Assembly: GCF_023897065.1 (NCBI RefSeq)
Contig: NZ_JAMHIV010000037.1
Location: 1 to 64,000, forward strand
Source: Crossiella sp. SN42
Lineage (GTDB): Bacteria > Actinomycetota > Actinomycetes > Mycobacteriales > Pseudonocardiaceae
Direction of reading: 5' to 3'
DNA length: 64,000 nt
The notes beneath the pieces are model-generated. The model searched no databases. It saw nothing but the letters and a program-made list of their open reading frames with translations, and was not told the origin of the DNA. Of this stretch, positions 1 to 64,000 are shown piece by piece. Both the position numbers and the translations under genes were made by a program. Numbering within the stretch: position 1 is the first letter of the stretch; each line of letters begins with the position of its first letter.

Positions 1-4
1 GCAG

Positions 5-1348
5 ATGAGGACCACTCAGCGCCGCGGCCGGATCGCCGCGGTCGTTGTCACCACCTTGGCCGGTCTCCTGGCGTCACTGGGACCGGCAGCCGTGGCGGAG
101 GAAGCCGCGGCCGAGCACTGGGGGCAGTCCCAGCGCAGGGTCGGCTACTACACGCAGTGGAGCGCGAAGCAGTTCGGCTTCACGGTGAACAAGCTGGTCA
201 GCTCGGGCACCGCGGGCAAGCTCACCCACCTCAACTACGCCTTCGGCAACGTCAGCGAGGAGGGCAGGTGCTTCGCCAGCAGCACCACCGGCCTCGGTGA
301 CGCCAAGGCCGACTACCAGCGGCTGCACACCGCGGCCGAGTCGGTGGACGGGGTGGCTGACAAACCGGAGCAGGCGCTCGCGGGCAACTTCAACCAGCTG
401 CGCAAGCTGAAGAAGAAGTACCCGCACCTCAAGGTCAACATCAGCCTCGGCGGCTGGACCTGGTCGAAGTACTTCTCCAACGCGGTGCTCACCGACGCCT
501 CCCGCAAGGCCTTCGTGCAGAGCTGCGTGGACCTCTACCTCAAGGGCAACCTGCCCAAGCTGGACGGCCTGGCCCAGGGCGGCGACGGCGCGGCCGCCGG
601 GCTCTTCGACGGCATCGACCTGGACTGGGAGTGGCCCGGCGCGCCGGGGGCGCCCGGCAACATCGTGCGGCCGGCGGACAAGCAGAACTTCACCCTCGCG
701 CTGGCGGAGTTCCGGCGGCAGTTCGCCGAGCTGTCCTGGCGCACCGGCAAGCGCTACGAGCTGACCGCCTTCCTGCCGGCCGGCGCGGCCACCGTGGACG
801 CGGGCATCGAGGTGCCGAAGGTGTTCCGGCTGCTGGACTTCGCCACCATCCAGGGCTACGACATCCACGGCGCCTGGGACTCGCTGACCAACCACCAGTC
901 CGCCATCCACGCCCCGGACAACGACCCCACGCCCGGCAAGCTGGACCTGGACCAGGTGATCAAGGACTACCTGGACCGCGGCGCGCCCCGGCGCTCGCTG
1001 GTGCTCGGCGTGCCGTTCTACGGCCGCGGCTGGACCGGCGTCACCGGTGGCGGCAACGGCCTGTTCCAGCCCGCCACCGGCTGCGCGCCCAGCAGCCACG
1101 AGTGCGGCTACCTGAACTACAACAAGATCAAGGAACTGACCGGGTTCACCCAGTACCGGGACCCGGAGGCGGCCACCGGCTGGCTGTTCGACGGGAACAC
1201 GTTCTGGAACTTCGAGGACCCGGTCTCGATCAAGGAGAAGACGCGCTACATCCGGCAGCAACGGCTGGGTGGCGCCATGGTCTGGTCGCTCGACGGTGAC
1301 ACCGGCAACGGTGAGCTGTTCGCGGCGATCCATAGAGGACTGTCCTAA
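5..1348 (+). CDS. Secreted chitinase, GH18 family
   Basis: Predicted to hydrolyse beta-1,4 links in chitin outside the cell. The 447-residue product starts with a basic, then hydrophobic signal peptide (about residues 1-31) and carries the GH18 signature DGIDLDWEWP at 202-211; Glu209 is the expected catalytic acid of the DxxDxDxE motif. Other GH18 hallmarks are the NISLGGWTWS strand near 144-153 and a late MVWSLDGD strand. No chitin-binding or fibronectin domain is visible, so it is a single-domain form. The ATG lies only 4 bases into the window, so an earlier start or promoter cannot be judged. The stop codon sits in the loop of a small hairpin. Confidence 0.93.
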   Translation: MRTTQRRGRIAAVVVTTLAGLLASLGPAAVAEEAAAEHWGQSQRRVGYYTQWSAKQFGFTVNKLVSSGTAGKLTHLNYAFGNVSEEGRCFASSTTGLGDAKADYQRLHTAAESVDGVADKPEQALAGNFNQLRKLKKKYPHLKVNISLGGWTWSKYFSNAVLTDASRKAFVQSCVDLYLKGNLPKLDGLAQGGDGAAAGLFDGIDLDWEWPGAPGAPGNIVRPADKQNFTLALAEFRRQFAELSWRTGKRYELTAFLPAGAATVDAGIEVPKVFRLLDFATIQGYDIHGAWDSLTNHQSAIHAPDNDPTPGKLDLDQVIKDYLDRGAPRRSLVLGVPFYGRGWTGVTGGGNGLFQPATGCAPSSHECGYLNYNKIKELTGFTQYRDPEAATGWLFDGNTFWNFEDPVSIKEKTRYIRQQRLGGAMVWSLDGDTGNGELFAAIHRGLS

Positions 1349-1405
1349 ACGGACAGTTCAGCGAGGCCCGGGGAACCGTTGGCGGCGGGGTGTCCCGGGC
1401 CTCGC
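1339..1405. terminator. Double hairpin, bidirectional terminator region
   Basis: Two perfect inverted repeats lie between the convergent chitinase and TetR genes. The first pairs ACTGTCC (1339-1345) with GGACAGT (1351-1357) and holds the chitinase stop codon in its loop. The second pairs GCGAGGCCCGGG (1361-1372) with CCCGGGCCTCGC (1394-1405), a 12-bp stem with a 21-nt loop. There is no U-tract, which is usual for high-GC actinobacterial terminators. Confidence 0.65.
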
Positions 1406-1416
1406 GCCCTCTGTCA

Positions 1417-2025
1417 TCAGGACAGGGGCGCGCGCCAGCCCCGCGTGTGCGCTTCGAGCGCGCGCAGGTAGCTCTCCGCCGGCTCCGGTCCCGGCAGCAG
1501 CCGTCCGCCCAGCTCCAGGCTGACCAGGCCGTGCACCAGGCTCCACACCGAGTTGGCCAGTTCCTCGGCCGGAGCCGCCGCGAACACGCCCTGCTCGACG
1601 CCCCGGCGCGCCGCCGTCAGCAGCGGCGCCAGCGCGGCGGTGGCCGCCTCGGCGGTCTGCTCGTCCGGCTCCGGCACACCGAACAGCGCCGGGTACAGGT
1701 GCGGATCGGCCAGCGCGGCCGCCCGGTAGGCCAGGCCCAGCTGGACCAGGTCCCGCGCGGGGTCCTCGGTCACCGGCACCTCGGCCAGCCGGTCGCCGAA
1801 GCGCCGGAACGCGTCCAGGAACAGCTCGCGGAGCAGCCCCGGCTTGCCGCCGAAGAGCGCGTAGACCGCGGTGGTGGAGGTGCCCACGTCCTGGGCCAGT
1901 CCGCGCAGCCCGAGTGCGCTGGGGCCGCGGGAGGCGAGCAGGCGGGCCGCCCGGTCGAGCAGCTTCTGCCGGAGGGTTTCGTCGTGCGTCTTCGGCCGAG
2001 GCACCGCGCAATCGTACCGGAACAC
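1417..2025 (-). CDS. TetR/AcrR family transcriptional regulator
   Basis: A 202-residue one-component repressor. The N-terminal helix-turn-helix covers about residues 16-60 (LLDRAARLLASRG, then DVGTSTTAVYALFGGK), the typical TetR DNA-binding core; the C-terminal half resembles the WHG-type ligand domain, with the TxxNSVWSLVHGLVSLELGG helix pattern. The start used here is GTG at 2025; an in-frame GTG at 2004 would give 195 residues and is also plausible. A GTTATGTAAC palindrome lies immediately upstream of the GTG (2027-2036), suggesting autoregulation at a leaderless or near-leaderless promoter. Its target is not evident; the divergent neighbour is a toxin-antitoxin pair. Confidence 0.88.
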   Translation of the reverse strand: MFRYDCAVPRPKTHDETLRQKLLDRAARLLASRGPSALGLRGLAQDVGTSTTAVYALFGGKPGLLRELFLDAFRRFGDRLAEVPVTEDPARDLVQLGLAYRAAALADPHLYPALFGVPEPDEQTAEAATAALAPLLTAARRGVEQGVFAAAPAEELANSVWSLVHGLVSLELGGRLLPGPEPAESYLRALEAHTRGWRAPLS

Positions 2026-2057
2026 TGTTATGTAACCTGAATGGACGTATCTGACCT

Positions 2058-2076
2058 CTGGTTATGGTGATACCAG
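2058..2076. promoter_or_regulatory. Candidate operator of the RHH antitoxin
   Basis: An inverted repeat CTGGT (2058-2062) / ACCAG (2072-2076) lies 18 bases ahead of the RHH antitoxin ATG, in a locally AT-richer stretch. RHH antitoxins normally bind such short palindromes to autorepress their operon. Assignment is by position only. Confidence 0.35.
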
Positions 2077-2094
2077 ATCGGTACCATCCCCCGC

Positions 2095-2301
2095 ATGGCC
2101 ATGACGCTGAGGCTGACCGAAGAGGAGAATCGGCAACTCGACGAGCTAGCCACCGTCGAGGGCCGCTCCAAACAGGAAATTGTGCGACTCGCGCTGGCCG
2201 ACCGGTGGTCGCGGTTGCACAAGGAACAACAGCTCTCCGACGCCCTGGAACGTGTTCTTCCCCGCTATCGGGGATTGCTGGAACGGCTCGGCTCGACCTG
2301 A
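2095..2301 (+). CDS. Ribbon-helix-helix antitoxin (CopG/Arc type)
   Basis: A 68-residue protein with the RHH pattern: a short N-terminal strand (MAMTLRLTEEE) followed by two helices (ENRQLDELATVEG and SKQEIVRLALADRW). It would bind DNA as a dimer and neutralise the downstream Doc-like protein through its C-terminal tail. It lies 21 nt upstream of that gene on the same strand, the usual antitoxin-first order. No clear ribosome-binding site precedes the ATG, so a leaderless mRNA is possible; ATG 2101 is an alternative start. Confidence 0.75.
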   Translation: MAMTLRLTEEENRQLDELATVEGRSKQEIVRLALADRWSRLHKEQQLSDALERVLPRYRGLLERLGST

Positions 2302-2322
2302 TTTTCTGGTATCTCCTGGCTA

Positions 2323-2709
2323 GTGATCACTTATCTGGATGCCAGCGACCTGCTCGTGCTGGCCACCGCGGTCACTGGCGGTGACCTCGTGGTGCGCGAT
2401 GTCGGGCTGCTGGACTCCGCCGCGCACCGACCCCGCGCCGCGGTGCTCGGCGTCGAGGCGTACGCGACGCTCTGGTTGAAGGCCGCCGCCCTGCTGGACT
2501 CCATTGTTCGGACCCGCCCGCTGCTGGAGGGGAACTGGCGCCTGGGCTGGGTCGCCGCGGTGACTCTGTGTGACATCAATGGTTGGTGGATCGACGCCGA
2601 CGAGGACGAGGCGCTGGACATCGTCCGCGATCTGGGCCGTGGCCTGATCGAGGTTTCTGAAGTGGCCGACCGCCTGGAGGAGTGGGCCACGGCCAAGGAC
2701 GAGGACTGA
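2323..2709 (+). CDS. Doc/Fic-family toxin with degenerate motif
   Basis: A 128-residue protein with the overall layout of actinobacterial death-on-curing toxins: ITYLDASDLL start, LVVRDVGLLDSAAHRPRA helix, AYATLWLKAAALLDSIVR, then the Fic-loop region. Family members carry H-(A/P)-x-x-(D/x)-G-N-K-R there; this one reads R65-P-L-L-E-G-N-W-R73. The catalytic-position His is Arg65 and the Lys of GNKR is Trp72, although Gly70, Asn71 and Arg73 remain. Doc proteins phosphorylate EF-Tu; loss of the His position suggests reduced or altered activity, or a decayed toxin. The start is GTG at 2323. It is paired with an RHH antitoxin rather than the Phd type of phage P1. Confidence 0.7.
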   Translation: MITYLDASDLLVLATAVTGGDLVVRDVGLLDSAAHRPRAAVLGVEAYATLWLKAAALLDSIVRTRPLLEGNWRLGWVAAVTLCDINGWWIDADEDEALDIVRDLGRGLIEVSEVADRLEEWATAKDED

Positions 2710-2733
2710 TTCGGACCCGTTCGGGCTTTCGGG

Positions 2734-2764
2734 TTGACCTGGAGTGCACTCCAGCTCCTACGGT
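2734..2764 (+). promoter_or_regulatory. MerR-type promoter with 19-bp spacer and palindromic operator
   Basis: A -35 box TTGACC (2734-2739) and a -10 box TACGGT (2759-2764) are separated by exactly 19 bp, the over-long spacer typical of promoters activated by MerR regulators through DNA distortion. A perfect 16-bp palindrome CTGGAGTGCACTCCAG (2739-2754) fills the spacer. The expected start point, 7-8 nt after the -10 box, coincides with the GTG codon at 2772, implying a leaderless transcript for the merR-aldo/keto reductase operon. Confidence 0.75.
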
Positions 2765-2771
2765 CGAAGAC

Positions 2772-3169
2772 GTGAGCTACTCCATCGCCCAGGCGGCCGA
2801 GCGCAGCGGACTCTCGGTCGACACCCTGCGGTACTACGAGCGCATCGGCCTGCTCGACCCGCCCGCCCGGGACTCCGGCGGGCGACGGTCCTACTCCGAG
2901 GACGACCTGGGCTGGCTGGGGTTCCTCACCAAGCTCAGGCTGACCGGCATGCCCATCCGGATGATGCGGGAATATGCCCAGCTCCGGCACCGCGGCGCGG
3001 CCAGCTACGGCAGGCGCAAGGCGATCCTGCTGGAGCAGCGCACCTCGGTCCGCGAGCGCATCGCCGAGTTGCAGGCCTGCCTGGACGTCCTGGACTACAA
3101 GATCGAGCACTACGACCAGATCGAGCGGCAGATGACCGCCGCCGACCTGATCCACGAGGAGGCGACCGC

Positions 3170-3173
<4 letters not shown>
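2772..3173 (+). CDS. MerR family transcriptional regulator
   Basis: A 133-residue regulator. The N-terminal winged HTH reads [26 protein letters not shown] (start of the chain), with the RYYERIGL MerR signature, followed by a long coiled-coil dimerisation helix ([21 protein letters not shown]). The GTG at 2772 is chosen because it begins exactly at the MerR fold and at the predicted transcription start; an upstream in-frame ATG would add residues encoded by the operator itself. The stop overlaps the ATG of the aldo/keto reductase (ATGA), so the two genes are translationally coupled. No metal-binding Cys set is visible, so an organic electrophile or redox signal is more likely than a metal. 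Confidence 0.9.
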
Positions 3174-4162
<989 letters not shown>

Positions 4163-4168
4163 CCCGCA

Positions 4169-4198
4169 CCCGCCGGGGCTCGCCCGAGCCCCGGCGGG
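4169..4198. terminator. Bidirectional terminator hairpin
   Basis: A 14-bp perfect stem, CCCGCCGGGGCTCG (4169-4182) with CGAGCCCCGGCGGG (4185-4198), lies in the 43-bp gap between the convergent aldo/keto reductase and pmmB genes. Confidence 0.75.
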
Positions 4199-4205
4199 AC
4201 GTGGT

Positions 4206-5870
4206 CTAGGCGGCGGTGAGCAGGGCCGTGATGGCCTCGCGGAGCTTGGCCAGGCGGGCCTTGCCCTCGGCGCGGGCCTGGGGCAGCGCGGCGTGGTCGG
4301 CCACCGGTGTGACCACCTCCAGGTAGGCCTTCACCTTGGGCTCGGTGCCGGAGGGGCGGATGAGCACCCGCACGCCCTCGGCGCGCAGCACCAGCACGTC
4401 CGCCTTGGGCAGCAGGTCGGTCTGGGTGACCGGCGTGCCGCCCAGCTCGGTGATTGGCGTGTCCCGGAAGCGGCGCATGGTGGCGCCGATCAGGCCCAGG
4501 TCGGCCACCCGCAGCGAGACCTGGTCGGTCAGGTGCAGGCCGTGCGCGACCGCCAGGTCGTCCAGCGCGTCCAGCAGGCCGCGGCCTGCCGCCTTGAGCG
4601 TGGCGGCCAGGTCGCAGGCGAGCACCGCGGCGCTGATGCCGTCCTTGTCCCGCACGTAGTCCGGGTCCACGCAGTGGCCCAGTGCCTCCTCGTAGGCGTA
4701 GACCAGACCGGTGCCCTGGCCGTCGCCCGCGCGCACCAGCCACTTGAAGCCGGTGAGCGTCTCGTCGTAGCGCGCGCCGTGCGCCTTGGCCACCGAGCGC
4801 AGCAGCTCCGAGGACACGATCGTGGTTGCCACCAACGGATCCGGGTGCGCCTCTTTGTCCAATGTGGACAGTACGTGCGCGCCGAGCAGCACGCCGGTCT
4901 CGTCCCCGCGCAGCATCCGCCAGCCGTCCGGGCCGCGCACGCCCAGCGCGCAGCGGTCCGCGTCCGGGTCCAGCGCGACCGCCAGGTCAGCGTCCACAGT
5001 GGACGCCAGCGCGAGCAGCTCGTCGGTGGCGCCGGGCTCCTCCGGGTTGGGGAAGGTGACCGTGGGGAAGTCCGGGTCCGGGCTGGCCTGCGACTCGACC
5101 AGGTGCAGATCGGTGAAACCGGCCCGCCGCAACACTTCCAGCAGCGTCTCCGAGCCGACCCCGTGCAGCGCGGTGACCGCCACCCGCAGCTCTCGCGCCT
5201 TGCCCGTGGGCAGACTGGCCGCGCGGTCGGCGTAGGTCTCGATCAGGTCCTCGCCCACCGGTTGCCAGGCCGCGACCCTGGGCACCGACACCGCGGCGGG
5301 CACCTTGGTGATGGCGGCCTCGATCTCCCGGTCGGCGGGCGGCACGATCTGCGTGCCCGAGTCCAGGTAGACCTTGTAGCCGTTGTCCGCCGACGGGTTG
5401 TGCGAGGCGGTCACCTGCACCCCGGCCACCGCGCCGATCGCGCGCACCGCGAAGGCCAGCACCGGCGTGGGCAGCGGCCTGGGCAGCACCCGCACGTCGA
5501 ACCCGGCGCCGGTGAGCACCTCGGCCACGTCGGCGCAGAAGTTCTCCGAGCCGTGCCGCGCGTCCCGCCCGACCACCACCAGCCCGCCGGAGCGGCCCTG
5601 CGCGCGCAGGTACTCGGCCAGGCCCGCGGTGGTGCGCACCACCACCGAGCGGTTCATCCCGTTCGGCCCGGCGCGCAGCGGACCGCGCAGCCCGGCGGTG
5701 CCGAACTGCAGCGGCCCGGCCATCCGGTCGGCCAGCTCGGCCACCGCGGCCTCGTCCCCGGCCAGCGCCGAGGCGAGCACCTTCTGCAGCTCCAGCCGGG
5801 CATCGGGGTCGACGTCGTCGGCGATCCAGCGGAACGCGGCGTCCCGCAGCTCCGTGCCCAGCTTGGTCAT
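4206..5870 (-). CDS. pmmB: Phospho-sugar mutase (phosphomannomutase/phosphoglucomutase)
   Basis: A 554-residue member of the alpha-D-phosphohexomutase family that interconverts hexose 1- and 6-phosphates. The four signature loops are present: the phosphoserine loop ([14 protein letters not shown]), the Mg-binding DPDADR loop, the substrate loop (LRGDETG and later YEEALGH) and the phosphate-binding loop [12 protein letters not shown] near the C-terminus. The ATG at 5870 gives an N-terminus [12 protein letters not shown] and overlaps the stop of punA by 4 nt (ATGA). The punA-pmmB order matches Rv3307-Rv3308 of M. tuberculosis. This supports a role in nucleoside-ribose or mannose phosphate handling, although the true substrate is not shown by sequence. 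Confidence 0.93.
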
Positions 5871-6697
5871 GCGCGCTCCACCAGCTTCCGCAGCAGCTCG
5901 CCCATCGAGGTCGCGGCGGCCTTGCCCGCCTCCAGGACCTCCTCGTGGTTGAGCGGCTCGCCGGTGATGCCCGCGGCCAGGTTGGTCACCAGGGACAGCC
6001 CGAACACCTCGGCGCCCGCGGCCCGCGCCGCGATGGCCTCCAGCACGGTGGACATGCCGACCAGGTCCGCGCCCATGGTGCGCAGCATCCGGATCTCGGC
6101 CGGGGTCTCGAAGTGCGGGCCCGGCAGCCCGGCGTAGACGCCCTCCTCCAGCGAGGGGTCGATCTCCTTGGCCAGCCCGCGCAGCCGCGGCGAGTACAGG
6201 TCGGTCAGGTCCACGAACCTGGCGCCCACCAGCGGCGAGGCCGCGGTCAGGTTCAGGTGGTCGCTGATCAGCACCGGCTGCCCCACCCGCATGCCCTGGC
6301 GCAGGCCACCGGCGGCGTTGGTCAGCACCACCGTGGTGCACCCGGCCGCGGTGGCCACCCGCACGCCGTGCACGGTCTGCGGGATGCCCTTGCCCTCGTA
6401 GTAGTGCGTGCGGCCGAGCAGCACCAGCACGTTCTTCCCGCCCACCCGGACCGAGCGCGCGGTGCCGCCGTGGCCGACCACGTTGGGCGCCACGAAGCCG
6501 GGCAGCTCGCCGATCGGCACCTCGGCGACCAGCTCGCCGAGCACGTCGGCGGCGGGCCGCCAGCCGGAGCCCAGCACCAGGGCGAGGTCGTGCGTGGCCA
6601 CCCCGGTACGGGCGGCGAGCTCCGCGGCGGCGGCCGCGGCAGCGGCGTCGGGATCCACCGACGGGCTGACGTTCAGTGAAGTGCTTGTCTCGGTCAC
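5867..6697 (-). CDS. punA: Purine nucleoside phosphorylase (trimeric type)
   Basis: A 276-residue class I PNP that cleaves guanosine, inosine and deoxy forms with phosphate to the base and ribose 1-phosphate. Recognisable elements are [24 protein letters not shown], the purine-site TNAAGGL segment, [14 protein letters not shown], and [11 protein letters not shown] followed by VTNLAAGI. A short Ala-rich N-terminal extension precedes the fold. The start is GTG at 6697. The gene is followed with a 4-nt overlap by pmmB, so ribose 1-phosphate produced here could be isomerised by the mutase. Confidence 0.94.
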
Positions 6698-6707
6698 ACC
6701 CAGGACC

Positions 6708-8459
6708 CTAGCCAGCGGGCACGAAGCTGGCAGCCATCGGCCCGAACAGCTCCTTCTGCCCGGTGTCCTCGGACTCCGTCGGCACTGTGACCTGTACCAC
6801 CCACAGGTCCCGGTCCTTGGTCGGCAGCAGCAGCACGTAGCTGGAGCGGCGGACCAGGTCGGCCTCGGCGCCGGCGCCGGGTTTGGGCGTGGTGACGAAC
6901 GGGCCGGGGTCGGCCACCCGGTAGAGCAGTTCGCGGGAGGCCTCCGGCGCGCCCTCGCTCTTCGCGCCGACCTGGTCGCGCTTGGTCTCGAAGGTGCCCT
7001 GCGAGCTGACCGCGCTGGTGCGCAGGTTGTTGAGGTAGTTCTCCAGCCGGGACTGCGGGTAGTAGTTCGGGAACCGCTCGACCACCAGCTCCTGGCGGCC
7101 GTCCGCGGAGACGAAGTGCACCGCCATGGAGTCGGGGGAGCTGGCCCGGAACTCCTTGAACGTGGTCCAGTCCTGCGGCACGTTCACGGTGAACCCGCCG
7201 TCGGTGCCGTTGACCGCCAGGCTGGCCCGCTCGGTCCTCGGCTGCAGCTCGCGCACCGGGGAGAGCAGCTGCTGCCGCGTCCCGGTGGTCGGCTCCGCGG
7301 CCGGCACCACCGGCCGGCCGCCGAGCACCCTGGCCAGCGCGAACCCGCCGCCGGTCGCCACGGTGAACAGCACCAGGGCCAGCGCGGCCAGCAGCACCCG
7401 CGCCACCGGGCCCCGGCGTTTGGGCTCCGGCGTCGCGGTCAGGAACGGCAGCGGGCCGGGGTCGCTGGCCAGCAGCGCGGGCAGCACCCCGGAGGCGGGG
7501 TTCGGGGTGCGCGGCTGCTCCAGCAGCTCCCCGGACTCCGGCGTGATCTCCTTGGGCCGCACGTCGAACAGGCGCTCGCCCGGCTCGGGCAGCAGCGGGT
7601 GCAGCAGCCTGCGCACCTCGGCCAGCGGCATCCGGGCGCCGGGTTCCTTGGTCATCAGCCCGGCGATCACCGGGTGCAGCGGGTGCTCGGCGTCGACCTG
7701 CGGGACCTCGCCGTGCACCACCTCGGTGACCGTGTCCAGCGGGTCGCCGTCGGCGTCGTAGGGAGGGCGCGCCTCCAGCCCGGCGAACAGCGTCGCGCCC
7801 AGCCCCCACAGGTCGGCCGAGGGGGTGGCCGGGTCGCCGGAGGCCACCTCGGGCGAGATGAACGCGGGGGTGCCGAGCATGATCCCGGTGCTGGTCAGCG
7901 TGTGGTCGCTGACGCTGCGCGCGATGCCGAAGTCGGTGAGCTTGATCTGCCCGTCCACGCCGACCAGCACGTTGCCCGGCTTGACGTCCCGGTGCGTCAC
8001 CCCGGCCCGGTGCGCGGCCTCCAGCGCGGCGGCCACCGCGTCGCCGATGGCCGCGGCCTGCGCGGTGGACAGCGGGCCCTGGTCGCGCACCAGCTCGGCC
8101 AGGCTGAGCGAGGACAGCAGCTCCATCACCACGAACGGCTCGCCGTCCTGGCGGACCACGTCGTAGAGGGTGATCACGTTGGGGTGGGAGAGCACCGCGA
8201 TGGCCCGCGCCTCGCGCAGGGTGCGCTCGCGCAGCGCGTCCGCCTCGGCCACCGGGATGCCCGGCGGCAGCCGGACCTCCTTCACCGCCACCCGGCGGCC
8301 CAGCATCTCGTCGTAGGCCGACCACACGGTGCCCATCGCACCCCGGCCGAGCAGTCCGTCCAGCCGGTAGCGCTCGGCGATCCGGCGGGCGGCGGGCTGC
8401 TCGTCCGCGCTCGGCCCGGGCTGGTCGGAGGGGGTGTCAGCGGGTGGCACAAGGTCCAT
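6708..8459 (-). CDS. Membrane serine/threonine protein kinase (PknB/Hanks type)
   Basis: A 583-residue receptor-like kinase. The cytoplasmic kinase domain (about 31-290) has the glycine loop GRGAMG (38-43), Lys60 in VAVKE, the catalytic loop HRDVKPGN (His146, Asp148) and DFG (166-168). It is followed by a Pro-rich juxtamembrane stretch, one transmembrane helix near residues 350-372 ([18 protein letters not shown]) and an extracellular domain of about 190 residues without PASTA repeats. The extracellular part ends in a beta-rich segment ([20 protein letters not shown]), so its ligand is unknown. The start is set at ATG 8459; ATG 8468 is equally in frame. It diverges from xylB and lies just upstream of punA. 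Confidence 0.92.
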
Positions 8460-8525
8460 TCTGCACATCCGGCCGCACGGTTGGACGCTGGCGCGCGCTC
8501 CGGCGGCAGCGCATGATCCGGCGCT

Positions 8526-9926
8526 ATGGCATTCACTGTCGGCATCGACTCCTCGACCCAGTCCACCAAGGCCCTTGTCGTCGAAGCGGAAACCGGCCGC
8601 GTGGTCGCGGAAGGCCGGGCCGCGCACCCGGACGCCACCGAGGTGGACCCCTCGGTGTGGCTGGCCGCCTGCCGGGACGCGCTGGCCGAGGCCACCGCCG
8701 GGCTGCCGGGACCGGTCACCGCGCTGTCGGTCGGCGGCCAGCAGCACGGCATGGTCACCGTGGACGCCGAGGGCGTTCCGGTGCGGCCCGCGTTGCTGTG
8801 GAACGACCTGCGCTCGGCGGGCGAGGCGGCCGATCTGGTCCGCGAGCTGGGCGGGCCGGGGGAGTGGGCCCGCCGGACCGGCTCGGTGCCCGGCGCCAGC
8901 TTCACCGTGACCAAGCTGGCCTGGCTGGCCAGGCACGAACCGGCCAACGCGGACCGGGTGGCCGGGGTGCTGCTGCCGCACGACTGGCTCACCCACCAGC
9001 TGGCCGAACCCGGCCACGCGCCCGCGACCGACCGCGGCGACGCCTCCGGCACCGGCTACTTCGACCCGGCCAGCGGCGACTGGCTGCCCGACCTGCTCAC
9101 CACCGCCTTCGGCCGGGTGCCCGAGCTGCCCACGGTGCTCGGCCCGGCCGAGTCCGCGGGCCGGACACCGGAGGGGTGGCTGCTCGGCGCGGGCACCGGG
9201 GACAACATGGCGGCCGCGCTCGGCCTCGGCGCGGGACCGGGCGACGTGATCGTCTCGCTGGGCACCTCGGGCACCGTGTTCGCCGTCGCCGAGCACCCGA
9301 CCGCCGACCCGAGCGGCGCGGTGGCCGGGTACTGCGACGCCACCGGGCGCTACCTGCCGCTGGTCTGCACGCTCAACGCGGCCAGGGTGCTCACCGCCAC
9401 CGCCCAGCTGCTCGGCGTCGAGCTGGCCGAGCTGGACCGGCTCGCGCTGGCCGCCGCGCCCGGCGCGGGCGGGCTGGTGCTGCTGCCCTACCTGGACGGC
9501 GAGCGCACGCCCGACCTGCCAGGGGCCAGCGGCACGCTCACCGGGATGCGCCGGGCCAACATGACCCCGGAGAACCTGGCCAGGGCCGCGGTCGAGGGCA
9601 TGCTGTGCGGCCTGGCCGACGGGTTGTCCGCGCTGCGTGCACAGGGGGTCGAGGTGCGCAGGGTGCTGCTGGTCGGCGGCGCGGCCCGCTCGGCCGCGGT
9701 GCGCGCGGTCGCGCCCGGCCTGTTCGCCGCGCCGGTGGAGGCGCCGGATCCGGCCGAGTACGTGGCGCTGGGCGCGGCCCGGCAGGCCGCCTGGGCGGTC
9801 AGCGGGTCGGCGGAGCCCCCGTCCTGGACGGTGCGCGCGGAGCCTTGTCCGTCAGCGAACCTTGACGCGTATGCCGAGGTCCGGGCGGCTTATTCAGCCG
9901 CCCGAGGTCAAGTACACGATTACTGA
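8526..9926 (+). CDS. xylB: Xylulokinase
   Basis: A 466-residue FGGY-family kinase that phosphorylates D-xylulose with ATP. The N-terminal DSSTQSTKALVVE loop, the xylulokinase-specific GGQQHGMVTVD motif near residue 75, the catalytic GDNMAAALG region and the ATP-binding LLVGGAARS loop are all visible. It stands next to xylR and xylA on the same strand, giving a complete xylose-to-xylulose-5-phosphate route. The gene precedes the regulator and is separated from it by 137 bp holding the xylR promoter, so it has its own transcript start, 66 bp from the divergent kinase gene. Confidence 0.93.
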   Translation: MAFTVGIDSSTQSTKALVVEAETGRVVAEGRAAHPDATEVDPSVWLAACRDALAEATAGLPGPVTALSVGGQQHGMVTVDAEGVPVRPALLWNDLRSAGEAADLVRELGGPGEWARRTGSVPGASFTVTKLAWLARHEPANADRVAGVLLPHDWLTHQLAEPGHAPATDRGDASGTGYFDPASGDWLPDLLTTAFGRVPELPTVLGPAESAGRTPEGWLLGAGTGDNMAAALGLGAGPGDVIVSLGTSGTVFAVAEHPTADPSGAVAGYCDATGRYLPLVCTLNAARVLTATAQLLGVELAELDRLALAAAPGAGGLVLLPYLDGERTPDLPGASGTLTGMRRANMTPENLARAAVEGMLCGLADGLSALRAQGVEVRRVLLVGGAARSAAVRAVAPGLFAAPVEAPDPAEYVALGAARQAAWAVSGSAEPPSWTVRAEPCPSANLDAYAEVRAAYSAARGQVHDY

Positions 9927-9995
9927 TGCGCTGAACGGGTGATCCACTCTTCGGTGGGGTGACGTGCGGCCGTTCAGCCGATAGGCACTCAAGGC

Positions 9996-10048
9996 GGGGT
10001 CAGGTTGACCCCAAGCCGTCGAGGTCTTAGTTTGGCTGAGCAACAAAC
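9996..10048 (+). promoter_or_regulatory. xylR promoter with two palindromic operator candidates
   Basis: A -35 TTGACC (10005-10010) and -10 TAGTTT (10028-10033) with a 17-bp spacer precede xylR. A perfect palindrome GGGGTCA/TGACCCC with a 3-nt centre (9996-10012) covers the -35 box. A second inverted repeat, GTTTG (10030-10034) and CAAAC (10044-10048), covers the -10 box and start region and resembles the GTTTG...CAAAC sites bound by xylose ROK repressors. This layout suggests autorepression by XylR relieved by xylose. Confidence 0.6.
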
Positions 10049-10063
10049 GAATCGAGGTGCAGG

Positions 10064-11350
10064 GTGCCGGGTCCGGACCGTCCCGCTGACCATGCCGGGT
10101 TGCGCAAGGCGAACCTGGCCCTGGTGCTCCGGGCGCTGCGTGCGGACGGGCCGCAGTCCCGCGCCCGGCTGGCCCGGATGACCGGCCTCAACAAGGCGAC
10201 CATGTCCAGCCTGGTGGCCGAGCTGGAACAGCGCAGGCTGGTCCGGCTCGGCGCGGTGGTCGGCGGCGCGATCGGGCGGCCCGGCCAGCTGGTCGAGCTG
10301 CGCCCGCGCACCGTGTGCGGCATCGGCCTGGAGGCCAACGTGGACTACGCCGCGGTCGCCGTGCTCGACCTGGCAGGCGACCTGGTGCTGCACCGCAGGC
10401 TGCCCACCGACGTCACCGCGCTCGGCGCCGAGGAGGCGGTGGACCTGCTCGCCGGGCTGGCCGCCGAGGCCCGCCGCACCGTGGAGGCCATGGGCGGCTG
10501 GGTCGCCGGGGTCACCGCCGCGGTGCCCGGCCTGGTCGACGTGGACAACGGCGTGGTCCGGCTGGCGCCCAACCTGCGCTGGCGGGACGCGGCCGTGGTG
10601 GAGCAGCTCAGCGCCCGGCTGGACCTGCCGGCCGGCCGGATCGCGGTGGACAACGACGCCAACCTCTCCGCGGTCGCCGAGCACGTCGCCGGGGTGGCCG
10701 CGGGCGCGACCGACCTGCTCTACCTGACCGGTGAGGTCGGCGTCGGCGGCGGCGTGATCGCCGACGGGCGGCTGCTGCGCGGCGCCGCCGGGTTCACCGG
10801 CGAGGTCGGCCACATGCCGATGGACCCCGGCGGCGCGGCCTGCGGCTGCGGGCGCACCGGCTGCTGGGAGACCCAGGTCGGGCTGGCCGCGCTGCTGCGC
10901 TCGGTGGCCGAGGAGGGCGACCCGGTCCGCGACCCCTCGCTGGACCTGGAGAAGCGGCTGGCCACCATCGCCAGCAGGGCCAGGGACGGCGAGGCGCGCA
11001 CGCTGGCCGCGCTGGAGCGCATCGGCGCCGCGCTCGGCGTCGGCGCGTCCATCCTGGTCAACATCCTCAACCCGGCCGCGGTGGTGCTCGGCGGTTACTT
11101 CGCGGTGCTCGCCGACTGGCTCATCGCGCCCGCCGAGCGGGAGCTGGCCGGCCGGGTGTTCGCCCTCGGCGCGGAGCAGCCCCTCTGCTCCCTGCTGCCC
11201 TCGGACCTGGGCTTCACCGCGGCCGTGCGCGGCGGCGCGTACGCGGCCATGGAGCACGTGCTGACCGACCCGACGCTGGCCCCAGTGCCCGCGCCGGGCA
11301 ACCGTTGGGAACTCGTCCCTGCACAGTCCACTGTGGACAGCCGGAGGTAG
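10064..11350 (+). CDS. xylR: ROK-family xylose repressor
   Basis: A 428-residue ROK protein: an N-terminal winged HTH (about 10-65; [29 protein letters not shown]) joined to a sugar-kinase-like fold. The ROK zinc site is visible as the segment [10 protein letters not shown] together with the preceding GHMPMDPGG. The kinase catalytic region retains an Asp within [12 protein letters not shown]. The GTG start at 10064 follows AGG within the leader. The position between xylB and xylA and the operator upstream support a role as xylose-responsive repressor. The stop is 2 nt before the xylA start, so xylR and xylA are one operon. Confidence 0.9.
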
Positions 11351-11352
11351 TC

Positions 11353-12516
11353 GTGAGTCTTGACCCTTACCAGCCGCGGCCGGAACACCGCTTCAGCTTC
11401 GGGCTGTGGACGGTGGGCTGGCGGGGCAACGACCCCTTCGGCGAGCCCACTCGTCCCGCGCTCGAACCCGAGCACGCGCTGGGCAAGCTGGCCGAGCTGG
11501 GCGCCTGGGGCGTGACCCTGCACGATGACGACCTGATCCCCTTCGGCGCCGACGACACCAGCAGGGGCCTGCTGCTGGACCGCTTCCGCAAGGCGCTGGC
11601 CGACACCGGTCTCACCGTGCCGATGCTGACCACGAACCTGTTCACCCACCCGGTGTTCAAGGACGGCGCGTTCACCGCCAACGACCGCGACGTGCGCCGG
11701 TTCGCGCTGCGCAAGACCCTGCGCAACATCGACCTGGCCGCCGAGCTGGGCGCGGGCGTGTACGTGCTGTGGGGCGGCCGCGAGGGCGCGGAGACCCCGG
11801 TGGCCAAGGACGCCAGGGTCGCGCTGGACCGCTACGCCGAGGCGATCGACCTGCTCTGCGCCTACGTGCGCGAGCAGGGCTACAACATCCGCTTCGCGCT
11901 GGAGCCCAAGCCCAACGAGCCGCGCGGGGACATCCTGCTGCCCACCATCGGGCACGCGCTGGCCTTCATCGAGCGGCTGGCCCATCCCGACATGGTCGGG
12001 GTGAACCCGGAGGTCGGGCACGAGCAGATGGCCGGGCTGTCCGTGCCGCACGGGGTGGCCCAGGCGCTGTGGGCGGACAAGCTGTTCCACATCGACCTCA
12101 ACGGGCAGACCGGGCCGCGCTACGACCAGGACCTGCGCTTCGGCAACGGCGACGTCAAGGCCGCCTTCCACCTGGTCGACCTGCTGGAGCGGGCCGGGTA
12201 CGACGGTCCCCGGCACTTCGACTTCAAGCCCGCCCGCACCGAGGACGAGGACGGTGTGTGGGAGGCGGCGGCCGCCTGCATGCGCAACTACCTGATCTTC
12301 GCCGAGCGGGCCAAGGCCTTCCACGCCGACCCCGAGGTGGTCGCGGCCAAGGAGGCCTCCAGGGTGGCCGCGCTGGCCGTGCCGACCCTGCTGCCGGGGG
12401 AGAGCCTGGCCGACCTGCGCGCCGAGTCCTTCGACCCGGAGGCCGCCGCGACCAGGGGCATGGGCTACGAGCGACTCGATCAGCTGGGGCTTGATCACCT
12501 GTTCGGGGTGCGCTGA
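11353..12516 (+). CDS. xylA: Xylose isomerase
   Basis: A 387-residue class I (actinobacterial) xylose isomerase that converts D-xylose to D-xylulose (and D-glucose to fructose). Catalytic and metal-ligand segments are clear: [15 protein letters not shown] (His/Asp pair), [40 protein letters not shown] and HFDFKPAR. The GTG at 11353 has GGAGGT at 11343-11348 as ribosome-binding site. A GTCCACTGTGGAC palindrome (11326-11338) falls in the end of xylR just ahead of this start. xylR-xylA-xylB form a compact catabolic locus, but with xylB first rather than last. Confidence 0.96.
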
Positions 12517-12623
12517 TCTCACGATGTGCCACCGAGCCCCCCGGGCGGGGTGACCTTCCGGGGGGCGACAGGGCATGCTCTGTCTCGACGATGCACAGAG
12601 GGTGCATGCTCGAGGAGGAGGCG

Positions 12624-12926
12624 ATGATGCGAGGTCGGGCCAACGCGGTGGTAGCTGCCCTGCTGGGTGGGCTGACCCTGCTGGCCACGCCGACCGCGGC
12701 CGCGGCGATCGAGCCCACCGCCGTGGTCCGGGTGCTCGCCGAGCAGACCGGCACGCGCAAGCCGACTCCGTCCCCGACGCAGACCACCGCCCCCGCGCCG
12801 GTCACCCCGGAACAGAAGGCGGAGAACGAGCGCAGGGTGACCATCGCGATCATCGCGGTGCTGCTGCTGGCGATCGTCTTCTTCGGGCGGAAGTACCGCA
12901 AGAAGTGGGGTAAGAGCGCGGGGTGA
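12624..12926 (+). CDS. Small secreted/anchored membrane protein, unknown
   Basis: A 100-residue hypothetical with an N-terminal signal-like helix (ANAVVAALLGGLTLLATPTAAAA), a 45-residue Thr/Pro-rich linker exposed outside, and a C-terminal transmembrane helix (VTIAIIAVLLLAIVFFG) with a basic tail KYRKKWGKS. This is the layout of small type I-like anchored proteins. The start is set at ATG 12624 because GAGGAGGAG (12612-12620) lies just upstream; an in-frame ATG at 12591 has no such site. No sortase motif is seen. Function unknown; it follows xylA by 107 bp. Confidence 0.7.
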   Translation: MMRGRANAVVAALLGGLTLLATPTAAAAIEPTAVVRVLAEQTGTRKPTPSPTQTTAPAPVTPEQKAENERRVTIAIIAVLLLAIVFFGRKYRKKWGKSAG

Positions 12927-12979
12927 CCTGCGCTGACCTGCTATTTTGGCTAGCCGGAAGAAAAGTTGTCCGGATAGAA

Positions 12980-13143
12980 ACCCCTTCGATCACATTGACG
13001 TGCGCGGGGGTTCACGTTCCGATGGACACGTTGGGGGTACAGCCAGACCGAAGGGCACGACTCCGCTCGGCGCAGCGAACCAACCGTCAAGCGGTTCGCA
13101 GACGATCTTTGGATCTTGGCCGGAACGGGTAGTGCAGGATTGG
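12980..13143 (+). promoter_or_regulatory. AT-richer leader of the M20 operon with inverted repeat
   Basis: The 217-bp gap before the M20 genes is noticeably less GC-rich than its surroundings. It contains a TTGACG (12995-13000) and an inverted repeat ACGTG (12998-13002) / CACGT (13013-13017), possibly a -35 box with an overlapping operator. A good -10 box at the right distance is not evident, so this is a tentative promoter region. Confidence 0.3.
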
Positions 13144-14370
13144 ATGCAAATGAGTACCGACACCAAAGTTCAGTGCCGCTCCACGGTCGAGCGGTACTCG
13201 GACGCGCTGGTCGGGCTCTCCCGGAGCATCCACGCCGAACCCGAGCTGGCCTTCGCTGAGCACCGCAGCGCCGAGAAGGTCGCCACCCTGCTGGCCGCGG
13301 AGGGTTTCGCGGTCGAACGGGGCACCTCGGGTCTGGACACGGCGCTCACCGCGACCTACGGCTCCGGTGAGCTGGTGGTCGGGCTGTGCGCGGAGTACGA
13401 CGCGCTGCCCGAGGTCGGGCATGCCTGCGGGCACAACGTGATCGCCGCCTCCTCCGTTGGCGCCGCGCTCGCCCTGCGCGAGGTCGCCGACCGGCTCGGC
13501 ATCACGGTCAAGCTGTTCGGCACCCCCGCCGAGGAGGCCGGTGGCGGCAAGGTGCTGATGCTGGAGCGCGGCGCCTTCGACGGCGTCTCGCTGGCCATGA
13601 TGGTGCACCCGGCCCCGCACGAGACCTGCGCCTGCTCCTCGCTGGCCATCACCGACCTGGAAGTGGCCTACACCGGCCGCGCCTCGCACGCCGCGGCCGC
13701 GCCGCACCTCGGGGTGAACGCCGCGGACGCGCTGACCGTGGCCCAGGTCTCCATCGGCCTGCTGCGCCAGCACCTGGAGCACGGGCAGATGGTGCACGGC
13801 ATCGTCACCCACGGCGGCGCCGCGCCCAACATCGTGCCCGCGCGCACCGCCGGGCTGTTCTACCTGCGAGCCGAGAACCTCGACTCGCTGACCCACCTGG
13901 ACGAGCGGATCCGCCGCTGCTTCGAGGCAGGCGCGGTGGCCACCGGCTGCGAGTACGAGATCACCCAGGTGTCCCCGAACTACGCCGAGCTGGCCCCAGA
14001 CCCGTGGCTGGCCATGGCGTACCGCGCTGCCGTGACGGAGCTCGGCCGGGAGCCGCTGAGCCCGGCCGAAGAGGCGAACCGCCAGACCGGCAGCACTGAC
14101 ATGGGCAACATCACCCACGCGTTGCCCGCCATCCACCCCACGATCGCCATCGACTGTGGCAACTCGGTGAACCACCAACCGGAGTTCGCGGCCGCCTGCG
14201 CCTCGCCCTCCGCGGACAGGGCGGTGCTGGACGGCGCGGTCGCGCTGGCCTGGACCGCGGTGGTCGCCGCCTCGGATGATGCCCAGCGAGCCCGGCTGCT
14301 CGCGGACACCGCTGATCGTGTGAACAGCCGCGTTGCCGTGCCAGCCACGGCAGGAGGTTTTGAGGCGTGA
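13144..14370 (+). CDS. M20-family amidohydrolase/peptidase (AmiB1-like)
   Basis: A 408-residue zinc metallohydrolase of the M20D type, which removes acyl or amino-acid groups from amides. Metal and catalytic motifs include LCAEYDALPEVGHACGHN near residues 80-97, GTPAEEAGGGK (catalytic Glu pair), and the dimerisation domain insert from about 170 to 285 (YTGRASHAAAAPH). Start choice is between ATG 13144 and ATG 13150; AGGA at 13136-13139 supports the second spacing slightly. The upstream in-frame extension to 12946 has no coding character. The stop overlaps the GTG of the next M20 gene (GTGA). The pair matches amiB1-amiA1 (Rv3306c-Rv3305c) in the conserved block. Confidence 0.9.
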   Translation: MQMSTDTKVQCRSTVERYSDALVGLSRSIHAEPELAFAEHRSAEKVATLLAAEGFAVERGTSGLDTALTATYGSGELVVGLCAEYDALPEVGHACGHNVIAASSVGAALALREVADRLGITVKLFGTPAEEAGGGKVLMLERGAFDGVSLAMMVHPAPHETCACSSLAITDLEVAYTGRASHAAAAPHLGVNAADALTVAQVSIGLLRQHLEHGQMVHGIVTHGGAAPNIVPARTAGLFYLRAENLDSLTHLDERIRRCFEAGAVATGCEYEITQVSPNYAELAPDPWLAMAYRAAVTELGREPLSPAEEANRQTGSTDMGNITHALPAIHPTIAIDCGNSVNHQPEFAAACASPSADRAVLDGAVALAWTAVVAASDDAQRARLLADTADRVNSRVAVPATAGGFEA

Positions 14371-15653
14371 CTGTCCTGGATTCCCGACCCGGCCCGCCGT
14401 TCGGACCGGAGTCCCGCGGACCCATCGACGTGCTGAGCCCCGGCTCCGGCCGCACCATGTCCACTGTGGCTGATCTTGGTGCCGGGCGGGGACCGTCCTG
14501 GCTGGACAAATGGCTCGGCGAGAACCTCAGCCGGGTGGTGGCCTGGCGCCGGCACATCCACGCCAACCCCGAGCTGTCCCGCAACGAGCACAACACCACC
14601 AAGTTCCTCTTCCGCGAGCTGGCGGGCGCGGGCCTGCGGCCCAGGGTGCTGCCCGGCGGCACCGGCCTGATCTGCGAGGTGGGCAGCGGGTCCCGCTGCG
14701 TCGCGCTGCGCGCCGACATCGACGCGCTGCCGCTGACCGAGGACACCGGCCTGCCCTTCGCCTCCACCGTGGACGGCGTCTCGCACGCCTGCGGGCACGA
14801 CGCGCACACCACCGTGCTGCTCGGCACCGCACTGGCCCTGGCCTCGGCGGACTCGCTGCCCGGCCGGGTCCGGCTGATCTTCCAGCCTGCCGAGGAGGTC
14901 ATGCCGGGCGGCGCGCTGGACGTGCTGGCCGCCGGTGGCCTCGACGGCGTGGAGCGGATCTTCGGCCTGCACTGCGCGCCCCGGCTCCAGGTGGGCAAGC
15001 TGGGCACCCGGATCGGCGCGATCACCTCCGCCAGCGACCTGCTGGAGGTCCGGCTGACCTCGCCGGGCGGCCACACCTCCCGCCCGCACCTGACCGCCGA
15101 CCTGGTGCACGGCCTCGGCACGCTGATCACCCGCCTGCCCGAGCTGCTCACCCGCCGGGTCGACCCGCGCTCGGGCACCGTGCTGGTCTGGGGCGCCGTG
15201 CACGCGGGCGACGCCGCCAATGCCATCCCGCAGGACGGCCTGCTCCGCGGCACCCTGCGCACCGGCGACCGGGACACCTGGGCCGAGCTGGAACCGGTGG
15301 TCCGCGAGCTGATCGGCGCGCTGCTGGTGCCGCTGGGCATCGGCTTCGACCTGCTGCACCGCCGCGGCGTCCCGCCGGTGGTCAACGACCGGGAGAGCAC
15401 CCGCCTGCTGCGCGCCGCCACCCAGACCGCGCTGGGCGAGGACGCCATCACCGGCACCGAGCAGTCCTCCGGCGGCGAGGACTTCGCCTGGTACCTGGAA
15501 CACGTCCCCGGTTCCTTCGCCCGCCTGGGCGTCTGGTCCGGCCAGGGACCGCAGAAGGACCTGCACCAACCCACCTTCGATCTGGACGAGCGCGCGCTGC
15601 CGGTCGGCATCCGCATCATGACCCAGGCTGCCATCGACGCCCTCCAGGCCTGA
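14367..15653 (+). CDS. M20-family amidohydrolase (AmiA1-like)
   Basis: A 428-residue M20D hydrolase, paralogous to the gene before it. It shows RHIHANPELSRNEHNTT, the metal motif VSHACGHDAHT, IFQPAEEVMPGG (catalytic Glu) and a C-terminal EQSSGGEDFAWYLE ligand segment. The first 30 residues are unusual and an internal ATG at 14457 (MSTVADLG) may be the real start; the GTG at 14367 is kept because it forms the GTGA overlap with the preceding gene. Substrates could be N-acyl amino acids or cell-wall-derived amides. A strong hairpin terminator follows. Confidence 0.9.
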   Translation: MTVLDSRPGPPFGPESRGPIDVLSPGSGRTMSTVADLGAGRGPSWLDKWLGENLSRVVAWRRHIHANPELSRNEHNTTKFLFRELAGAGLRPRVLPGGTGLICEVGSGSRCVALRADIDALPLTEDTGLPFASTVDGVSHACGHDAHTTVLLGTALALASADSLPGRVRLIFQPAEEVMPGGALDVLAAGGLDGVERIFGLHCAPRLQVGKLGTRIGAITSASDLLEVRLTSPGGHTSRPHLTADLVHGLGTLITRLPELLTRRVDPRSGTVLVWGAVHAGDAANAIPQDGLLRGTLRTGDRDTWAELEPVVRELIGALLVPLGIGFDLLHRRGVPPVVNDRESTRLLRAATQTALGEDAITGTEQSSGGEDFAWYLEHVPGSFARLGVWSGQGPQKDLHQPTFDLDERALPVGIRIMTQAAIDALQA

Positions 15654-15658
15654 CTCGG

Positions 15659-15685
15659 TTATCCACAGCCCCCGAGTTATCCACA
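15659..15685 (+). repeat. Pair of DnaA-box-like TTATCCACA sequences
   Basis: Two identical TTATCCACA nonamers, at 15659-15667 and 15677-15685, are direct repeats with 18-bp periodicity. Each matches the DnaA-box consensus TT(A/T)TNCACA exactly. They lie between the M20 operon and the AbiEi-like gene; no replication gene is nearby, so they are probably DnaA-binding or mobile-patch signatures rather than an origin. Confidence 0.55.
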
Positions 15686-15692
15686 GCCCGCC

Positions 15693-15730
15693 CGATCGGC
15701 GTTTGCCCCCACCCCGGCAAACGCCGATCG
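15693..15730 (+). terminator. 15-bp-stem terminator of the M20 operon
   Basis: CGATCGGCGTTTGCC (15693-15707) pairs perfectly with GGCAAACGCCGATCG (15716-15730) around an 8-nt loop. It ends only 7 nt before the ATG of the AbiEi-like gene, leaving no room for an independent promoter between them. Confidence 0.75.
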
Positions 15731-15737
15731 TGGACGC

Positions 15738-16475
15738 ATGCCCACCACGCCCCTCCCCGTCCCCTGCACCCGAGCCCAGGCCGTAGCGGCCCTCGGCGAA
15801 CCCGGCCTCGGCGCCGCCCTGCGCGCGGGCAGGCTCCGCCGGATCTGGCACGACCTGTTCGTGCCAGCCGACCGCGCCCGCGACCGCCGCACCCGAGCCA
15901 GGGCCGCCCTGCTGCTGGCAGGCGCCCCCGCCGCGCTGACCGGCCCCACCGCCGCCGAGATCTACGGCTGGCTGCCACCGCACACCCTGAGCGTGCACGT
16001 CGCCGTGCCACCCCGGCACCGCGCCAGAGGCCGCCCCGGCCTGATCCTGCACCCGGCCGAGTTCACCGAGGAAGACGTCCTCCGCCTAGACGACCTCCCC
16101 GTGCTCACCTCCGCCCACGTCCTGGCCACCCTGCTGGCCACCCACCACCCCAACGCCCTGCCCTGCGTGCGAACCGCCCTCCGCGACCTGCCGCCCGACC
16201 TGCGCCGAACCCTGGTCCGCGAGATCAGATCCGTCCTGCGCCGGTCATCCGAGCGACCTCCCGGCATCGCGATACCGGCCCAACGCGACAGAACCAGCGC
16301 TCCGGTCCCGTCGCGGCCCGAGGGCGCGTCCGACGGCCGGGGTCTGCCGATCTCCGGGGAACGGGCCGGGCCGGAGGGCACGCGAGTGGGGGACCAGTCC
16401 GGGGTCCGCCGGATCGAGGTCGTCGAGCCGCGTTACGCGGTGCGGCGCCGGCGAACCGGAGCCGGAACCGGGTGA
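15738..16475 (+). CDS. AbiEi-like/winged-helix protein with aberrant C-terminus
   Basis: The first 165 or so residues resemble the type IV antitoxin AbiEi-like family common in actinobacteria: an N-terminal wHTH-type start (ALGEPGLGAALRAGRLRRIWHDLFVPAD), ALLLAGAPAALTGPTAAEIYGW, and LPVLTSAHVLATLL. Family members usually continue into a second, often Vsr-like, domain. Here the text after residue about 170 becomes Arg/Pro/Gly-rich low-complexity sequence with no family character, up to a stop at 16475 and an IS remnant 90 bp further on. It is probably a 3'-truncated gene reading into unrelated DNA. No ribosome-binding site is seen; a terminator stem ends 7 nt upstream. Confidence 0.55.
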   Translation: MPTTPLPVPCTRAQAVAALGEPGLGAALRAGRLRRIWHDLFVPADRARDRRTRARAALLLAGAPAALTGPTAAEIYGWLPPHTLSVHVAVPPRHRARGRPGLILHPAEFTEEDVLRLDDLPVLTSAHVLATLLATHHPNALPCVRTALRDLPPDLRRTLVREIRSVLRRSSERPPGIAIPAQRDRTSAPVPSRPEGASDGRGLPISGERAGPEGTRVGDQSGVRRIEVVEPRYAVRRRRTGAGTG

Positions 16476-16562
16476 CCGCCCGCTGAACCCGCGGGCGCGG
16501 GCGAGCAGGGCGGTGCCGGAAACAGGGCTGGGTGGTGCAGCGGGGTCGGCGCGGAGGCCGCC

Positions 16563-17271
16563 CTAGGTGGTGTCCGGTAAGTCGTCATCGCAACCAGCGG
16601 ACGATGGCGGCGATGGTGAGTTCGGCCTGTTAGCAGGTGGCTCGTTTGGTGTAGCGGGTGGCCAGGCCGCGGAACTGCTTGAGCCGGTTGAAGCAGCGCT
16701 CGACCACGTTGCGCTGCTTGTAGCTCTCCCGGTCGAAGGCCCGTGGCCGTCCGCCGCGCGAGCCCTTGGCGGCGCGGTGGGCGGTCTGGTCCTCGCGTTC
16801 GGGGCGGATCAAGGCGACGCGGCGGGTGCGCAGGGCCTGTCTGGTCGAGGTGTGCGAGTACGCGTTGTCGGCGATGACCGCCTCGGGTCGGACGCGCGGT
16901 CGTCCTGGTCCGAGGCGGGCGAGGCGGATGCCGTCGAACAGCGGCAGATCGCGTCCGTCCACCACGATATGGATCTTGGTGCTCAGTCCGCCCCGGGACC
17001 GTCCGAGTCCTTCCCCTTGGACGGCAAAGGCTTCGATCCCGGCCGCACATCCCCCCTTTTCCGAGCCGACACTGATGATCCACTCCAGCTCGCCCGCCGA
17101 GTCGTCCTTGACGATCACCCGGTCCAGGATGCGCTGCCAGGTGCCGTCCGCGGTCCACAGCCGGAGTCGTTCGTGGGCGGTCTTCCAGGGGCCGTAGCGG
17201 TCGGGCAGGTCGCGCCATGGGGCGCCAGTGCGCAGCTTCCACAGGATCGCGTTGATCACCTGCTGGTGATT
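16563..17271 (-). mobile_element. Remnant of an IS5-family insertion sequence
   Basis: Homology to an IS5-type element begins at the AGGTGGTGTCCGGTAAGTCG-like end near 16565 and runs to about 17271 on the minus strand. No matching inverted end was found beyond 17271, where a GC hairpin starts instead, so the upstream end of the element and the N-terminal coding part are lost. No flanking target duplication could be identified. Confidence 0.65.
16585..17271 (-). pseudogene. Broken IS5-family transposase
   Basis: The readable frame gives HQQVINAILWKLRTGAPWRDLP, then GRSRGGLSTKIH and later the C-terminal RNVVERCFNRLKQFRGLATRY signature of IS5 DDE transposases. Three lesions are visible. The N-terminal part of about 45 residues is absent and a TAG precedes the homology. 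The central region lacks the first catalytic Asp segment (reads ISVGSEKGG) and an LTPGQ-type stretch. A TAA at 16630-16632 (on the minus strand, probably from TAC) cuts off the last 15 residues, which continue in frame to a TGA at 16585-16587. It is not expected to be active. Confidence 0.75.
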
Positions 17272-17665
17272 TTGCTACCGGCGTCCGCGTTCGGACGCCG
17301 GTGACAACGGCTCGATCGCCGCCCCTGCCCGATCGGGCCGGGCCGCTGTTGGCGCGTGGGCAAGACCGGCGCCCGGCAGGGGACGGATCCGGTGCTGAAC
17401 CGCGAGCGTGGGACGGTGTGCCCGCTCGCGCGGTCGGTCTCGGCCGGGAGCGAGGCAGGCGCGTTCGCGCTGAGCGGTTCAAGCGCGGGTCGCCCGACGC
17501 CCCGCGACGGGGGAGTCCGTCGTGACGTGACGGGTAGGCCGTCGTGTCCAGGGGCTGAGCCGTGGCCCGGTCGTTGGCTGCGACGGGTTCGAGGCGCGCG
17601 AGAACCGGGCAGCCCGCAACAGCGGCCGGCCCGCCGTACGAGACCGGCCGGCGCCCGGGGTGGGG
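17272..17665. other. Gene-free stretch with a 10-bp hairpin
   Basis: These 394 bases hold no convincing gene; short open frames here have no recognisable domain. A perfect hairpin CCGGCGTCCG (17278-17287) / CGGACGCCGG (17292-17301) with a CGTT loop abuts the IS remnant and may be the breakpoint scar or a terminator. The stretch and the IS remnant together form a decayed patch between the amidohydrolases and the next core gene. Confidence 0.5.
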
Positions 17666-18124
17666 TCAGGCGTTGGGGCCTATGCCGTTGCAGGGGCGGG
17701 TGCGGAGGTCGTTGACGTAGTCCGCTGGGGCGCCCGCGGCCTCGGCGGCGTCGGCGACCACGCCCACGTAGCGGGCCGAGGGGAGACCGCCCTCGTAGGC
17801 GTCCAGGACGTAGAGCCAGGCCAGGACCGAGCCCTCCAGGGTCTGCACGCGGAGGCGGATCTTCTTGTAGAGGCCCAGTTCGGCGCCCTCCCAGCGGTCG
17901 AGGCGGTCCTCGTCCAGGGAGTTGACGTCGTAGAGGACCACGAAGACCTGGCTGCCGGGGTCTTCGACGATGGTGGAGAGCGCGCCCTCCCAGCCGAGGT
18001 CCTCGCCTCCGAAGGTCATTCGCCAGCCGACGAGCCACCCCGTACCGGCCATCGGCGAGTGCGGAGCACGCTCCATCATCTGGTCCGGATCCATGTTGGA
18101 CCCGTAAGCGGCATAGAGCGGCAC
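17666..18124 (-). CDS. Gamma-glutamylcyclotransferase-family protein
   Basis: A 152-residue AIG2/GGCT-like protein. The hallmark N-terminal YGSNMDPDQM loop and the catalytic Glu in DRWEGAELGLYKK are present, and it ends in a short helix with RPCNGIGPNA. The family converts gamma-glutamyl amines or peptides to 5-oxoproline, but many bacterial members have unknown substrates. The position beside lpdA matches the conserved hypothetical Rv3304 next to lpdA in M. tuberculosis. The start is a GTG at 18124, 135 bp from the divergent lpdA-like gene. Confidence 0.85.
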   Translation of the reverse strand: MPLYAAYGSNMDPDQMMERAPHSPMAGTGWLVGWRMTFGGEDLGWEGALSTIVEDPGSQVFVVLYDVNSLDEDRLDRWEGAELGLYKKIRLRVQTLEGSVLAWLYVLDAYEGGLPSARYVGVVADAAEAAGAPADYVNDLRTRPCNGIGPNA

Positions 18125-18259
18125 GGCCCTAGCCTAGCGACCCGTTCGCGGCATCGGGACGCGCCGTGCGCACAGCCTCCGAACTGACCCCGGACGGGTA
18201 GCGCGTACGGTTGGACCCGCCGACAAACCTGACCGCACCACCCACCACAGGAGGACCCC

Positions 18260-19663
18260 GTGACCCGCATCGTGATCATGGGAGGCGGGCCGGCCGGATA
18301 CGAAGCCGCGCTGGTCGGCGCCCAGCACGGAGCCGACGTCACCCTGGTGGAGAGCGACGGCCTCGGCGGCGCCTGCGTGCTGTACGACTGCGTGCCCTCC
18401 AAGACCTTCATCGCCTCCGCCGGCGCCCGCTCCGCCTTCCGCAACGGACCCGAGCTGGGCATCAGCACCGGGGACGGGCCGATCGGCGTCGAGCTGCCGG
18501 TGGTGCACGGGCGGGTCAAGGGGCTCGCGCTGGCGCAGTCGGCGGACATCAGGGCGCGGGTGCAGCGCGAGGGTGTACGGATCATGAACGGGCACGCCAG
18601 GCTGTGCGACGACGCGCCGGGCCTGGCCCAGCACCGGGTGGCCGTGCGCGGCGCGGACGGCTCGGTGGAGAAGCTGGCCGCCGACGTGGTGCTGATCGCC
18701 ACCGGCGCGAACCCGCGCATCCTGCCCGGCGCCCAGCCCGACGGCGAGCGCATCCTGACCTGGCGGCAGATCTACGACCTGCCCGAGCTGCCCGAGCACC
18801 TGGTGGTGATCGGCTCCGGGGTCACCGGGGCCGAGTTCGCCTCCGCCTACACCGAGATGGGCGTCAAGGTCACCGTGGTCTCCAGCCGGGACCGCATCCT
18901 GCCGCACGAGGACGCCGACGCGGCCGCGGTGCTGGAGGACGTGTTCACCGAGCGGGGCACCGCGCTGTTCAAGCACGCGCGGGCGGACAAGGTCGAGCGG
19001 ACCAGCGGCGGGGTCAAGGTCTTCCTGGCCGACGGGCGGACCGTGGAGGCCAGCCACGCGCTGATGACGGTCGGGTCCATCCCGAACACCGCGGACATCG
19101 GCCTGGACAAGGTCGGCATCGAGCCGGGGCCCGGCGGGTTCGTGCCGGTCGACCGGGTCTCCCGGACCACCGTGCCCGGCATCTACGCCGCCGGTGACTG
19201 CACCGGGCTGCTGATGCTCGCCTCGGTCGCGGCCATGCAGGGCCGGATCGCGATGTGGCACGCGCTCGGCCAGGGCGTGCAGCCGATCAAGCTCAAGACG
19301 GTGGCCGCCAACGTCTTCACCCACCCGGAGATCGCCACCGTCGGCATCAGCCAGCAGGCCATCGACTCCGGCGAGGTGCCGGCGCGCACGATCATGCTGC
19401 CGCTGGCCACCAACGCGCGGGCCAAGATGGAGGGGCTGCGCCGCGGTTTCGTGAAGCTGTTCTGCCGCCCGGCCACCGGCGTGGTGATCGGTGGCGTGGT
19501 GGTCGCCCCGGTGGCCAGCGAGCTGATCACGCCGATCGCGCTGGCCGTGCAGAACCAGCTGACCGTGGAACACCTGGCCTACACCTTCTCGGTCTACCCC
19601 TCGCTGTCCGGTTCGATCACCGAGGCCGGGCGCAAGCTGATGCGGCACGACGACCTGGACTAG
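18260..19663 (+). CDS. lpdA: NAD(P)H-quinone dehydrogenase, LpdA-like flavoprotein
   Basis: A 467-residue flavoprotein of the pyridine nucleotide-disulphide reductase family. It has the FAD Rossmann motif GGGPAGYEAAL (8-18), a CX4C pair C39/C44 in GGACVLYDCVPSK, the NAD(P) motif GSGVTGAEFASA, and YAAGDCTG. The C-terminal active-site His of lipoamide dehydrogenases is absent: the motif reads VYPSLSGSITE with Tyr446. That is the pattern of M. tuberculosis LpdA (Rv3303c), which is a quinone reductase rather than a lipoamide dehydrogenase. Unlike my recollection of Rv3303c, both redox cysteines are kept here. The GTG follows GGAGG. Confidence 0.9.
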   Translation: MTRIVIMGGGPAGYEAALVGAQHGADVTLVESDGLGGACVLYDCVPSKTFIASAGARSAFRNGPELGISTGDGPIGVELPVVHGRVKGLALAQSADIRARVQREGVRIMNGHARLCDDAPGLAQHRVAVRGADGSVEKLAADVVLIATGANPRILPGAQPDGERILTWRQIYDLPELPEHLVVIGSGVTGAEFASAYTEMGVKVTVVSSRDRILPHEDADAAAVLEDVFTERGTALFKHARADKVERTSGGVKVFLADGRTVEASHALMTVGSIPNTADIGLDKVGIEPGPGGFVPVDRVSRTTVPGIYAAGDCTGLLMLASVAAMQGRIAMWHALGQGVQPIKLKTVAANVFTHPEIATVGISQQAIDSGEVPARTIMLPLATNARAKMEGLRRGFVKLFCRPATGVVIGGVVVAPVASELITPIALAVQNQLTVEHLAYTFSVYPSLSGSITEAGRKLMRHDDLD

Positions 19664-19763
19664 AGAACCGCTCCAACTCAGGTCTCGACCTGGTCACCGC
19701 GGACAACGAAGCCGGGCGCTCGCGCGTGTTCCCCATGACAGTCGCTGAACGGGGAGGCACGAC

Positions 19764-20456
19764 ATGCGAGCTGTGAGAGTGGTGGGACTCGTTGCCACGG
19801 CGGTGGCGCTGACCGTGGGGATGACCGCGTCACCGGCGTCGGCGGGGAGCCGCGGCGAGATCGAGGTCACCAACCAGGTGGGGCCCGGGGACAAGGCGGA
19901 GCTCAGGGGCAACTGTGCGGAGGCGGAGAGCGGCGCCTCGGCGAGTTCGCCGGCGTTCGTCGCGCCGGTGAAGATGTACGTCACGCGGCCCAGTGCCTAT
20001 TCCGTCCACGGCAGCGCGCTGGTGCGCAAGGACGCGGTGCCCGGCACCTACGACCTGGTGCTGACCTGCGGCAAGGACCGGATCAGCGGCAAGGTGCGGG
20101 TGCAGGGGGACATGAAGCCCGCGCTGCTGGTCACGCCTGCCAGCGGCAGGCCGGGGACGACGGTGAAGCTGCTGAGCGTCTGCCCGCCCGCGCACAAGCC
20201 CAGCCAGCCCCTCTCGGGCGCGCTGGCCGGCCAGCTCGCCTGGAAGTCGATCGGGCCGGGCCGGTACGAGGTGACCGCGAAGGTGGCCGATGTGGTGCCG
20301 GGCAAGTACTCCGTGGCGTACTCCTGCGTTCCCGGGGTCAAGCTCGGCAAGGTCTTCACCGTGCTGGCCAAGGGCACGCCCACCCCGCCGCCTGGGCCGG
20401 GTCAGGTCAAGGACAAGCCCAAGGGCGGCGCGGAGACCGGTGGAGGGATGTCATGA
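19764..20456 (+). CDS. Secreted two-repeat Ig-like protein ending in ETGGG
   Basis: A 230-residue secreted protein: signal peptide (about 1-28, ending ASPASAG), then two Cys-containing beta-sandwich-like repeats. Each repeat ends in a PG-x-Y-x-(V/L)-x-x-x-C line (VPGTYDLVLTCG and VPGKYSVAYSC), with SGRPGTTVKLLSVC in the linker. A Pro-rich tail closes with the residues AETGGGMS. ETGGG is shared with the next protein and with the anchored protein at 21937, but here the chain stops two residues later with no membrane helix. GGGGAGG provides the ribosome-binding site, and the stop overlaps the next ATG (ATGA). Function unknown; a sortase-linked surface role is inferred from the cluster. Confidence 0.75.
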   Translation: MRAVRVVGLVATAVALTVGMTASPASAGSRGEIEVTNQVGPGDKAELRGNCAEAESGASASSPAFVAPVKMYVTRPSAYSVHGSALVRKDAVPGTYDLVLTCGKDRISGKVRVQGDMKPALLVTPASGRPGTTVKLLSVCPPAHKPSQPLSGALAGQLAWKSIGPGRYEVTAKVADVVPGKYSVAYSCVPGVKLGKVFTVLAKGTPTPPPGPGQVKDKPKGGAETGGGMS

Positions 20457-21160
20457 GGACGCGAACGCTGGGGGTGCTCGCGGCCGCCGCGGTGCTCACC
20501 GGCCTGAACGTGGCACCGGCCGGGGCGGCCACCGAGCCGGAGCTGCACCTGCCGGTCATCCGTTCGGGTGCGGAGCACATCGGGCTGAACGTGGTGTGTG
20601 ATGACCAGGACTGGCAGCCGGTGAAGTCCGCGCTGTTCACCGCGCCGGTCCCGCTGAAGTCCTACCCCGGCTCGCCGGCCTGGGGCTACGGCACCGGCTA
20701 CCTGGTCAAGGACCTCAAGGCCGGGTCCAGGCACACCGTGAGCTACGGCTGCGGCTCGGTCACCCGCACCACCCAGGTGACCGTGCAGCCGCCGGAGACC
20801 ATCGGCGAGGTGGGGCTGAAGCTCAACCCCAGCTCGGGCAGGCCGGGGGAGGCGGTGAAGCTGGTGCGGCGCTGCGACAAGCGGAACAAGCCCAACACCG
20901 AGCCGGTCTCCGCGGCGCTGGACTCGGTCTGGTACCAGGGCGGCAACCCGCTGGACTCCAACTTCTCGGCCAAGGTCAGGGCGGACGTCAAGCCCGGCCG
21001 CTACGCGGTGACCATCAGGTGCGGCGCGGTGAGCCGGAGCGTGTTCTTCACCGTGCTGGGCTCGCCGGGCCACCAGCAGCCACCGCCGGCTGCCGGTGGC
21101 GGGCAGGTCAAGGTGAAGCCGGTCGGCGGCGTGGAGACCGGCGGGGGTGACCTGGGATGA
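20453..21160 (+). CDS. Second secreted Ig-like protein ending in ETGGG
   Basis: A 235-residue paralogue of the preceding protein. It has a signal peptide (1-26; LGVLAAAAVLTGLNVAPAGAA), two repeats ending in KAGSRHTVSYGC and KPGRYAVTIRCG, with SGRPGEAVKLVRRC between them, and a Pro/Gly tail finishing VETGGGDLG. As in its neighbour, the ETGGG element is at the extreme C-terminus without a hydrophobic anchor. It overlaps both the gene before and the sortase after by ATGA, so the three are translationally coupled. Function unknown. Confidence 0.75.
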   Translation: MRTRTLGVLAAAAVLTGLNVAPAGAATEPELHLPVIRSGAEHIGLNVVCDDQDWQPVKSALFTAPVPLKSYPGSPAWGYGTGYLVKDLKAGSRHTVSYGCGSVTRTTQVTVQPPETIGEVGLKLNPSSGRPGEAVKLVRRCDKRNKPNTEPVSAALDSVWYQGGNPLDSNFSAKVRADVKPGRYAVTIRCGAVSRSVFFTVLGSPGHQQPPPAAGGGQVKVKPVGGVETGGGDLG

Positions 21161-21759
21161 GCAGGGCCGGTGTGGCTGGTCTGCTGCTGGCCGCGGTGTT
21201 CGCGCTGACCGGTTGTGGCGCCGCCCCGCCCGCCGCGCCACCGGCCGCACCGGCCGGCAGCAGTGCGGAGACCACCTCCGCCGCACCGGCCGAGGTGGCC
21301 GCGCTGGGCAGGTCCACGCCCACCAAGGTGCGGGTGCCCAAGATCGGCGCGGAGTCCAGCCTGGTGCCGCTGGGCCTGAACAAGGACCAGACCATCCAGG
21401 TGCCGCCGGTCAGCCAGCCGATGCAGGCCGGCTGGTACGACGGCGCGCCCACGCCGGGGGAGAAGGGGCCGGCGATCGTGCTCGGGCATGTGGACGGGGC
21501 AGGGAAACCGGGCATCTTCTACCAGCTGCGCGAGGTCGCCGTCGGCGATGAGGTCCTGGTGGACCGGGCGGACGGGAAAACCGTCCGGTTTGTCGTGCAC
21601 GAGACGCAACAGGTCGCGAAGAAGGAATTCCCGACCGACCGTGTTTACGGCGACACGGAACGTCCGGAACTGCGCCTGATCACTTGTGGTGGCGTTTTCG
21701 ACAAGGGTGCGCGCAGTTATCAGGACAACATCATCGTGTATGCAACCATGGTCGAGTAG
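21157..21759 (+). CDS. Class F sortase, predicted lipoprotein
   Basis: A 200-residue sortase-fold transpeptidase. It starts with a lipoprotein signal (LLLAAVFALTGC, lipobox Cys20), then an Ala/Pro linker and the domain from about residue 55 (VRVPKIGAESSLVPLGL). The catalytic His is His111 in VLGHVDG and the Cys is Cys177 in LITCGG. The usual Arg, expected about 12 residues after the Cys, is replaced by Gln189 (SYQDN); the nearest Arg is Arg186. Sortases are normally held by a transmembrane helix, so a lipobox is uncommon. It is coupled to two ETGGG proteins upstream, which are its candidate substrates. Confidence 0.85.
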   Translation: MSRAGVAGLLLAAVFALTGCGAAPPAAPPAAPAGSSAETTSAAPAEVAALGRSTPTKVRVPKIGAESSLVPLGLNKDQTIQVPPVSQPMQAGWYDGAPTPGEKGPAIVLGHVDGAGKPGIFYQLREVAVGDEVLVDRADGKTVRFVVHETQQVAKKEFPTDRVYGDTERPELRLITCGGVFDKGARSYQDNIIVYATMVE

Positions 21760-21787
21760 TCCGCGTAGGACGTTCGATCAACGCCGA

Positions 21788-21855
21788 GGTTGCCTGGCTC
21801 CGCGAAGTATGGCCGTCTGGCCAGAGGTCTCTGACCAGCGAGTATCCAGGCAACC
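21788..21855 (+). other. Nested inverted repeats, candidate structured leader
   Basis: In the 177-bp gap before the third ETGGG protein, outer arms GGTTGCCTGG (21788-21797) and CCAGGCAACC (21846-21855) pair perfectly. Between them CTGGCCAGAG and CTCTGACCAG form a second 10-bp stem with a single mismatch and a GT centre. It could be an RNA element, an operator or a terminator; it matches no riboswitch class I can recognise. Confidence 0.45.
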
Positions 21856-21936
21856 CGATGGCGCTCCTGGCGTCTTTAGGTGTGGAGGCGGGTGCCGAGC
21901 CCGCACTGAAGACGTCGGGGAATGAGGTAGGAAACA

Positions 21937-22554
21937 ATGGTTATTGGTCGCATTCTCGCCGCCGGTTCCGCACTGGGTGCGACCGGCGTGCTCATCGCCG
22001 CGCCGATCGCGCTGGCGGCGGCGCCCAGCATTACCGTGGCCAAGTCGGAGAGCGGCCCGGGCAGCCGGGTGGAGATCACCACCGAATGCGTGGTCGACTC
22101 CGGGTTCCGCGAGCCGGGTTCCTCGGCGCTCGACGGCGTGCAGCGGGTCAGCTACGACGAGAAGACCCAGACCGCCAAGTGGGCGGCCGTGGTGAAGAAG
22201 GACGCCAAGCCCGGCGGCTACGAGATCACCTTCACCTGCCAGGGCAAGCCGCAGGCCGCCAAGTTCGCGGTCGCGGCCGGCGCGGGGGAGACCACCAAGC
22301 CGAGCCCGCCCCAGTCCCGGCCGGCCGAGTCCACCCGGCCCAAGCCCAGCGCCACCAAGCCCAGCGAGGCCAAGCCGAGCGCCACCACCTCCACCTCGGC
22401 CAAGACGCCCAAGGGCGCGCCGGAGACCGGTGGCGGCGGCACCTCCGACGACGGCAACGGCCTGGCACTCGCCGGTGGCGCGGCCGCGCTGGCCGCCGGT
22501 GCGGGCTTCGGCGGGTGGGCGCTGCGGCGGCGTCGTGCCTCCGCGCAGGGCTGA
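21937..22554 (+). CDS. Anchored surface protein with APETG sorting signal
   Basis: A 205-residue protein with a signal peptide (about 1-29), one Ig-like repeat (PGSRVEITTEC to KPGGYEITFTC) and a Lys/Pro/Ser/Thr linker of about 45 residues. A full cell-wall sorting signal follows: APETGGGG, a Gly/Ala-rich transmembrane segment (LALAGGAAALAAGAGFGGWAL) and a basic tail RRRRASAQG. APETG deviates from LPXTG at the first position but keeps P-x-T-G. This is the complete version of the C-terminus that is cut short in the two ETGGG proteins upstream. AGGTAGGA precedes the ATG, and the end overlaps the next sortase. Confidence 0.8.
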   Translation: MVIGRILAAGSALGATGVLIAAPIALAAAPSITVAKSESGPGSRVEITTECVVDSGFREPGSSALDGVQRVSYDEKTQTAKWAAVVKKDAKPGGYEITFTCQGKPQAAKFAVAAGAGETTKPSPPQSRPAESTRPKPSATKPSEAKPSATTSTSAKTPKGAPETGGGGTSDDGNGLALAGGAAALAAGAGFGGWALRRRRASAQG

Positions 22555-23173
22555 CCGGAGGGGCGGCCGTGTCCTCGCCGGGATCCTGTCCGTACTGCTG
22601 CTCGCCGCTGGGGCGGTGCTGCTCAGCGGCGGTGCGCGGGACCTGTGGGGCCAGGTGTTCGCCGAGGCAGCCCACGACCAGGGCGGGACACCGGTCGCCG
22701 GTGCGCAGGGCAAGCCCATGCGCAAGTCCGACCCGGTCTCGGTGGAGATCCCCAAGATCGGGGCCAGGTCCACGCTGACCAAGCTCGGGCTGAACAAGGA
22801 CGGCACCGTGCAGGTGCCGCCGGTGAGCCAGCCGATGCAGGCCGGGTGGTACGCCAAGGGCCCGACGCCGGGCGAGAAGGGCCCCGCGGTGATCCTCGGG
22901 CACATCGACGGGGCGAAGAAGCCGGGCATCTTCTACCGGCTGCGCGAGCTCAAGCCCGGCGACGAGATCCTGGTCAAGCGGGCTGACGGCAGCACCGCGA
23001 AGTTCGTGGTGCGGCGCCTGGCCCAGGTGCCCAAGACCGACTTCCCCACCGAGGAGGTCTACGGCAACACCGACCAGCCGGAGCTGCGGCTGATCACCTG
23101 CGGCGGCAGCTTCGACCGGGCCGCGGGCAGCTACCGCGACAACACCATCGTCTACGCCACACTCGTGGCCTGA
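22535..23173 (+). CDS. Class F sortase, transmembrane
   Basis: A 212-residue sortase beginning at GTG 22535, which overlaps the preceding gene by 20 nt. An N-terminal basic stretch and transmembrane helix (VLAGILSVLLLAAGAVLLSGG) precede a linker and the catalytic domain from about residue 68 (VSVEIPKIGARSTLTKLGL). The catalytic residues are His123 (LGHIDG), Cys189 (LITCGG) and Arg201 (SYRDN), all in canonical positions. The domain is closely similar to that of the upstream sortase (shared VPPVSQPMQAGWY and KPGIFY segments), so the pair arose by duplication. The adjacent APETG protein is the obvious substrate candidate. Confidence 0.87.
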   Translation: MPPRRADRRGGRVLAGILSVLLLAAGAVLLSGGARDLWGQVFAEAAHDQGGTPVAGAQGKPMRKSDPVSVEIPKIGARSTLTKLGLNKDGTVQVPPVSQPMQAGWYAKGPTPGEKGPAVILGHIDGAKKPGIFYRLRELKPGDEILVKRADGSTAKFVVRRLAQVPKTDFPTEEVYGNTDQPELRLITCGGSFDRAAGSYRDNTIVYATLVA

Positions 23174-23180
23174 GCAGCGA

Positions 23181-23213
23181 AAACGGGGCGTGCCGCGCGG
23201 GCACGCCCCGTTT
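23181..23213. terminator. Bidirectional terminator hairpin
   Basis: AAACGGGGCGTGCC (23181-23194) pairs with GGCACGCCCCGTTT (23200-23213) around a 5-nt loop, between the convergent sortase and glpK genes. The A/T ends give a short U-run on both strands. Confidence 0.85.
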
Positions 23214-23227
23214 CGACGTTCAGCTGG

Positions 23228-24748
23228 TCAGTCGGCCTCGACCCAGTCGAAGGTCTTGGTGACCGCCTTCTTCCAGTTGCGGTACTGCTTGTCCCGGTGG
23301 GTCTCGTCCATCGCCGGGTCCCACTGCTTGTCCTGCGCCCAGTTGGCCCGGATGTCGTCCTCGCTCGCCCAGAAACCGACCGCGAGACCGGCCGCGTAGG
23401 CCGCGCCCAGCGCGGTGGTCTCGTTGACCACCGGCCGGATCACCGGCACGCCCAGGATGTCCGCCTGGAACTGCATGAGCAGCTCGTTGACCACCATGCC
23501 GCCGTCGACCTTCAGCGAGGTCAGCGGCACCCCGGAGTCGGCGTTCATGGCGTCGATGACCTCGCGGGTCTGGAAGGCGGTGGCCTCCAGCGCGGCGCGG
23601 GCCAGGTGGCCCTTGTTCACGAACCTGGTCAGGCCGACGATCGCGCCGCGCGCGTCACCCCGCCAGTACGGCGCGAACAGGCCGGAGAAGGCGGGCACGA
23701 AGTACGCGCCGCCGTTGTCCTCCACGCCCTTGGCCAGCGGCTCGATGTCCGCCGCCGAGCGGATCAGGCCCAGGTTGTCCCGCAGCCACTGCACCAGCGA
23801 GCCGGTGACCGCGATCGAGCCCTCCAGGGCGTAGACCGGGGCGTTCTCGCCGATCTTGTAGCAGACCGTGGTGAGCAGCCCGTTCTCGCTCATCACCTTC
23901 TCGTTGCCGGTGTTGAGCAGCACGAAGTTGCCGGTGCCGTAGGTGTTCTTGGCCTCGCCGGGGGACAGGCAGGCCTGGCCGAAGGTGGCCGCCTGCTGGT
24001 CGCCGAGGATGCCCGCGATCGGCACCCCGGCCAGCACGCCGCGCTCGCGGACCTTGCCGTACTCCTCGGAGGAGGAGCGGATCTCCGGCAGCATGGACCG
24101 CGGGATCTTCATCTCCGCGCAGATCTCGTCATCCCAGTCCAGGGTGTCGAGGTCCATCAGCAGGGTGCGGGAGGCGTTGGTCGGGTCGGTGTAGTGCAGA
24201 CCGCCGTCCGGGCCGCCGGTCATGTTCCACAGCACCCAGGTGTCCATGTTGCCGAAGAGCAGGTCGCCCGCCTCGGCCTTCTCCCGCGCGCCCTCGACGT
24301 TGTCCAGGATCCAGCGGACCTTGGGGCCGGAGAAGTAGGTGGCCAGCGGCAGCCCGGTGCGGGAGCGGTAGCGCTCCTGGCCGCCGCCGAGCGCGGCCAG
24401 CGAGTCGCAGATCGCGTCGGTGCGGGTGTCCTGCCAGACGATCGCGTTGTAGACCGGCTTGCCGGTGTTCTTGTCCCACACCACCGCGGTCTCGCGCTGG
24501 TTGGTGATGCCGACCGCGGCGAGGTCGGAGTTCTGGATGTCGGCCTTGGCCAGTGCCCCGCCGCACACCTTGCGGGTGTTCCGCCAGATCTCCTCGGCGT
24601 CGTGCTCGACCCAGCCGGCCTTGGGGAAGATCTGCTCGTGCTCGGTCTGGTCGACCGAGACCACCCGGCCGGAGTGGTCGAAGACCATGCACCGGGTGGA
24701 GGTCGTGCCCTGGTCGATGGCGGCCACGTAACGCGCTTCAGCGGACAT
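23228..24748 (-). CDS. glpK: Glycerol kinase
   Basis: A 506-residue FGGY kinase that phosphorylates glycerol to sn-glycerol 3-phosphate. Characteristic segments are [65 protein letters not shown] and the late [19 protein letters not shown]. It lies downstream of glpF on the same strand (33-bp gap), so import and trapping of glycerol are co-expressed. The ATG start is at 24748. Confidence 0.97.
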
Positions 24749-24781
24749 GTTGCTGCCTCTTTGCCTTTCGTGTCAGCGGGA

Positions 24782-25519
24782 TCAGGCCAGTGCGAGGGAG
24801 AGCAGGCCGGCGAGTGCGCCGCCGATCAGCGGGCCGACCACCGGCACCCAGGAGTATCCCCAGTTGGCACCGCCCTTGCCCTTGATCGGCAGCAGCGCGT
24901 AGGCGATGCGCGGGCCGAGGTCGCGGGCCGGGTTGATCGCGTAGCCGGTCGGGCCACCCAGGGAGGCGCCGATGCCGACCACCACGAACATCACCGCGGC
25001 GTAGCCCAGCGCGGCGTTGCCGAACTGCGGGATGCCCTCGGTGGCCGCCTTCGCGCCGGGGCTGAGCAAGATCCACAGCACCAGCACGAAGGTGCCGATC
25101 ACCTCGGTGACGGTGTTCCAGACCTTGTGGTCCACGGTGGGGCCGGTGGAGAAGATGCCCAGCGTGCCGCCGGGGTCGTCGTGGGTGTCGAACTGGAGCT
25201 TGTAGGCCAGCCAGCAGAGCACCGCGCCGAGGAAGGCGCCGAGCAGCTGGGCGATGAAGTAGATCGGCACCAGCGCCCAGTCCAGCTTGCCCGCGGTGGC
25301 CAGGCCGAGGGTGACCGCGGGGTTGAGGTGCGCGCCGCTGGGAGCGGCGATGCTGGCGCCCGCGAAGACCGCGAAACCCCAGCCGAAGGTGATCAGCAGC
25401 CAGCCACCGTTGTTCCCCAGTGAGTTCTTCAGCACGGTGTTGGCCACCACACCTGCGCCCAGCAGAATCAGCACCGCGGTGCCGATCAGCTCCCAGACGA
25501 AGATTGCTCCGCCGGACAT
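24782..25519 (-). CDS. glpF: Glycerol uptake facilitator (aquaglyceroporin)
   Basis: A 245-residue MIP channel with six membrane helices. The two NPA boxes are present (GAHLNPAVT near residue 65 and [12 protein letters not shown] near 196). The Asp after the second NPAR is the glycerol-facilitator signature that separates GlpF from water-only aquaporins. Helix 1 begins [19 protein letters not shown]. It is the first gene of the glpF-glpK transcription unit, divergent from glpD. Confidence 0.94.
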
Positions 25520-25593
25520 GCGCGTCCTCCCTCAGTCCGCTCCATTGCGTCTGAGCTGGGGAACGTAGTCCCGGGCCGATCAACTGTCTACGG

Positions 25594-25618
25594 TAGAATT
25601 CGAAACGGGACAGTTTCG
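25594..25618. promoter_or_regulatory. Candidate glp operator/promoter
   Basis: In the 180-bp divergent region between glpF and glpD, CGAAAC (25601-25606) and GTTTCG (25613-25618) form an inverted repeat with a 6-nt centre, directly after a -10-like TAGAAT (25594-25599). A GylR-type (IclR-family) glycerol repressor is the usual actinobacterial regulator of glp genes and could bind here; the regulator gene is not in this window. Confidence 0.45.
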
Positions 25619-25699
25619 TTATTACTGTCAGTGCACGTGGACACGTGTGGAGCGGTAGCGTAGGCCCCGCGTCCAAGCCGAGCAGGGAGGCGACGTTCA

Positions 25700-27442
25700 G
25701 TGGCCAAGGCCAAGGAGAGCAGCGCGGAGATCGTGCAGGGTCGACTGGGACCGGCAGAACGCCAGGAAGCTTGGCGCAGACTGGGATCCGAGCACTTCGA
25801 CGTGGTGATCATCGGTGGCGGCGTGACCGGCGCGGGCGCGGCTCTGGACGCCGCCACGCGTGGTCTGCGGGTGGCCCTGGTCGAGGCGCGCGACCTCGCC
25901 TCCGGCACCTCCAGCCGCTCCAGCAAGCTCTTCCACGGCGGTCTGCGTTACCTCGAACAGCTGGAATTCGGTCTGGTCCGGGAGGCCCTGCGCGAGCGGG
26001 AGCTGATGATCACCCGGATCGCGCCGCACCTGGTGAAGCCGGTGAGCTTCCTCTACCCGCTGACCAAGCGGATCTGGGAGCGCCCCTACACCGCGGCCGG
26101 CCTGTTCCTCTACGACACCATGGGTGGCGCCAAGTCCGTTCCCGGGCAGAAGCACCTGACCAGGGCGGGCGCGCTGCGGATGGTGCCCGCGCTCAAGCGC
26201 AGCGCGCTGATCGGCGGCATCCGCTACTACGACGCCCAGGCCGACGACGCCCGGCACACCATGACCGTGGCCCGCACCGCGGCCCACTACGGCGCGGTGG
26301 TGCGCACCTCCACCCAGGTCACCGGCATGCTCCGGGAGGCCGACCGGGTGGCCGGCGTGCACGTGCGCGATGTGGAGACCGGCGAGGAGATCGAGGTCAA
26401 GGCGCACGCGGTGATCAACTGCACCGGCGTGTGGACCGACGAGATCCAGCGGCTGGCCGGTACCAGGGGGCGGTTCCGGGTGCGCGCCAGCAAGGGCGTG
26501 CACATCGTGGTGCCCAGGGACCGGATCGTGTCCGAGAGCGGGATGATCCTGCGCACCGAGAAGTCCGTGCTGTTCGTCATCCCGTGGCGCAACCACTGGA
26601 TCGTGGGCACCACCGACACGGACTGGAACCTCGACCTGGCGCACCCCGCGGCCACCAAGAAGGACATCGACTACATCCTCACCCACGTCAACAAGGTGCT
26701 GGCCACGCCGCTGACCAACGAGGACATCGAAGGCGTGTACGCGGGCCTGCGGCCGCTGCTCTCCGGGGAGAGCGAGGACACCTCGAAGCTCTCCAGGGAG
26801 CACGCGGTGGCGCGGGTCGCGCCGGGCCTGGTGGCCATCGCGGGCGGCAAGTACACCACCTACCGGGTGATGGCGGCGGACGCGATCGACGCGGCCAGCC
26901 CCGACCTGCCCGGCCGGATCATGTCCTCGATCACCGACAAGGTGCCGCTGCTGGGCGCGGACGGCTACCACGCGCTGGTCAACCAGGCCGACCAGCTGGG
27001 CGCCAAGCACGGCCTGCACCCCTACCGGGTGCGGCACCTGCTGGACCGCTACGGCTCGCTGGTGCACCAGGTGCTGGCCACCGCCGACGGCAACCCCGAA
27101 CTGCTCCGCCCGCTGGCAGGCGCGCCGGACTACCTGCAGGTCGAGATCGTCTACGCGGCCGCGGCCGAGGGCGCGCTGCACCTGGAGGACGCGCTCACCC
27201 GGCGCACCCGGATCTCCATCGAGTACCCGCACCGCGGCGTGGAGAGCGCGGAGGCGGCGGCCAGGCTGATGGCCGGGGTGCACGGCTGGGATGACAAGCG
27301 GGTCGCGCACGAGGTCGAGGTCTACACCGCCAGGGTCGAGGCCGAGCGGGACTCGCAGACCCAGCCGGACGACCAGGCCGCCGACGCCCGGCGTTCGGCC
27401 GCGCCGGAGGCCAGGCCCGAGGTCATCGAACCGGTCAGCTGA
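25700..27442 (+). CDS. glpD: Glycerol-3-phosphate dehydrogenase (FAD, membrane-associated)
   Basis: A 580-residue flavoenzyme that oxidises sn-glycerol 3-phosphate to dihydroxyacetone phosphate and passes electrons to the quinone pool. The FAD motif VVIIGGGVTGAGAALDAATRG is near residues 35-55, then GTSSRSSKLFHGGLRYLEQ, INCTGVWTD and GGKYTTYRVMAADAID. A C-terminal domain of about 120 residues with DRYGSL follows. It starts at GTG 25700. It completes the glycerol pathway with glpF and glpK and sits at the glpD2 position next to lpdA in the conserved block. Confidence 0.95.
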   Translation: MAKAKESSAEIVQGRLGPAERQEAWRRLGSEHFDVVIIGGGVTGAGAALDAATRGLRVALVEARDLASGTSSRSSKLFHGGLRYLEQLEFGLVREALRERELMITRIAPHLVKPVSFLYPLTKRIWERPYTAAGLFLYDTMGGAKSVPGQKHLTRAGALRMVPALKRSALIGGIRYYDAQADDARHTMTVARTAAHYGAVVRTSTQVTGMLREADRVAGVHVRDVETGEEIEVKAHAVINCTGVWTDEIQRLAGTRGRFRVRASKGVHIVVPRDRIVSESGMILRTEKSVLFVIPWRNHWIVGTTDTDWNLDLAHPAATKKDIDYILTHVNKVLATPLTNEDIEGVYAGLRPLLSGESEDTSKLSREHAVARVAPGLVAIAGGKYTTYRVMAADAIDAASPDLPGRIMSSITDKVPLLGADGYHALVNQADQLGAKHGLHPYRVRHLLDRYGSLVHQVLATADGNPELLRPLAGAPDYLQVEIVYAAAAEGALHLEDALTRRTRISIEYPHRGVESAEAAARLMAGVHGWDDKRVAHEVEVYTARVEAERDSQTQPDDQAADARRSAAPEARPEVIEPVS

Positions 27443-27446
27443 CGAC

Positions 27447-28241
27447 TCAGCCTGCGAGGAGGTCCGCGAGGACCTCCTCCAGGTGCTGGGTGAGGCGGCG
27501 GTTGTCCACCGGGGCGATGGTGCTCCAGGCCGCGCCGCCGTCCACGCCGCGGCGGGTCTGCAGGTAGCGGCCCGCCGGGGTGTCGAAGAAGCCGATCACG
27601 CGATCGGCCCTGCGGCGGCGTTCCCACTGCTCCTTGGCGGCCACGCCGAACTGGCCGAGGTCGCCCGCGTCCTTGATCATCTCGGTGATGACCTTGGCGT
27701 CCTCCTGCCGGATGCCGCGCTCGACCAGCTCGGGGCCGAGGCGGTCCGCGGAGTTGCCCGCGGCGGCCGCGGCGGCGTCCAGCTCGGCGCTGGGCAGGGT
27801 GACCGAGCGGCCGGGACCGGCGGGCAGCGGGCGCAGCACGCCCACGGCCTCGCGCGGCAGGCTCAGCCCGGAGATGGCCTTGACGGTGAGCTGGCCGGAG
27901 TCGAGCACGGCGAGCGCGCCCTCCTCCTCGCGGGCGGCGGCCAGCACTCGCACGCTGCGGCCCAGCCACAGCCTGCCGTCCACCTCGCGGGCCGGGTCGG
28001 CGAGCAGGCGCAGCAGCGCGGCCAGCTCCTCGTCCACCGCGACCGGGCGGCCCAGCCCGCGCGCCTCCAGCGCGTCCCAGGCCTGGCGTTCCAGCCCGGC
28101 GCGCTCGGTGTGCGTGCGGCCGGGCGAGGGCACCTTGATCACCAGGGGCGGCTGGCCGAGGCCGAGGTGCTGCCAGAGCACGTCGAACTCCAGGGCGGTC
28201 AGCGCGATCGGCTCGCGCAGCCCCTGCTCGAACAGGGTCAC
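27447..28241 (-). CDS. EspG-family ESX secretion chaperone
   Basis: A 264-residue protein of the EspG family, cytoplasmic chaperones that bind PE/PPE-type substrates of type VII secretion. The family pattern is visible in ALTALEFDVLWQHLGLGQPP at the N-terminus, then a beta-sheet core and the C-terminal RRRADRVIGFFDTPAGRYL stretch. The start is a GTG at 28241 that overlaps the stop of the PPE-like gene (GTGA), a strong sign of chaperone-substrate pairing. A hairpin, GAGGAGGTCC/GGACCTCCTC (27456-27479), lies in the last codons and may serve as terminator for the convergent glpD. Confidence 0.85.
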   Translation of the reverse strand: MTLFEQGLREPIALTALEFDVLWQHLGLGQPPLVIKVPSPGRTHTERAGLERQAWDALEARGLGRPVAVDEELAALLRLLADPAREVDGRLWLGRSVRVLAAAREEEGALAVLDSGQLTVKAISGLSLPREAVGVLRPLPAGPGRSVTLPSAELDAAAAAAGNSADRLGPELVERGIRQEDAKVITEMIKDAGDLGQFGVAAKEQWERRRRADRVIGFFDTPAGRYLQTRRGVDGGAAWSTIAPVDNRRLTQHLEEVLADLLAG

Positions 28242-29413
28242 TCGCCGATCACCGGTGGCGCGTACTGGCGGGCGTCGCCGAAGACGTCCTCGTCCTCGAC
28301 CAGGAAGCTCTGGTGCTCGCCGTCGTCCTCGCGCCTGGCCCGGCCCATCGGCGCGGCCGCGGCGGGCGCGATCGGCGCCGGGGTGGAGTCCAGGCCGAGG
28401 ACGCCCTGCGGCGCGTTGCCGCGGCGGGCCTCGGCGAGGTGGGTGGCTTCGGCGGCGTCCCAGTTCGGGCGGTGCTGCGGGCCGGGGCGGGTGCTCGCCG
28501 CGGAGGTGCCAGTGCCCTCGGTGCGCGGCTGCGGCAGGTCGCGGGCGGAGCCGGGCGCGGGCGCGCCGCCGGGGCGGGCCGCGGACGGTGCGGTGGTGCT
28601 GGACGGCGAGGTGCCGCTGGCGGCCGGGACGCCCGAGGCGGTCGCCGGGGAGCCGGTCGCGGCCGGTGGCGTCGCGCCGCTGAGGCGGGTGCCGGGGGCG
28701 GGCGCGCCGGAGGAGGTCGCTGGGGCGCCCGAGCGGGGCGGGGCCGGCACAGGTGCGGAACCGGTACGGCCGCCGCTGCTGGTCGGCGCGCTGCGGGCCG
28801 GGGGGATCCGGGTCGGCCGGGCCGGTGGTGGCGCGGCGGCGCCGATCGGGCCGCTGCTCTGGTGCGCACCGTGGCCGGTGTCCAGGTGCAGCTCCGGCGG
28901 CTTGGTGAACTGGCCCAGCGTGGCCACGTTGGCCGCGGTGCTGGTCTGGTAGGTCTCCATGACCTCGAAGGCCCGCTGCTCGGCCGCGCTCTGCGCCGCC
29001 TCCTGCAGCTCGTAGTCGGTCTGCCCGCCGAAGAGGTGCACCACGCCGGTGACCAGCATGTTCGGCTTCTCGGCCGTGACCTCCATGGGCGCGGGCATGT
29101 CCGCGCGGGCCTTGCCCACGTACTCGGCCTGGAGCTCGGCGGACAGGCGCATCAGCTCGGCCCCGGCCTGCGCGTCCCGCGCCCACTGGGCCAGCGGGTG
29201 CAGCGCGGCGTCCGCGGCGTCGGCGGCCTTGCCGGTCCAGTCCGCGCGGGAGTTGCCGATGGCCTGCTTGATCTCGGCGTCGATGTCGGCCAGCGCGGCG
29301 GACATGTCCGACCACCGGCCGATCGAGGTGGCCGAGGCCGCCGGCCCCGGACCGGAGTGCAGCTGCCCGTACAGCTCCTGGTGCGAATAGCCCTGCCAGC
29401 GATGGTCAGCCAT
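28238..29413 (-). CDS. PPE/WXG-like type VII secretion substrate with Pro-rich tail
   Basis: A 391-residue protein. The N-terminal helical domain (about 1-130) has SRADWTGKAADAADAAL, a WxG turn between two long helices, then ELQAEYVGKARADMP, as in PPE-like partners of ESX systems. From residue about 190 it becomes a Pro/Ala/Ser/Thr-rich disordered region of some 150 residues, followed by a short acidic C-terminus (EDDGEHQSFLVEDEDVFGD). It is coupled to the EspG gene and preceded by a small YxxxE protein, so the three are a secreted heterodimer plus chaperone candidate. Confidence 0.75.
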   Translation of the reverse strand: MADHRWQGYSHQELYGQLHSGPGPAASATSIGRWSDMSAALADIDAEIKQAIGNSRADWTGKAADAADAALHPLAQWARDAQAGAELMRLSAELQAEYVGKARADMPAPMEVTAEKPNMLVTGVVHLFGGQTDYELQEAAQSAAEQRAFEVMETYQTSTAANVATLGQFTKPPELHLDTGHGAHQSSGPIGAAAPPPARPTRIPPARSAPTSSGGRTGSAPVPAPPRSGAPATSSGAPAPGTRLSGATPPAATGSPATASGVPAASGTSPSSTTAPSAARPGGAPAPGSARDLPQPRTEGTGTSAASTRPGPQHRPNWDAAEATHLAEARRGNAPQGVLGLDSTPAPIAPAAAAPMGRARREDDGEHQSFLVEDEDVFGDARQYAPPVIGE

Positions 29414-29427
29414 GGTCGCGTCCCCTC

Positions 29428-29814
29428 TCAGCAGCCGCTGACCCGCACCGAGTCGGCATTCCCGCGCTCGGCGCCGCGGTACTCGTACTCGACCTCCTGC
29501 AACGCCCTGACCGCGGTCTGCAGCTGCTGCTGGTAGCCCTCCAGGGCGCTCAGCGCGGCCTCGCCGCCGTCCATCGAGCGCTCGTTGAACTTCTCCGCGG
29601 CCTCGTCGCTGACCGGGTCACCGGCCCACGGCCGCATCCTAAGGTCCGTGCGGGCGTGCCCGATCTGCGGCGTCAGCTTGTCCAGCGCCCGCTGGAAGGC
29701 CTTGCGCATGGTCGGGATCGCGGCTTGCTCGACCCGGACCTTGGCGCCACCGCCGCTGACGGAGTCGAGCCCGGACTGCACAGCGTCGCCACTGGCGGAG
29801 TTGGTGCGCGGCAC
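29428..29814 (-). CDS. Small YxxxE protein, PE-like partner for type VII secretion
   Basis: A 128-residue helical protein with two predicted long helices (AAIPTMRKAFQRALDKLTPQI and ALSALEGYQQQLQTAVRALQEVEYEY). Near the C-terminus, Tyr-Arg-Gly-Ala-Glu fits the YxxxD/E type VII export signal. It lies 14 nt upstream of the PPE-like gene on the same strand. The combination resembles a PE/PPE gene pair, although no PE motif is visible at the N-terminus. Confidence 0.7.
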   Translation of the reverse strand: MPRTNSASGDAVQSGLDSVSGGGAKVRVEQAAIPTMRKAFQRALDKLTPQIGHARTDLRMRPWAGDPVSDEAAEKFNERSMDGGEAALSALEGYQQQLQTAVRALQEVEYEYRGAERGNADSVRVSGC

Positions 29815-29953
29815 GGCGTCTCCCCGAACTGGACAATCCTTGCGCGGTCACTGTAGCGACCGACAGTGATCACTTGGTGCGGTCTCCGTAACGATCCCAC
29901 CTACTGGTGAACTGTCAACGGGCCATCCAGGTGGTGCTGGCGAGTACTTCGTC

Positions 29954-30559
29954 TCAGCGGCCGGCGAGCGTGGTCATCGCGGCGGTGGCGACCTCCTGGG
30001 CGGAGGCGCACAGCGCGTCCAGGCTGGGTGGGTGGGCGTTGCCCGCGTCGCCGAACTGGATGTCCAGGAACTGGCCCTCGGCCACGTCGACCTCGACGTT
30101 GCAGAACTTGGTCTGCTCGGCGGTGCGCACCACCACCGCGGGGAAATCGGCCACCGTGGCGGCCTTGGCCTCGGCCTGGGCGGTCTCCTCCAGCCAGACG
30201 CCGACGCCCTGGACCAGCACCAGGCCGATGCGCACGGTGAGCGCCCTGGTGGAGTCGCGGAAGTCGCAGACCTTGGCGTTGCCCATGGTCGGGTACCGGG
30301 TGGGCAGCGGCGGGCGGTCCATGCCGAGGGTCTTGCGCTGGCGGGTGGTCAGCAGGGTGCACGGGTCCACCCGGTCGAGCTTGATCTCCTTGGGCCGGGG
30401 CGGCAGGGAGACCTTGGGATTGGTGACCGGGACCGGCGGCGGGTTCGGCGCGGTGGGCTGGGGCGGCGGCGGGGTGCAGGCGGCCAGCAGGAGGCAGCCG
30501 AGCAGCAGCCCGGTGATTCGGAGTGCTGGGATTCGGAGCGGTCTGGCCACGCTGGGCAC
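29954..30559 (-). CDS. DUF3558-family lipoprotein
   Basis: A 201-residue lipoprotein with lipobox LLLAAC (Cys about residue 28), a Pro-rich linker and a globular domain of the DUF3558 type (LDRVDPCTLLTTRQRKTLG, KVCDFRDST, ending LCASAQEVATAAMTTL). Such lipoproteins are frequent beside type VII effectors in Pseudonocardiaceae and are proposed to be surface-exposed; their role is unknown. The start is GTG 30559, 1 nt after the GNAT stop, so the two are co-transcribed. Confidence 0.8.
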   Translation of the reverse strand: MPSVARPLRIPALRITGLLLGCLLLAACTPPPPQPTAPNPPPVPVTNPKVSLPPRPKEIKLDRVDPCTLLTTRQRKTLGMDRPPLPTRYPTMGNAKVCDFRDSTRALTVRIGLVLVQGVGVWLEETAQAEAKAATVADFPAVVVRTAEQTKFCNVEVDVAEGQFLDIQFGDAGNAHPPSLDALCASAQEVATAAMTTLAGR

Positions 30560-30560
30560 G

Positions 30561-31100
30561 CTAGACGATGAGGGTCCAGGCGAGCACGTCGTGCAGGTCG
30601 CCGTCGACCGTGGTGGCCTGGTGCAGGGTGGCCTCCAGGGTGAAGCCGCATTTCTCCGCGACCCGGCGGGAGGACTCGTTGCCCGCCGCGTGCCGGTAGC
30701 CGATCCGGCGCAGGCCGAGTGCCTCGATGCCGAAGCGGAGCGCGGTCTGCAGGGCCTGGGTCATCACGCCCCGGCCGCGGTGCGCGGGGTGGGTCCAGCA
30801 GGCCGCGGAACCGATGCCGCGCACCAGGTCCAGGTCCTTGAGGCCGACCTCGGCGAGCATCTCGCCGGTGGTCGGCTCGGCCACCGCCCACGAGCAGCGC
30901 AGGTCCTCCTGCCACTCGTGCGCGCGCAGCGTGATGTAGCGGCCTGCGCTGTCCAGGTCCTCGACCTGGTAGCCGGTGACCCAGCGCCGCAGCTCCGGGT
31001 CGGTGAACGCGGCCAGCACGGCTGGCCGGTCGTCCATCAGGTTGTCCGCCCGCAGCTGCCGCAGGTAGTACGCACCCGCGTTGATCTCCACCGGCTCCAT
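30561..31100 (-). CDS. GNAT-family N-acetyltransferase
   Basis: A 179-residue acetyltransferase of the RimJ/RimL-like branch. Motif A for acetyl-CoA binding is visible as HPAHRGRGVMTQALQTALRFG, followed by RIGYRHAAGNESSRRVAEKCGF. The substrate (protein N-terminus or small amine) cannot be told from sequence. It is followed directly by the DUF3558 lipoprotein gene and preceded by DUF1707 genes on the same strand. Confidence 0.88.
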   Translation of the reverse strand: MEPVEINAGAYYLRQLRADNLMDDRPAVLAAFTDPELRRWVTGYQVEDLDSAGRYITLRAHEWQEDLRCSWAVAEPTTGEMLAEVGLKDLDLVRGIGSAACWTHPAHRGRGVMTQALQTALRFGIEALGLRRIGYRHAAGNESSRRVAEKCGFTLEATLHQATTVDGDLHDVLAWTLIV

Positions 31101-31110
31101 GAAAGGAAAC

Positions 31111-31560
31111 CTACTTGCGCTTCTTCTTGCCCTTCTTGCGGCCCTGGTCCCTGCTGTTCCAGTCCTCGCCCCACAGCGAGCCGTAGACCGCGCCGAAACC
31201 CAGCGGGATGAAGAAGAACCACCACCAGCCGAGGAAGATCATCAGCGGGATCCAGGCCACGCCGAGCACCACCAGGCTCACCGCGGCGGCCCGCTGGGCC
31301 GGGGTGCGCGGGTCGGGCACGGCGACCGCGCCGCTGCTCGCCTTGACCACGGCGGGCAGGTGGTCGAAGCGCGGGTGCGGTTCGGGCAGGTCGCTGAACA
31401 GCGCGTGCAACTCACCCCTGGTCAGCGCGGCGGCCACCTGGGCGGCGCGCTGGTCGTACTCGGTCAGCTGCAGCCTGCCCACGGCGAAGTGCTCGCCGAG
31501 CGCGGTCAGCGCCTCGGACCGCTCGTGATCGCTGATCCGCAGCTCAGGCTCGTTGGGCAC
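31111..31560 (-). CDS. DUF1707 membrane protein
   Basis: A 149-residue protein with an N-terminal DUF1707 domain (LRISDHERSEALTALGEHFAVGRLQLTEYDQRA, then LFSDLPEPHP), a hydrophobic hairpin (AAAVSLVVLGVAWIPLMIFLGWWWFFFIPLGFG) and a strongly basic tail RDQGRKKGKKKRK. DUF1707 is a small actinobacterial domain of unknown role, often cytoplasmic on membrane proteins. It is one of a tandem pair with the next gene, 9 nt apart. Confidence 0.88.
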   Translation of the reverse strand: MPNEPELRISDHERSEALTALGEHFAVGRLQLTEYDQRAAQVAAALTRGELHALFSDLPEPHPRFDHLPAVVKASSGAVAVPDPRTPAQRAAAVSLVVLGVAWIPLMIFLGWWWFFFIPLGFGAVYGSLWGEDWNSRDQGRKKGKKKRK

Positions 31561-31569
31561 ATTCCGATG

Positions 31570-32055
31570 CTACTTCGGCTTGAACCGCTGCACGGCCACC
31601 ACGACCCCGGCCAGCACCAGCACGCCGATGCAGGCCGCGGTCAGCATGGCCAGCGTGGCGGGCAGCCGGTCGACCAGGGCCAGCGTGAAGCCGCCACCGG
31701 CCAGCAGGGTCAGCCCGGCCACCGGCACGCCGATCAGCACCGCCATCACCTTGACCACGGTGTGCGCGGCGTAGTCGGACTGCCGCGACGGCGGCGCGGC
31801 CAGCGGCATCGGCGTGACCTGTGGCTGGTACTGCAGCGGCGCGGGCAGCTCGAAGGTCGGGTGCGGCGCGGGCAGGTCCTCGAAGAGCATGGACAGCTCC
31901 CGGCGGGTGCGCGCGGAGGCGGCCACGTTGGCCCGCTCCCCGAACTCCTCCGCGGTCAGCCGTCCGACCCGGAGGTGCTCACCGAGCAACCGCTCGGCCT
32001 CGGTCCGCTCGGTGTCCCCGATCCGCAGCTCGACGTGATCCCCATATGTGCTCAC
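31570..32055 (-). CDS. DUF1707 membrane protein, tandem paralogue
   Basis: A 161-residue paralogue with the same N-terminal DUF1707 domain (LRIGDTERTEAERLLGEHLRVGRLTAEEFGERA, then LFEDLPAPHP) and two transmembrane helices (VVKVMAVLIGVPVAGLTLL and LAMLTAACIGVLVLAGVVVAV). It ends in a short basic tail. The tandem arrangement suggests local duplication. Function unknown. Confidence 0.88.
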   Translation of the reverse strand: MSTYGDHVELRIGDTERTEAERLLGEHLRVGRLTAEEFGERANVAASARTRRELSMLFEDLPAPHPTFELPAPLQYQPQVTPMPLAAPPSRQSDYAAHTVVKVMAVLIGVPVAGLTLLAGGGFTLALVDRLPATLAMLTAACIGVLVLAGVVVAVQRFKPK

Positions 32056-32123
32056 AACGTCAAAGTTAGGGATCCGACCGGCTCGTGCCCTCGGCCTTTT
32101 GGCCAGCCGTGACCGACTTTTGG

Positions 32124-32390
32124 CTAGGGCTGACTGACGAAGCCGTCGTGTGCCTCGGCGATGTCCTCCAACTGGTCCTGCCAGCAGGACGCCGGGAGGC
32201 CGTCAGGGGCGGTTTCCAGCACCACCACCCAGTCCACGTCCTCCGCGTCGTCCTCGCCGGCCAGCATCTCGCGGTGCACGCCGCCGACCACCCAGCCGTC
32301 GGCGCGCAGCTCCTCCGCGAGGTCCTCCGCCTCCTGCCGGTCGTGCAGGACCAGCAGCAAACTCTGATCAGTCTGGATTGGACTGTCCAC
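32124..32390 (-). CDS. Small acidic protein, possibly RraB-like
   Basis: An 88-residue acidic protein with an alpha/beta pattern (SLLLVLHDRQEAEDLAEELRADGW, then VDWVVVLETAPDG) that weakly resembles ribonuclease E inhibitor RraB-type folds. The GTG start lies 5 nt after the accA3 stop, so it is co-transcribed. The family call is tentative; no function is claimed. Confidence 0.5.
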   Translation of the reverse strand: MDSPIQTDQSLLLVLHDRQEAEDLAEELRADGWVVGGVHREMLAGEDDAEDVDWVVVLETAPDGLPASCWQDQLEDIAEAHDGFVSQP

Positions 32391-32395
32391 TGTGG

Positions 32396-34153
32396 TCAGT
32401 CTTTCAGCTCGCAGAGCACCGAGCCCTGGGTCACCGTCTCTCCCGGCTTGGCGGACAGGCCGGTGACGACGCCGTCCTTGTGCGCGGTGACCGGGTTCTC
32501 CATCTTCATCGCCTCCAGCACCACGAGCAGCTCGCCCGCGCTGACCTGCTGGCCCTCCTCCACCGCGACCTTGACGATGGTGCCCTGCATGGGCGCGGCC
32601 ACCGCGTCACCGGAGACCGCGGCCCCGGCCTTGCCCGCGGAACGCTTGCGGGGCTTGGCCTTCGCCGCGGGCGCGCCGCCGCCGACGGCCAGGTCGCCGG
32701 GCAGCGAGACCTCCAGCCTGCGGCCGCCGACCTCGACCACCACGGTCTGCCGGGGGGTTTCCTCCGCCTCGGCCTCCGCGCCGCCGGTGAAGGGCGGGAT
32801 GGTGTTGTCGAACTCGGTCTCGATCCACCTGGTGTGCACGGTGAAGCCGTCCTGCGCGGTGAACGCCGGGTCGCGCACCACGGCCTGGTGGAACGGCACC
32901 ACGGTGGCCATGCCCTCGACCACCAGTTCGTCCAGCGCCCGCCGGGACCGCTCAAGGGCCTGCTCTCGGGTCTCGCCGGTGACGATCAGCTTGGCCAGCA
33001 GCGAGTCGAACTGGCCGCCGATCACGCTGCCGCTCTCCACACCCGCGTCCACCCGCACGCCGGGGCCGGAGGGCGGGATGAACCGGGTGACCGTGCCGGG
33101 GGCGGGCAGGAAGTTGCGGCCGGCGTCCTCGCCGTTGATGCGGAACTCGATGGAGTGACCGCGCGGCTCGGGGTCGGTGTCGAAGCGCAGCCGCTCGCCC
33201 GCGGCGATGCGGAACTGCTCGCGCACCAGGTCGATCCCGGCGGTCTCCTCGCTGACCGGGTGCTCGACCTGGAGCCGGGTGTTGACCTCCAGGAAGGAGA
33301 TGGTGCCGTCCTGGCCGACCAGGAACTCCACCGTGCCCGCGCCGTGGTACCCGGCCTCGGCGCAGATCGCGCGGGCCGCGGTGTGGATGGTGGCGCGCTG
33401 CTCGGCGGAGAGGAACGGCGCGGGGGCCTCCTCCACCAGCTTCTGGTGACGGCGCTGCAGCGAGCAGTCGCGGGTGCCGACCACGATCACGTTGCCGTGC
33501 GTGTCCGCCAGCACCTGGGCCTCGACGTGCCTCGGCTTGTCCAGGTAACGCTCCACGAAGCACTCGCCGCGGCCGAAGGCGGTGACCGCCTCGCGCACCG
33601 CGCTGTCGAACAGCTCCGGGATCTCCTCCAGCGTGCGGGCCACCTTCAGCCCGCGCCCGCCGCCGCCGAACGCGGCCTTGATCGCCACCGGCAGGCCGTG
33701 CTCCTGCGCGAAGGCGACGACCTCCTCCGGCCCGTTGACCGGGTCCTTGGTGCCGGGCACCAGCGGGGCGCCCGCGCGCAGCGCGATGTGCCGGGCGGTC
33801 ACCTTGTCGCCCAGGTCGCGGATGGCCTGCGGGGTCGGGCCGATCCAGGTCAGGCCCGCGTCCAGCACCGACTGGGCGAAGTCGGCGTTCTCGGAGAGGA
33901 AGCCGTAGCCGGGGTGCACCGCGTCCGCGCCCGCGCGTTTGGCCGCCTCCAGGAGCTTGTCCACGACCAGGTAGGACTCGGCGGCCGTGGTGCCACCCAG
34001 GGCGAAGGCCTCATCGGCCAGGCGCACGAACGGCGCGTCCCGATCCGGGTCGGCGTAGACCGCGACGCTGGTCAGCCCGGCATCCCGGCAGGCCCTGATG
34101 ACTCGGACGGCGATCTCACCGCGGTTGGCGATGAGCACCTTGCGCAGTGCCAC
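32396..34153 (-). CDS. accA3: Acyl-CoA carboxylase alpha subunit (biotin carboxylase-BCCP)
   Basis: A 585-residue two-domain subunit that carboxylates its own biotin with ATP and bicarbonate. The biotin carboxylase part starts [14 protein letters not shown] and contains the glycine-rich [11 protein letters not shown] loop, [27 protein letters not shown] and RINGED. The C-terminal biotin carrier domain has the AMKMENPV biotin-lysine site. The start is GTG 34153 with GGAGGT 4-9 nt upstream. Together with accD5/accE5 (44.0-45.9 kb) and birA (49.4 kb) it can form the acyl-CoA carboxylase that makes methylmalonyl- and malonyl-CoA. Position matches Rv3285. Confidence 0.93.
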
Positions 34154-34179
34154 GGCACCTCCATGTGCTGACGACCCCG

Positions 34180-34207
34180 GACGACACGTTCTTACGAGAC
34201 GACACGT
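34180..34207. repeat. GACGACACGT direct repeat upstream of accA3
   Basis: GACGACACGT occurs at 34180-34189 and again at 34198-34207, 18 bp apart start to start, in the 144-bp divergent region between accA3 and the next gene. The spacing places both copies on a similar DNA face, so a regulator-binding site is possible. Confidence 0.35.
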
Positions 34208-34297
34208 CATCGAAAAGGGTGGTGTTCGGCGAGTCTAGGGTCCAGTGGTGATGCACTGAGCGAGAGCAACCTCACGTGGTGTGTCCGCGTCGATGGT

Positions 34298-35086
34298 ATG
34301 GAGCCCGGTGGGCGAGAGGTGGAGGTGGCGGCGGTGGCCGAGCAGACGGCCAAGGTGCCGAGGCTGGTGAAGGTCGCGATGGTGGCTTCGGCCGTGGCCA
34401 CGGTGGCCGCGCTGCTGGGGGCCGCCCTGCTCCGGGAGGGACCGGCCGCCTCGGGCGGGGTGCCCGGTGCGCAGCAGCCTTCAGCCAGCGAGCGCGCGCC
34501 CGCCAGCTCGGCCGCGCCCGCGCTGCGCTGCGGCTCCGGGCCGTGTGTCGGCGTGGAGGCCACCACGGTCGGCAACACCAAGGTGGAGCTGCTCGCCGAC
34601 GCCTCCGGCGGCTTCAGCCGGGTGCGCTTCGACGAGGGCGGCGACTCCGGGCTCAACGTGCACGAGACGCTGGCCATCTCCGTCGGCGGCAAGGTGCAGA
34701 AGGGCTCGCTGAGCTGCCAGGCCGCCAGCCGGTACCAGGCCTGCCTGGTCACCTTCAACCAGTCCGACGACGGCACCAAGGTGGGCACGCTGTACCTGAA
34801 GCCGCCGTCCCGGCCGTGGGTGCGGGTGGAGGCCAACTACCCCTCCGACCAGGGCGTGCTCCAGCTGCGGGACGTCAACGACGACGGCATCCCCGAGGTG
34901 CTCGCGGTGGCCAGCGCCTGTGACGGCAGCGGCAACTTCCAGGCCTGCAAGCGGTTCGTGCTGCAGGCGATCAACCACGAGGGCAGCTACATCGGCTGCA
35001 CCGCGGTGGTGACCAAGAAGGAGCTGCTGCCCGGCTGGCCGAACAACCTGTCGCCAACCAGGCAGCAGCTCAAGGTCTGCCAGTGA
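34298..35086 (+). CDS. Membrane-anchored extracytoplasmic protein, unknown
   Basis: A 262-residue hypothetical: a short cytoplasmic N-terminus, one transmembrane helix (VKVAMVASAVATVAALLGAALL, about 24-45), a low-complexity linker, and a C-terminal beta-rich domain with six cysteines. Within it RDVNDDGIPEV resembles the calcium-binding DxNxDGxxD loop of VCBS/FG-GAP repeats. ATG 34298 has no ribosome-binding site; GTG 34325, preceded by GAGAGGTGGA, may be the true start. Divergent from accA3. No family recognised beyond the single VCBS-like loop. Confidence 0.65.
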   Translation: MEPGGREVEVAAVAEQTAKVPRLVKVAMVASAVATVAALLGAALLREGPAASGGVPGAQQPSASERAPASSAAPALRCGSGPCVGVEATTVGNTKVELLADASGGFSRVRFDEGGDSGLNVHETLAISVGGKVQKGSLSCQAASRYQACLVTFNQSDDGTKVGTLYLKPPSRPWVRVEANYPSDQGVLQLRDVNDDGIPEVLAVASACDGSGNFQACKRFVLQAINHEGSYIGCTAVVTKKELLPGWPNNLSPTRQQLKVCQ

Positions 35087-35092
35087 CGGTGC

Positions 35093-36415
35093 TCAGACCG
35101 TCGCGGGCACCTTCTCCTCGGCCCTGACCTCCTCCGCCGCGCGCTCGGCCAGCGGGTCGCCACCGCCGGGGGCGTTGAAGACCTCGTCGTCCAGGGTGCC
35201 CTCGCTGCGCGCGACCAGCACCGGGACCACCATCTGACCGGCCACGTTGGTGGCGGTGCGGATCATGTCCAGGATCGCGTCGATGGCGATGATCAGGCCG
35301 ACCCCGGCCAGCGGCAGGCCGACCGTGGACAGGGTGAGGGTGAGCATCACGATCGCGCCGGTCAGCCCCGCGGTGGCGGCCGAGCCGAACACCGACACCG
35401 CGGCGATCAGGATGTAGTCGGTGAAGGACAGCGGCACGTTGAACACCTGGGCCACGAAGATCGCGGCGATGGCCGGGTAGACCGCGGCGCAGCCGTCCAT
35501 CTTGGTGGTCGCGCCGAAGGGAACCGCGAAGCTGGCGTACTGCTCCGGCACGCCGAGGCGGCGGATGGTGGTCTGCTGGGTCAGCGGCAGGGTGCCGATG
35601 GAGGAGCGGGAGACGAAGGCCAGCTGGATCGGCGCCCAGGCCTTGGCGTAGAAGCGCAGCGGGTTGACCTTGCCGACCAGCGCCAGCAGCAGCGGGTAGA
35701 CCACGAACAGCACGATCGCGCAGCCCAGGTAGACCGCGAAGGCGAAGGTGGCCAGCGGGCGGAGCAGGTCGAAGCCGTACTGCGCGGTGGCCCGGCCGAT
35801 CAGGCCCAGCGTGCCCAGCGGGGCGAGCCGGATGACCCACCACAGCGCCTTCTGGGTGATCTCCAGCAGGGACCGGCTGAAGTTCACGAACGGCTCGGCC
35901 TTGTTACCGATCTTGTACGCGGCGATGCCGATCACCACGGCCAGGAACACGATCTGCAGCACCCGGCCCTCGGTGAAGGCCAGCACCGGGTTGGTCGGCA
36001 GCAGGCCCTTGAGGAAGTCCAGCCAGCCGCCCTGGCTCTTCGGCTTGTACGACTGGTCCACCGGCAGGGTGACACCCTGTCCGGGGTTGGTGATCAGGCC
36101 GACCGCGATGCCGACCAGCACCGCGATCAGCGAGGTGATGCCGAACCAGAGCAGCGTCTTGCCGGCCAGCCTGGCCACCGTGCCCGGTCCGCCGTTGACG
36201 TTGCGCAGGTTGGCGATGCTGACCACGATCGCGGTGAACACCAGCGGCACCACGGCCAGCGTGAGCAGCTGCACGAAGGTGGAGCCGATGGTGGCCAGCG
36301 TGGTGGACAGCCAGGTCAGGCCGTTGGCTCTGGCGAGCACGCCGAGCAGCACACCGAGCACGAGACCGGTGACGGTCTGCGCCCAGAACGGGAACTTCTT
36401 GAGTGCGGACAGCAC
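35093..36415 (-). CDS. Dicarboxylate/amino acid:cation symporter, possibly cystine importer
   Basis: A 440-residue DAACS-family transporter with eight predicted helices and re-entrant loops. The serine-rich loop reads FVSRSSIGTLPLTQQ, and the NMDGT-type motif is TTKMDGCAAVYPAIAAIFVAQ, which is closer to TcyP/YdjN cystine carriers than to C4-dicarboxylate carriers. Upstream lies a leader peptide of a family associated with cysteine supply, supporting sulphur amino-acid uptake. The start is ATG 36415; it is a single-gene unit. Confidence 0.85.
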   Translation of the reverse strand: MLSALKKFPFWAQTVTGLVLGVLLGVLARANGLTWLSTTLATIGSTFVQLLTLAVVPLVFTAIVVSIANLRNVNGGPGTVARLAGKTLLWFGITSLIAVLVGIAVGLITNPGQGVTLPVDQSYKPKSQGGWLDFLKGLLPTNPVLAFTEGRVLQIVFLAVVIGIAAYKIGNKAEPFVNFSRSLLEITQKALWWVIRLAPLGTLGLIGRATAQYGFDLLRPLATFAFAVYLGCAIVLFVVYPLLLALVGKVNPLRFYAKAWAPIQLAFVSRSSIGTLPLTQQTTIRRLGVPEQYASFAVPFGATTKMDGCAAVYPAIAAIFVAQVFNVPLSFTDYILIAAVSVFGSAATAGLTGAIVMLTLTLSTVGLPLAGVGLIIAIDAILDMIRTATNVAGQMVVPVLVARSEGTLDDEVFNAPGGGDPLAERAAEEVRAEEKVPATV

Positions 36416-36472
36416 GGATTCCCCCAGGGGATCATGGGTTGGCGATGGGTCGGGACTGAGCGGGGGTGCGGC

Positions 36473-36550
36473 TCAGGCCGGACAGAGCGAACTCGCCAGC
36501 CGACCCAGGTCGACGTGGCGGCGCTCGGTGAAGAACCATCGGATGCCCAT
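36473..36550 (-). CDS. Cysteine-containing leader peptide
   Basis: A 25-codon ORF reading MGIRWFFTERRHVDLGRLAS followed by SLCPA and a TGA stop. It contains the (R)RHVDL...ASxLC pattern of the short actinobacterial putative leader peptides found ahead of sulphur and cysteine genes. It ends 57 nt before the transporter start. Ribosome stalling at the near-terminal Cys codon (TGT) under low cysteine would be the expected attenuation signal. Too short for most gene callers. The family pattern is from memory; the link to regulation here is inferred. Confidence 0.75.
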   Translation of the reverse strand: MGIRWFFTERRHVDLGRLASSLCPA

Positions 36551-36627
36551 GACGATGGGTAGAACTCTAAAACTCCCTCACGTCTTCCTTGTCCTTCGAA
36601 CGGGTGAGGACAGTCACGTTGAGCAGG

Positions 36628-37260
36628 CTATTTGGCCCAGAGATCAACGACCGAGACGCCGACCGCGGCCAGCAGCCTGCGGGTCAGCGGCAGGCTGATC
36701 CCGATCACGCTGCCGTGGTCGCCGTCGATGCCCTCGACGAACCAGCCGCCCAGCCCGTCCAGGGTGAACCCACCGGCCACGTGCAGCGGCTCGCCGCTGG
36801 CCAGGTACGCCTCCAGCTCGGCCTCGCTGGGCGCGGACCAGCGCACCGTGGTGGACATGGTCTCCTGCGCGCGGGCCACCGCCTGGCCGCCGCTGAGCCG
36901 GACGACCGCGTGCCCGGTGAGCAGCTCGCCGCTGCGCCCGGCCATCAGCCGCCAGCGCTGCCGGGCGATCTCGGTGCTGGCCGGCTTGCCGACGATCTGC
37001 GGCCCGTCCGGGGTGTCCATCAGCAGCATCGAGTCGCAGCCGACCACCACCGCCTCGTCGAGCTCGGCGGCCACCGTGGGCAGCACCGCCTCGGCCTTGG
37101 CCGCGGCCAGCGCGACGACCACCTCGGCCGGCTTGGGGTCGGGCAGGGCGGCGGCCACCGCGTCCTCGTCAACGCCGGAGACGTGCACGACGGGTTCGAT
37201 GCCCGCGGTGCGGAGCACGTTGAGACGGGCGGGGGACTGGGAAGCCAGAACAAAGCGCAC
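36628..37260 (-). CDS. maf: Maf-family nucleotide pyrophosphatase
   Basis: A 210-residue house-cleaning pyrophosphatase that hydrolyses non-canonical or modified NTPs to NMPs. Signature segments are FVLASQSPARLNVLRTAGI, AAKAEAV, VVGCDSMLL (catalytic Asp), GKP and GGFTLDGLGGWFVEGIDGDHGSVIGISL. The start is the GTG at 37258-37260, embedded in the arm of a terminator hairpin, with no ribosome-binding site in front; a leaderless mRNA is implied. Syntenic with Rv3282 near accE5/accD5. Confidence 0.92.
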   Translation of the reverse strand: MRFVLASQSPARLNVLRTAGIEPVVHVSGVDEDAVAAALPDPKPAEVVVALAAAKAEAVLPTVAAELDEAVVVGCDSMLLMDTPDGPQIVGKPASTEIARQRWRLMAGRSGELLTGHAVVRLSGGQAVARAQETMSTTVRWSAPSEAELEAYLASGEPLHVAGGFTLDGLGGWFVEGIDGDHGSVIGISLPLTRRLLAAVGVSVVDLWAK

Positions 37261-37291
37261 GGCCGGGCAGCTTAGTTGCCCGGCCGTGCGC
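37255..37291 (-). terminator. 15-bp-stem terminator of the GH27 gene, overlapping the maf start
   Basis: GCGCACGGCCGGGCA (37255-37269) pairs with TGCCCGGCCGTGCGC (37277-37291) around a 7-nt loop. On the minus strand it is followed by TTTGTT, giving a short U-tract. It ends the GH27 transcript and includes the GTG codon of maf in its distal arm. Confidence 0.8.
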
Positions 37292-37303
37292 GTCGATCAG
37301 CGT

Positions 37304-39085
37304 TTACCGCACGACCTCGACGCGGTCCAGGTCCGGTGCGTGGTTGCCGGGATTGCTGAACTTCAGCGAGTTCGCGCCGGCCTTGAGCCGGACCACGATC
37401 TCGGCCACGCCCGGGGTGCCCCAGCCGCCGGTGGGCGGCAGGTCGAAGTTGATGTTCGCCGCCCCGTTCACGCCGACCGCGAACGCCCTCGGGTCGCCGG
37501 AGACGTAACCCACCCGCACGGTGTAGCCGCCGGCGCGGGGGACGGTGATCCCGTGCAGGGTGACCGAGCCGTTGCCCAGGTCGCCGACCTTGCGGCCGCC
37601 CGAGCAGCCGGCGCAGTCGGAGACCTTCGCGCCGCCGGTGAGCACGCTCTCGGCCGCCTCGGCCTCGACGCCGGTGGGCCGCCCGCCCGAAGTGATCTTG
37701 AGCAGCCGGGTGCCGTGGGTGGGCACCTCGGCGGTGAAGCCGTGCTGGAAAGTGCCCAGGTCCGCGCCCGCCCAGACGTCGCGGATCTGGGCAGGGCCGG
37801 TGATGCCCAGTTCGGCGAAGACCGCGTCCACCGGGGCTTTCGCGCCGCCCAGGTTGAACAGGGCCACGGTGTGGCTGCCGTCGGCGTTCTTGACCGACCA
37901 GACCTGCTGGTCCACCCCGGTGCGCACCGGCTTGGCGGGCATGCCGTTCTGGTTGATCGCCAGCACCTCGCGGTTGGTCAGCAGCGACTTGCCGAAGCTG
38001 TCCAGCTGGGTGAGGTCGTCACCGATGTAGAGCGGGGCGTTGGTGACCGCCCACAGCGTCAGGTAGCTGCGCCGCTCCTCCGGGGTGAGGCCGTCCATCA
38101 CGCCGTTGCCCACGTTGAGCGTGTCCAGGTCGTGCCACTGGCCGGGCCGGGTGTGCTGGAGCCACTGCGGCAGGTCGGCGAACCGGTCGTCCACCGAGTT
38201 CTGCCAGGTGACCAGGGTCGGGCAGTAGCACTCCACGTCGGTGTTGATCCGCCAGCCGGTGGCGTGCTCTTTCCAGAAGTCGATCGCCTTGATGTCGACC
38301 GACCAGGAGATCTCCAGGATGACCTTGCGGCCGGTCTTGTCCAGGCCCTTGCGCCAGGCCGCCACGTCCGGGCGGTTGTCGTAGTTGGGGCCTTCCTTCC
38401 ACAAGCCGGGGCCGACGCCGTCCAGCTTGAAGAAGTCCACCTGCCAGTCGCCGAACATCGTGGTGATCGAGTCGATGTACTTCTGCGCGCAGGGTTTGGC
38501 GAAGTCGATCTTGTAGGCGTTGTCCCAGCCGTTGGTGGTGCGCCAGTCCGGGTAGACGATGTCGTTGCCGGTGCAGCCGGGCGCGCCGTGGATGGGGAAG
38601 TTCCGCCGGTTGGCCTGGTCCAGGCCGAAGGCCTCCTTCTGCAGGCCGACGGGCTGGTAGATGCCGAACTTCAGGCCCTTGCGGTGCAGCTGCTCGGAGA
38701 GCCACTTGATGCCGCGCGGGAACTTCTCCGCATCGGCCTTGGGCCTGCCGTACTCGTCGAACTGCGGCACCCAGCCCCAGGTGTGCCACCAGCCCGCGTC
38801 GATGTTGACGTAGTCGTAGCCGTACTGCTTGAGGTCGCGGGCCAGCACCTCGGCCTGCTTGAGCACGTTGGCCTCGGTGAGGAAGCTGGCTCGCCCCTTG
38901 GGGTTGACCCCCGGGTAGGAGGTGGTCTGGAGGCTCCAGCTGCTCCAGCCCATGTACGGCCGCACGGCAGGCGCGTCGGCGGGCAAGGCGGCCAGCGTGG
39001 GGACAGTGGGCGCGGCCTGCGCGGCGCCACCGAGCCCGGCGGCGACGAGGCCGAGCGCGAGCAGGAGTCGGGGTAAGGACCGCAT
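37304..39085 (-). CDS. Secreted alpha-galactosidase, GH27, with C-terminal CBM
   Basis: A 593-residue secreted glycosidase. After a signal peptide (about 1-24) the GH27 barrel begins RPYMGWSSWSLQ and includes YDYVNIDAGWW and the nucleophile segment VDFFKLDGVG, then NTDVECY. A Greek-key domain follows, and the last 125 residues form a CBM35/CBM6-like module (VEAEAAESVLTGG to LKFSNPGNHAPDLDRVEV) that would bind galacto- or uronosyl-polymers. It diverges from a ROK regulator with a shared palindromic operator, so induction by a sugar is likely. Confidence 0.92.
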   Translation of the reverse strand: MRSLPRLLLALGLVAAGLGGAAQAAPTVPTLAALPADAPAVRPYMGWSSWSLQTTSYPGVNPKGRASFLTEANVLKQAEVLARDLKQYGYDYVNIDAGWWHTWGWVPQFDEYGRPKADAEKFPRGIKWLSEQLHRKGLKFGIYQPVGLQKEAFGLDQANRRNFPIHGAPGCTGNDIVYPDWRTTNGWDNAYKIDFAKPCAQKYIDSITTMFGDWQVDFFKLDGVGPGLWKEGPNYDNRPDVAAWRKGLDKTGRKVILEISWSVDIKAIDFWKEHATGWRINTDVECYCPTLVTWQNSVDDRFADLPQWLQHTRPGQWHDLDTLNVGNGVMDGLTPEERRSYLTLWAVTNAPLYIGDDLTQLDSFGKSLLTNREVLAINQNGMPAKPVRTGVDQQVWSVKNADGSHTVALFNLGGAKAPVDAVFAELGITGPAQIRDVWAGADLGTFQHGFTAEVPTHGTRLLKITSGGRPTGVEAEAAESVLTGGAKVSDCAGCSGGRKVGDLGNGSVTLHGITVPRAGGYTVRVGYVSGDPRAFAVGVNGAANINFDLPPTGGWGTPGVAEIVVRLKAGANSLKFSNPGNHAPDLDRVEVVR

Positions 39086-39127
39086 CGTTGCTGACCCTTC
39101 ACTGGCGGGGACCGGACGGTGGTTTAA

Positions 39128-39144
39128 TTTCCTTGGGAAGGAAA
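39128..39144. promoter_or_regulatory. ROK operator palindrome
   Basis: A perfect inverted repeat TTTCCTT-GGG-AAGGAAA (39128-39144), flanked by AT-rich sequence, lies in the 73-bp gap between the divergent GH27 and ROK genes. It is the only AT-rich stretch nearby and can control both promoters. Likely bound by the adjacent ROK protein. Confidence 0.7.
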
Positions 39145-39158
39145 ATTAGCATCAGGGT

Positions 39159-40304
39159 GTGCCAGACAACAGCCCTCAGTCCACCCCGGCCGGCGCGCTG
39201 GTCTTCACCACCGTCCTGACCAGGGGCCCGCTGTCCAGGGTGGAGATCGGCGAGCTGACCGGCCTGTCCTCGGCCACGGTCACCAAGGCCACCCGGCCGT
39301 TCCTGGACAACGGCTACCTGGTGGAGGAACGGGCCGAGGACCCCTCCGGCCGCGGCCGCCCGCGCAGCCCGCTGGCGATCAGGGCGGACCGGGAGTTCTT
39401 CCTCGGCGTCAAGGTCACCGCGGCCGAGCTGATCGCGGTGGTCACCGACCTGCGCGCCGGGGTCCGCGCCAGCACCCGGCGCGCGCTGGCCGCCTGCACG
39501 CCCGAGGCCGTGGTGCCCGCGCTCGCCGCGCTGGTGGAGGAACTGCTGGCCGAGCCGGGCCGCCGCCAGCGGGTGCGCACCCTGGGGGTCGCGGTCTCCG
39601 GGGACATCGACCGGGCCGCCGGGGTGGTGCGGTCCTCGCCGTTCCTGGGCTGGACCGAGGTGGACCTCGGCGCGCGGCTGGCCGCGGCCACCGGGCTGAC
39701 GGTGCTGGTGGAGAACGACGTCAAGGCGCTCACCGCGGCCGAGCGCTGGTTCGGCAGCGGGCTGGGCGCCAGCTCGTTCGCACTGGTCACGGTGGGCACC
39801 GGGGTCGGCTGCGGGCTGGTGGTCAATGGCGCGCTGGTGGCCGGTGCGCACGGGGTGGCCGGGGAGCTGGGGCACGTGCCGGTGGTCGCCGACGGACCGC
39901 GCTGCCCGTGCGGCCGGACCGGCTGCGTGGAGGCGGTGGCCGCCGAGCGGGCCATCCTGGCCAGATCCCGCGAGGTGTCCGGCACCGAGCTGACCATGGC
40001 CGAGGCGGTGGCCGCCGCGCGGGCCGGGGACCAGCCGCTGCGGGCGGTCTTCGCCGAGGCCGGGCACGCCATCGGCTTGGGGCTGGCGGCGCTGGCCAAC
40101 CTGGTCGGCCCGGAGCGGATCGTGGTCTCCGGCGAGGGACTGGCCGCCTACGACCTGCTCGGCGAACGCCTGCGGGAGACCTTCGCCGTCCACGCCTTCG
40201 GCGCGGCCGCCCGGTGCGCGCTGGAGTTGCGGCCGCTGTCCTTCGAGGACTGGGCGCGCGGCGCGGCGGTGGTGGGCATCGAGGCCCTGCTCAGCCGGGC
40301 ATGA
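39159..40304 (+). CDS. ROK-family transcriptional regulator
   Basis: A 381-residue ROK repressor with an N-terminal winged HTH (SRVEIGELTGLSSATVTKATRPFLDNGYLV, residues 25-55) and a sugar-kinase-like domain. The zinc motif CPCGRTGCVE is intact, as is the ENDVKALTAAE segment and VGTGVGCGLVVNG. The start is GTG 39159. It diverges from the alpha-galactosidase, which it most likely controls with galactose or an oligosaccharide as inducer. A hairpin follows its end. Confidence 0.88.
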   Translation: MPDNSPQSTPAGALVFTTVLTRGPLSRVEIGELTGLSSATVTKATRPFLDNGYLVEERAEDPSGRGRPRSPLAIRADREFFLGVKVTAAELIAVVTDLRAGVRASTRRALAACTPEAVVPALAALVEELLAEPGRRQRVRTLGVAVSGDIDRAAGVVRSSPFLGWTEVDLGARLAAATGLTVLVENDVKALTAAERWFGSGLGASSFALVTVGTGVGCGLVVNGALVAGAHGVAGELGHVPVVADGPRCPCGRTGCVEAVAAERAILARSREVSGTELTMAEAVAAARAGDQPLRAVFAEAGHAIGLGLAALANLVGPERIVVSGEGLAAYDLLGERLRETFAVHAFGAAARCALELRPLSFEDWARGAAVVGIEALLSRA

Positions 40305-40307
40305 CGA

Positions 40308-40335
40308 CGGGGCGCCCCGAGGGAGGGACGCCCCG
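40308..40335. terminator. Bidirectional terminator hairpin
   Basis: CGGGGCG (40308-40314) pairs with CGCCCCG (40329-40335); the loop can pair further internally (CCC with GGG). It lies between the convergent ROK and PepX-like genes. Confidence 0.6.
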
Positions 40336-40359
40336 CCGTTGGTGATTCGTGTGGGGTTG

Positions 40360-42333
40360 TCAGCGCCGCACGAAGTCGCCGTTCTGGTTCCCGCCCAGGT
40401 CCAGCTGCGGGAGGTGACCGGGCAGGTCAGGGGTCAGCGCGTCCGGCGCGGCCGGCGGCACCTGGCCCGCGCCGCCCACGACCGGCAGGGTCACGAAGGA
40501 GCGGCCCAGGTCGATGGTCACCGTCGGGCGGTTGGCCGGGGCCACGATCCGGCCGGCGTCGGTGCCCGCGATGATCACCGCGAGCCGGTGGCCCTTGGGG
40601 ATCACGTGGTCGGTGCTGGCCAGCCTGAAGGTCATGGTGCGGGCCTGACCGGGCACGATCGGGGTCTGGCTGGTCAGCGACTCGGAGTTGGCCAGGTCGG
40701 CCCAGCCCCTGGCGAAGACCTCAAGGCCCACGTTCGTGGTGGTGGTCGCGGTGTTCTTGTAGCAACCGTTGTCGCCTGGCGTGGACTCGCCCCAGCAGGA
40801 CTCGTTGGCCAGCGTGCTGATGCCCTCGCCGGAGCCCGCGTAGTTGCGGATGGTCGCCGGGCCGTAGTCCACCAGCACCGCGCTCAGGTGCGCGGTGGAG
40901 GTGGTCGGGGTGACCCGCACGGTCACCGAGCCGGTGCCCGAGATGCGCAGGTCCTTGGTCAGCGGACCGGTGCTGAACAGGGTGCGCGCGGTGGAGGCGG
41001 CGTTCGGGTTGGCCGCCCAGTTCGCCGAGTTCTGGCCCGCGGTGTCGGTGAACTTCTCGGTGCTGCCGGGGGTGGCCTGGGTGGTGCCCAGCAGGCCGAG
41101 CCCGGCGACCTGGCCCTTGCGGATGCGCAGGTTCACCTGTTCGGTTCCGGCCAGCGGCCAGGTCGGCTCGTTCACCCAGGTGTCGGGGGCGCGCTCGATG
41201 GTGGCCTGCGGCTCGTTCTCGATGCCGTTGTTCACGCCCAGCAGCCAGCGGTCGAACCAGCGGTGCAGGGTGTCCACCCACACCGAGCGGCGGAAGTCGA
41301 ACGGGTCCACGTGCCCGGCCTGGGTCAGCCAGATCTTGCGGGTGACCCCGGCCGCGGCCAGCTTGTCCCACCACTGCCCGTAGTGCAGCGCCTTGACGTT
41401 CAGGTCGCCCTGGCCGTGCACGACGAACACGCTGGCCTTGACCTTGCTCGCGTTCGGCAGGTAGTCGCGTTCGGCCCAGAAGGCGTTGTAGTCGCCGTTG
41501 CTGGTCGCGCCGTTGGTGAGCTTGGTCTTCTGCGCGCCGCAGTCCGCGCGGCCGCCCTTCTCCACCGTGTTGGCCAGGCCGACCGGGTTGAAGCCGAAGG
41601 ACACGCCGTCGCTGCGGTAGTAGTCGTACCAGGAGCTGATCGCGCCGATCGGCACGATGGTCTTCAGGCCGGGCACGCCGGTGGCGGCCACGCCGTTGGC
41701 GATGGTGCCGTCGTAGGACTTGCCGATCATGCCGGTGGCGCCGGTGCTCCAGGCGGCGGAGGCCTTCACGTTGCCGGCCTTGGTGGTGAAGCCGTCGGCG
41801 CTGCCGTTGAGCCAGTCGATGACCTTCTTGGCCGAGGCCACGTCGGACTTGCCGCCGATGTCGCTGCAACCCTCCGAACGAGTGGTCCCGGCCAGGTCGA
41901 CCAGCACCACCGCGTACCCGCGCGGCACGAAGTAGTTGTCGTAGAACAGCGGGAAGCCCAACGGCTGCTGGCCGTTGTAGGTCTTCTTCTCGCTCTCGTT
42001 GCCCCGGCCCAGGTTGTCGTAGTACGGACTCGCGTCCATGATCACCGGGACCTTCTTGCCCTGCTGGGCGGCTTCCGAAGGCCGGATGATGTCCGCGGCC
42101 ACCCGGTCGATCACGTTGTCCCCGTCCAGGTCGAACCCGGTGGGCACGTACACGGTCTCGCGGATGGCGTTCGCATAGGAGTAGATGGGGTCGCTGACCC
42201 CGGACCGGAGCTGGAAGGCCTGCTCGGCGGCGGCACTGGCGGCGGGCACGAAGGTCAGCGCGCCGATGCCACTGGCCACGGTGGCCAGCAGCGCGATGAG
42301 GGCGCGCGAAGGTCGGCGGTGGGTCACGAACAC
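40360..42333 (-). CDS. Secreted Xaa-Pro dipeptidyl-peptidase (S15/CocE type)
   Basis: A 657-residue serine hydrolase with a signal peptide (about 1-34, ending PAASAAA). The catalytic nucleophile is in MIGKSYDGTIA (GxSxDG). The acid and His follow, in FVVHGQGDLNVK and QAGHVDPFDFRR, and a C-terminal jelly-roll domain covers the last 200 residues. The segment PVIMDASPYYDNLGRGNESEK is typical of the secreted Xaa-Pro dipeptidyl-peptidases of actinomycetes, which release X-Pro dipeptides from proline-rich peptides. Confidence 0.9.
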   Translation of the reverse strand: MFVTHRRPSRALIALLATVASGIGALTFVPAASAAAEQAFQLRSGVSDPIYSYANAIRETVYVPTGFDLDGDNVIDRVAADIIRPSEAAQQGKKVPVIMDASPYYDNLGRGNESEKKTYNGQQPLGFPLFYDNYFVPRGYAVVLVDLAGTTRSEGCSDIGGKSDVASAKKVIDWLNGSADGFTTKAGNVKASAAWSTGATGMIGKSYDGTIANGVAATGVPGLKTIVPIGAISSWYDYYRSDGVSFGFNPVGLANTVEKGGRADCGAQKTKLTNGATSNGDYNAFWAERDYLPNASKVKASVFVVHGQGDLNVKALHYGQWWDKLAAAGVTRKIWLTQAGHVDPFDFRRSVWVDTLHRWFDRWLLGVNNGIENEPQATIERAPDTWVNEPTWPLAGTEQVNLRIRKGQVAGLGLLGTTQATPGSTEKFTDTAGQNSANWAANPNAASTARTLFSTGPLTKDLRISGTGSVTVRVTPTTSTAHLSAVLVDYGPATIRNYAGSGEGISTLANESCWGESTPGDNGCYKNTATTTTNVGLEVFARGWADLANSESLTSQTPIVPGQARTMTFRLASTDHVIPKGHRLAVIIAGTDAGRIVAPANRPTVTIDLGRSFVTLPVVGGAGQVPPAAPDALTPDLPGHLPQLDLGGNQNGDFVRR

Positions 42334-42371
42334 CTCCTGTGATCTGCGTGAACGCTAGGGCCAGTTCTGTT

Positions 42372-42390
42372 CAGTTGCCAGGTCCAACTG
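42372..42390. promoter_or_regulatory. Inverted repeat in the PepX/esterase divergent region
   Basis: CAGTTG (42372-42377) and CAACTG (42385-42390) form an inverted repeat with a 7-nt centre in the 140-bp region between two divergent secreted hydrolases. Possible shared operator; no regulator is adjacent. Confidence 0.35.
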
Positions 42391-42473
42391 TCCGGACTAT
42401 TGGGCGACACCTGTACTGCCCCCTTGGCGCTAGCTTCCGATTGAGGTCATCGAGATCGCGGATCGGGGGAGAC

Positions 42474-44015
42474 ATGAGCGGACGAACAGCGGGACTGGCG
42501 CTGGCGGCGCTGCTGCTGGCGGGATGCGCGGGCGCGCCACCGGAGCCGACGGCGGTGGTGCGGACCGAGGCGGGCGAGCTGCGCGGCGTGGTGGCCGCGG
42601 ATCACCTGAGCTACCAGGGGATCCCGTACGCCGCACCGCCGGTGGGCGAGCTGCGCTGGCAGCCACCGAAGCCGGTGGCGGCCTGGACCGGCACCAGGGC
42701 GGCGGACCGGCCGGGCAACGCCTGCCCGCAGGAGGGCACCGAGTACGCCAAGACCGGCAGCACCACCGAGGACTGCCTGTACCTCAACGTGACCACACCA
42801 CGTTCGGGTGAGCGGAAGCCGGTGCTGGTGTGGATCCACGGCGACGGCGTGGTCGGCTCGGGCGCGCTCTTCGACGGCGTGCCACTGGCCACCGCGGGCG
42901 ACGCGGTGGTGGTGACGATCAACTACCGGCTCGGCGTGTTCGGCGGCTTCGGCTTTCCGGGGCTGGCCGGCTCGGGCACCTTCGGGCTGGCCGACCAGCA
43001 GGCCGCGCTGCGCTGGGTCAAGCAGAACATCGGCGCGTTCGGCGGGGATCCGGGCAACGTCACCGTGATCGGTTCCTCCTACGGCGGCTCCTCGATCAGC
43101 GCGCACCTGGTTTCGCCTGGGGCGCAAGGACTCTTCCAGCGGGCCTCCGTCCACAGTGGAGAGGCGCTGATGCCGCTGCCCGCGGGCGCGGTCAACCCCG
43201 GCATCCCGGCGGTGGACTGGTTCATGTGGCGCTCGCTGGCCGAGACCGAACAGCTGGGCGCGGCCATGGCCGGCGAGCTGGGCTGCGCGGACCTGGACTG
43301 CCTGCGCAAGCTGCCGGTGGACAAGCTGTTCCCGCTGATGCGGCTGTTCCAGAGCTACGCCTACGGCGGCGAGGTGCTGCCCGAGCTGCCCGCCGCGGCG
43401 CTGCGCGCGGGCAAGGCCCAGCCGGTGCCGCTGGTCACCGGGATCACCAGGGACGAGCACCGGACCTTCGTCGGCCTGTTCCGCGGCGAGCTGAGCGCGG
43501 CGGAGTACCCGAAGCTGGTGGCGGAAGCCTTTGGCGCCAAGGCGGACCGGATCCTGCGCGAGTACCCGCTGAGCCAGTTCGAGTCACCGGCGCTGGCCTG
43601 GTCCGCGGTGCTCACCGACGGGCTGTGGGCCACCGCCGCGTTCGAGCAGGCCGAACTGGGCGCCCAGCGCGGCAAGACCTTCGCCTACTCCTTCGCCGAC
43701 CGGGAGGCGCCGAGCTACCTGCCGTTCCCGCAATCGTTGCCACCAGGGGCTTTCCACGCCGCGGACACCCCGTACCTGTTCCCGGACAAGGGTTTCCGGG
43801 ACAAGGCCAAGCCGGGGCAGCGGGAGCTGTCGGAGCGGATGCTCAAGTACTGGGCCAACTTCGCCCGCACCGGCGACCCGAACGGGCCTGGCCTGCCGAG
43901 GTGGGAGGAGTTCGGCACCGCGAAGTACGTGCAGGCGCTGGCGCCGGGAGAGGCCACCCGGCAGGTGGACTTCCCGGCGCAGCACCGGCTGGAGTTCTGG
44001 CGCGGACTGCGCTGA
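42474..44015 (+). CDS. Lipoprotein carboxylesterase (type B esterase family)
   Basis: A 513-residue alpha/beta-hydrolase exported as a lipoprotein (LALAALLLAGC, lipobox Cys about 19). Family segments are YQGIPYAAPPVGELRWQPP, EDCLYLNVTTP, VWIHGDG and the nucleophile elbow VIGSSYGGSSIS. The usual elbow of type B esterases is GESAGG; here the residue before the catalytic Ser is Ser and the one after is Tyr. The oxyanion loop is HGDGVV rather than HGGGF. GGGGGA before the ATG at 42474 supports this start; an earlier in-frame ATG at 42339 would bury the signal peptide. Confidence 0.88.
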   Translation: MSGRTAGLALAALLLAGCAGAPPEPTAVVRTEAGELRGVVAADHLSYQGIPYAAPPVGELRWQPPKPVAAWTGTRAADRPGNACPQEGTEYAKTGSTTEDCLYLNVTTPRSGERKPVLVWIHGDGVVGSGALFDGVPLATAGDAVVVTINYRLGVFGGFGFPGLAGSGTFGLADQQAALRWVKQNIGAFGGDPGNVTVIGSSYGGSSISAHLVSPGAQGLFQRASVHSGEALMPLPAGAVNPGIPAVDWFMWRSLAETEQLGAAMAGELGCADLDCLRKLPVDKLFPLMRLFQSYAYGGEVLPELPAAALRAGKAQPVPLVTGITRDEHRTFVGLFRGELSAAEYPKLVAEAFGAKADRILREYPLSQFESPALAWSAVLTDGLWATAAFEQAELGAQRGKTFAYSFADREAPSYLPFPQSLPPGAFHAADTPYLFPDKGFRDKAKPGQRELSERMLKYWANFARTGDPNGPGLPRWEEFGTAKYVQALAPGEATRQVDFPAQHRLEFWRGLR

Positions 44016-44024
44016 GGCCCTTGC

Positions 44025-44237
44025 TCAGCGCGGCAGGCCGGACGCCCGCCAGGCGCCCGGTCCCGGCCGCAGCGGCGGCCGGTGCAGCCGGGCCGGATCG
44101 CCCCAGGCCGAACGCGGCTGGGGCGCCGGCTCGGCGCTGGGCGCGCTCGCCAAACCCGCCACCACCGCGGTCAGCGCGGCCAGCTCGGCGTCGTCCGGGG
44201 TGCCCCGGACCACGCGCAACAGTGGGCGCTCGGTCAT
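44025..44237 (-). CDS. accE5: Acyl-CoA carboxylase epsilon subunit
   Basis: A 70-residue small subunit with the N-terminal LLRVVRGTPDDAELAALTAVVAGL helix characteristic of actinobacterial epsilon subunits, then a Pro/Arg-rich tail with SAWGDPARLHRPPLRPGPGAW. It stimulates and holds the alpha-beta complex. GAGGAGGGG lies upstream of the ATG. It follows accD5 by 22 nt on the same strand, as in Rv3280-Rv3281. Confidence 0.88.
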   Translation of the reverse strand: MTERPLLRVVRGTPDDAELAALTAVVAGLASAPSAEPAPQPRSAWGDPARLHRPPLRPGPGAWRASGLPR

Positions 44238-44259
44238 GCCTGCCCCTCCTCGGCCGGGC

Positions 44260-45909
44260 TCACAGTGGGATGTTCCCGTGCTTCTTCGGCGGCAGGGTCT
44301 CCCGCTTGTCCCGCAACAGGTTCAGCGCGCGGGCCACGTAGCCGCGGGTGTAGGAGGGCGGGATCACCGAGTCCACGTAACCGCGTTCGGCGGCCACGTA
44401 CGGGTTGCACAGGGTGTCCTCGTACTCCTGCTGGAGCTGGGCGCGCAGCGCGTCCACGTCCTCGCCGCGCTCGGCCGCCTGGGCCAGGGTCTTGCGGTGC
44501 ACGATGTTGGCCGCGCCCTGCGCGCCCATCACCGCGATCTGCGCGGTGGGCCAGGCCAGGTTCACGTCCGCGCCCAGGTGCTTGGAGCCCATCACGTCGT
44601 AGGCGCCGCCGTAGGCCTTGCGGGTGATCACGGTGACCAGCGGCACGGTGGCCTCGGCGTAGGCGTAGATCAGCTTGGCGCCGCGCCGGATGATGCCGTT
44701 CCACTCCTGGTCGGTGCCCGGCAGGAAGCCCGGCACGTCCACGAAGGTCAGCACCGGCAGGTTGAACGCGTCGCAGGTGCGCACGAACCGGGCGGCCTTC
44801 TCGCTGGCGTCGATGTCCAGGCAGCCGGCGAACTGGGTCGGCTGGTTGGCCACCACGCCCACGCTCTGCCCGTCCACCCGGCCGAAGCCGATCAGGATGT
44901 TCGGCGCGAACAGCGGCTGCACTTCCAGGAACTCGCCGTCGTCGAGGACCCTGGTGAGCACCTCGTGCATGTCGTAGGGCTGGTTCGCCGAGTCCGGGAT
45001 GAGCGTGTCCAGCTCCCGGTCCTCCTCGGTCAGCGAGTCGGCGATGGAAGCCTCGGTGAGACCGGGACCCGGGTAGGCCGGGGCCTCGGAGAGGTTGTTC
45101 GAGGGCAGGTAGGACAGCAGCGCCTTGACGTAGGAGATCGCGTCCTGCTCGTCGCTGCCCAGGTAGTGCGCGTTGCCGGACTTGGTGTTGTGCGTGCGCC
45201 CGCCGCCCAGCTCCTCGAAGCCGACGTCCTCACCGGTGACGGTCTTGATCACGTCCGGGCCGGTGATGAACATGTGCGAGGTCTGGTCCACCATCACGGT
45301 GAAGTCGGTCAGCGCGGGGGAGTACACGTGCCCGCCCGCGGCCGCGCCCATGATCAGCGAGATCTGCGGGATGACGCCGGAGGCCAGCGTGTTGCGCCGG
45401 AAGATCTCGCCGTAGAGCCCGAGGGAGACCACGCCCTCCTGGATCCGCGCGCCGCCGCCCTCGTTGATGCCCACGATCGGCCGCCCGGTCTTGAGCGCCA
45501 GGTCCATCACCTTGACGATCTTCTCGCCGTAGACCTCGCCCAGCGAGCCGCCGAAGACGGTCACGTCCTGGCTGAACACGCAGACCGGCCGCCCGTCCAC
45601 GGTGCCGTAGCCGGTGACCACGCCGTCGCCGTAGGGCCGGTTCTTCTCCTGGCCGAAGTTGGTCGAGCGGTGCCGCGCCAGCTCGTCCAGCTCCACGAAG
45701 GAGCCGGGGTCCAGCAGCAGGTCGATCCGCTCGCGGGCGGTCATCTTGCCCTTGGCGTGCTGCCGTTCCACCGCCCGCGCCGACCCGGCGTGCACCGCGT
45801 CCTCGTTGCGCCGGTACAGGTCGGCCAGCTTGCCTGCCGTGGTGTGGATGTCCGGTTCGGCCGGGGCGGACTCCAGCGGCTGCCCCATCGGCGCGGTGGC
45901 ACTGCTCAT
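44260..45909 (-). CDS. accD5: Acyl-CoA (propionyl-CoA) carboxylase beta subunit
   Basis: A 549-residue carboxyltransferase that moves CO2 from biotin to propionyl- or acetyl-CoA. It has the two crotonase-like halves, with [20 protein letters not shown]-type start ([13 protein letters not shown]), [13 protein letters not shown], the oxyanion segment [35 protein letters not shown], and in the second half [12 protein letters not shown] and [14 protein letters not shown]. Grouped with accE5, and with accA3 and birA elsewhere in the window. This is the AccD5-type branch used for methylmalonyl-CoA in methyl-branched lipid synthesis. Confidence 0.95.
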
Positions 45910-45980
45910 GACCCGGCAGCGTAACCAGCATCACCGCGGAAGCTACCGGCCCGTAGCCCATGTCACGTCCAGGTTCACCC

Positions 45981-46011
45981 TTGACCTCCACCGCACTGGA
46001 GATCCGATCGT
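45981..46011 (+). promoter_or_regulatory. MerR-like promoter of the questin-oxidase-family gene
   Basis: TTGACC (45981-45986) is followed after 19 bp by GATCGT (46006-46011), and an inverted repeat CTCCA (45986-45990) / TGGAG (45997-46001) lies in the spacer. The ATG at 46018 begins 7 nt after the -10 position, again implying a leaderless transcript. Layout closely parallels the promoter at 2734-2764. Confidence 0.5.
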
Positions 46012-46017
46012 GGGCAG

Positions 46018-47058
46018 ATGACTTCTGACCTGGACAAACTCCTGGAAAGCCTGGAACTGCTCGCGGGCACCGGGGCCGAGCGCCGCGGCTACCTGGCCAA
46101 CCACGGCCCGATGGCGGCCGAAGCGCTGGTCGCCCTCGGCGTGGCCGGGGCCGCTCCCGGCTGGACCCGGCTCTACCGGCCGATCCTGGAACCCGAGCCG
46201 CCGGAGCGGTTCCGGCTGGACGCGGCGGACTGGCGGGAACACCTCGGCGACCTCAGCCGGCTCGGTGACTGGACCGCGCTGTTCCGCCGCGAGCTGGCCG
46301 AGCGGGACTGGCTGGAGGTGCTGCGCGCCTGGTGGCCGCGGCTGCTGCCCGGACTGGCCGCCAGCGCCACCCACGGGGTGATCCGCACCGCGCACGGGGT
46401 CCGCGCGCTGACGCTGGCCGGACCGCACCCGATGCTGGTGGACGAGCTGGCAAAGGGCCTCGGCTTCTGGGCCGCCCGCTACCAGGAGCTGCCCGGCTCA
46501 CCCGCGCTGCGCGGCCCGGACCCGCTGGGCGTGGCCATCTCCCGGCTGCCCCGGCTCACCCCGGACCAGATCGGCCACGGCGGTGGCATCAGCGGCGACC
46601 TCGCGCACCTGGACGGGTTGGCCGGGTTCGCCGAAGGGCTGGACCGCTACGGCGCACCGGAAGCCCCCGACGCGGTGCTGGACGAGCTGATCAGCGCCGC
46701 CGCCAGGGTGTTCCTGGCCCGGCCGGACGCGCCGATCGAGTTCTGCCACGCGGTCACCGGGCCTGCCGCGGTCCGGCTGGTGCTGCCGCACCTGCCCGCC
46801 GAGTTCGCCGCGCCGGCGGTGGCCGCGTCCTGGCAGGTGGTCGGCGGCATCGTGGCCGCGTTCTCGCCGGAGCGGCTGGACGGGCTGGACGTGGTGCTGG
46901 CGGAGCCGCCGGTGGCGGAGACGCTGGTGGAGCGGGCGGTGGCCTCCGGGGACGCGCACGTGATCAAGCTGACCGAGGCCGCCTTCCGCGAGCACGCCCG
47001 CACCGGTGACGCCGCCCTGCTGCATGCCGCCTACGCGATGGCGGACCGCTGGCCCTAA
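46018..47058 (+). CDS. Questin oxidase-family protein (DUF4243)
   Basis: A 346-residue protein of the questin-oxidase-like family. The family region LANHGPMAAEALVALG at the start and ATHGVIRTAHGVRAL near residues 118-132 are recognisable. Named after fungal Baeyer-Villiger-type enzymes, bacterial members have unknown substrates and are presumed oxygenase-like or structural homologues. The ATG at 46018 is probably leaderless. It converges on the sigma-CAP gene, the ends overlapping by 4 nt (47055-47058). Confidence 0.8.
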   Translation: MTSDLDKLLESLELLAGTGAERRGYLANHGPMAAEALVALGVAGAAPGWTRLYRPILEPEPPERFRLDAADWREHLGDLSRLGDWTALFRRELAERDWLEVLRAWWPRLLPGLAASATHGVIRTAHGVRALTLAGPHPMLVDELAKGLGFWAARYQELPGSPALRGPDPLGVAISRLPRLTPDQIGHGGGISGDLAHLDGLAGFAEGLDRYGAPEAPDAVLDELISAAARVFLARPDAPIEFCHAVTGPAAVRLVLPHLPAEFAAPAVAASWQVVGGIVAAFSPERLDGLDVVLAEPPVAETLVERAVASGDAHVIKLTEAAFREHARTGDAALLHAAYAMADRWP

Positions 47059-48431
47059 GCGCGGCCGTAGATCACGGTCCAGTAGTAACCGCACTCACCG
47101 CCGACCACCCGGCTGACGCCCACCGAGCGCAGGTCGCAGCGCAGCGCCGGTGAGTCGCCGTCCGCGACCGTGGGCGCCATCTCCCTGGCCGACTCCCTGG
47201 AGGCGGCCACGTAGGCGCCCGCGGTCCGCTGGTAGCCCGCCGCCCTGGCCCGCTCCTCGACCGAGGTGCCGTCCGGGCCGGTCATGCCGATGTAGTTGTG
47301 CTTCATCATGTCCGCGCTGTGCTGGCGGGCCGCGGTGGTCAGCCTCGGGTCCTGGCGCAGCGGCTGGCAGCCAGCGGCGGACCGGCGCTCGTTGATCAGC
47401 ACCGTGAGCTGTTCGCCCGGACCGGCCGGGGCGGGGGTGGTGGTGGTCGGGCTGGGTTTCGGGCGGGTGGTCGAGGTCGGCGGGGTGCTGCTGCTGGGCG
47501 GGGGCGGCGTGGTCGTGGCGGGTTCGACGGTGGTGGTCGTGGTGCTGGTCGCGGGCGCGGGCGGGGCGGCCTGCGGCGGCTGGACCGGGTGCGGCAGCAG
47601 GTAGTAGCCCAGGCTCAGCGCGGCGGCCAGCGCGACCGGCACGGAGGCCTTGAACGCCATCGAGTGCCCGGCGTGCACCGGCAGCAGCGCCGGGTGGTCG
47701 GCGGGCACCGCGGCGGCGAACAGCGCGCCCAGCACGGCCAGCGGCCTGGTCAGGCGACCGGCCAGGTCCCGGCACTGCGGGCAGCGGCGCAGGTGCCGGT
47801 CCACGCTCATCCGCTGCGGCAGCGACAGCGAGCGCGGCTTGCCGGGCACCAGCTCGGCCAGCCGGGGGCAGCGGCGCGGGTTGCGGGCCAGCAGCAGCAT
47901 CCGGACCGCGTTGCCCAGCGCGGAACGGGCCCGGTGGGCGAGCACCGCGGCGTGGTTCGCCCGCACGTCCAGCGCCTCGGCCAGCTCGGTGCCGGAAAGA
48001 CCTTCCCGCACCGTCAGCTCCAGCACCGCGAGCTGCCGCGGCTCCAGGCTGGCCGCGGCGTCCCAGACCAGCCGGGCCGCCTCGTGCGCGGCCGCGGCCT
48101 CGGCGGGGGAGGCCTCGCCGGCGACCAGCTCGGGCAGCTCCGGCATCAGCGCGGGACCCGGCTTGCGCAGGTGGTCCAGCGCGGCGCGGTGCGCGATGCT
48201 CACCAGCCAGGGCCGGAAACGCTCGGGTTCGCGCAGGTCAGCGAGGTTGCGCAGGGCGGTGACGAAGGCTTCCTGGGTGATGTCCTCGGCCAGGTGCCCG
48301 TCCCTGGCCAGCCGCAGCACGAAGGCGAACACCGAGGGCCGGTGCCGGGCGTAGAGGGTCGCGAACGCCTGGCCTGCACCGGCCGCGGCCGCGCGGACCA
48401 GCTCCGCGTCAGTGGGTTCCTGGGTCTGCAC
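47055..48431 (-). CDS. ECF sigma factor fused to zinc-finger, transmembrane and CAP domains
   Basis: A 458-residue chimera. Residues 12-90 are sigma region 2 (VFAFVLRLARDGHLAEDITQEAFV), 120-180 region 4 (LTVREGLSGTELAEALDVRANHAAVLAHRARSAL, split here for reading), then a ZAS-like motif H213-x3-C217-x2-C220 with C188 upstream. A transmembrane helix follows at about 262-280, then a Thr/Pro/Ser linker (290-337) and a CAP/SCP-type extracellular domain (338-458). That domain keeps one His (His371 in ARQHSADMM), but the second-His SPGHR motif seen in the neighbouring CAP protein is missing. The GTG at 48431 is chosen for its GGAGG and its match to the sigma fold. The design predicts a membrane-held sigma factor that senses an external signal and needs release, or acts at the membrane. 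Confidence 0.85.
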   Translation of the reverse strand: MQTQEPTDAELVRAAAAGAGQAFATLYARHRPSVFAFVLRLARDGHLAEDITQEAFVTALRNLADLREPERFRPWLVSIAHRAALDHLRKPGPALMPELPELVAGEASPAEAAAAHEAARLVWDAAASLEPRQLAVLELTVREGLSGTELAEALDVRANHAAVLAHRARSALGNAVRMLLLARNPRRCPRLAELVPGKPRSLSLPQRMSVDRHLRRCPQCRDLAGRLTRPLAVLGALFAAAVPADHPALLPVHAGHSMAFKASVPVALAAALSLGYYLLPHPVQPPQAAPPAPATSTTTTTVEPATTTPPPPSSSTPPTSTTRPKPSPTTTTPAPAGPGEQLTVLINERRSAAGCQPLRQDPRLTTAARQHSADMMKHNYIGMTGPDGTSVEERARAAGYQRTAGAYVAASRESAREMAPTVADGDSPALRCDLRSVGVSRVVGGECGYYWTVIYGRA

Positions 48432-48482
48432 GAGCGGGGCCTCCGGACGCGAGTGCCAAACCTTTCCCGGACTTTTCGGGTC

Positions 48483-48510
48483 AGACCGTAATCCCTCCGG
48501 GCGATTTTCC
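48483..48510 (-). promoter_or_regulatory. ECF-type promoter candidate for the sigma-CAP gene
   Basis: On the minus strand GGAAAA (48505-48510) and CGGTCT (48483-48488) are separated by 16 bp, resembling the GGAAC-N16/17-CGTC promoters of ECF sigma factors. Located 52 nt ahead of the GTG at 48431, it would allow autoregulation. Confidence 0.4.
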
Positions 48511-48522
48511 GTCCTCCAGATG

Positions 48523-48560
48523 AGTGGCTGGGCCCGCACCCCTGCTCGGGCCCAGCCACT
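48523..48560. other. 14-bp hairpin between divergent sigma-CAP and CAP genes
   Basis: AGTGGCTGGGCCCG (48523-48536) pairs perfectly with CGGGCCCAGCCACT (48547-48560) around a 10-nt loop. It lies upstream of both genes, so it is not an ordinary terminator; possible roles are a promoter-proximal attenuator of the CAP gene or a protein-binding cruciform. Confidence 0.6.
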
Positions 48561-48596
48561 GCCCGTATCCGGCAACCCGGAAGGACCCCTGGACTA

Positions 48597-49352
48597 GTGA
48601 CCGCGCATGAAGGGAGCACACGGTGGCGGCGGAACCGGATGACCATCGGCGTGCTGGCCGCCGTGACGGCGGGAGTGGGTGTGGCGGCATGGCTGACCAC
48701 ACCGACGCCCTCGCCCAAGCCACTGGCGGCTCCGGTGCCCCTCTCCGCCGGCATCATCGACCCCGGTTCCGGCGTGGGTGGCCCTGCCCCGTCCGAGTCC
48801 GCCGAACCGACTGAGACCAGCACCACCAGCGCCGAACCCAGCACCAGCACGAGCAGCAGCACCACCACGACCACCACCAGCGCGACACCCACCCCCACCA
48901 GCGCCAAGCCGACCACCAAGCCGCGCCCCAGCACCACCACGCCCAGCCGCACCCCGAACCCGCCGCCCGGGGACGCCGCCGAGCAGGCCGTGCGCGCGCT
49001 GGTCGACGCCGAGCGCGCGAAGGCGGGCTGCGCCGCGCTGCGCTGGGACGACCGGCTGGCCACCGCGGCCCGCAAGCACAGCGCGGACATGGCCACCAAG
49101 AACTACTTCTCGCACACCTCCCAGGACGGGCGCTCCCCGTCCGACCGGGTCAAGGCCGAGGGTTACCCCGGCGGCGCGGGGGAGAACATCGCCGCAGGTC
49201 AGAACAGCCCGGAAGCGGTGATGAAGTCCTGGATGAACAGCCCTGGGCACCGGGCCAACATCCTCAACTGCGGCTACCAGGCGATCGGTGTCGGCCTGCA
49301 CAAGGGCGGCAGCTACCGCTTCTACTGGACCCAGAACTTCGGCTTCAGCTGA
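48597..49352 (+). CDS. Secreted/anchored CAP-domain protein
   Basis: A 251-residue extracytoplasmic protein. After a short basic cytoplasmic stretch, a signal/anchor helix (MTIGVLAAVTAGVGVAAWL) leads to a 90-residue Ser/Thr/Pro linker and a CAP/SCP domain (about 130-251). The domain carries RKHSADMATKNYFSHTSQDG, GENIAAG, SPGHRANILNCGYQAIGVGL and the final YWTQNFGF. Both cavity His residues (in ARKHS and SPGHR) are kept, unlike in the sigma-fused CAP domain encoded divergently. Such YkwD-like proteins are of unknown enzymatic role. The start is GTG 48597 after GGAAGGA. Confidence 0.88.
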   Translation: MTAHEGSTRWRRNRMTIGVLAAVTAGVGVAAWLTTPTPSPKPLAAPVPLSAGIIDPGSGVGGPAPSESAEPTETSTTSAEPSTSTSSSTTTTTTSATPTPTSAKPTTKPRPSTTTPSRTPNPPPGDAAEQAVRALVDAERAKAGCAALRWDDRLATAARKHSADMATKNYFSHTSQDGRSPSDRVKAEGYPGGAGENIAAGQNSPEAVMKSWMNSPGHRANILNCGYQAIGVGLHKGGSYRFYWTQNFGFS

Positions 49353-49387
49353 CCGGCCGCTCACCTGGGTTTTCGTACACTGTCCGG

Positions 49388-50269
49388 GTGCGTGACTGGG
49401 ACGATCAGGCGCCCGCGGAACGGCCCCCGCTGGACGCTGAAGGGCTGCGCGAGAAGCTCGCGCGGCCGGGCGGGCCGTACGCGGCGCTGGAGGTCGTCTC
49501 CTGCACCGGATCCACCAACACCGACCTGGTCGCCGCCGCGCACTCCGGCGCGGCGGACCGGACGGTGCTCATCGCCGAGACCCAGACCGCGGGCCGGGGC
49601 CGCAACCAGGACCGGCAGTGGTTCTCCCCGCCCAGGGCCGGGCTGTACCTGAGCGTGCTGCTCCGGCCGGCGGGCGTGCCCTTCCCGCGGCTGGGCTGGC
49701 TGGTGATGCTGGCCGGGGTGGCGGTGGTCAACGCCATCGGCGACCTGTGCGAGGTGCAGGCCCGGCTGAAGTGGCCCAACGACCTGCTGGTCGGCCCGGA
49801 CCTGGCCAAGTGCGGCGGCATCCTGGCCGAGGTGGTCACCGGCGCGCCGGAACCGGCGGTGGTGCTGGGCATCGGCGTGAACGTGCACCACACCAGGGAG
49901 GAGCTGCCGGTCGGGCCCGGCGGGCTGCGGCCGACCTCGCTCGCGCTGCAGCAGGCCGCCTGCCTGGACCGGCAGCTCATCACGGTGCGGCTGCTGGAGG
50001 AGCTGGCCAGGGCCGAGGCGCACTGGCGGGCCGCCGAGGGCGATCCGAGCCGGTGCGGACTGGCCGGGGACTACCGCTCGGCCTGCGCGACCCTGGGCAA
50101 GCAGGTCAGGGTCGAGCTGCCGGGCGGGGTGAACCTGAACGGCTTCGCCAGCGACGTGGACCTGGACGGCAGGCTGGTGATCCGCACCACCACCGGCCAG
50201 CTGAAGCCCGTTTCCGCAGGTGACGTCGTGCACCTGCGGCCGGTGGCACCGCAAGGTGTGGCCGGATAG
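49388..50269 (+). CDS. birA: Biotin-[acetyl-CoA-carboxylase] ligase
   Basis: A 293-residue ligase that activates biotin with ATP and attaches it to the carrier lysine of AccA3. The catalytic core shows CTGSTNTDLVA, the biotinyl-AMP loop QTAGRGRNQDRQWFSPP, LKWPNDLLVG and VVLGIGVNVHHT, then a C-terminal SH3-like domain ending VVHLRPV. There is no N-terminal HTH, so it is a group I ligase without repressor function. It starts at GTG 49388. It is next to the PH-domain gene, as in Rv3279c-Rv3278c. Confidence 0.94.
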   Translation: MRDWDDQAPAERPPLDAEGLREKLARPGGPYAALEVVSCTGSTNTDLVAAAHSGAADRTVLIAETQTAGRGRNQDRQWFSPPRAGLYLSVLLRPAGVPFPRLGWLVMLAGVAVVNAIGDLCEVQARLKWPNDLLVGPDLAKCGGILAEVVTGAPEPAVVLGIGVNVHHTREELPVGPGGLRPTSLALQQAACLDRQLITVRLLEELARAEAHWRAAEGDPSRCGLAGDYRSACATLGKQVRVELPGGVNLNGFASDVDLDGRLVIRTTTGQLKPVSAGDVVHLRPVAPQGVAG

Positions 50270-50352
50270 GGTCCGTCGCTCCCGTACGGCGCCGTCGTGC
50301 GCCGGTACCGTGATCGTCGACCGAACGGTGTGCCATTCCTGGAGGAAGTGCC

Positions 50353-50883
50353 GTGGCCTATCCGGACGACCTGCTCGCGGACAACGAGCACGTCGTGGTC
50401 CACAAGCATCCGCACTGGAAGACGCTCATCCTCCCGGTGCTGGTGCTGCTGGTCACCATCGGGCTCTGCCTCTACCTCGCCGCCCTGGTCCAGGACCTGA
50501 GCTGGGCGAACACCGGCTGGATCGTGCTCGGCTGCCTCGGCGGCCTGGTGATCATCGTGTTCGTGCTGGTGCCGCTGGTGCGCTGGCGCTCCACCCACTT
50601 CGTGGTCACCACCCAGCGGATCATGGTCCGCGAGGGCGTGATCACCCGCAACGGCATCGACATCCCGCTGTCCCGGATCAACAGCGTCCGGTTCAAGCAC
50701 GGCCTGCTGGACCGGGTGCTGGGCTGCGGCACCCTGATCGTGGAATCCGCCTCGGACGAACCGCTGGAGTTCGACGACATCCCGGGCGTGGAACGCGTGC
50801 ACACCCTGCTCTACCGGGAGGTCAACGATGACCCTGAGGACGACTTCATCCGCAACCGGCCGCCGCGCGAGGAAGGCCGCTGA
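50353..50883 (+). CDS. PH-domain (bPH2/DUF304) membrane protein
   Basis: A 176-residue protein with two transmembrane helices (LILPVLVLLVTIGLCLYLAAL and WIVLGCLGGLVIIVFVLVPLV) followed by a bacterial PH domain (STHFVVTTQRIMVREGVITRNGIDIPL, with SRINSVRFKHG and GCGTLIVESA). It ends in an acidic tail. This family often follows birA in actinobacteria. The start is GTG 50353 with GGAGGA upstream; the stop overlaps the ATG of the HMG-CoA lyase gene by 1 nt. Confidence 0.88.
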   Translation: MAYPDDLLADNEHVVVHKHPHWKTLILPVLVLLVTIGLCLYLAALVQDLSWANTGWIVLGCLGGLVIIVFVLVPLVRWRSTHFVVTTQRIMVREGVITRNGIDIPLSRINSVRFKHGLLDRVLGCGTLIVESASDEPLEFDDIPGVERVHTLLYREVNDDPEDDFIRNRPPREEGR

Positions 50884-51833
50884 TGGGCGCGCGTGAGGTG
50901 GGGCTGCCGGCCAGGGTGCTGCCGGTGAACACCGAGGAGCTGCCCTCCAGGGTGACCATCTGGGAGGTCGGCGCCCGCGACGGGCTGCAGAACGAGCAGA
51001 CCGCGGTGCCGGTGGAGGTCAAGCTGGAGTTCCTGGACCGGCTGGCCGACAGCGGGCTGTCCGTGCTGGAGGCGACCAGCTTCGTGCACCCCAAGTGGGT
51101 GCCGCAGCTGGCCGACGCCGAGGAGCTGCTGGCCGGGCTGCGCAAGCGGCCCGAGGTGATCTACCCGGTGCTGGTGCCCAACGAGCGCGGCCTGGACCGC
51201 GCGCTGGCCGCCGGGGTGGACCACATCGCGATCTTCGCCAGCGCCACCGACACCTTCGCCCAGCGCAACCTGAACAGCAGCCTGGACGTGCAGTTCGCCA
51301 TGTTCGACCCGGTGGTCTCCAGGGCGCTGGAGGCGGACATGTCGGTGCGCGGGTACGTCTCGATGTGCTTCGGCGACCCGTGGGAAGGTCCGGTCCCGGT
51401 GCAGCAGGTGGTCGAGGTCGGCCGCAGGCTGCTGGAGATGGGCTGCTGGCAGCTCTCCCTCGGCGACACCATCGGGGTGGCCACGCCCGGCCACGTGGAG
51501 GCGGTGCTCGGCGGCTTCATCGAGGCAGGCGTGGACCCGTCCATGCTGGCGGTGCACTTCCACGACACCTACGGCCAGGCGCTGTCGAACTCGTTGAGCG
51601 CGCTGTACTGCGGGGTGTCCACGATCGACTCCTCGGCCGGTGGGCTGGGCGGCTGCCCGTACGCGGAGTCGGCCACCGGCAACCTGGCCACCGAGGACCT
51701 GGTGTGGATGCTGGAGGGCATGGGCATCGAGCACGGCGTCGACCTGGACCAGCTGGTCGCCACCAGCGTGTGGATGGCAGAGCAGCTGGGCAGGCCGAGC
51801 CCGTCCCGGGTGGTGCGGGCGCTGGCGAAATGA
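50883..51833 (+). CDS. Hydroxymethylglutaryl-CoA lyase
   Basis: A 316-residue lyase that splits HMG-CoA (or a related 3-hydroxy-3-methyl acyl-CoA) to acetyl-CoA and acetoacetate in leucine breakdown. The N-terminal EVGARDGLQNEQ metal segment, SLGDTIGVATPG, HFHDTYGQAL and the catalytic-Cys signature GGLGGCPYAESATGN are complete. A 20-residue leader precedes the TIM barrel. It is coupled to the PH-domain gene. With the acyl-CoA carboxylase subunits nearby, leucine or isovalerate catabolism is a plausible context. Confidence 0.92.
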   Translation: MGAREVGLPARVLPVNTEELPSRVTIWEVGARDGLQNEQTAVPVEVKLEFLDRLADSGLSVLEATSFVHPKWVPQLADAEELLAGLRKRPEVIYPVLVPNERGLDRALAAGVDHIAIFASATDTFAQRNLNSSLDVQFAMFDPVVSRALEADMSVRGYVSMCFGDPWEGPVPVQQVVEVGRRLLEMGCWQLSLGDTIGVATPGHVEAVLGGFIEAGVDPSMLAVHFHDTYGQALSNSLSALYCGVSTIDSSAGGLGGCPYAESATGNLATEDLVWMLEGMGIEHGVDLDQLVATSVWMAEQLGRPSPSRVVRALAK

Positions 51834-51852
51834 CCGGGCGGCTCCGCGAACC

Positions 51853-52512
51853 GTGACTCCGGAGACGCACTGGCTGGACGGGTTCCCGTTGCTGGCCTGG
51901 AAAACCGAGCGCCCGTGGCTGGCCATCTCCTCCGCGGTGCTCGGCGGCGGCATCGGCGAACGCAACTGGGTGCTCAACGCCACCGTGCCCACCGGCTACG
52001 ACCGCACCGACCCGGAAGTCCACTGTGGACAGATGGCGGCGCGGATCGGCTTGTCCGGCAACGGCACCGCGCTGCTGACCGCGGTGGACGTGCGGCACGC
52101 GGTGCACAGCGCGAGCGAAGGGACCAGGGTCACCGCGACCACCGGGGTCGGCCAGCCGGTGTGGGCGGCCTCGGCCGAACCGCTGGTGTGGCGGCCGCCG
52201 CCGGGCACCATCAACGTGGTGGGCCTGCTACCGGTGCGGCTGACCGAGGGCGCGCTGGTGAACGCGGTGGCCACGGTGGCCGAGGCGAAGGCGCAAGCGT
52301 TGGCGCAGAACGGGATCGAGGGCACCGGCACCTGCACCGACGCCACCGTGCTGCTCTGCCCGGCCGACGGCGAGGCCGAACGCTACGGCGGGCCGAGGTC
52401 GCTGATCGGCTCGGCGCTGGCCCGCGCGGTGCACACCGCGATCACCGAGGGACTGCGGATTCCGGCCAGTCAGGCCAGGTTCAGGGCCGGGGGAGCTCGG
52501 TCCGGCTGCTGA
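51853..52512 (+). CDS. cbiZ: Adenosylcobinamide amidohydrolase, CbiZ family
   Basis: A 219-residue protein of the CbiZ family, which removes the aminopropanol arm of adenosyl-(pseudo)cobinamide so that imported corrinoids can be remodelled. Recognisable parts are the start WLAISSAVLGGGIGERNWVLNATVP, the central GTALLTAVDVRHAV and TTGVGQPVWA, then GTINVVGLLPVRLTEGALVNAV and GTCTDATVLLCP. It starts at GTG 51853, 20 nt after the HMG-CoA lyase stop. No other cobalamin gene is in the window. Its 3' end overlaps the convergent LAL gene by 32 nt. Confidence 0.85.
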   Translation: MTPETHWLDGFPLLAWKTERPWLAISSAVLGGGIGERNWVLNATVPTGYDRTDPEVHCGQMAARIGLSGNGTALLTAVDVRHAVHSASEGTRVTATTGVGQPVWAASAEPLVWRPPPGTINVVGLLPVRLTEGALVNAVATVAEAKAQALAQNGIEGTGTCTDATVLLCPADGEAERYGGPRSLIGSALARAVHTAITEGLRIPASQARFRAGGARSGC

Positions 52513-55231
52513 TGCCGAGCTTGCGGTAGGCGCTGCTCAGGTGCAGCTCCACGGTCCGGCGCACCACGAACAGCCGGGCCGCGATCTCCCGGTTGCTCAG
52601 CCCGAGCGCGGCCAGGTTGGTCACCCGCAGCTCGGTCGGCGTCAGCGACTCCAGGCCGCTGTGCGCCTGCCGCCGCGGCCGCGCGCCGGAGACCCGCAGC
52701 TCGGCCCGGATCCGCCGGTCCACCACGGTCGCCCCGCACTGCTGGGCCAGCGCCCCGGCCAGCCGCAGCTGCTCGCGGGCCTCGGCCAGCTGGTTGGTCT
52801 TGCGCAGCGCGGTGCCCAGGTCGGCCAGCGCGCGGGCCTGCTCCAGCGGGGCCTGCGCCTCGGCCAGCACCCTGGCCGCCTCGCGCAGCAGCTCCACCGC
52901 CGCGCTGCCCCTGGCCAGCACCCCGGAGACGCGCAGCGCCGCGCCGATGGCCTGCGGACTGCCCCAGGAGCGGGCCAGCGCCAGCTCCTCCATGGCCAGC
53001 GCCTTGGCCGTGCCCAGCCTGCCCAGCGCGGCCAGGCCGATCGCGGCGGCTGAGCGCCAGGGCACCACGGCCGGGTTGGACATCCGCCAGGCGTCCAGCC
53101 TGCGGCCCGCGCACAGCAGGTCCTCCACGCCCTCGGCCGCGGCGCCGGTGGCGATCCGCAGCCGCCCGCGCCCGGCCAGCAGCCAGGCCCCGGCCAGGCC
53201 GCCGGGCAGGTTGTCCGCGGCCAGCACCTCCTCGTAGAGCCGGTGCGCGCCCTCCACGTCCCCGGTCTCGGCGAGCGTGTCGGCCAGCCGGGTGGCCGCG
53301 GTCACCGCCAGGCCGTGCGCGTACCGGGGGCCGAACCGGACCAGGGTGTTCAGGCAGGCGCGGGCGTCCTCCCGGCACTGGGTGAGCCTGCCCAGCCGGT
53401 AGCCCACCTCGGTACGCACGGCCAGCGCGAACGCGGTGTCCGCCGGCGAGCTGGCCTGCTCGAACAGCAGCTCGGCCTGCCCGGCCGCGGCCTCGTTGGC
53501 CCCGGCGATGGTCAGCGCAAGCGCGGTCGCCGGGGCCAGCGAGGCCCGCGCCCAGTCGTGCACCCGGTCCCGGTCGGTGCCGGCCAGCACCGCGCGCACG
53601 CACCACAGCACCGGCGGCAGCTCCCGCTCCGGCTGCGGGGTGAACCGGGTGGCCGCGGTGGAGGAGTGCAGCAGCGCCAGCAGCGCCTCGCCCACCAGCA
53701 GCGCCTCGGCCACCGCCGGGTCGGCGCACTGCTCGCGCACCTCGGTGAGCACCCGCAACCCGTCCTCGTGCCTGCGGCTCAGGCACAGCAGCCCGGCCAG
53801 CTGGCGGGCGATCTCCTTGCGCTGCACCGGATCCGCGCTCACCGTCAGCGCCCTGCGCAGCGCGGCCACCGCGCCCGCCACGTCCAGGTGGCTCAGCGCC
53901 GAGCCCAGCCGGACCAGGATCGCGGCCCGCTGCCGGTGGTCGAGCTGCTCGCGCAGGGCCGCGCGCAGGTAGCGCACCGCGTGCCCGGTGCGGCCGGCCG
54001 CGACCGCCTCGGTGGCGGCCAGCTCCAGCACCTGCGCCGCCCAGGACTCGCCGAGCGGCCCGGCCCGCAACAGCTCCGCGCCCACCCGCTCCGCGCCCGC
54101 GCCGCGCGCGTGCAGCAGCCGGGCCGCGCCACCGTGCACGTGCTGGCGCGCCTCCTGGCTCAGGTCCGCGGCCGCGGCGGCCCGCACCAGCGGCTGCCGC
54201 AGCGCCACCTGGTCACCGCGCCAGCGCAGCAGCCCGGCCTCGGTGAGCGCGTCGGCCAGCCGCGCGGCCCGGTCGGCAGGCAGGCCGCGGATGGCCCCGG
54301 CCAGGTCCAGCTCGACCTCCTCGCCCAGGGTGGCCAGCGTCCCGGCCAGCTCGCTGGCGCCCGGTGCCAGCTCGGCCAGCACCAGCCGCAGCCAGCTCAC
54401 GATCTCCCCTGGCGGGCGCTCCAGCAACGCGCGCACCGTGCTCACCGTCGGCGGCGTGCCGGACTGCCGCAGCCCGCGCAGCAACGCGTGCACCAGGAAC
54501 GGGTTGCCCGCGGTGGCCGCGTGGCAGGCCGCGCCGACGCCCTCGGCCACCGGCACGCCGAGCACCGCGCCCGCAATCGTGGTCACGTCCGGGATGGACA
54601 GTCCGTCCAGGACGATGTGGTGGGCGAACCGGCCGGCCAGGTCGGCGGGCCAGACGTCGGCGGGCGCGGTGGTGCCCAGCACCAGCACCCGTTCGCCGCC
54701 GATCCGGCGCAGCAGGTAGGCCAGCCAGCGGGCCGAGGCCGCGTCCGCCCAGTGCAGGTCGTCCACCGCGATCACCAGCGGCCGCTGCTCGCTGAGCCCG
54801 ACCGCGACCCGGTACAGCTCCTCCACCGCGTCATAGGGCAGGTAGCGGGTCTCGTGCCTGCCCAGCGAGCGCACCGCGGCCGCGGGCACGCCGGCCCGGC
54901 CGCCCGCGCTCACCGAGGTCAGCTGCCTGCCCCAGTCGAGTTCATTGCTGAGCAAACGTTCGGAGAACAGCTGACGCAGCAGGCACAACGGGAAGTCCGC
55001 CTCCCAGCGGTCCGCGCTCGCGGCCAGCACCAGGTCGCCCGCGGCCCGCGCGCGGGCCAGCACCGCCCGCAGCAGAGCGCTCTTGCCGGCCCCGGCAGGG
55101 CCGCGCAGCAGCGCGCTGGTCCCGTGGCCGGAGTGCGCCAGGGAGAGCAGCTCGTCGACCGCGTTCAGCTCGACCGCACGTCCGACGAGATCCACCCACT
55201 CCTCTTTCTCTTCACGGGTCGCCTTCAGCAT
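52481..55231 (-). CDS. LAL-type LuxR regulator with AAA+ ATPase domain
   Basis: A 916-residue large ATP-binding regulator. It has a Walker A GPAGAGKS (44-51), Walker B LVIAVDDLHWAD (about 151-162), a long TPR-like helical middle, and a C-terminal LuxR HTH (LTPTELRVTNLAALGLSNREIAARL and VELHLSSAYRKLG). LAL proteins usually activate secondary metabolism or catabolic loci in response to a ligand. It diverges from the thiol-redox cassette at 55415, the most likely target. Confidence 0.9.
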   Translation of the reverse strand: MLKATREEKEEWVDLVGRAVELNAVDELLSLAHSGHGTSALLRGPAGAGKSALLRAVLARARAAGDLVLAASADRWEADFPLCLLRQLFSERLLSNELDWGRQLTSVSAGGRAGVPAAAVRSLGRHETRYLPYDAVEELYRVAVGLSEQRPLVIAVDDLHWADAASARWLAYLLRRIGGERVLVLGTTAPADVWPADLAGRFAHHIVLDGLSIPDVTTIAGAVLGVPVAEGVGAACHAATAGNPFLVHALLRGLRQSGTPPTVSTVRALLERPPGEIVSWLRLVLAELAPGASELAGTLATLGEEVELDLAGAIRGLPADRAARLADALTEAGLLRWRGDQVALRQPLVRAAAAADLSQEARQHVHGGAARLLHARGAGAERVGAELLRAGPLGESWAAQVLELAATEAVAAGRTGHAVRYLRAALREQLDHRQRAAILVRLGSALSHLDVAGAVAALRRALTVSADPVQRKEIARQLAGLLCLSRRHEDGLRVLTEVREQCADPAVAEALLVGEALLALLHSSTAATRFTPQPERELPPVLWCVRAVLAGTDRDRVHDWARASLAPATALALTIAGANEAAAGQAELLFEQASSPADTAFALAVRTEVGYRLGRLTQCREDARACLNTLVRFGPRYAHGLAVTAATRLADTLAETGDVEGAHRLYEEVLAADNLPGGLAGAWLLAGRGRLRIATGAAAEGVEDLLCAGRRLDAWRMSNPAVVPWRSAAAIGLAALGRLGTAKALAMEELALARSWGSPQAIGAALRVSGVLARGSAAVELLREAARVLAEAQAPLEQARALADLGTALRKTNQLAEAREQLRLAGALAQQCGATVVDRRIRAELRVSGARPRRQAHSGLESLTPTELRVTNLAALGLSNREIAARLFVVRRTVELHLSSAYRKLGISSRTELPRP

Positions 55232-55414
55232 GGTCGCCCGATCCTCACTCAGGTTGACCCGATTGAGCGATACCCCCCGTGATCTGTCCTACCGGGAGCA
55301 CGGCGAACCACAAACCTTTCGGACCCTGCCGAGAGGCCGGGGGTTCGTTCGATGAGCAGGCTCGGCAACGGAAACGAACGAGCGACCACGGTTGAGTGAA
55401 CGGGGAGGTCCGAA

Positions 55415-56113
55415 GTGGCCGGATCAACACTGCGCCTGCGCGGCCCGAGCGGGCGGGCGGTGACCGTGCGGCTGCCGGACGCGGCCAGGGTGACCTCGGT
55501 CGCCGCGGAGGTGCGCTTCGCCGGTGGCGTGTACAGCCGGGGCTTCCAGATCGGCCCGCGCGGCTACCACGAGTTCGCCTGCCGGGAGGTGCTGCCCGCC
55601 ACCGCGGCGCACCGGTTCCCGGCCGCCGGGCGGGAGGTCCTCGCCTCGGCCACCGCGGACGGCGACACCACCGTGGTCAGCTGGCTCGGTCCCTTCCACG
55701 AGCTGCTCACCGTCTTCAGCGGCCCGGCGCCGAGCCGGGAGACCCTGCTCGCGCTGTTCAGCGGCCTGGACCTGGACGACCGGCCGGAGGGGCTGAGGGT
55801 GCGCGCCGCGGTCGGGCAGGTGCTGGAGCGGATCACGCTCACCGTGCACGGTCGCGGCACGGTGACCATCCCCGGCCCGGAGACCGCCCGCCAGGTGCTG
55901 CCCAAGCACCGCGGCGCGGCCACCCCCGGCGGCGAGCTGTGGCGGCTGGCGCTGCCCGGCCGGAAAGGTTCCCCGGACGCCAGGGACTACCTGTTCGTGC
56001 TGGCCGGCCTGCGCGGCGCGGCCGAGGTGCAGCTGAGCCGGGACACCGGGGCGAGCACCGATGAGCTGCTCGACTGGGTGGCCGGACTCGACGTGGCCTG
56101 GGCCGGTCACTGA
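55415..56113 (+). CDS. Hypothetical protein, first gene of redox cassette
   Basis: A 232-residue soluble protein of no recognised family. It has an alternating beta-strand pattern in the N-terminal half (STLRLRGPSGRAVTVRLPD, then FQIGPRGYHEFACREVL), one Cys, and a short helical end (ELLDWVAGLDVAW). No signal peptide or membrane helix. GTG 55415 follows GGGGAGG. The stop overlaps the ATG of the thioredoxin-like gene by 1 nt, so it belongs to the same operon. A carrier or enzyme working with the Cys-rich export product is one possibility, but nothing in the sequence proves it. Confidence 0.65.
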   Translation: MAGSTLRLRGPSGRAVTVRLPDAARVTSVAAEVRFAGGVYSRGFQIGPRGYHEFACREVLPATAAHRFPAAGREVLASATADGDTTVVSWLGPFHELLTVFSGPAPSRETLLALFSGLDLDDRPEGLRVRAAVGQVLERITLTVHGRGTVTIPGPETARQVLPKHRGAATPGGELWRLALPGRKGSPDARDYLFVLAGLRGAAEVQLSRDTGASTDELLDWVAGLDVAWAGH

Positions 56114-56595
56114 TGGACCCGGTGCTCGCCCTGTTGATCCTGGCCTGGCTGGCGATCGCGCTGCTGTACCTGGGCCTGGCCGCGGTGCTGCGCGAGCTGC
56201 GGCTGCTCCGCCGTCAGCTCACCGCCCGCCAGGCCACCGGCGCGGACCTGGCCGAACTGCGCCTGCCCGGCTCGGTCACCGCCCGCTTCGACGGCCCGCG
56301 CACGGTGCTGGTCGCCGACTCCGGCTGCCCGCTGTGCCAGTTCGCCGCCGCCGAACTGGCCCGGCACGCCGCCCGCCCGGTGCTGCTCACCTACGAGGAA
56401 GCCGACGCCTGGCCGGACCTGCCCGCGACCGTGGAGCTGGTCACCGACCGCGCGGCCTGGCAGGCCCTGGCCCACCTCAACCCGCCGATGCTGCTGTCGG
56501 TGACCGCCGACGGCCGGATCGACTCCCTGGTCCTGCCCACCACCGCCGCGGAGGTCCGCCGCGCGCTGCACACCCCGGAAAGGCAGCCGTCATGA
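56113..56595 (+). CDS. Membrane-anchored thioredoxin-like protein (CPLC)
   Basis: A 160-residue protein: an N-terminal transmembrane helix (LALLILAWLAIALLYLGLAAVL) and a short coiled coil, then a thioredoxin-like domain with the redox pair in DSGCPLCQFAA. CxxC placement after a hydrophobic strand (TVLVADSGCPLC) is typical for TlpA/MauD-like proteins. It would act in the extracytoplasmic space on disulphides. It overlaps both neighbours (1 nt and ATGA), so it is tightly coupled to the Cys-rich secreted protein that follows and may oxidise, reduce or isomerise it. Confidence 0.8.
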   Translation: MDPVLALLILAWLAIALLYLGLAAVLRELRLLRRQLTARQATGADLAELRLPGSVTARFDGPRTVLVADSGCPLCQFAAAELARHAARPVLLTYEEADAWPDLPATVELVTDRAAWQALAHLNPPMLLSVTADGRIDSLVLPTTAAEVRRALHTPERQPS

Positions 56596-57119
56596 CGCTC
56601 AGCCTGGACCACATCCCACCCGCCGACGCCACCCCGGCCACCTACCCCGCCACCGCCGGCCTGCGCGCCCTGGACACCAGGGCCAGCCGCCGCGGCGTGC
56701 TGCGCGGCGTCGCACTGTCCGCGCTGACCCTGGGCACACTGTCGCTGACCTGGCGCACCGCGAGCGCGGACACCGGCCCCGGCGGCCTGGAAGGCTGGGA
56801 CCGCAACGACTGCAAGGACGCCTACCCGGGCGGCTACTACGAGTCCCCGGACACCGGCGGCCGGTACCGCACCGCGCCCGCGGCCTGCTTCGGCGGCGAG
56901 TTCCGCTCCAGCGAGTACTGCGCGAACGGCTGGCACCGCGCGGACACCGAGGGCGGGCAGACCTACGGCACGGTGAGCAGCTCCTGCAACGGCAAGAACG
57001 CGTGGAAGTGGCGCACGCCCGACGGCCGGGTGTACCGGTGCTCGGACGGAAACCTCACGGTGACCAGGAGCGGTACGACGAATACCTACTTCACGATCTG
57101 CCGCGCACTGGTGCGATGA
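56592..57119 (+). CDS. Exported six-cysteine protein with twin-Arg leader
   Basis: A 175-residue protein. Its leader (about 20-60) has SRRGVLRGVALSALTLGTLSL, a twin-Arg followed by a hydrophobic stretch, suggesting Tat export. The mature part of about 115 residues is rich in Trp, Tyr and Gly and has six Cys (DC, AC, YC, SC, RC, IC), so three disulphides are likely. It is placed after the thioredoxin-like gene and overlaps the next small ORF. It does not match methylamine dehydrogenase light chain, although the cassette layout recalls mau operons. Function unknown. Confidence 0.7.
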   Translation: MTLSLDHIPPADATPATYPATAGLRALDTRASRRGVLRGVALSALTLGTLSLTWRTASADTGPGGLEGWDRNDCKDAYPGGYYESPDTGGRYRTAPAACFGGEFRSSEYCANGWHRADTEGGQTYGTVSSSCNGKNAWKWRTPDGRVYRCSDGNLTVTRSGTTNTYFTICRALVR

Positions 57120-57259
57120 GCGGGAAGCTGACCGTCGCTGGCCCGGTGTGCGGGACGTCGGCTGCTGCTGGCTCGGTGAGCGCGCCAGTGGCCGCCACTG
57201 GTCCGGCGCGCCGGACGCTCGCCGCAGCCGGTCCGAGGGTCGCCCGTGACCTCCGCTGA
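57116..57259 (+). CDS. Possible 47-codon ORF in repeat sequence
   Basis: An ATG at 57116 overlaps the preceding stop (ATGA) and opens a 47-residue Ala/Gly/Val-rich frame. The sequence is built of 10-residue degenerate repeats and may be a coding filler or a non-coding repeat tract. Low confidence as a protein. Confidence 0.25.
   Translation: MSGKLTVAGPVCGTSAAAGSVSAPVAATGPARRTLAAAGPRVARDLR
57131..57244 (+). repeat. Degenerate 30-bp tandem repeat
   Basis: Units at 57131-57160, 57161-57190, 57191-57220 and 57221-57244 (partial) align in steps of 30 bp with conserved GCnGCnnCTGGnnCGG cores. Their translation in the small frame gives VAGPV, AAGSV, ATGPA and AAGPR at the same offset. Confidence 0.5.
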
Positions 57260-57410
57260 CCGGGCGGCCCGCCGCTGGCACCCGCTCACCACCGCCGCCT
57301 TCCTCGTCCTGGCCGCGCTGGCCGGGATCGTGCTCGACCCCGGCGGCCCCGGCTGGTCCTGGCTGGTGCTCGGCGCCACCGCCGGTTTCGCGGTCAGCGG
57401 CTCCACCTGA
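57246..57410 (+). CDS. Small two-helix membrane protein
   Basis: A 54-residue frame from GTG 57246 to TGA 57408-57410: a basic N-terminus (ADRAARRWHP), helix TTAAFLVLAALAGIVL, a DPGGPGW turn and helix WLVLGATAGFAVSG. It fits between the six-Cys protein and the larger membrane protein in the same direction and is a plausible small subunit of that membrane component. No family recognised. Confidence 0.5.
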   Translation: MTSADRAARRWHPLTTAAFLVLAALAGIVLDPGGPGWSWLVLGATAGFAVSGST

Positions 57411-57428
57411 AGCCGGAACTCAGCCGCG

Positions 57429-57977
57429 GTGCTGAGCTCGCCGGTCTGGCGGGGTGTCGCGCCCTTCGCGTTCGCGGGGGGACTGTTGCTCGGCGGGGTG
57501 CTGAGCGCCTTCGGGGTGCTGCTGCTCGGCTCGGTGCTGCGTCCGCTGATGCCGCCGCTCCTGGTGTCCGGGCTGGTCTGCGCCTGGCTGGCGGTGTTGG
57601 TGGCGCGGGAGTTCGGGCTGTTGCGCTTTCCGTTGCCGCAGAACGCGCGGCTGGTGCCGGAGACGGTGTTCCGGCACGGCCCGGTGTTCGGCCCGCTGCA
57701 GTTCGGACTGGAGATGGGCACCGGCATGCGCACCTACGTGACCAGCGGCCTGCCCTACGCGTTGCTGCCACTGGTCGCGTTCTTCGCCGGCCCGGGGCCC
57801 GCGCTGCTCGCGGGGCTGGCGTTCGGGTCCGGGCGGGCCGTGATGACCTTCGGGGTCCTGCGGCACGGTCCGCCCGGTACCTGGGACGCGGCCTGGTTGC
57901 GGCATTCCCGGCTGCTGGCCGCGCTGCTCTGCCTGGCCTTCGCGCTGGCTCAGGCCAGCGTGATCGTCGGTCCCTGA
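57429..57977 (+). CDS. Polytopic membrane protein, MauE-like in layout
   Basis: A 182-residue protein with about five transmembrane helices (FAFAGGLLLGGVLSAFGVLLLG; LLVSGLVCAWLAVLVA; YALLPLVAFFAG; ALLAGLAFGSG; LLAALLCLAFALAQ) and a central loop QFGLEMGTGMRTYVTSGLPY. The loop and gene context resemble MauE/DsbD-like electron-transfer membrane proteins paired with TlpA-like thioredoxins, but no CxxC in a helix is visible, so the role is uncertain. The GTG start has no clear ribosome-binding site. Its end overlaps the convergent selD by 28 nt. Confidence 0.6.
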   Translation: MLSSPVWRGVAPFAFAGGLLLGGVLSAFGVLLLGSVLRPLMPPLLVSGLVCAWLAVLVAREFGLLRFPLPQNARLVPETVFRHGPVFGPLQFGLEMGTGMRTYVTSGLPYALLPLVAFFAGPGPALLAGLAFGSGRAVMTFGVLRHGPPGTWDAAWLRHSRLLAALLCLAFALAQASVIVGP

Positions 57978-58921
57978 GCAGGCACCAGCTCGCCGATCAC
58001 CGGCGCGCCGGGCACCTCGCCCGCGACCAGCAGGCCGCCGGAGGTCTGCGCGTCGGCCAGCAGCAGAGCGTCCACTTCGGACAGTCCGGCCAGCTCGGCG
58101 TGCGGGCGCACCCAGTCCAGGTTGCGCCGGGTGCCGCCGCTGACGAACCCGGCCTCGGCGGCGGCGCGCGCTCCGTCCAGGTAGGGCACCGCCTTCGGGT
58201 CCAGCACCGCGGTGACGCCGCTGGCGCGGGCCAGCTTGTGCAGGTGGCCGAGCAGGCCGAAGCCGGTCACGTCGGTGGCGCACCGGGCGCCCGCGGCCAC
58301 CGCGGCCTCGGCGGCCCGGTCGTTCAGCGTGATCATGGTGGCGATGGCCTCCGGGAAGACCTCGCCGGTGCGCTTGTGCCGGGTGTTGAGCACCCCGGTG
58401 CCCAGTGGCTTGGTCAGCGACAGCGGCAGGCCGGGCCGCCCGGCGTCGTTGCGCAGCATGCGGTCCAGCTCGACCAGCCCGGTCACCGCGAGCCCGTACT
58501 TGGGGTCGGCGTCGTCGATGCTGTGCCCACCGCCGATCGGGCAACCGGCCCGCGTGGCGACCTCCGCGCCGCCGCGCAGCACCTCGGCGGCCAGCTCCAT
58601 CGGCAGCAGCTCGCGCGGCCAGGCCAGCAGGTTCACCGCCAGCACCGGGCGGCCGCCCATCGCGTAGACGTCGGAGAGCGCGTTGGCCGCCGCGATCCGG
58701 CCCCAGTCCGCCGCGTCGTCCACCACCGGGGTGAAGAAGTCGGTGGTCAGCACCAGGCCCCGGGTGTCATCGAGCCTGCGCACCGCCGCGTCGTCGCCGT
58801 TCTCCGCGCCCACCACTAAGTCCGGTTGCGCACCGGTTAAACCGGTCAGCAGCGGTTCAAGCTCGCCGGGCGGGATCTTGCAGGCGCAGCCGCCGCCGCG
58901 GGCGTACTCGGTGAGCCTCAC
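57950..58921 (-). CDS. selD: Selenide, water dikinase
   Basis: A 323-residue enzyme making selenophosphate from selenide and ATP. The N-terminal glycine-rich loop carries GGGCACKIPP; Cys12 is the equivalent of catalytic Cys17 (or Sec) of E. coli and Lys15 of Lys20. Further segments are NGDDAAV, TTDFFTPVVDD, ALSDVYAMGG, GGGHSIDD and the late DAQTSGGLL. It is a Cys, not Sec, form. No selA, selB, tRNA-Sec or tRNA 2-selenouridine synthase is in the window. The start is a GTG overlapping the MaoC-like stop (GTGA). Confidence 0.93.
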   Translation of the reverse strand: MRLTEYARGGGCACKIPPGELEPLLTGLTGAQPDLVVGAENGDDAAVRRLDDTRGLVLTTDFFTPVVDDAADWGRIAAANALSDVYAMGGRPVLAVNLLAWPRELLPMELAAEVLRGGAEVATRAGCPIGGGHSIDDADPKYGLAVTGLVELDRMLRNDAGRPGLPLSLTKPLGTGVLNTRHKRTGEVFPEAIATMITLNDRAAEAAVAAGARCATDVTGFGLLGHLHKLARASGVTAVLDPKAVPYLDGARAAAEAGFVSGGTRRNLDWVRPHAELAGLSEVDALLLADAQTSGGLLVAGEVPGAPVIGELVPAQGPTITLA

Positions 58922-59361
58922 GACCTGGTGCCGAACATGCCGGTGAAGGCGGCCCGCATGACCAGGTCCTCGCCGCGGTACAACCGGCCGATCATCTGCA
59001 CCAAGCCGAGCCCCTCGCGGCTGGCCGACCGGCGCGCGGAGACCACCTCCAGCTCGCTGCGCAGCGTGTCACCGGGGAACACCGGCTTGGTCCAGGACAA
59101 CTCGGTGAGGCCGGGCGAGCCCTGCGAGGTGGACCCGGCCAGCACGTGGTCCACGTAGGACCGCATCCACAGCGAGCCGGTGAACCAGCCGGAGGCGCAC
59201 AGCCCGCCCAGCACCGAGGCCGCCCCCGCCGCCTCGTCCAGGTGGAAGGGCTGCGGGTCGAAGCGCTCGGCGAAGGCCAGCATCTCGTCCTTGTCGATCA
59301 CGATCTGCCCGAGTGGGATGATCCGTCCGGGAGTGAGGTCCTCGTACGCGATGGCCACCAT
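58918..59361 (-). CDS. MaoC-like dehydratase (hot-dog fold)
   Basis: A 147-residue (R)-enoyl-CoA hydratase-like protein. It has DLTPGRIIPLGQIVIDKDEMLAFAERFDPQPFHLDEAAG near the N-terminus; the FDPQPFHLDE stretch holds the hydratase 2 Asp/His dyad, and PVFPGDTLRSELEV is the following hot-dog strand signature. Likely works on acyl-CoA thioesters. Coupled to selD by a GTGA overlap, with no clear functional link to selenium. Confidence 0.88.
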   Translation of the reverse strand: MVAIAYEDLTPGRIIPLGQIVIDKDEMLAFAERFDPQPFHLDEAAGAASVLGGLCASGWFTGSLWMRSYVDHVLAGSTSQGSPGLTELSWTKPVFPGDTLRSELEVVSARRSASREGLGLVQMIGRLYRGEDLVMRAAFTGMFGTRS

Positions 59362-59459
59362 GTCAATGATCGTCGCACCGAATTCACCCGGAACGAGGGG
59401 AACCGGGTGGGGCGTTCGGCCGTCAAAGGGGTGACCTGCGTCCCACCCATGGAGGTCTC

Positions 59460-59891
59460 GTGCCGACCGACCACAAGGCCCAGGTGGCCGAACTGATCGC
59501 CGACTACCGGCGCAGCCGCGACCAGCTCGGCACCGTGCAGCGCGCCTTCCGCGAGGTCAGGGAGAGTGCCAGCAGCGAGGACGGCGTGGTCACGGTGACC
59601 GTCGGGCCGCGCGGCGCCCTGCTCGACCTGCGCATCACCGAGCAGGCCTACCAGCGCTACCGGGCCGCTGAGCTGGCCGCGCTGGTGCTGGAGGTGACCG
59701 CCGCGGCGGCTGAGCTGGCCGCGGCCAGCGCCCAGCGCGCGCTCGCCCCGCTGCTGCCCGCCGACGCCGATCCGCAGGCCGTGCTGGACGGCAGCGGCGA
59801 CCTCACCACGGGGGAGCTGAACCTGCGGGCGCGGCAGGCCGATGAGGACTTCGAACAGCAGAACTGGCTGCGTGCGGGAGGCGAGCGGTGA
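59460..59891 (+). CDS. YbaB/EbfC-family protein of a type VII locus
   Basis: A 143-residue protein with a YbaB-like core: an N-terminal helix (RSRDQLGTVQRAFREVRES), strands VVTVTVGPRGALLDLRIT, and a long C-terminal helix. In actinobacteria such variants often stand first in WXG100/effector operons (sometimes annotated as EspX-like DNA-binding). The start is GTG 59460 after GGAGG. The stop overlaps the GTG of the WXG100-like gene (GTGA), so the two are coupled. Confidence 0.8.
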   Translation: MPTDHKAQVAELIADYRRSRDQLGTVQRAFREVRESASSEDGVVTVTVGPRGALLDLRITEQAYQRYRAAELAALVLEVTAAAAELAAASAQRALAPLLPADADPQAVLDGSGDLTTGELNLRARQADEDFEQQNWLRAGGER

Positions 59892-60196
59892 GCGGGTTCC
59901 GGACCGAACACGAGCGGCTCAGCCGGGCCGCCGGCGACTTCGACGACTACCGCGAGCGGGCCGACGCGATCGCCAAGGCGCTGACCGCGAAGCTGGCCGA
60001 GCTCGGCGAGTGCTGGGGCTCGGACGCGGTGGGCCGCAGCTTCGCCAGGACGCACGTGCCAGGGGCGACCAAGACCCAGCAGCGGCTCGGCGAGCTGCCC
60101 GGCGAGCTGGCCGAGGTCGGCGGCAAGTTCGCCAGGACCGCCGAGGAGTACCGGAGCACCGAGCAGGACAACGAGCTGGGGCTGCGCCGGAGCTGA
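59888..60196 (+). CDS. WXG100-like secreted protein
   Basis: A 102-residue helical hairpin protein: helix 1 ERLSRAAGDFDDYRERADAIAKAL, turn ECWGSDAVG in the place of the WxG motif, helix 2 ending GGKFARTAEEY. The C-terminal Tyr-Arg-Ser-Thr-Glu fits the YxxxD/E export signal. It would form a complex with the downstream toxin, whose N-terminus is also helical. It lies between the YbaB-like protein and the toxin gene. Confidence 0.82.
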   Translation: MSGFRTEHERLSRAAGDFDDYRERADAIAKALTAKLAELGECWGSDAVGRSFARTHVPGATKTQQRLGELPGELAEVGGKFARTAEEYRSTEQDNELGLRRS

Positions 60197-60233
60197 CGGG
60201 CTTGGCGAGTCGGGGAAGTCGGGGAGAGGACGT

Positions 60234-62435
60234 ATGGGTATCGAACTGCCGCCGGAACTGGCGCAGATCGCCACCGCGCTGAACGTGCGCTGGCCACAGG
60301 CCGACGAGGACAAGATGCGCGAGGCGGCCAAGGCGTGGCGCACCGCCGGTGACGGGGTCACCCGGCTGTCCACCGAGACCGACGCGGTCGCCCAGCACGC
60401 GCTGACCGGTGCGAAGGGCCGCGCGGCCGACGGCGCCCGGCGGCAGTGGAACGGGTTCGTGGCCGCCGACGACGGCCGGATGCCGTTGACCGCCAAGGGT
60501 TGCCTGGAGGCGGCGCAGCGGCTGGAGCACGCGGCCGGCCAGATCGAGGCGACCAAGTCCAAGATCGTCGCCGAGCTGGTGAAGCTGGCCAAGCAGGAGG
60601 ACGTGGCCCAGCTGCTCGCGGAGGAGGGCGGCCGGGAGGCGCTGGCCTCGCGCAGCTCGCTGGCGGCCGGCGTGCTGGCCAACCTGACCCAGCTGACCGA
60701 CGCGCTGGAGACCGCGGTGCGCAGCACCAGCGGGATCTCGGTGGACAACGACGTGCACCCGGTCACCGGGCCCGGCGCGGTCGACCCCGGCACCGGCTAC
60801 CCGATCGACCCGGCCACCGGCATGCCGATGGACCCGAAGACCGGCCGCCTGATCGACCCGGACACCGGCAACCTGGTCGGCCAGGCCGGTAACTACATGC
60901 GCGACCCGCAGACCGGGCAGCTCATCGACCTGCGCACCAACCAGCCGGTGGACGCAGGCACGCTGCCGCAGTACGACCCGGTCACCGGCGAGCCCATCGG
61001 CGGCGCGGGCGCTCCTTCCGGCGCGCCCGGCACCCAGCCGACGCTGCCACCGGCCGCCGCGCCCGGCACCCAGCCCGCGCTGCCACCGGACCCCCGCCAG
61101 CCGGAGCCGCCGGGCAGGGCAGGGGACCACCCGGGGCCGTCCTTCGGTCCGCAGCCGGGCCACAACGCGCCGCCGCCGTACTACCACGACCCATCTCCGC
61201 AGACCGGTCCGATCGAGCTGCCCCGGCACCAGCCCGCGCCGCCCCCGCCGGTCTACTACGACCCCACCCCGACCCCGCCGATGCGCCAGGGACCGGGCCC
61301 GAACGAGGTCCGGCTGTCCTTCGCGGGCGCGCCCGAGCCGGTCGCCGGTCCGCCAGCGGCCCCGCCGCCGGTCGCGCCGCCACCGGCCGCGCCGCCGCCC
61401 AGCTTCCAGCAGTTCGGCCCCGGCCAGCCGGGCACGCCGTTCGCACCGCCGCCCGCCGCACCCCCGCCCGCCGCGCCGCCCGCGGCCCCGCCGGTCGCCG
61501 CACCCGGCCACGCCGCGGCCGCCGCCCCGCACGCGCCCGCGGGCGCGGCCGCCGCCGCCGGTGGCGCGGCCGGGGTCGCCCCGGTGCCGGTGCACGGCGG
61601 CCGGGGCGGTGTCGGCATGGACGCCGGGTTCGGCCCGAACAAGGACTGGCGCGGGGTCCGCCCCGGCGCCGGCTACCTGGAGATGGCGCCGGGAGTCGCG
61701 CCGGTGGTCGAGCCGGACCGCCCGGTGGCGCCGGCCAAGCTGTCGCTGCCCACCCGCAAGGACGACGAGCTGGCGCTGTTCCTGGTGCACCTGTTCCCGC
61801 TGGGGCACATGCCGAGGCCGACCAACCGCCCGGCCCGCCAGCTGCCCCGCCCGCGCGCCGAGCTGGACTACGCGGCCGGACTGCGCTTCCCGCCGCACGA
61901 CCACCCCCGCTCCGAGCTGATCACCGGCTACCCGGTGGCCCCGGTGCCGCGCACCCCCGGCCTGGCCCCCGACCACCCGGCCGTGCTCGCCCTGGTCCCG
62001 GACTACGACCCGCTCGGCGGCCAGCACGAACGCGAGTGGGACCGCCGGTTCCTGGCCCGCCCGGCCACGCCGGAGCGCGCCGCCGAGTACGCCTGGCCGC
62101 CTGCCGAGCTGTGCCCGGAGGGCGGGGTCGACCCGGACGGCGCGGAGCCGATCGTGCTCTCCGTCGGTTCGATGCTGGACCGCTTCGGTCCCAGGGACGG
62201 CCGGGTGTTCGCGGTGGACGGCACCCCGTTCGCCGAGCGCGGCCTGCCCCCGGAGCTGATCGGCCACGGCTACCACCGGTTCCGGGTGGCCCGCGAGCTG
62301 CCGGTGTGGCGCACGGTGGCCGCGCCGTGGTTCGGTCAGGCGGGCGGCGGCATCCGGTTCCGCACCACGCACGCCGCCGCCGAGCTTGTTGCCCTGGGTT
62401 TCCTGGTCGAAGTGGGAGAGGACACGAACGCGTGA
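60234..62435 (+). CDS. Type VII-associated TNT-domain toxin (NAD glycohydrolase)
   Basis: A 733-residue polymorphic toxin. Residues 1-165 are a WXG/LXG-like helical targeting domain. Residues 184-257 hold tandem DPxTG repeats (DPGTG, DPATG, DPKTG, DPDTG, DPQTG, DPVTG), and then comes a 350-residue Pro/Ala-rich stretch. The last 115 residues are a TNT domain with SVGSMLDRFG, GTPFAERGLPP, GYHRFRV and PWFGQAGGGIRF, the last holding the Gln of the TNT active site. TNT domains destroy NAD+. Its stop overlaps the GTG of the immunity candidate. Confidence 0.88.
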   Translation: MGIELPPELAQIATALNVRWPQADEDKMREAAKAWRTAGDGVTRLSTETDAVAQHALTGAKGRAADGARRQWNGFVAADDGRMPLTAKGCLEAAQRLEHAAGQIEATKSKIVAELVKLAKQEDVAQLLAEEGGREALASRSSLAAGVLANLTQLTDALETAVRSTSGISVDNDVHPVTGPGAVDPGTGYPIDPATGMPMDPKTGRLIDPDTGNLVGQAGNYMRDPQTGQLIDLRTNQPVDAGTLPQYDPVTGEPIGGAGAPSGAPGTQPTLPPAAAPGTQPALPPDPRQPEPPGRAGDHPGPSFGPQPGHNAPPPYYHDPSPQTGPIELPRHQPAPPPPVYYDPTPTPPMRQGPGPNEVRLSFAGAPEPVAGPPAAPPPVAPPPAAPPPSFQQFGPGQPGTPFAPPPAAPPPAAPPAAPPVAAPGHAAAAAPHAPAGAAAAAGGAAGVAPVPVHGGRGGVGMDAGFGPNKDWRGVRPGAGYLEMAPGVAPVVEPDRPVAPAKLSLPTRKDDELALFLVHLFPLGHMPRPTNRPARQLPRPRAELDYAAGLRFPPHDHPRSELITGYPVAPVPRTPGLAPDHPAVLALVPDYDPLGGQHEREWDRRFLARPATPERAAEYAWPPAELCPEGGVDPDGAEPIVLSVGSMLDRFGPRDGRVFAVDGTPFAERGLPPELIGHGYHRFRVARELPVWRTVAAPWFGQAGGGIRFRTTHAAAELVALGFLVEVGEDTNA

Positions 62436-62713
62436 ACGCGGAGTCGATCGGTGAGTGGCTGCGCGCGCTGGGGGTGCCGCCGCAGGTGGTGTCCATCGGC
62501 GCGGAGGCCGACAACGCGTGGTGCCTGCTGCGCGACGAGGTCGCCGACGAGGAGGGCCAGTTCGGCTGGGAGGTCTTCTGGCGCGAACAGGGCAACCGGT
62601 ACGACTGGGCCAGGTTCTCCAACGAACAGGTGGCCTGTTTCTACCTGTTTGGGCGACTGACCTGGGCGCAGGTCAGCCGGGGCGCGCTCGGGGTCATGCA
62701 GCAGGTGCCGTGA
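62432..62713 (+). CDS. Probable immunity protein for the TNT toxin
   Basis: A 93-residue protein from GTG 62432, overlapping the toxin stop by 4 nt (GTGA). It is acidic, with ADNAWCLLRDEVADEEGQFGWEVFW and DWARFSNEQVACFYLFGRLTWAQV, a compact alpha/beta profile. It does not match M. tuberculosis IFT in length, but position directly after a TNT toxin makes cognate immunity the likeliest role. Longer upstream frames in the same phase lie within the toxin gene and are not coding. Confidence 0.7.
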   Translation: MNAESIGEWLRALGVPPQVVSIGAEADNAWCLLRDEVADEEGQFGWEVFWREQGNRYDWARFSNEQVACFYLFGRLTWAQVSRGALGVMQQVP

Positions 62714-62735
62714 CATTGGCGTGCTCCGCACGCGG

Positions 62736-62829
62736 GATTTTTCGCTCTTGAGTCGCCTCGTCGTGCATCCGCCGCACGCGAAGCAAGCTTCGGATGCGTC
62801 GGACGCACGACAAGGCGACGCGAAAAATC
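62736..62829. repeat. 94-bp multi-arm hairpin between convergent genes
   Basis: Nested perfect arms: GATTTTTCGC (62736-62745) / GCGAAAAATC (62820-62829), GTCGCCT (62752-62758) / AGGCGAC (62813-62819), GTCGTGC (62760-62766) / GCACGAC (62805-62811) and GCATCCG (62765-62771) / CGGATGC (62791-62797). The T/A-rich outer ends suit a bidirectional terminator. The size and near-symmetry also suggest a repetitive intergenic element. Confidence 0.65.
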
Positions 62830-62890
62830 AACCCCACCGCCAGTGAAGAGCCCGCCGTGTCGCTGGCGCGCCACGCCTCTTTCGCGGAAG

Positions 62891-62916
62891 GTGGCTCCGA
62901 GTCGTCAGCGAGCCAC
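62891..62916 (-). terminator. Terminator hairpin of the hisN-like gene
   Basis: GTGGCTC (62891-62897) pairs with GAGCCAC (62910-62916), directly downstream of the minus-strand phosphatase stop. Confidence 0.6.
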
Positions 62917-62918
62917 CG

Positions 62919-63704
62919 TCAGTGCGCGAGCTGGTCCAGCGCGAGCTGGTGCAGCAGCCCGTTGCTGGTCAGCACGCTGCCGCCGGTGTAGTCGGGCTTG
63001 CCGGACAGGTCGGTGAACCGGCCGCCGGCCTCCTCCACCAGCACCTGCGCCGCGGCCACGTCCCACGGGTTCACGATGGCCTCCGCGGCCAGGTCGATCA
63101 CGCCCTCGGCGACCAGGCAGTGCTGCCAGAAGTCGCCGAAGGCCCGGCTCTCCCAGCAGGCGTCGACCAGCCGCAGGTAGGCCTCCCTGGAGTGGTGCTC
63201 GACCCAGGAACCCAGGTGGGTGGTGGACAGGTAGGCGTCAGCCAGCTCGCGCACGCCGGAGACGGCCAGTCGCTGCGGTTCGCCACCGGTGGGCGCGGCC
63301 CAGGCCCCGGCCTCGCGGGCGGCCCACCAGCGGCGGTGCAGGGCCGGGGCGCTGATCACGCCGACCACCGGGCGGCCGTCCTCGACCAGGGCGATCAGGG
63401 TGGCGTAGGCGGGCACGCCGCGCAGGAAGTTCTTGGTGCCGTCGATCGGGTCGAGCACCCAGACCCGCCCGGCGCCGGTGTCCGTGCCGCCGCGCTCCTC
63501 CCCGGCGACCTCGTCACCCGGGCGTTCGGTGGTGAGCACGGCCCGGATGGCGTCCTCGACGGCCAGGTCGGCGTCGGTGACCGGGGTCCGGTCGGGTTTG
63601 CGTTCCACGGCCAGGTCACGGGCGCGGAAGCGGTCCAGGGTGATCGAGTCGGCGGTGTCGGCCAGGCGCAGCGCGAGATCAAGATCCGCGGAATACGTGG
63701 TCAC
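62919..63704 (-). CDS. hisN: Inositol-monophosphatase-family phosphatase (HisN-type)
   Basis: A 261-residue Mg-dependent phosphatase. Metal-site motifs are GEERGG (Glu), WVLDPIDGTKNFLRGVP (DPIDGT) and NPWDVAAAQVLVEEAGG (WDxAA). The sequence most resembles actinobacterial histidinol-phosphatases of the IMPase fold, which complete histidine synthesis in place of HisB-N, but myo-inositol or other sugar phosphates cannot be excluded. It starts at 63704, 23 bp from the divergent response regulator. Confidence 0.88.
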   Translation of the reverse strand: MTTYSADLDLALRLADTADSITLDRFRARDLAVERKPDRTPVTDADLAVEDAIRAVLTTERPGDEVAGEERGGTDTGAGRVWVLDPIDGTKNFLRGVPAYATLIALVEDGRPVVGVISAPALHRRWWAAREAGAWAAPTGGEPQRLAVSGVRELADAYLSTTHLGSWVEHHSREAYLRLVDACWESRAFGDFWQHCLVAEGVIDLAAEAIVNPWDVAAAQVLVEEAGGRFTDLSGKPDYTGGSVLTSNGLLHQLALDQLAH

Positions 63705-63727
63705 GCCGATGAGCCTAGGCTGGTGCC

Positions 63728-64000
63728 GTGAGTGTGGTGCTGCTGGCTGAGGACGACCCCGCCATCGCCGAACCGTTGTCCCGCGCCTTACAGCGCGAGG
63801 GCTACTCGGTGCACGTGGTCGCCGACGGCGTCAGCGCGCTGGAGGCGGCCAGCAACGGCGAGGTCGACCTGTTGGTGCTGGACCTGGGCCTGCCCCGGCT
63901 GGACGGGCTTGAGGTCTGCCGCAGGCTGCGCGCGAACGGGCGGGGCATCCCGGTGCTCATGCTCACCGCCCGCGCCGACGAGGTCGACTTCGTGGTGGGC
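63728..64000 (+). CDS. Response regulator, N-terminal part (window ends inside)
   Basis: The first 91 codons of a response regulator, cut by the window end. The receiver shows LLAEDDPAIAEPL, the phosphoacceptor Asp52 in LLVLDLGLPRLDG and the switch Thr in VLMLTARADEVD. The REC start and GLEVCRRLR pattern resemble OmpR/PhoB-type regulators; the output domain is not visible. The start is GTG 63728. Confidence 0.88.
   Translation, partial: MSVVLLAEDDPAIAEPLSRALQREGYSVHVVADGVSALEAASNGEVDLLVLDLGLPRLDGLEVCRRLRANGRGIPVLMLTARADEVDFVVG

Follow-up and report, generated by a model that had tools for sequence, protein, structure and literature searches.

The window analysed here, a stretch of 64,000 nucleotides from the soil actinobacterium Crossiella sp. 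SN42, carries a divergent gene pair in which one frame joins an ECF sigma factor to a putative membrane-anchored, degenerate CAP domain and the other encodes a complete CAP protein. We read this pair, with moderate confidence, as a self-contained envelope-sensing module in which a sigma factor held in cis would be released to drive the divergent CAP gene. That is to say, the fused sigma factor probably switches on the intact CAP gene beside it.

The fused gene (47055..48431, minus strand, 458 aa) starts at an assumed GTG and stops at 47055-47057, and a single frame spans all of its parts without interruption. Residues 26-90 match Sigma-70 region 2 (48162..48356, minus strand; PF04542, 1.4e-18, above cut-off) and residues 121-172 correspond to region 4 (47916..48071, minus strand), where PF08281 falls marginally below cut-off; TIGR02937 scores 77.3 bits against a cut-off of 42.9. 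The chain holds regions 2 and 4 only, without region 3, as expected of an ECF factor. The modelled fold of region 2 matches region 2 of SigW and sigmaE, and the fold match runs across both sigma domains. The sigma part has a dN/dS of 0.21 in one genome pair (G000/G187); a second pair (G020/G013) was set aside, with a sigma value of 0.19 and an undefined CAP value.

Inspection of the segment after region 4 reveals a ZAS-type zinc-binding anti-sigma motif, C188-x24-H213-x3-C217-x2-C220 (47772..47870, minus strand). ZAS domains are defined by four zinc ligands, an upstream Cys or His plus H-x3-C-x2-C, and the four putative ligands, invariant in 8/8 sequences, fit this pattern. The C..H-x3-C-x2-C pattern is present in distant relatives too, and the zf-HC2 profile matches at 0.0021 with 18.5 bits, below its cut-off of 22.2. 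A model of residues 1-240 (pTM 0.69) superposes over both sigma domains on the anti-sigma-bound ECF factors 5wur (rmsd/length 2.9/152), 4cxf (2.5/150) and 5uxx (3.1/152), versus an rmsd of 21.7-27.4 for the two-domain rows of polymerase-bound 9m9e, 6koo and 6tyg. SigG1 (7qh5), whose title names no anti-sigma factor, also fits (2.8 over 141), anti-sigma-bound 4nqw fits poorly across both domains (8.9 over 142), and for 1or7, 6in7 and 8z6g the alignment is confined to region 2. The full-length model, of lower confidence, disagrees with the inhibited arrangement (4cxf 10.6, 4nqw 13.7, 1or7 17.3, 6in7 17.7). Fold-match rows spanned mainly residues 4-181 of the sigma model, so the zinc part is hardly probed by this comparison. 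The compact sigma model hints weakly at an inhibited state.

A single membrane helix is probable at residues 262-280 (47592..47648, minus strand), with a Kyte-Doolittle hydropathy of 1.51 and values of 1.73-1.93 in seven relatives. Hydropathy suggests a topology with the CAP domain outside; the window's chain has two equally strong hydrophobic segments, and were both real helices, the CAP domain would sit inside the cell. The dN/dS of 1.24 for the membrane stretch is unreliable (G000/G187 only; 57 codons, dS 0.10). A Thr/Pro-rich linker follows at residues 286-338 (47418..47576, minus strand), with 17 T and 16 P in residues 288-338; in the predicted structure, pLDDT is below 50 over most of the linker and for most of residues 228-335.

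The chain ends in a degenerate CAP domain (residues 339-458; 47058..47417, minus strand), the sole Pfam family above cut-off in its C-terminal part, with a confidently predicted CAP fold. The putative active-site type of CAP has a pocket cluster of His, Glu, Glu and His (PMC7340583, in part). This cluster is incomplete in the fused domain: the first His is kept at the aligned position in 13/13 sequences, and the H of YFSH, the Glu of GEN and the His of PGHR are each kept in 0/13, so that three of the four pocket residues are gone. The Cys pair, the first His and the Ser after it are retained in 13/13, and GG-x-C-x-[YF]-Y-W in 13 sequences. The partner gene (48597..49352, plus strand; PF00188, 7.3e-30) encodes an N-terminal hydrophobic segment (hydropathy 1.91), a Thr/Pro/Ser linker and a complete CAP domain (48999-49340, plus strand). 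All four pocket residues are present in 14/14 partners, scored with His at the second position as read from the alignment, which places the partner in the active-site type; from these residues we infer that it may be active. The contrast drawn by the first-pass annotation, in which the SPGHR His is missing from the fused domain and retained in the partner, holds in 13/13 and 14/14 sequences, respectively. In the G000/G187 pair alone, dN/dS is 0.42 for the fused CAP domain and 0.35 for the partner CAP. Assignment of the partner to DalA (NCBIfam) was rejected at 77.6 bits, under the cut-off of 200.

The fusion was found in 13/390 family genomes searched, distributed over Crossiella, Actinokineospora and Kutzneria, and a further, 14th genome carries the locus interrupted by a contig end. 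The divergent CAP gene, recognized by a further CAP match on the other strand, adjoins the fusion in 13/13 genomes and is also present at L010; the flanking genes differ among the three loci compared (window, L005, L011). The single chain of sigma factor, anti-sigma element and CAP proposed by the first-pass annotation is borne out by the one frame and the domain matches, and its recurrence in relatives, beside the divergent CAP gene, is confirmed. No frame error is seen between the sigma and CAP parts, and a frame or assembly error is excluded by the joined frame in 13 genomes. Wider surveys covered genome samples at strict thresholds: 394 genomes of the class (profile A3, E<=1e-32) yielded nothing but the window's own fusion, and 396 genomes of the phylum (sigma-part profile A4, E<=1e-50) yielded the window and G982, a PASTA-bearing chain. 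A motif screen of 18 loci with other family CAP genes (L098-L114 and L002) found a sigma factor in none.

In a tree of 13 fused, 14 partner and 14 other CAP sequences (13/17 loci of L098-L114, leaving out L101, L104, L105 and L110), the fused domains form one clade and the partners another, and the fused clade is not nested within the partners. Fused and partner domains are about as alike within a genome (0.361) as between genomes (0.356), so exchange between them is not indicated; neither tree nor similarity comparison supports duplication or conversion. Fused domains are the more divergent in 77/78 genome pairs, and the two divergences are correlated (Spearman 0.65), as shared species history alone would produce. 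One eroded copy, G010, has a degenerate sigma factor, lacks the fused CAP domain and has damage in both element cores; the partner motif was not found within the 4 kb examined.

Between the two genes lies an ECF-type promoter-like element, CGTAAT-N17-CGTCC (48487..48514, plus strand), pointing at the partner gene and flanked by an extra conserved block, TCAGAC (48481-48486). It has the ECF shape, with a spacer of 17 bases. CGTAAT-N17-CGTC is exact in 13/14 pair-bearing genomes and has one mismatch in the 14th, and the 9.7-Mb genome holds one site. The longer form GACCGTAAT-N17-CGTC has a single exact site, that at the pair, in 12/14 genomes and, in the same 22-genome test, is found in 0/8 Actinokineospora genomes without the pair; in G186 the -10 core carries a mismatch, and G226 deviates in the sequence before CGTAAT. 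Allowing one mismatch to the longer pattern gives 71 non-pair sites in the 22 genomes versus 24 in a backward control, so additional targets are possible; these sites are spread about evenly over genomes lacking the pair (23 in 8) and genomes carrying it (48 in 14). An overlap of the element with the promoter of the sigma gene itself is possible, which makes a second cause for its conservation conceivable; a simple pattern scan of the sigma-facing strand found no ECF-like promoter. Directly 3' of the element lies a perfect inverted repeat (48523..48560, plus strand), single-copy in the genome; in Crossiella it would fold into a hairpin within the 5' leader predicted for the partner mRNA. The hairpin has a z of -4.04, with 0/200 shuffles equally stable, and is retained in 5/5 Crossiella, where its outer pair changes from A-U to G-C in one. 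Rfam at gathering scores matched nothing across 46000-50500.

These observations suggest the following course of events. The zinc anti-sigma domain would keep the sigma factor of its own chain inactive in cis while the chain is anchored in the membrane, and the Thr/Pro linker would extend the pocket-less CAP domain into the cell wall, there to bind or sense. A signal received by this domain in the wall, or its loss, would lead to a proteolytic cut at or near the membrane, presumably by a membrane protease as in IutY and as proposed for ECF52; conformational release of the sigma factor is a less likely route. The freed regions 2-4 would then direct transcription from CGTAAT-N17-CGTC of the divergent gene. 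The outcome would be more secreted intact CAP protein, acting on the wall or feeding back on the fused domain.

How the sigma factor is set free and what it reads admit other answers. An uncut chain, in which ligand opens the sigma/zinc domain and brings RNA polymerase to the membrane, is unlikely in our judgment. In its favour, no protease site was identified, and the C-terminal extensions of ECF41 and ECF238 act by conformational change; but these are not presented as membrane chains in the available text of PMC8999054, which gives IutY as the sole experimentally characterised extension of the proteolysis type. The predicted disorder of most of residues 228-335 (pLDDT < 50) would also make a conformational signal hard to transmit. 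It is somewhat less improbable, yet still doubtful, that the element serves another sigma factor or regulator while the fused sigma factor governs other genes. Recognition of the site by the fused sigma factor is a prediction, the conserved upstream block TCAGACCGTAAT exceeds the usual -35 length, and one-mismatch sites outnumber the control; against this, the exact element is confined to the pair in 12/14 genomes and missing from the eight pairless ones, and the one-mismatch sites are no more tied to the pair than to its absence.

Two further readings concern the fused CAP domain. That it is a decaying remnant, a mere anchor or spacer with no sensing role, appears the least probable, since the consistent loss of three pocket residues and the lower likeness among fused domains than among partners are set against the invariant Cys pair, first His and Ser, the GG-x-C-x-[YF]-Y-W motif, the single-pair dN/dS and the confident CAP fold. 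Alternatively, the domain could be a receptor for the partner or its product, gauging the partner in the wall through a feedback loop. This is a stronger version of our best explanation, and we hold it only tentatively. The constant pairing, the joint loss in G010, the two CAP folds and the restriction of the exact element to the pair in 12/14 genomes are consistent with it; the near-equal likeness within and between genomes, the separate clades and a divergence correlation explicable by species history are not in its favour. Equally speculative is a sigma factor with one main target, whose pocket-stripped CAP receptor reads back the level or product of a single secreted CAP in a closed receptor/effector circuit.

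The first-pass annotation put the locus forward as its best candidate for an undescribed system. This stands for the ectodomain of CAP type and for the CAP gene paired with it, but not for the single-chain plan of sigma factor, zinc domain and membrane segment, which is already on record in ECF48, ECF52 and ECF53, where release by proteolysis is expected (PMC8999054 and PMC5826349, in part). The fused chain, with sigma factor, zinc domain, membrane helix (by hydropathy) and extension in one frame, fits this plan and resembles the ECF48/ECF53 chains of Actinobacteria, which have one or two membrane helices (PMC8999054, in part). SCO4117 (ECF52, Streptomyces coelicolor) likewise combines in one chain an ECF sigma factor, zinc-finger, membrane region, proline-rich stretch and C-terminal binding domain, with proteolytic release proposed (PMC5826349, in part). 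In contrast to the CAP domain here, its ectodomain is a carbohydrate-binding module, and its proposed promoter motif, CSGYN-17bps-SRHA, is unlike CGTAAT-N17-CGTC (same portions). The fused chain has CAP alone by Pfam and lacks the C-terminal carbohydrate-binding domain that marks ECF52. IutY (ECF243, Pseudomonas putida) also unites a sigma factor with a membrane anti-sigma domain and is activated by intramembrane proteolysis, but it serves iron-starvation surface signalling in Pseudomonas, and the available text of its section in PMC8999054 mentions neither a zinc domain nor CAP. In SigW-RsiW (5wuq/5wur), the anti-sigma factor is a separate protein, and the bacterial CAP/SCP domains 4ifa and 4d53 are titled extracellular protein and outer surface protein, with no sigma factor named.

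The best sigma/zinc profile match outside the window among the 396 phylum genomes (E 4.9e-67) is the PASTA-bearing single-chain sigma factor L138 (G982), which by reading shares a hydrophobic stretch and Thr/Pro tail but carries PASTA (PF03793, 1.7e-17) in place of CAP. Ectodomains of relatives include PASTA and SdrD_B; weak matches also point to SH3 or Ig-like domains. The words CAP, SCP and PASTA are absent from the review PMC8999054, as are 'CAP domain' and 'divergent' from the text of PMC5826349, where 'SCP' is a plasmid name; a literature search on sigma factors with CAP/SCP, covering titles, abstract starts and term counts, found no such fusion treated. The chassis itself is already known; what is new is the CAP sensor together with its intact CAP partner.

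Little is known of what CAP proteins do in bacteria. At this locus, evolution has joined a CAP protein with a sigma factor of its own, with a sister domain that resembles a receptor and with a promoter-like element that is conserved; a reporter placed on this element could reveal when and why the cell makes the protein. A closed circuit of CAP receptor and CAP effector, if true, would be undescribed in the literature searched. The range of ectodomains suggests that these are interchangeable on the single-chain sigma chassis, which makes it a candidate for a natural design that senses the envelope.

Inspection of the minus strand reveals an open frame that runs without interruption across 47055-48575, in which the likely start of the fused sigma-CAP gene is a GTG at 48431, giving 458 residues. 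From N- to C-terminus, Pfam places Sigma70_r2 (1.4e-18), Sigma70_r4_2 (3.4e-5, slightly below cut-off), zf-HC2 (0.0021, likewise below it) and lastly CAP (4.4e-12), and NCBIfam TIGR02937 spans both sigma regions at 77.3 bits. The full zinc motif, C188-x24-H213-x3-C217-x2-C220, is invariant in 8/8 aligned fusions. Two modest hydrophobic segments, 232-250 and 262-280, each have a hydropathy of 1.51; across seven relatives the downstream segment reaches 1.73-1.93 and the upstream segment 1.40-2.02. They precede a Thr/Pro linker with 17 T and 16 P among 51 residues. The protein would have a single membrane helix with the CAP domain outside, a reading that fits both the linker and the Cys pair conserved in the CAP domain. 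For one genome pair (G000/G187), dN/dS is 0.21 for sigma, 0.20 for the zinc part, 0.29 for the linker, 0.42 for the fused CAP and 0.35 for the partner CAP; the membrane stretch gives 1.24 from 57 codons at a dS of 0.10.

Searching 390 genomes of the family with a fused-CAP profile yields 13 matches (E<=4.9e-49), where the runner-up, at 5.2e-28, is an unfused CAP gene. The fusion occurs in 5/5 listed Crossiella (g1), 7/16 Actinokineospora (g4) and one Kutzneria (g23) among six or more, denominators that omit 44 match-free genomes, which were not listed. Across 394 genomes of the class, no fusion besides the window's own appears at E<=1e-32. All 13 fusion genomes carry a second CAP match on the opposite strand, ~1.8-1.9 kb away. 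A sigma plus zinc profile recovers 14 orthologues (E<=4.6e-112); the fourteenth, in G011, meets its contig end within the linker, and this genome still has the partner CAP (locus L010). Genes flanking the pair vary between the loci checked: the window has questin-oxidase-like, carboxyl transferase and biotin ligase genes, L005 has ankyrin and Tex, and L011 has FAD oxidoreductase and GH20. The questin-oxidase-like gene (46018-47058, plus strand; PF14027, 1.2e-9) converges on the sigma-CAP gene with a 4-base overlap at their ends. Elsewhere in the window, a 916-residue frame (52481-55231, minus strand) resembles, by reading, a large ATP-binding LuxR-type regulator.

CAP proteins are described as having a His-Glu-Glu-His cluster (PMC7340583). 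We aligned 41 CAP sequences (13 fused, 14 partners, 14 others). The first His stands in 13/13 fused domains, and the YFSH His, the GEN Glu and the PGHR His each in 0/13; all four residues are present in 14/14 partners and 14/14 other CAPs. The Cys pair is retained in all 41. Fused domains group in a single clade (99/98), and a second clade (94/86) holds the partners, in a tree that carries a long-branch warning, for G226 most of all. Similarity is lower among fused domains than among partners in 77/78 genome pairs (means 0.534 versus 0.704), and fused-partner identity is equal within and between genomes (0.361 versus 0.356).

Between the two genes lies TCAGAC-CGTAAT-N17-CGTCC (48481-48514), oriented toward the partner gene; in shape it resembles promoters read by ECF factors, for example Bacillus sigma X and M. 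CGTAAT-N17-CGTC recurs with the same spacing at 9/9 initial loci (window, L004-L011) and, these included, is exact in 13/14 pair-bearing genomes; in the variant of G186, CCTCC replaces CGTCC. Throughout the window's 9.7-Mb genome, CGTAAT-N17-CGTCC occurs once. The exact form GACCGTAAT-N17-CGTC has one copy per genome, located at the pair, in 12/14 pair genomes, the others being G186 and G226, which has GGGCGTAAT; 8/8 Actinokineospora genomes without the pair have 0 copies. Allowing one mismatch adds 71 sites across 22 genomes versus 24 for a backward control. These sites turn up about as often in genomes lacking the pair (23 across 8) as in those carrying it (48 across 14) and are thus not taken as targets, though they may be.

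Just downstream, a perfect inverted repeat (48523-48560, plus strand) forms a strong hairpin (z -4.04), with which the Crossiella partner transcript would begin, in its predicted 5' leader. It is the sole copy in the genome and is kept in 5/5 Crossiella; visual inspection of a set of Actinokineospora and Kutzneria sequences did not reveal it.

The unit decays as a whole in one case, the Actinokineospora genome G010. There the sigma orthologue (locus L132, 1668-2639, plus strand) is eroded, with 324 codons and no CAP domain, no CAP motif lies within the 4 kb examined, and the element is altered to CGTAGT...CGGCC.

The single-chain chassis of the fusion is already known. ECF48, ECF52 and ECF53 share its plan, joining a zinc domain and membrane helices in single chains for which proteolysis is expected (PMC8999054). 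The ECF52 factor SCO4117 of Streptomyces coelicolor carries a carbohydrate-binding domain (PMC5826349), whereas the fusion here carries CAP. No sigma-CAP or sigma-SCP fusion was found in the literature searched, and the words CAP and SCP are absent from a review of non-canonical ECF factors (PMC8999054).

Several relatives of the present sigma have the same type of zinc motif. Locus L138 (G982, same phylum; 1378-3030, plus strand) combines, in one chain, a similar sigma and zinc part with PASTA (63.5 bits, cut-off 23.2) and a long Thr/Pro tail. By reading, L127, L128, L130, L131 and L133, from other genera of the family, are single chains of sigma, linker and mutually similar C-terminal domains, among which only L131 gives a match, weak and below cut-off, to Ig-like Big_13. 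The plan also extends, by reading, beyond Actinobacteria, to L013, L014 and L016 (Anaerolineales/Chloroflexi/Anaerolinea) and L012 (Dormiibacterota). L014 matches SdrD_B (30.8 bits, cut-off 29.7) and L016 SH3 below cut-off; Pfam gives no match for the C-terminal parts of L012 and L013.

We infer a mechanism in which the sigma part would be tethered and inhibited in cis, the degenerate CAP, outside the cell by the predicted topology, would relay a cell-wall signal, and proteolytic cleavage would free sigma, which would then recognize the promoter-like element and drive transcription of the partner CAP gene. In the boldest reading, the partner CAP may feed back on the fused sigma-CAP protein.
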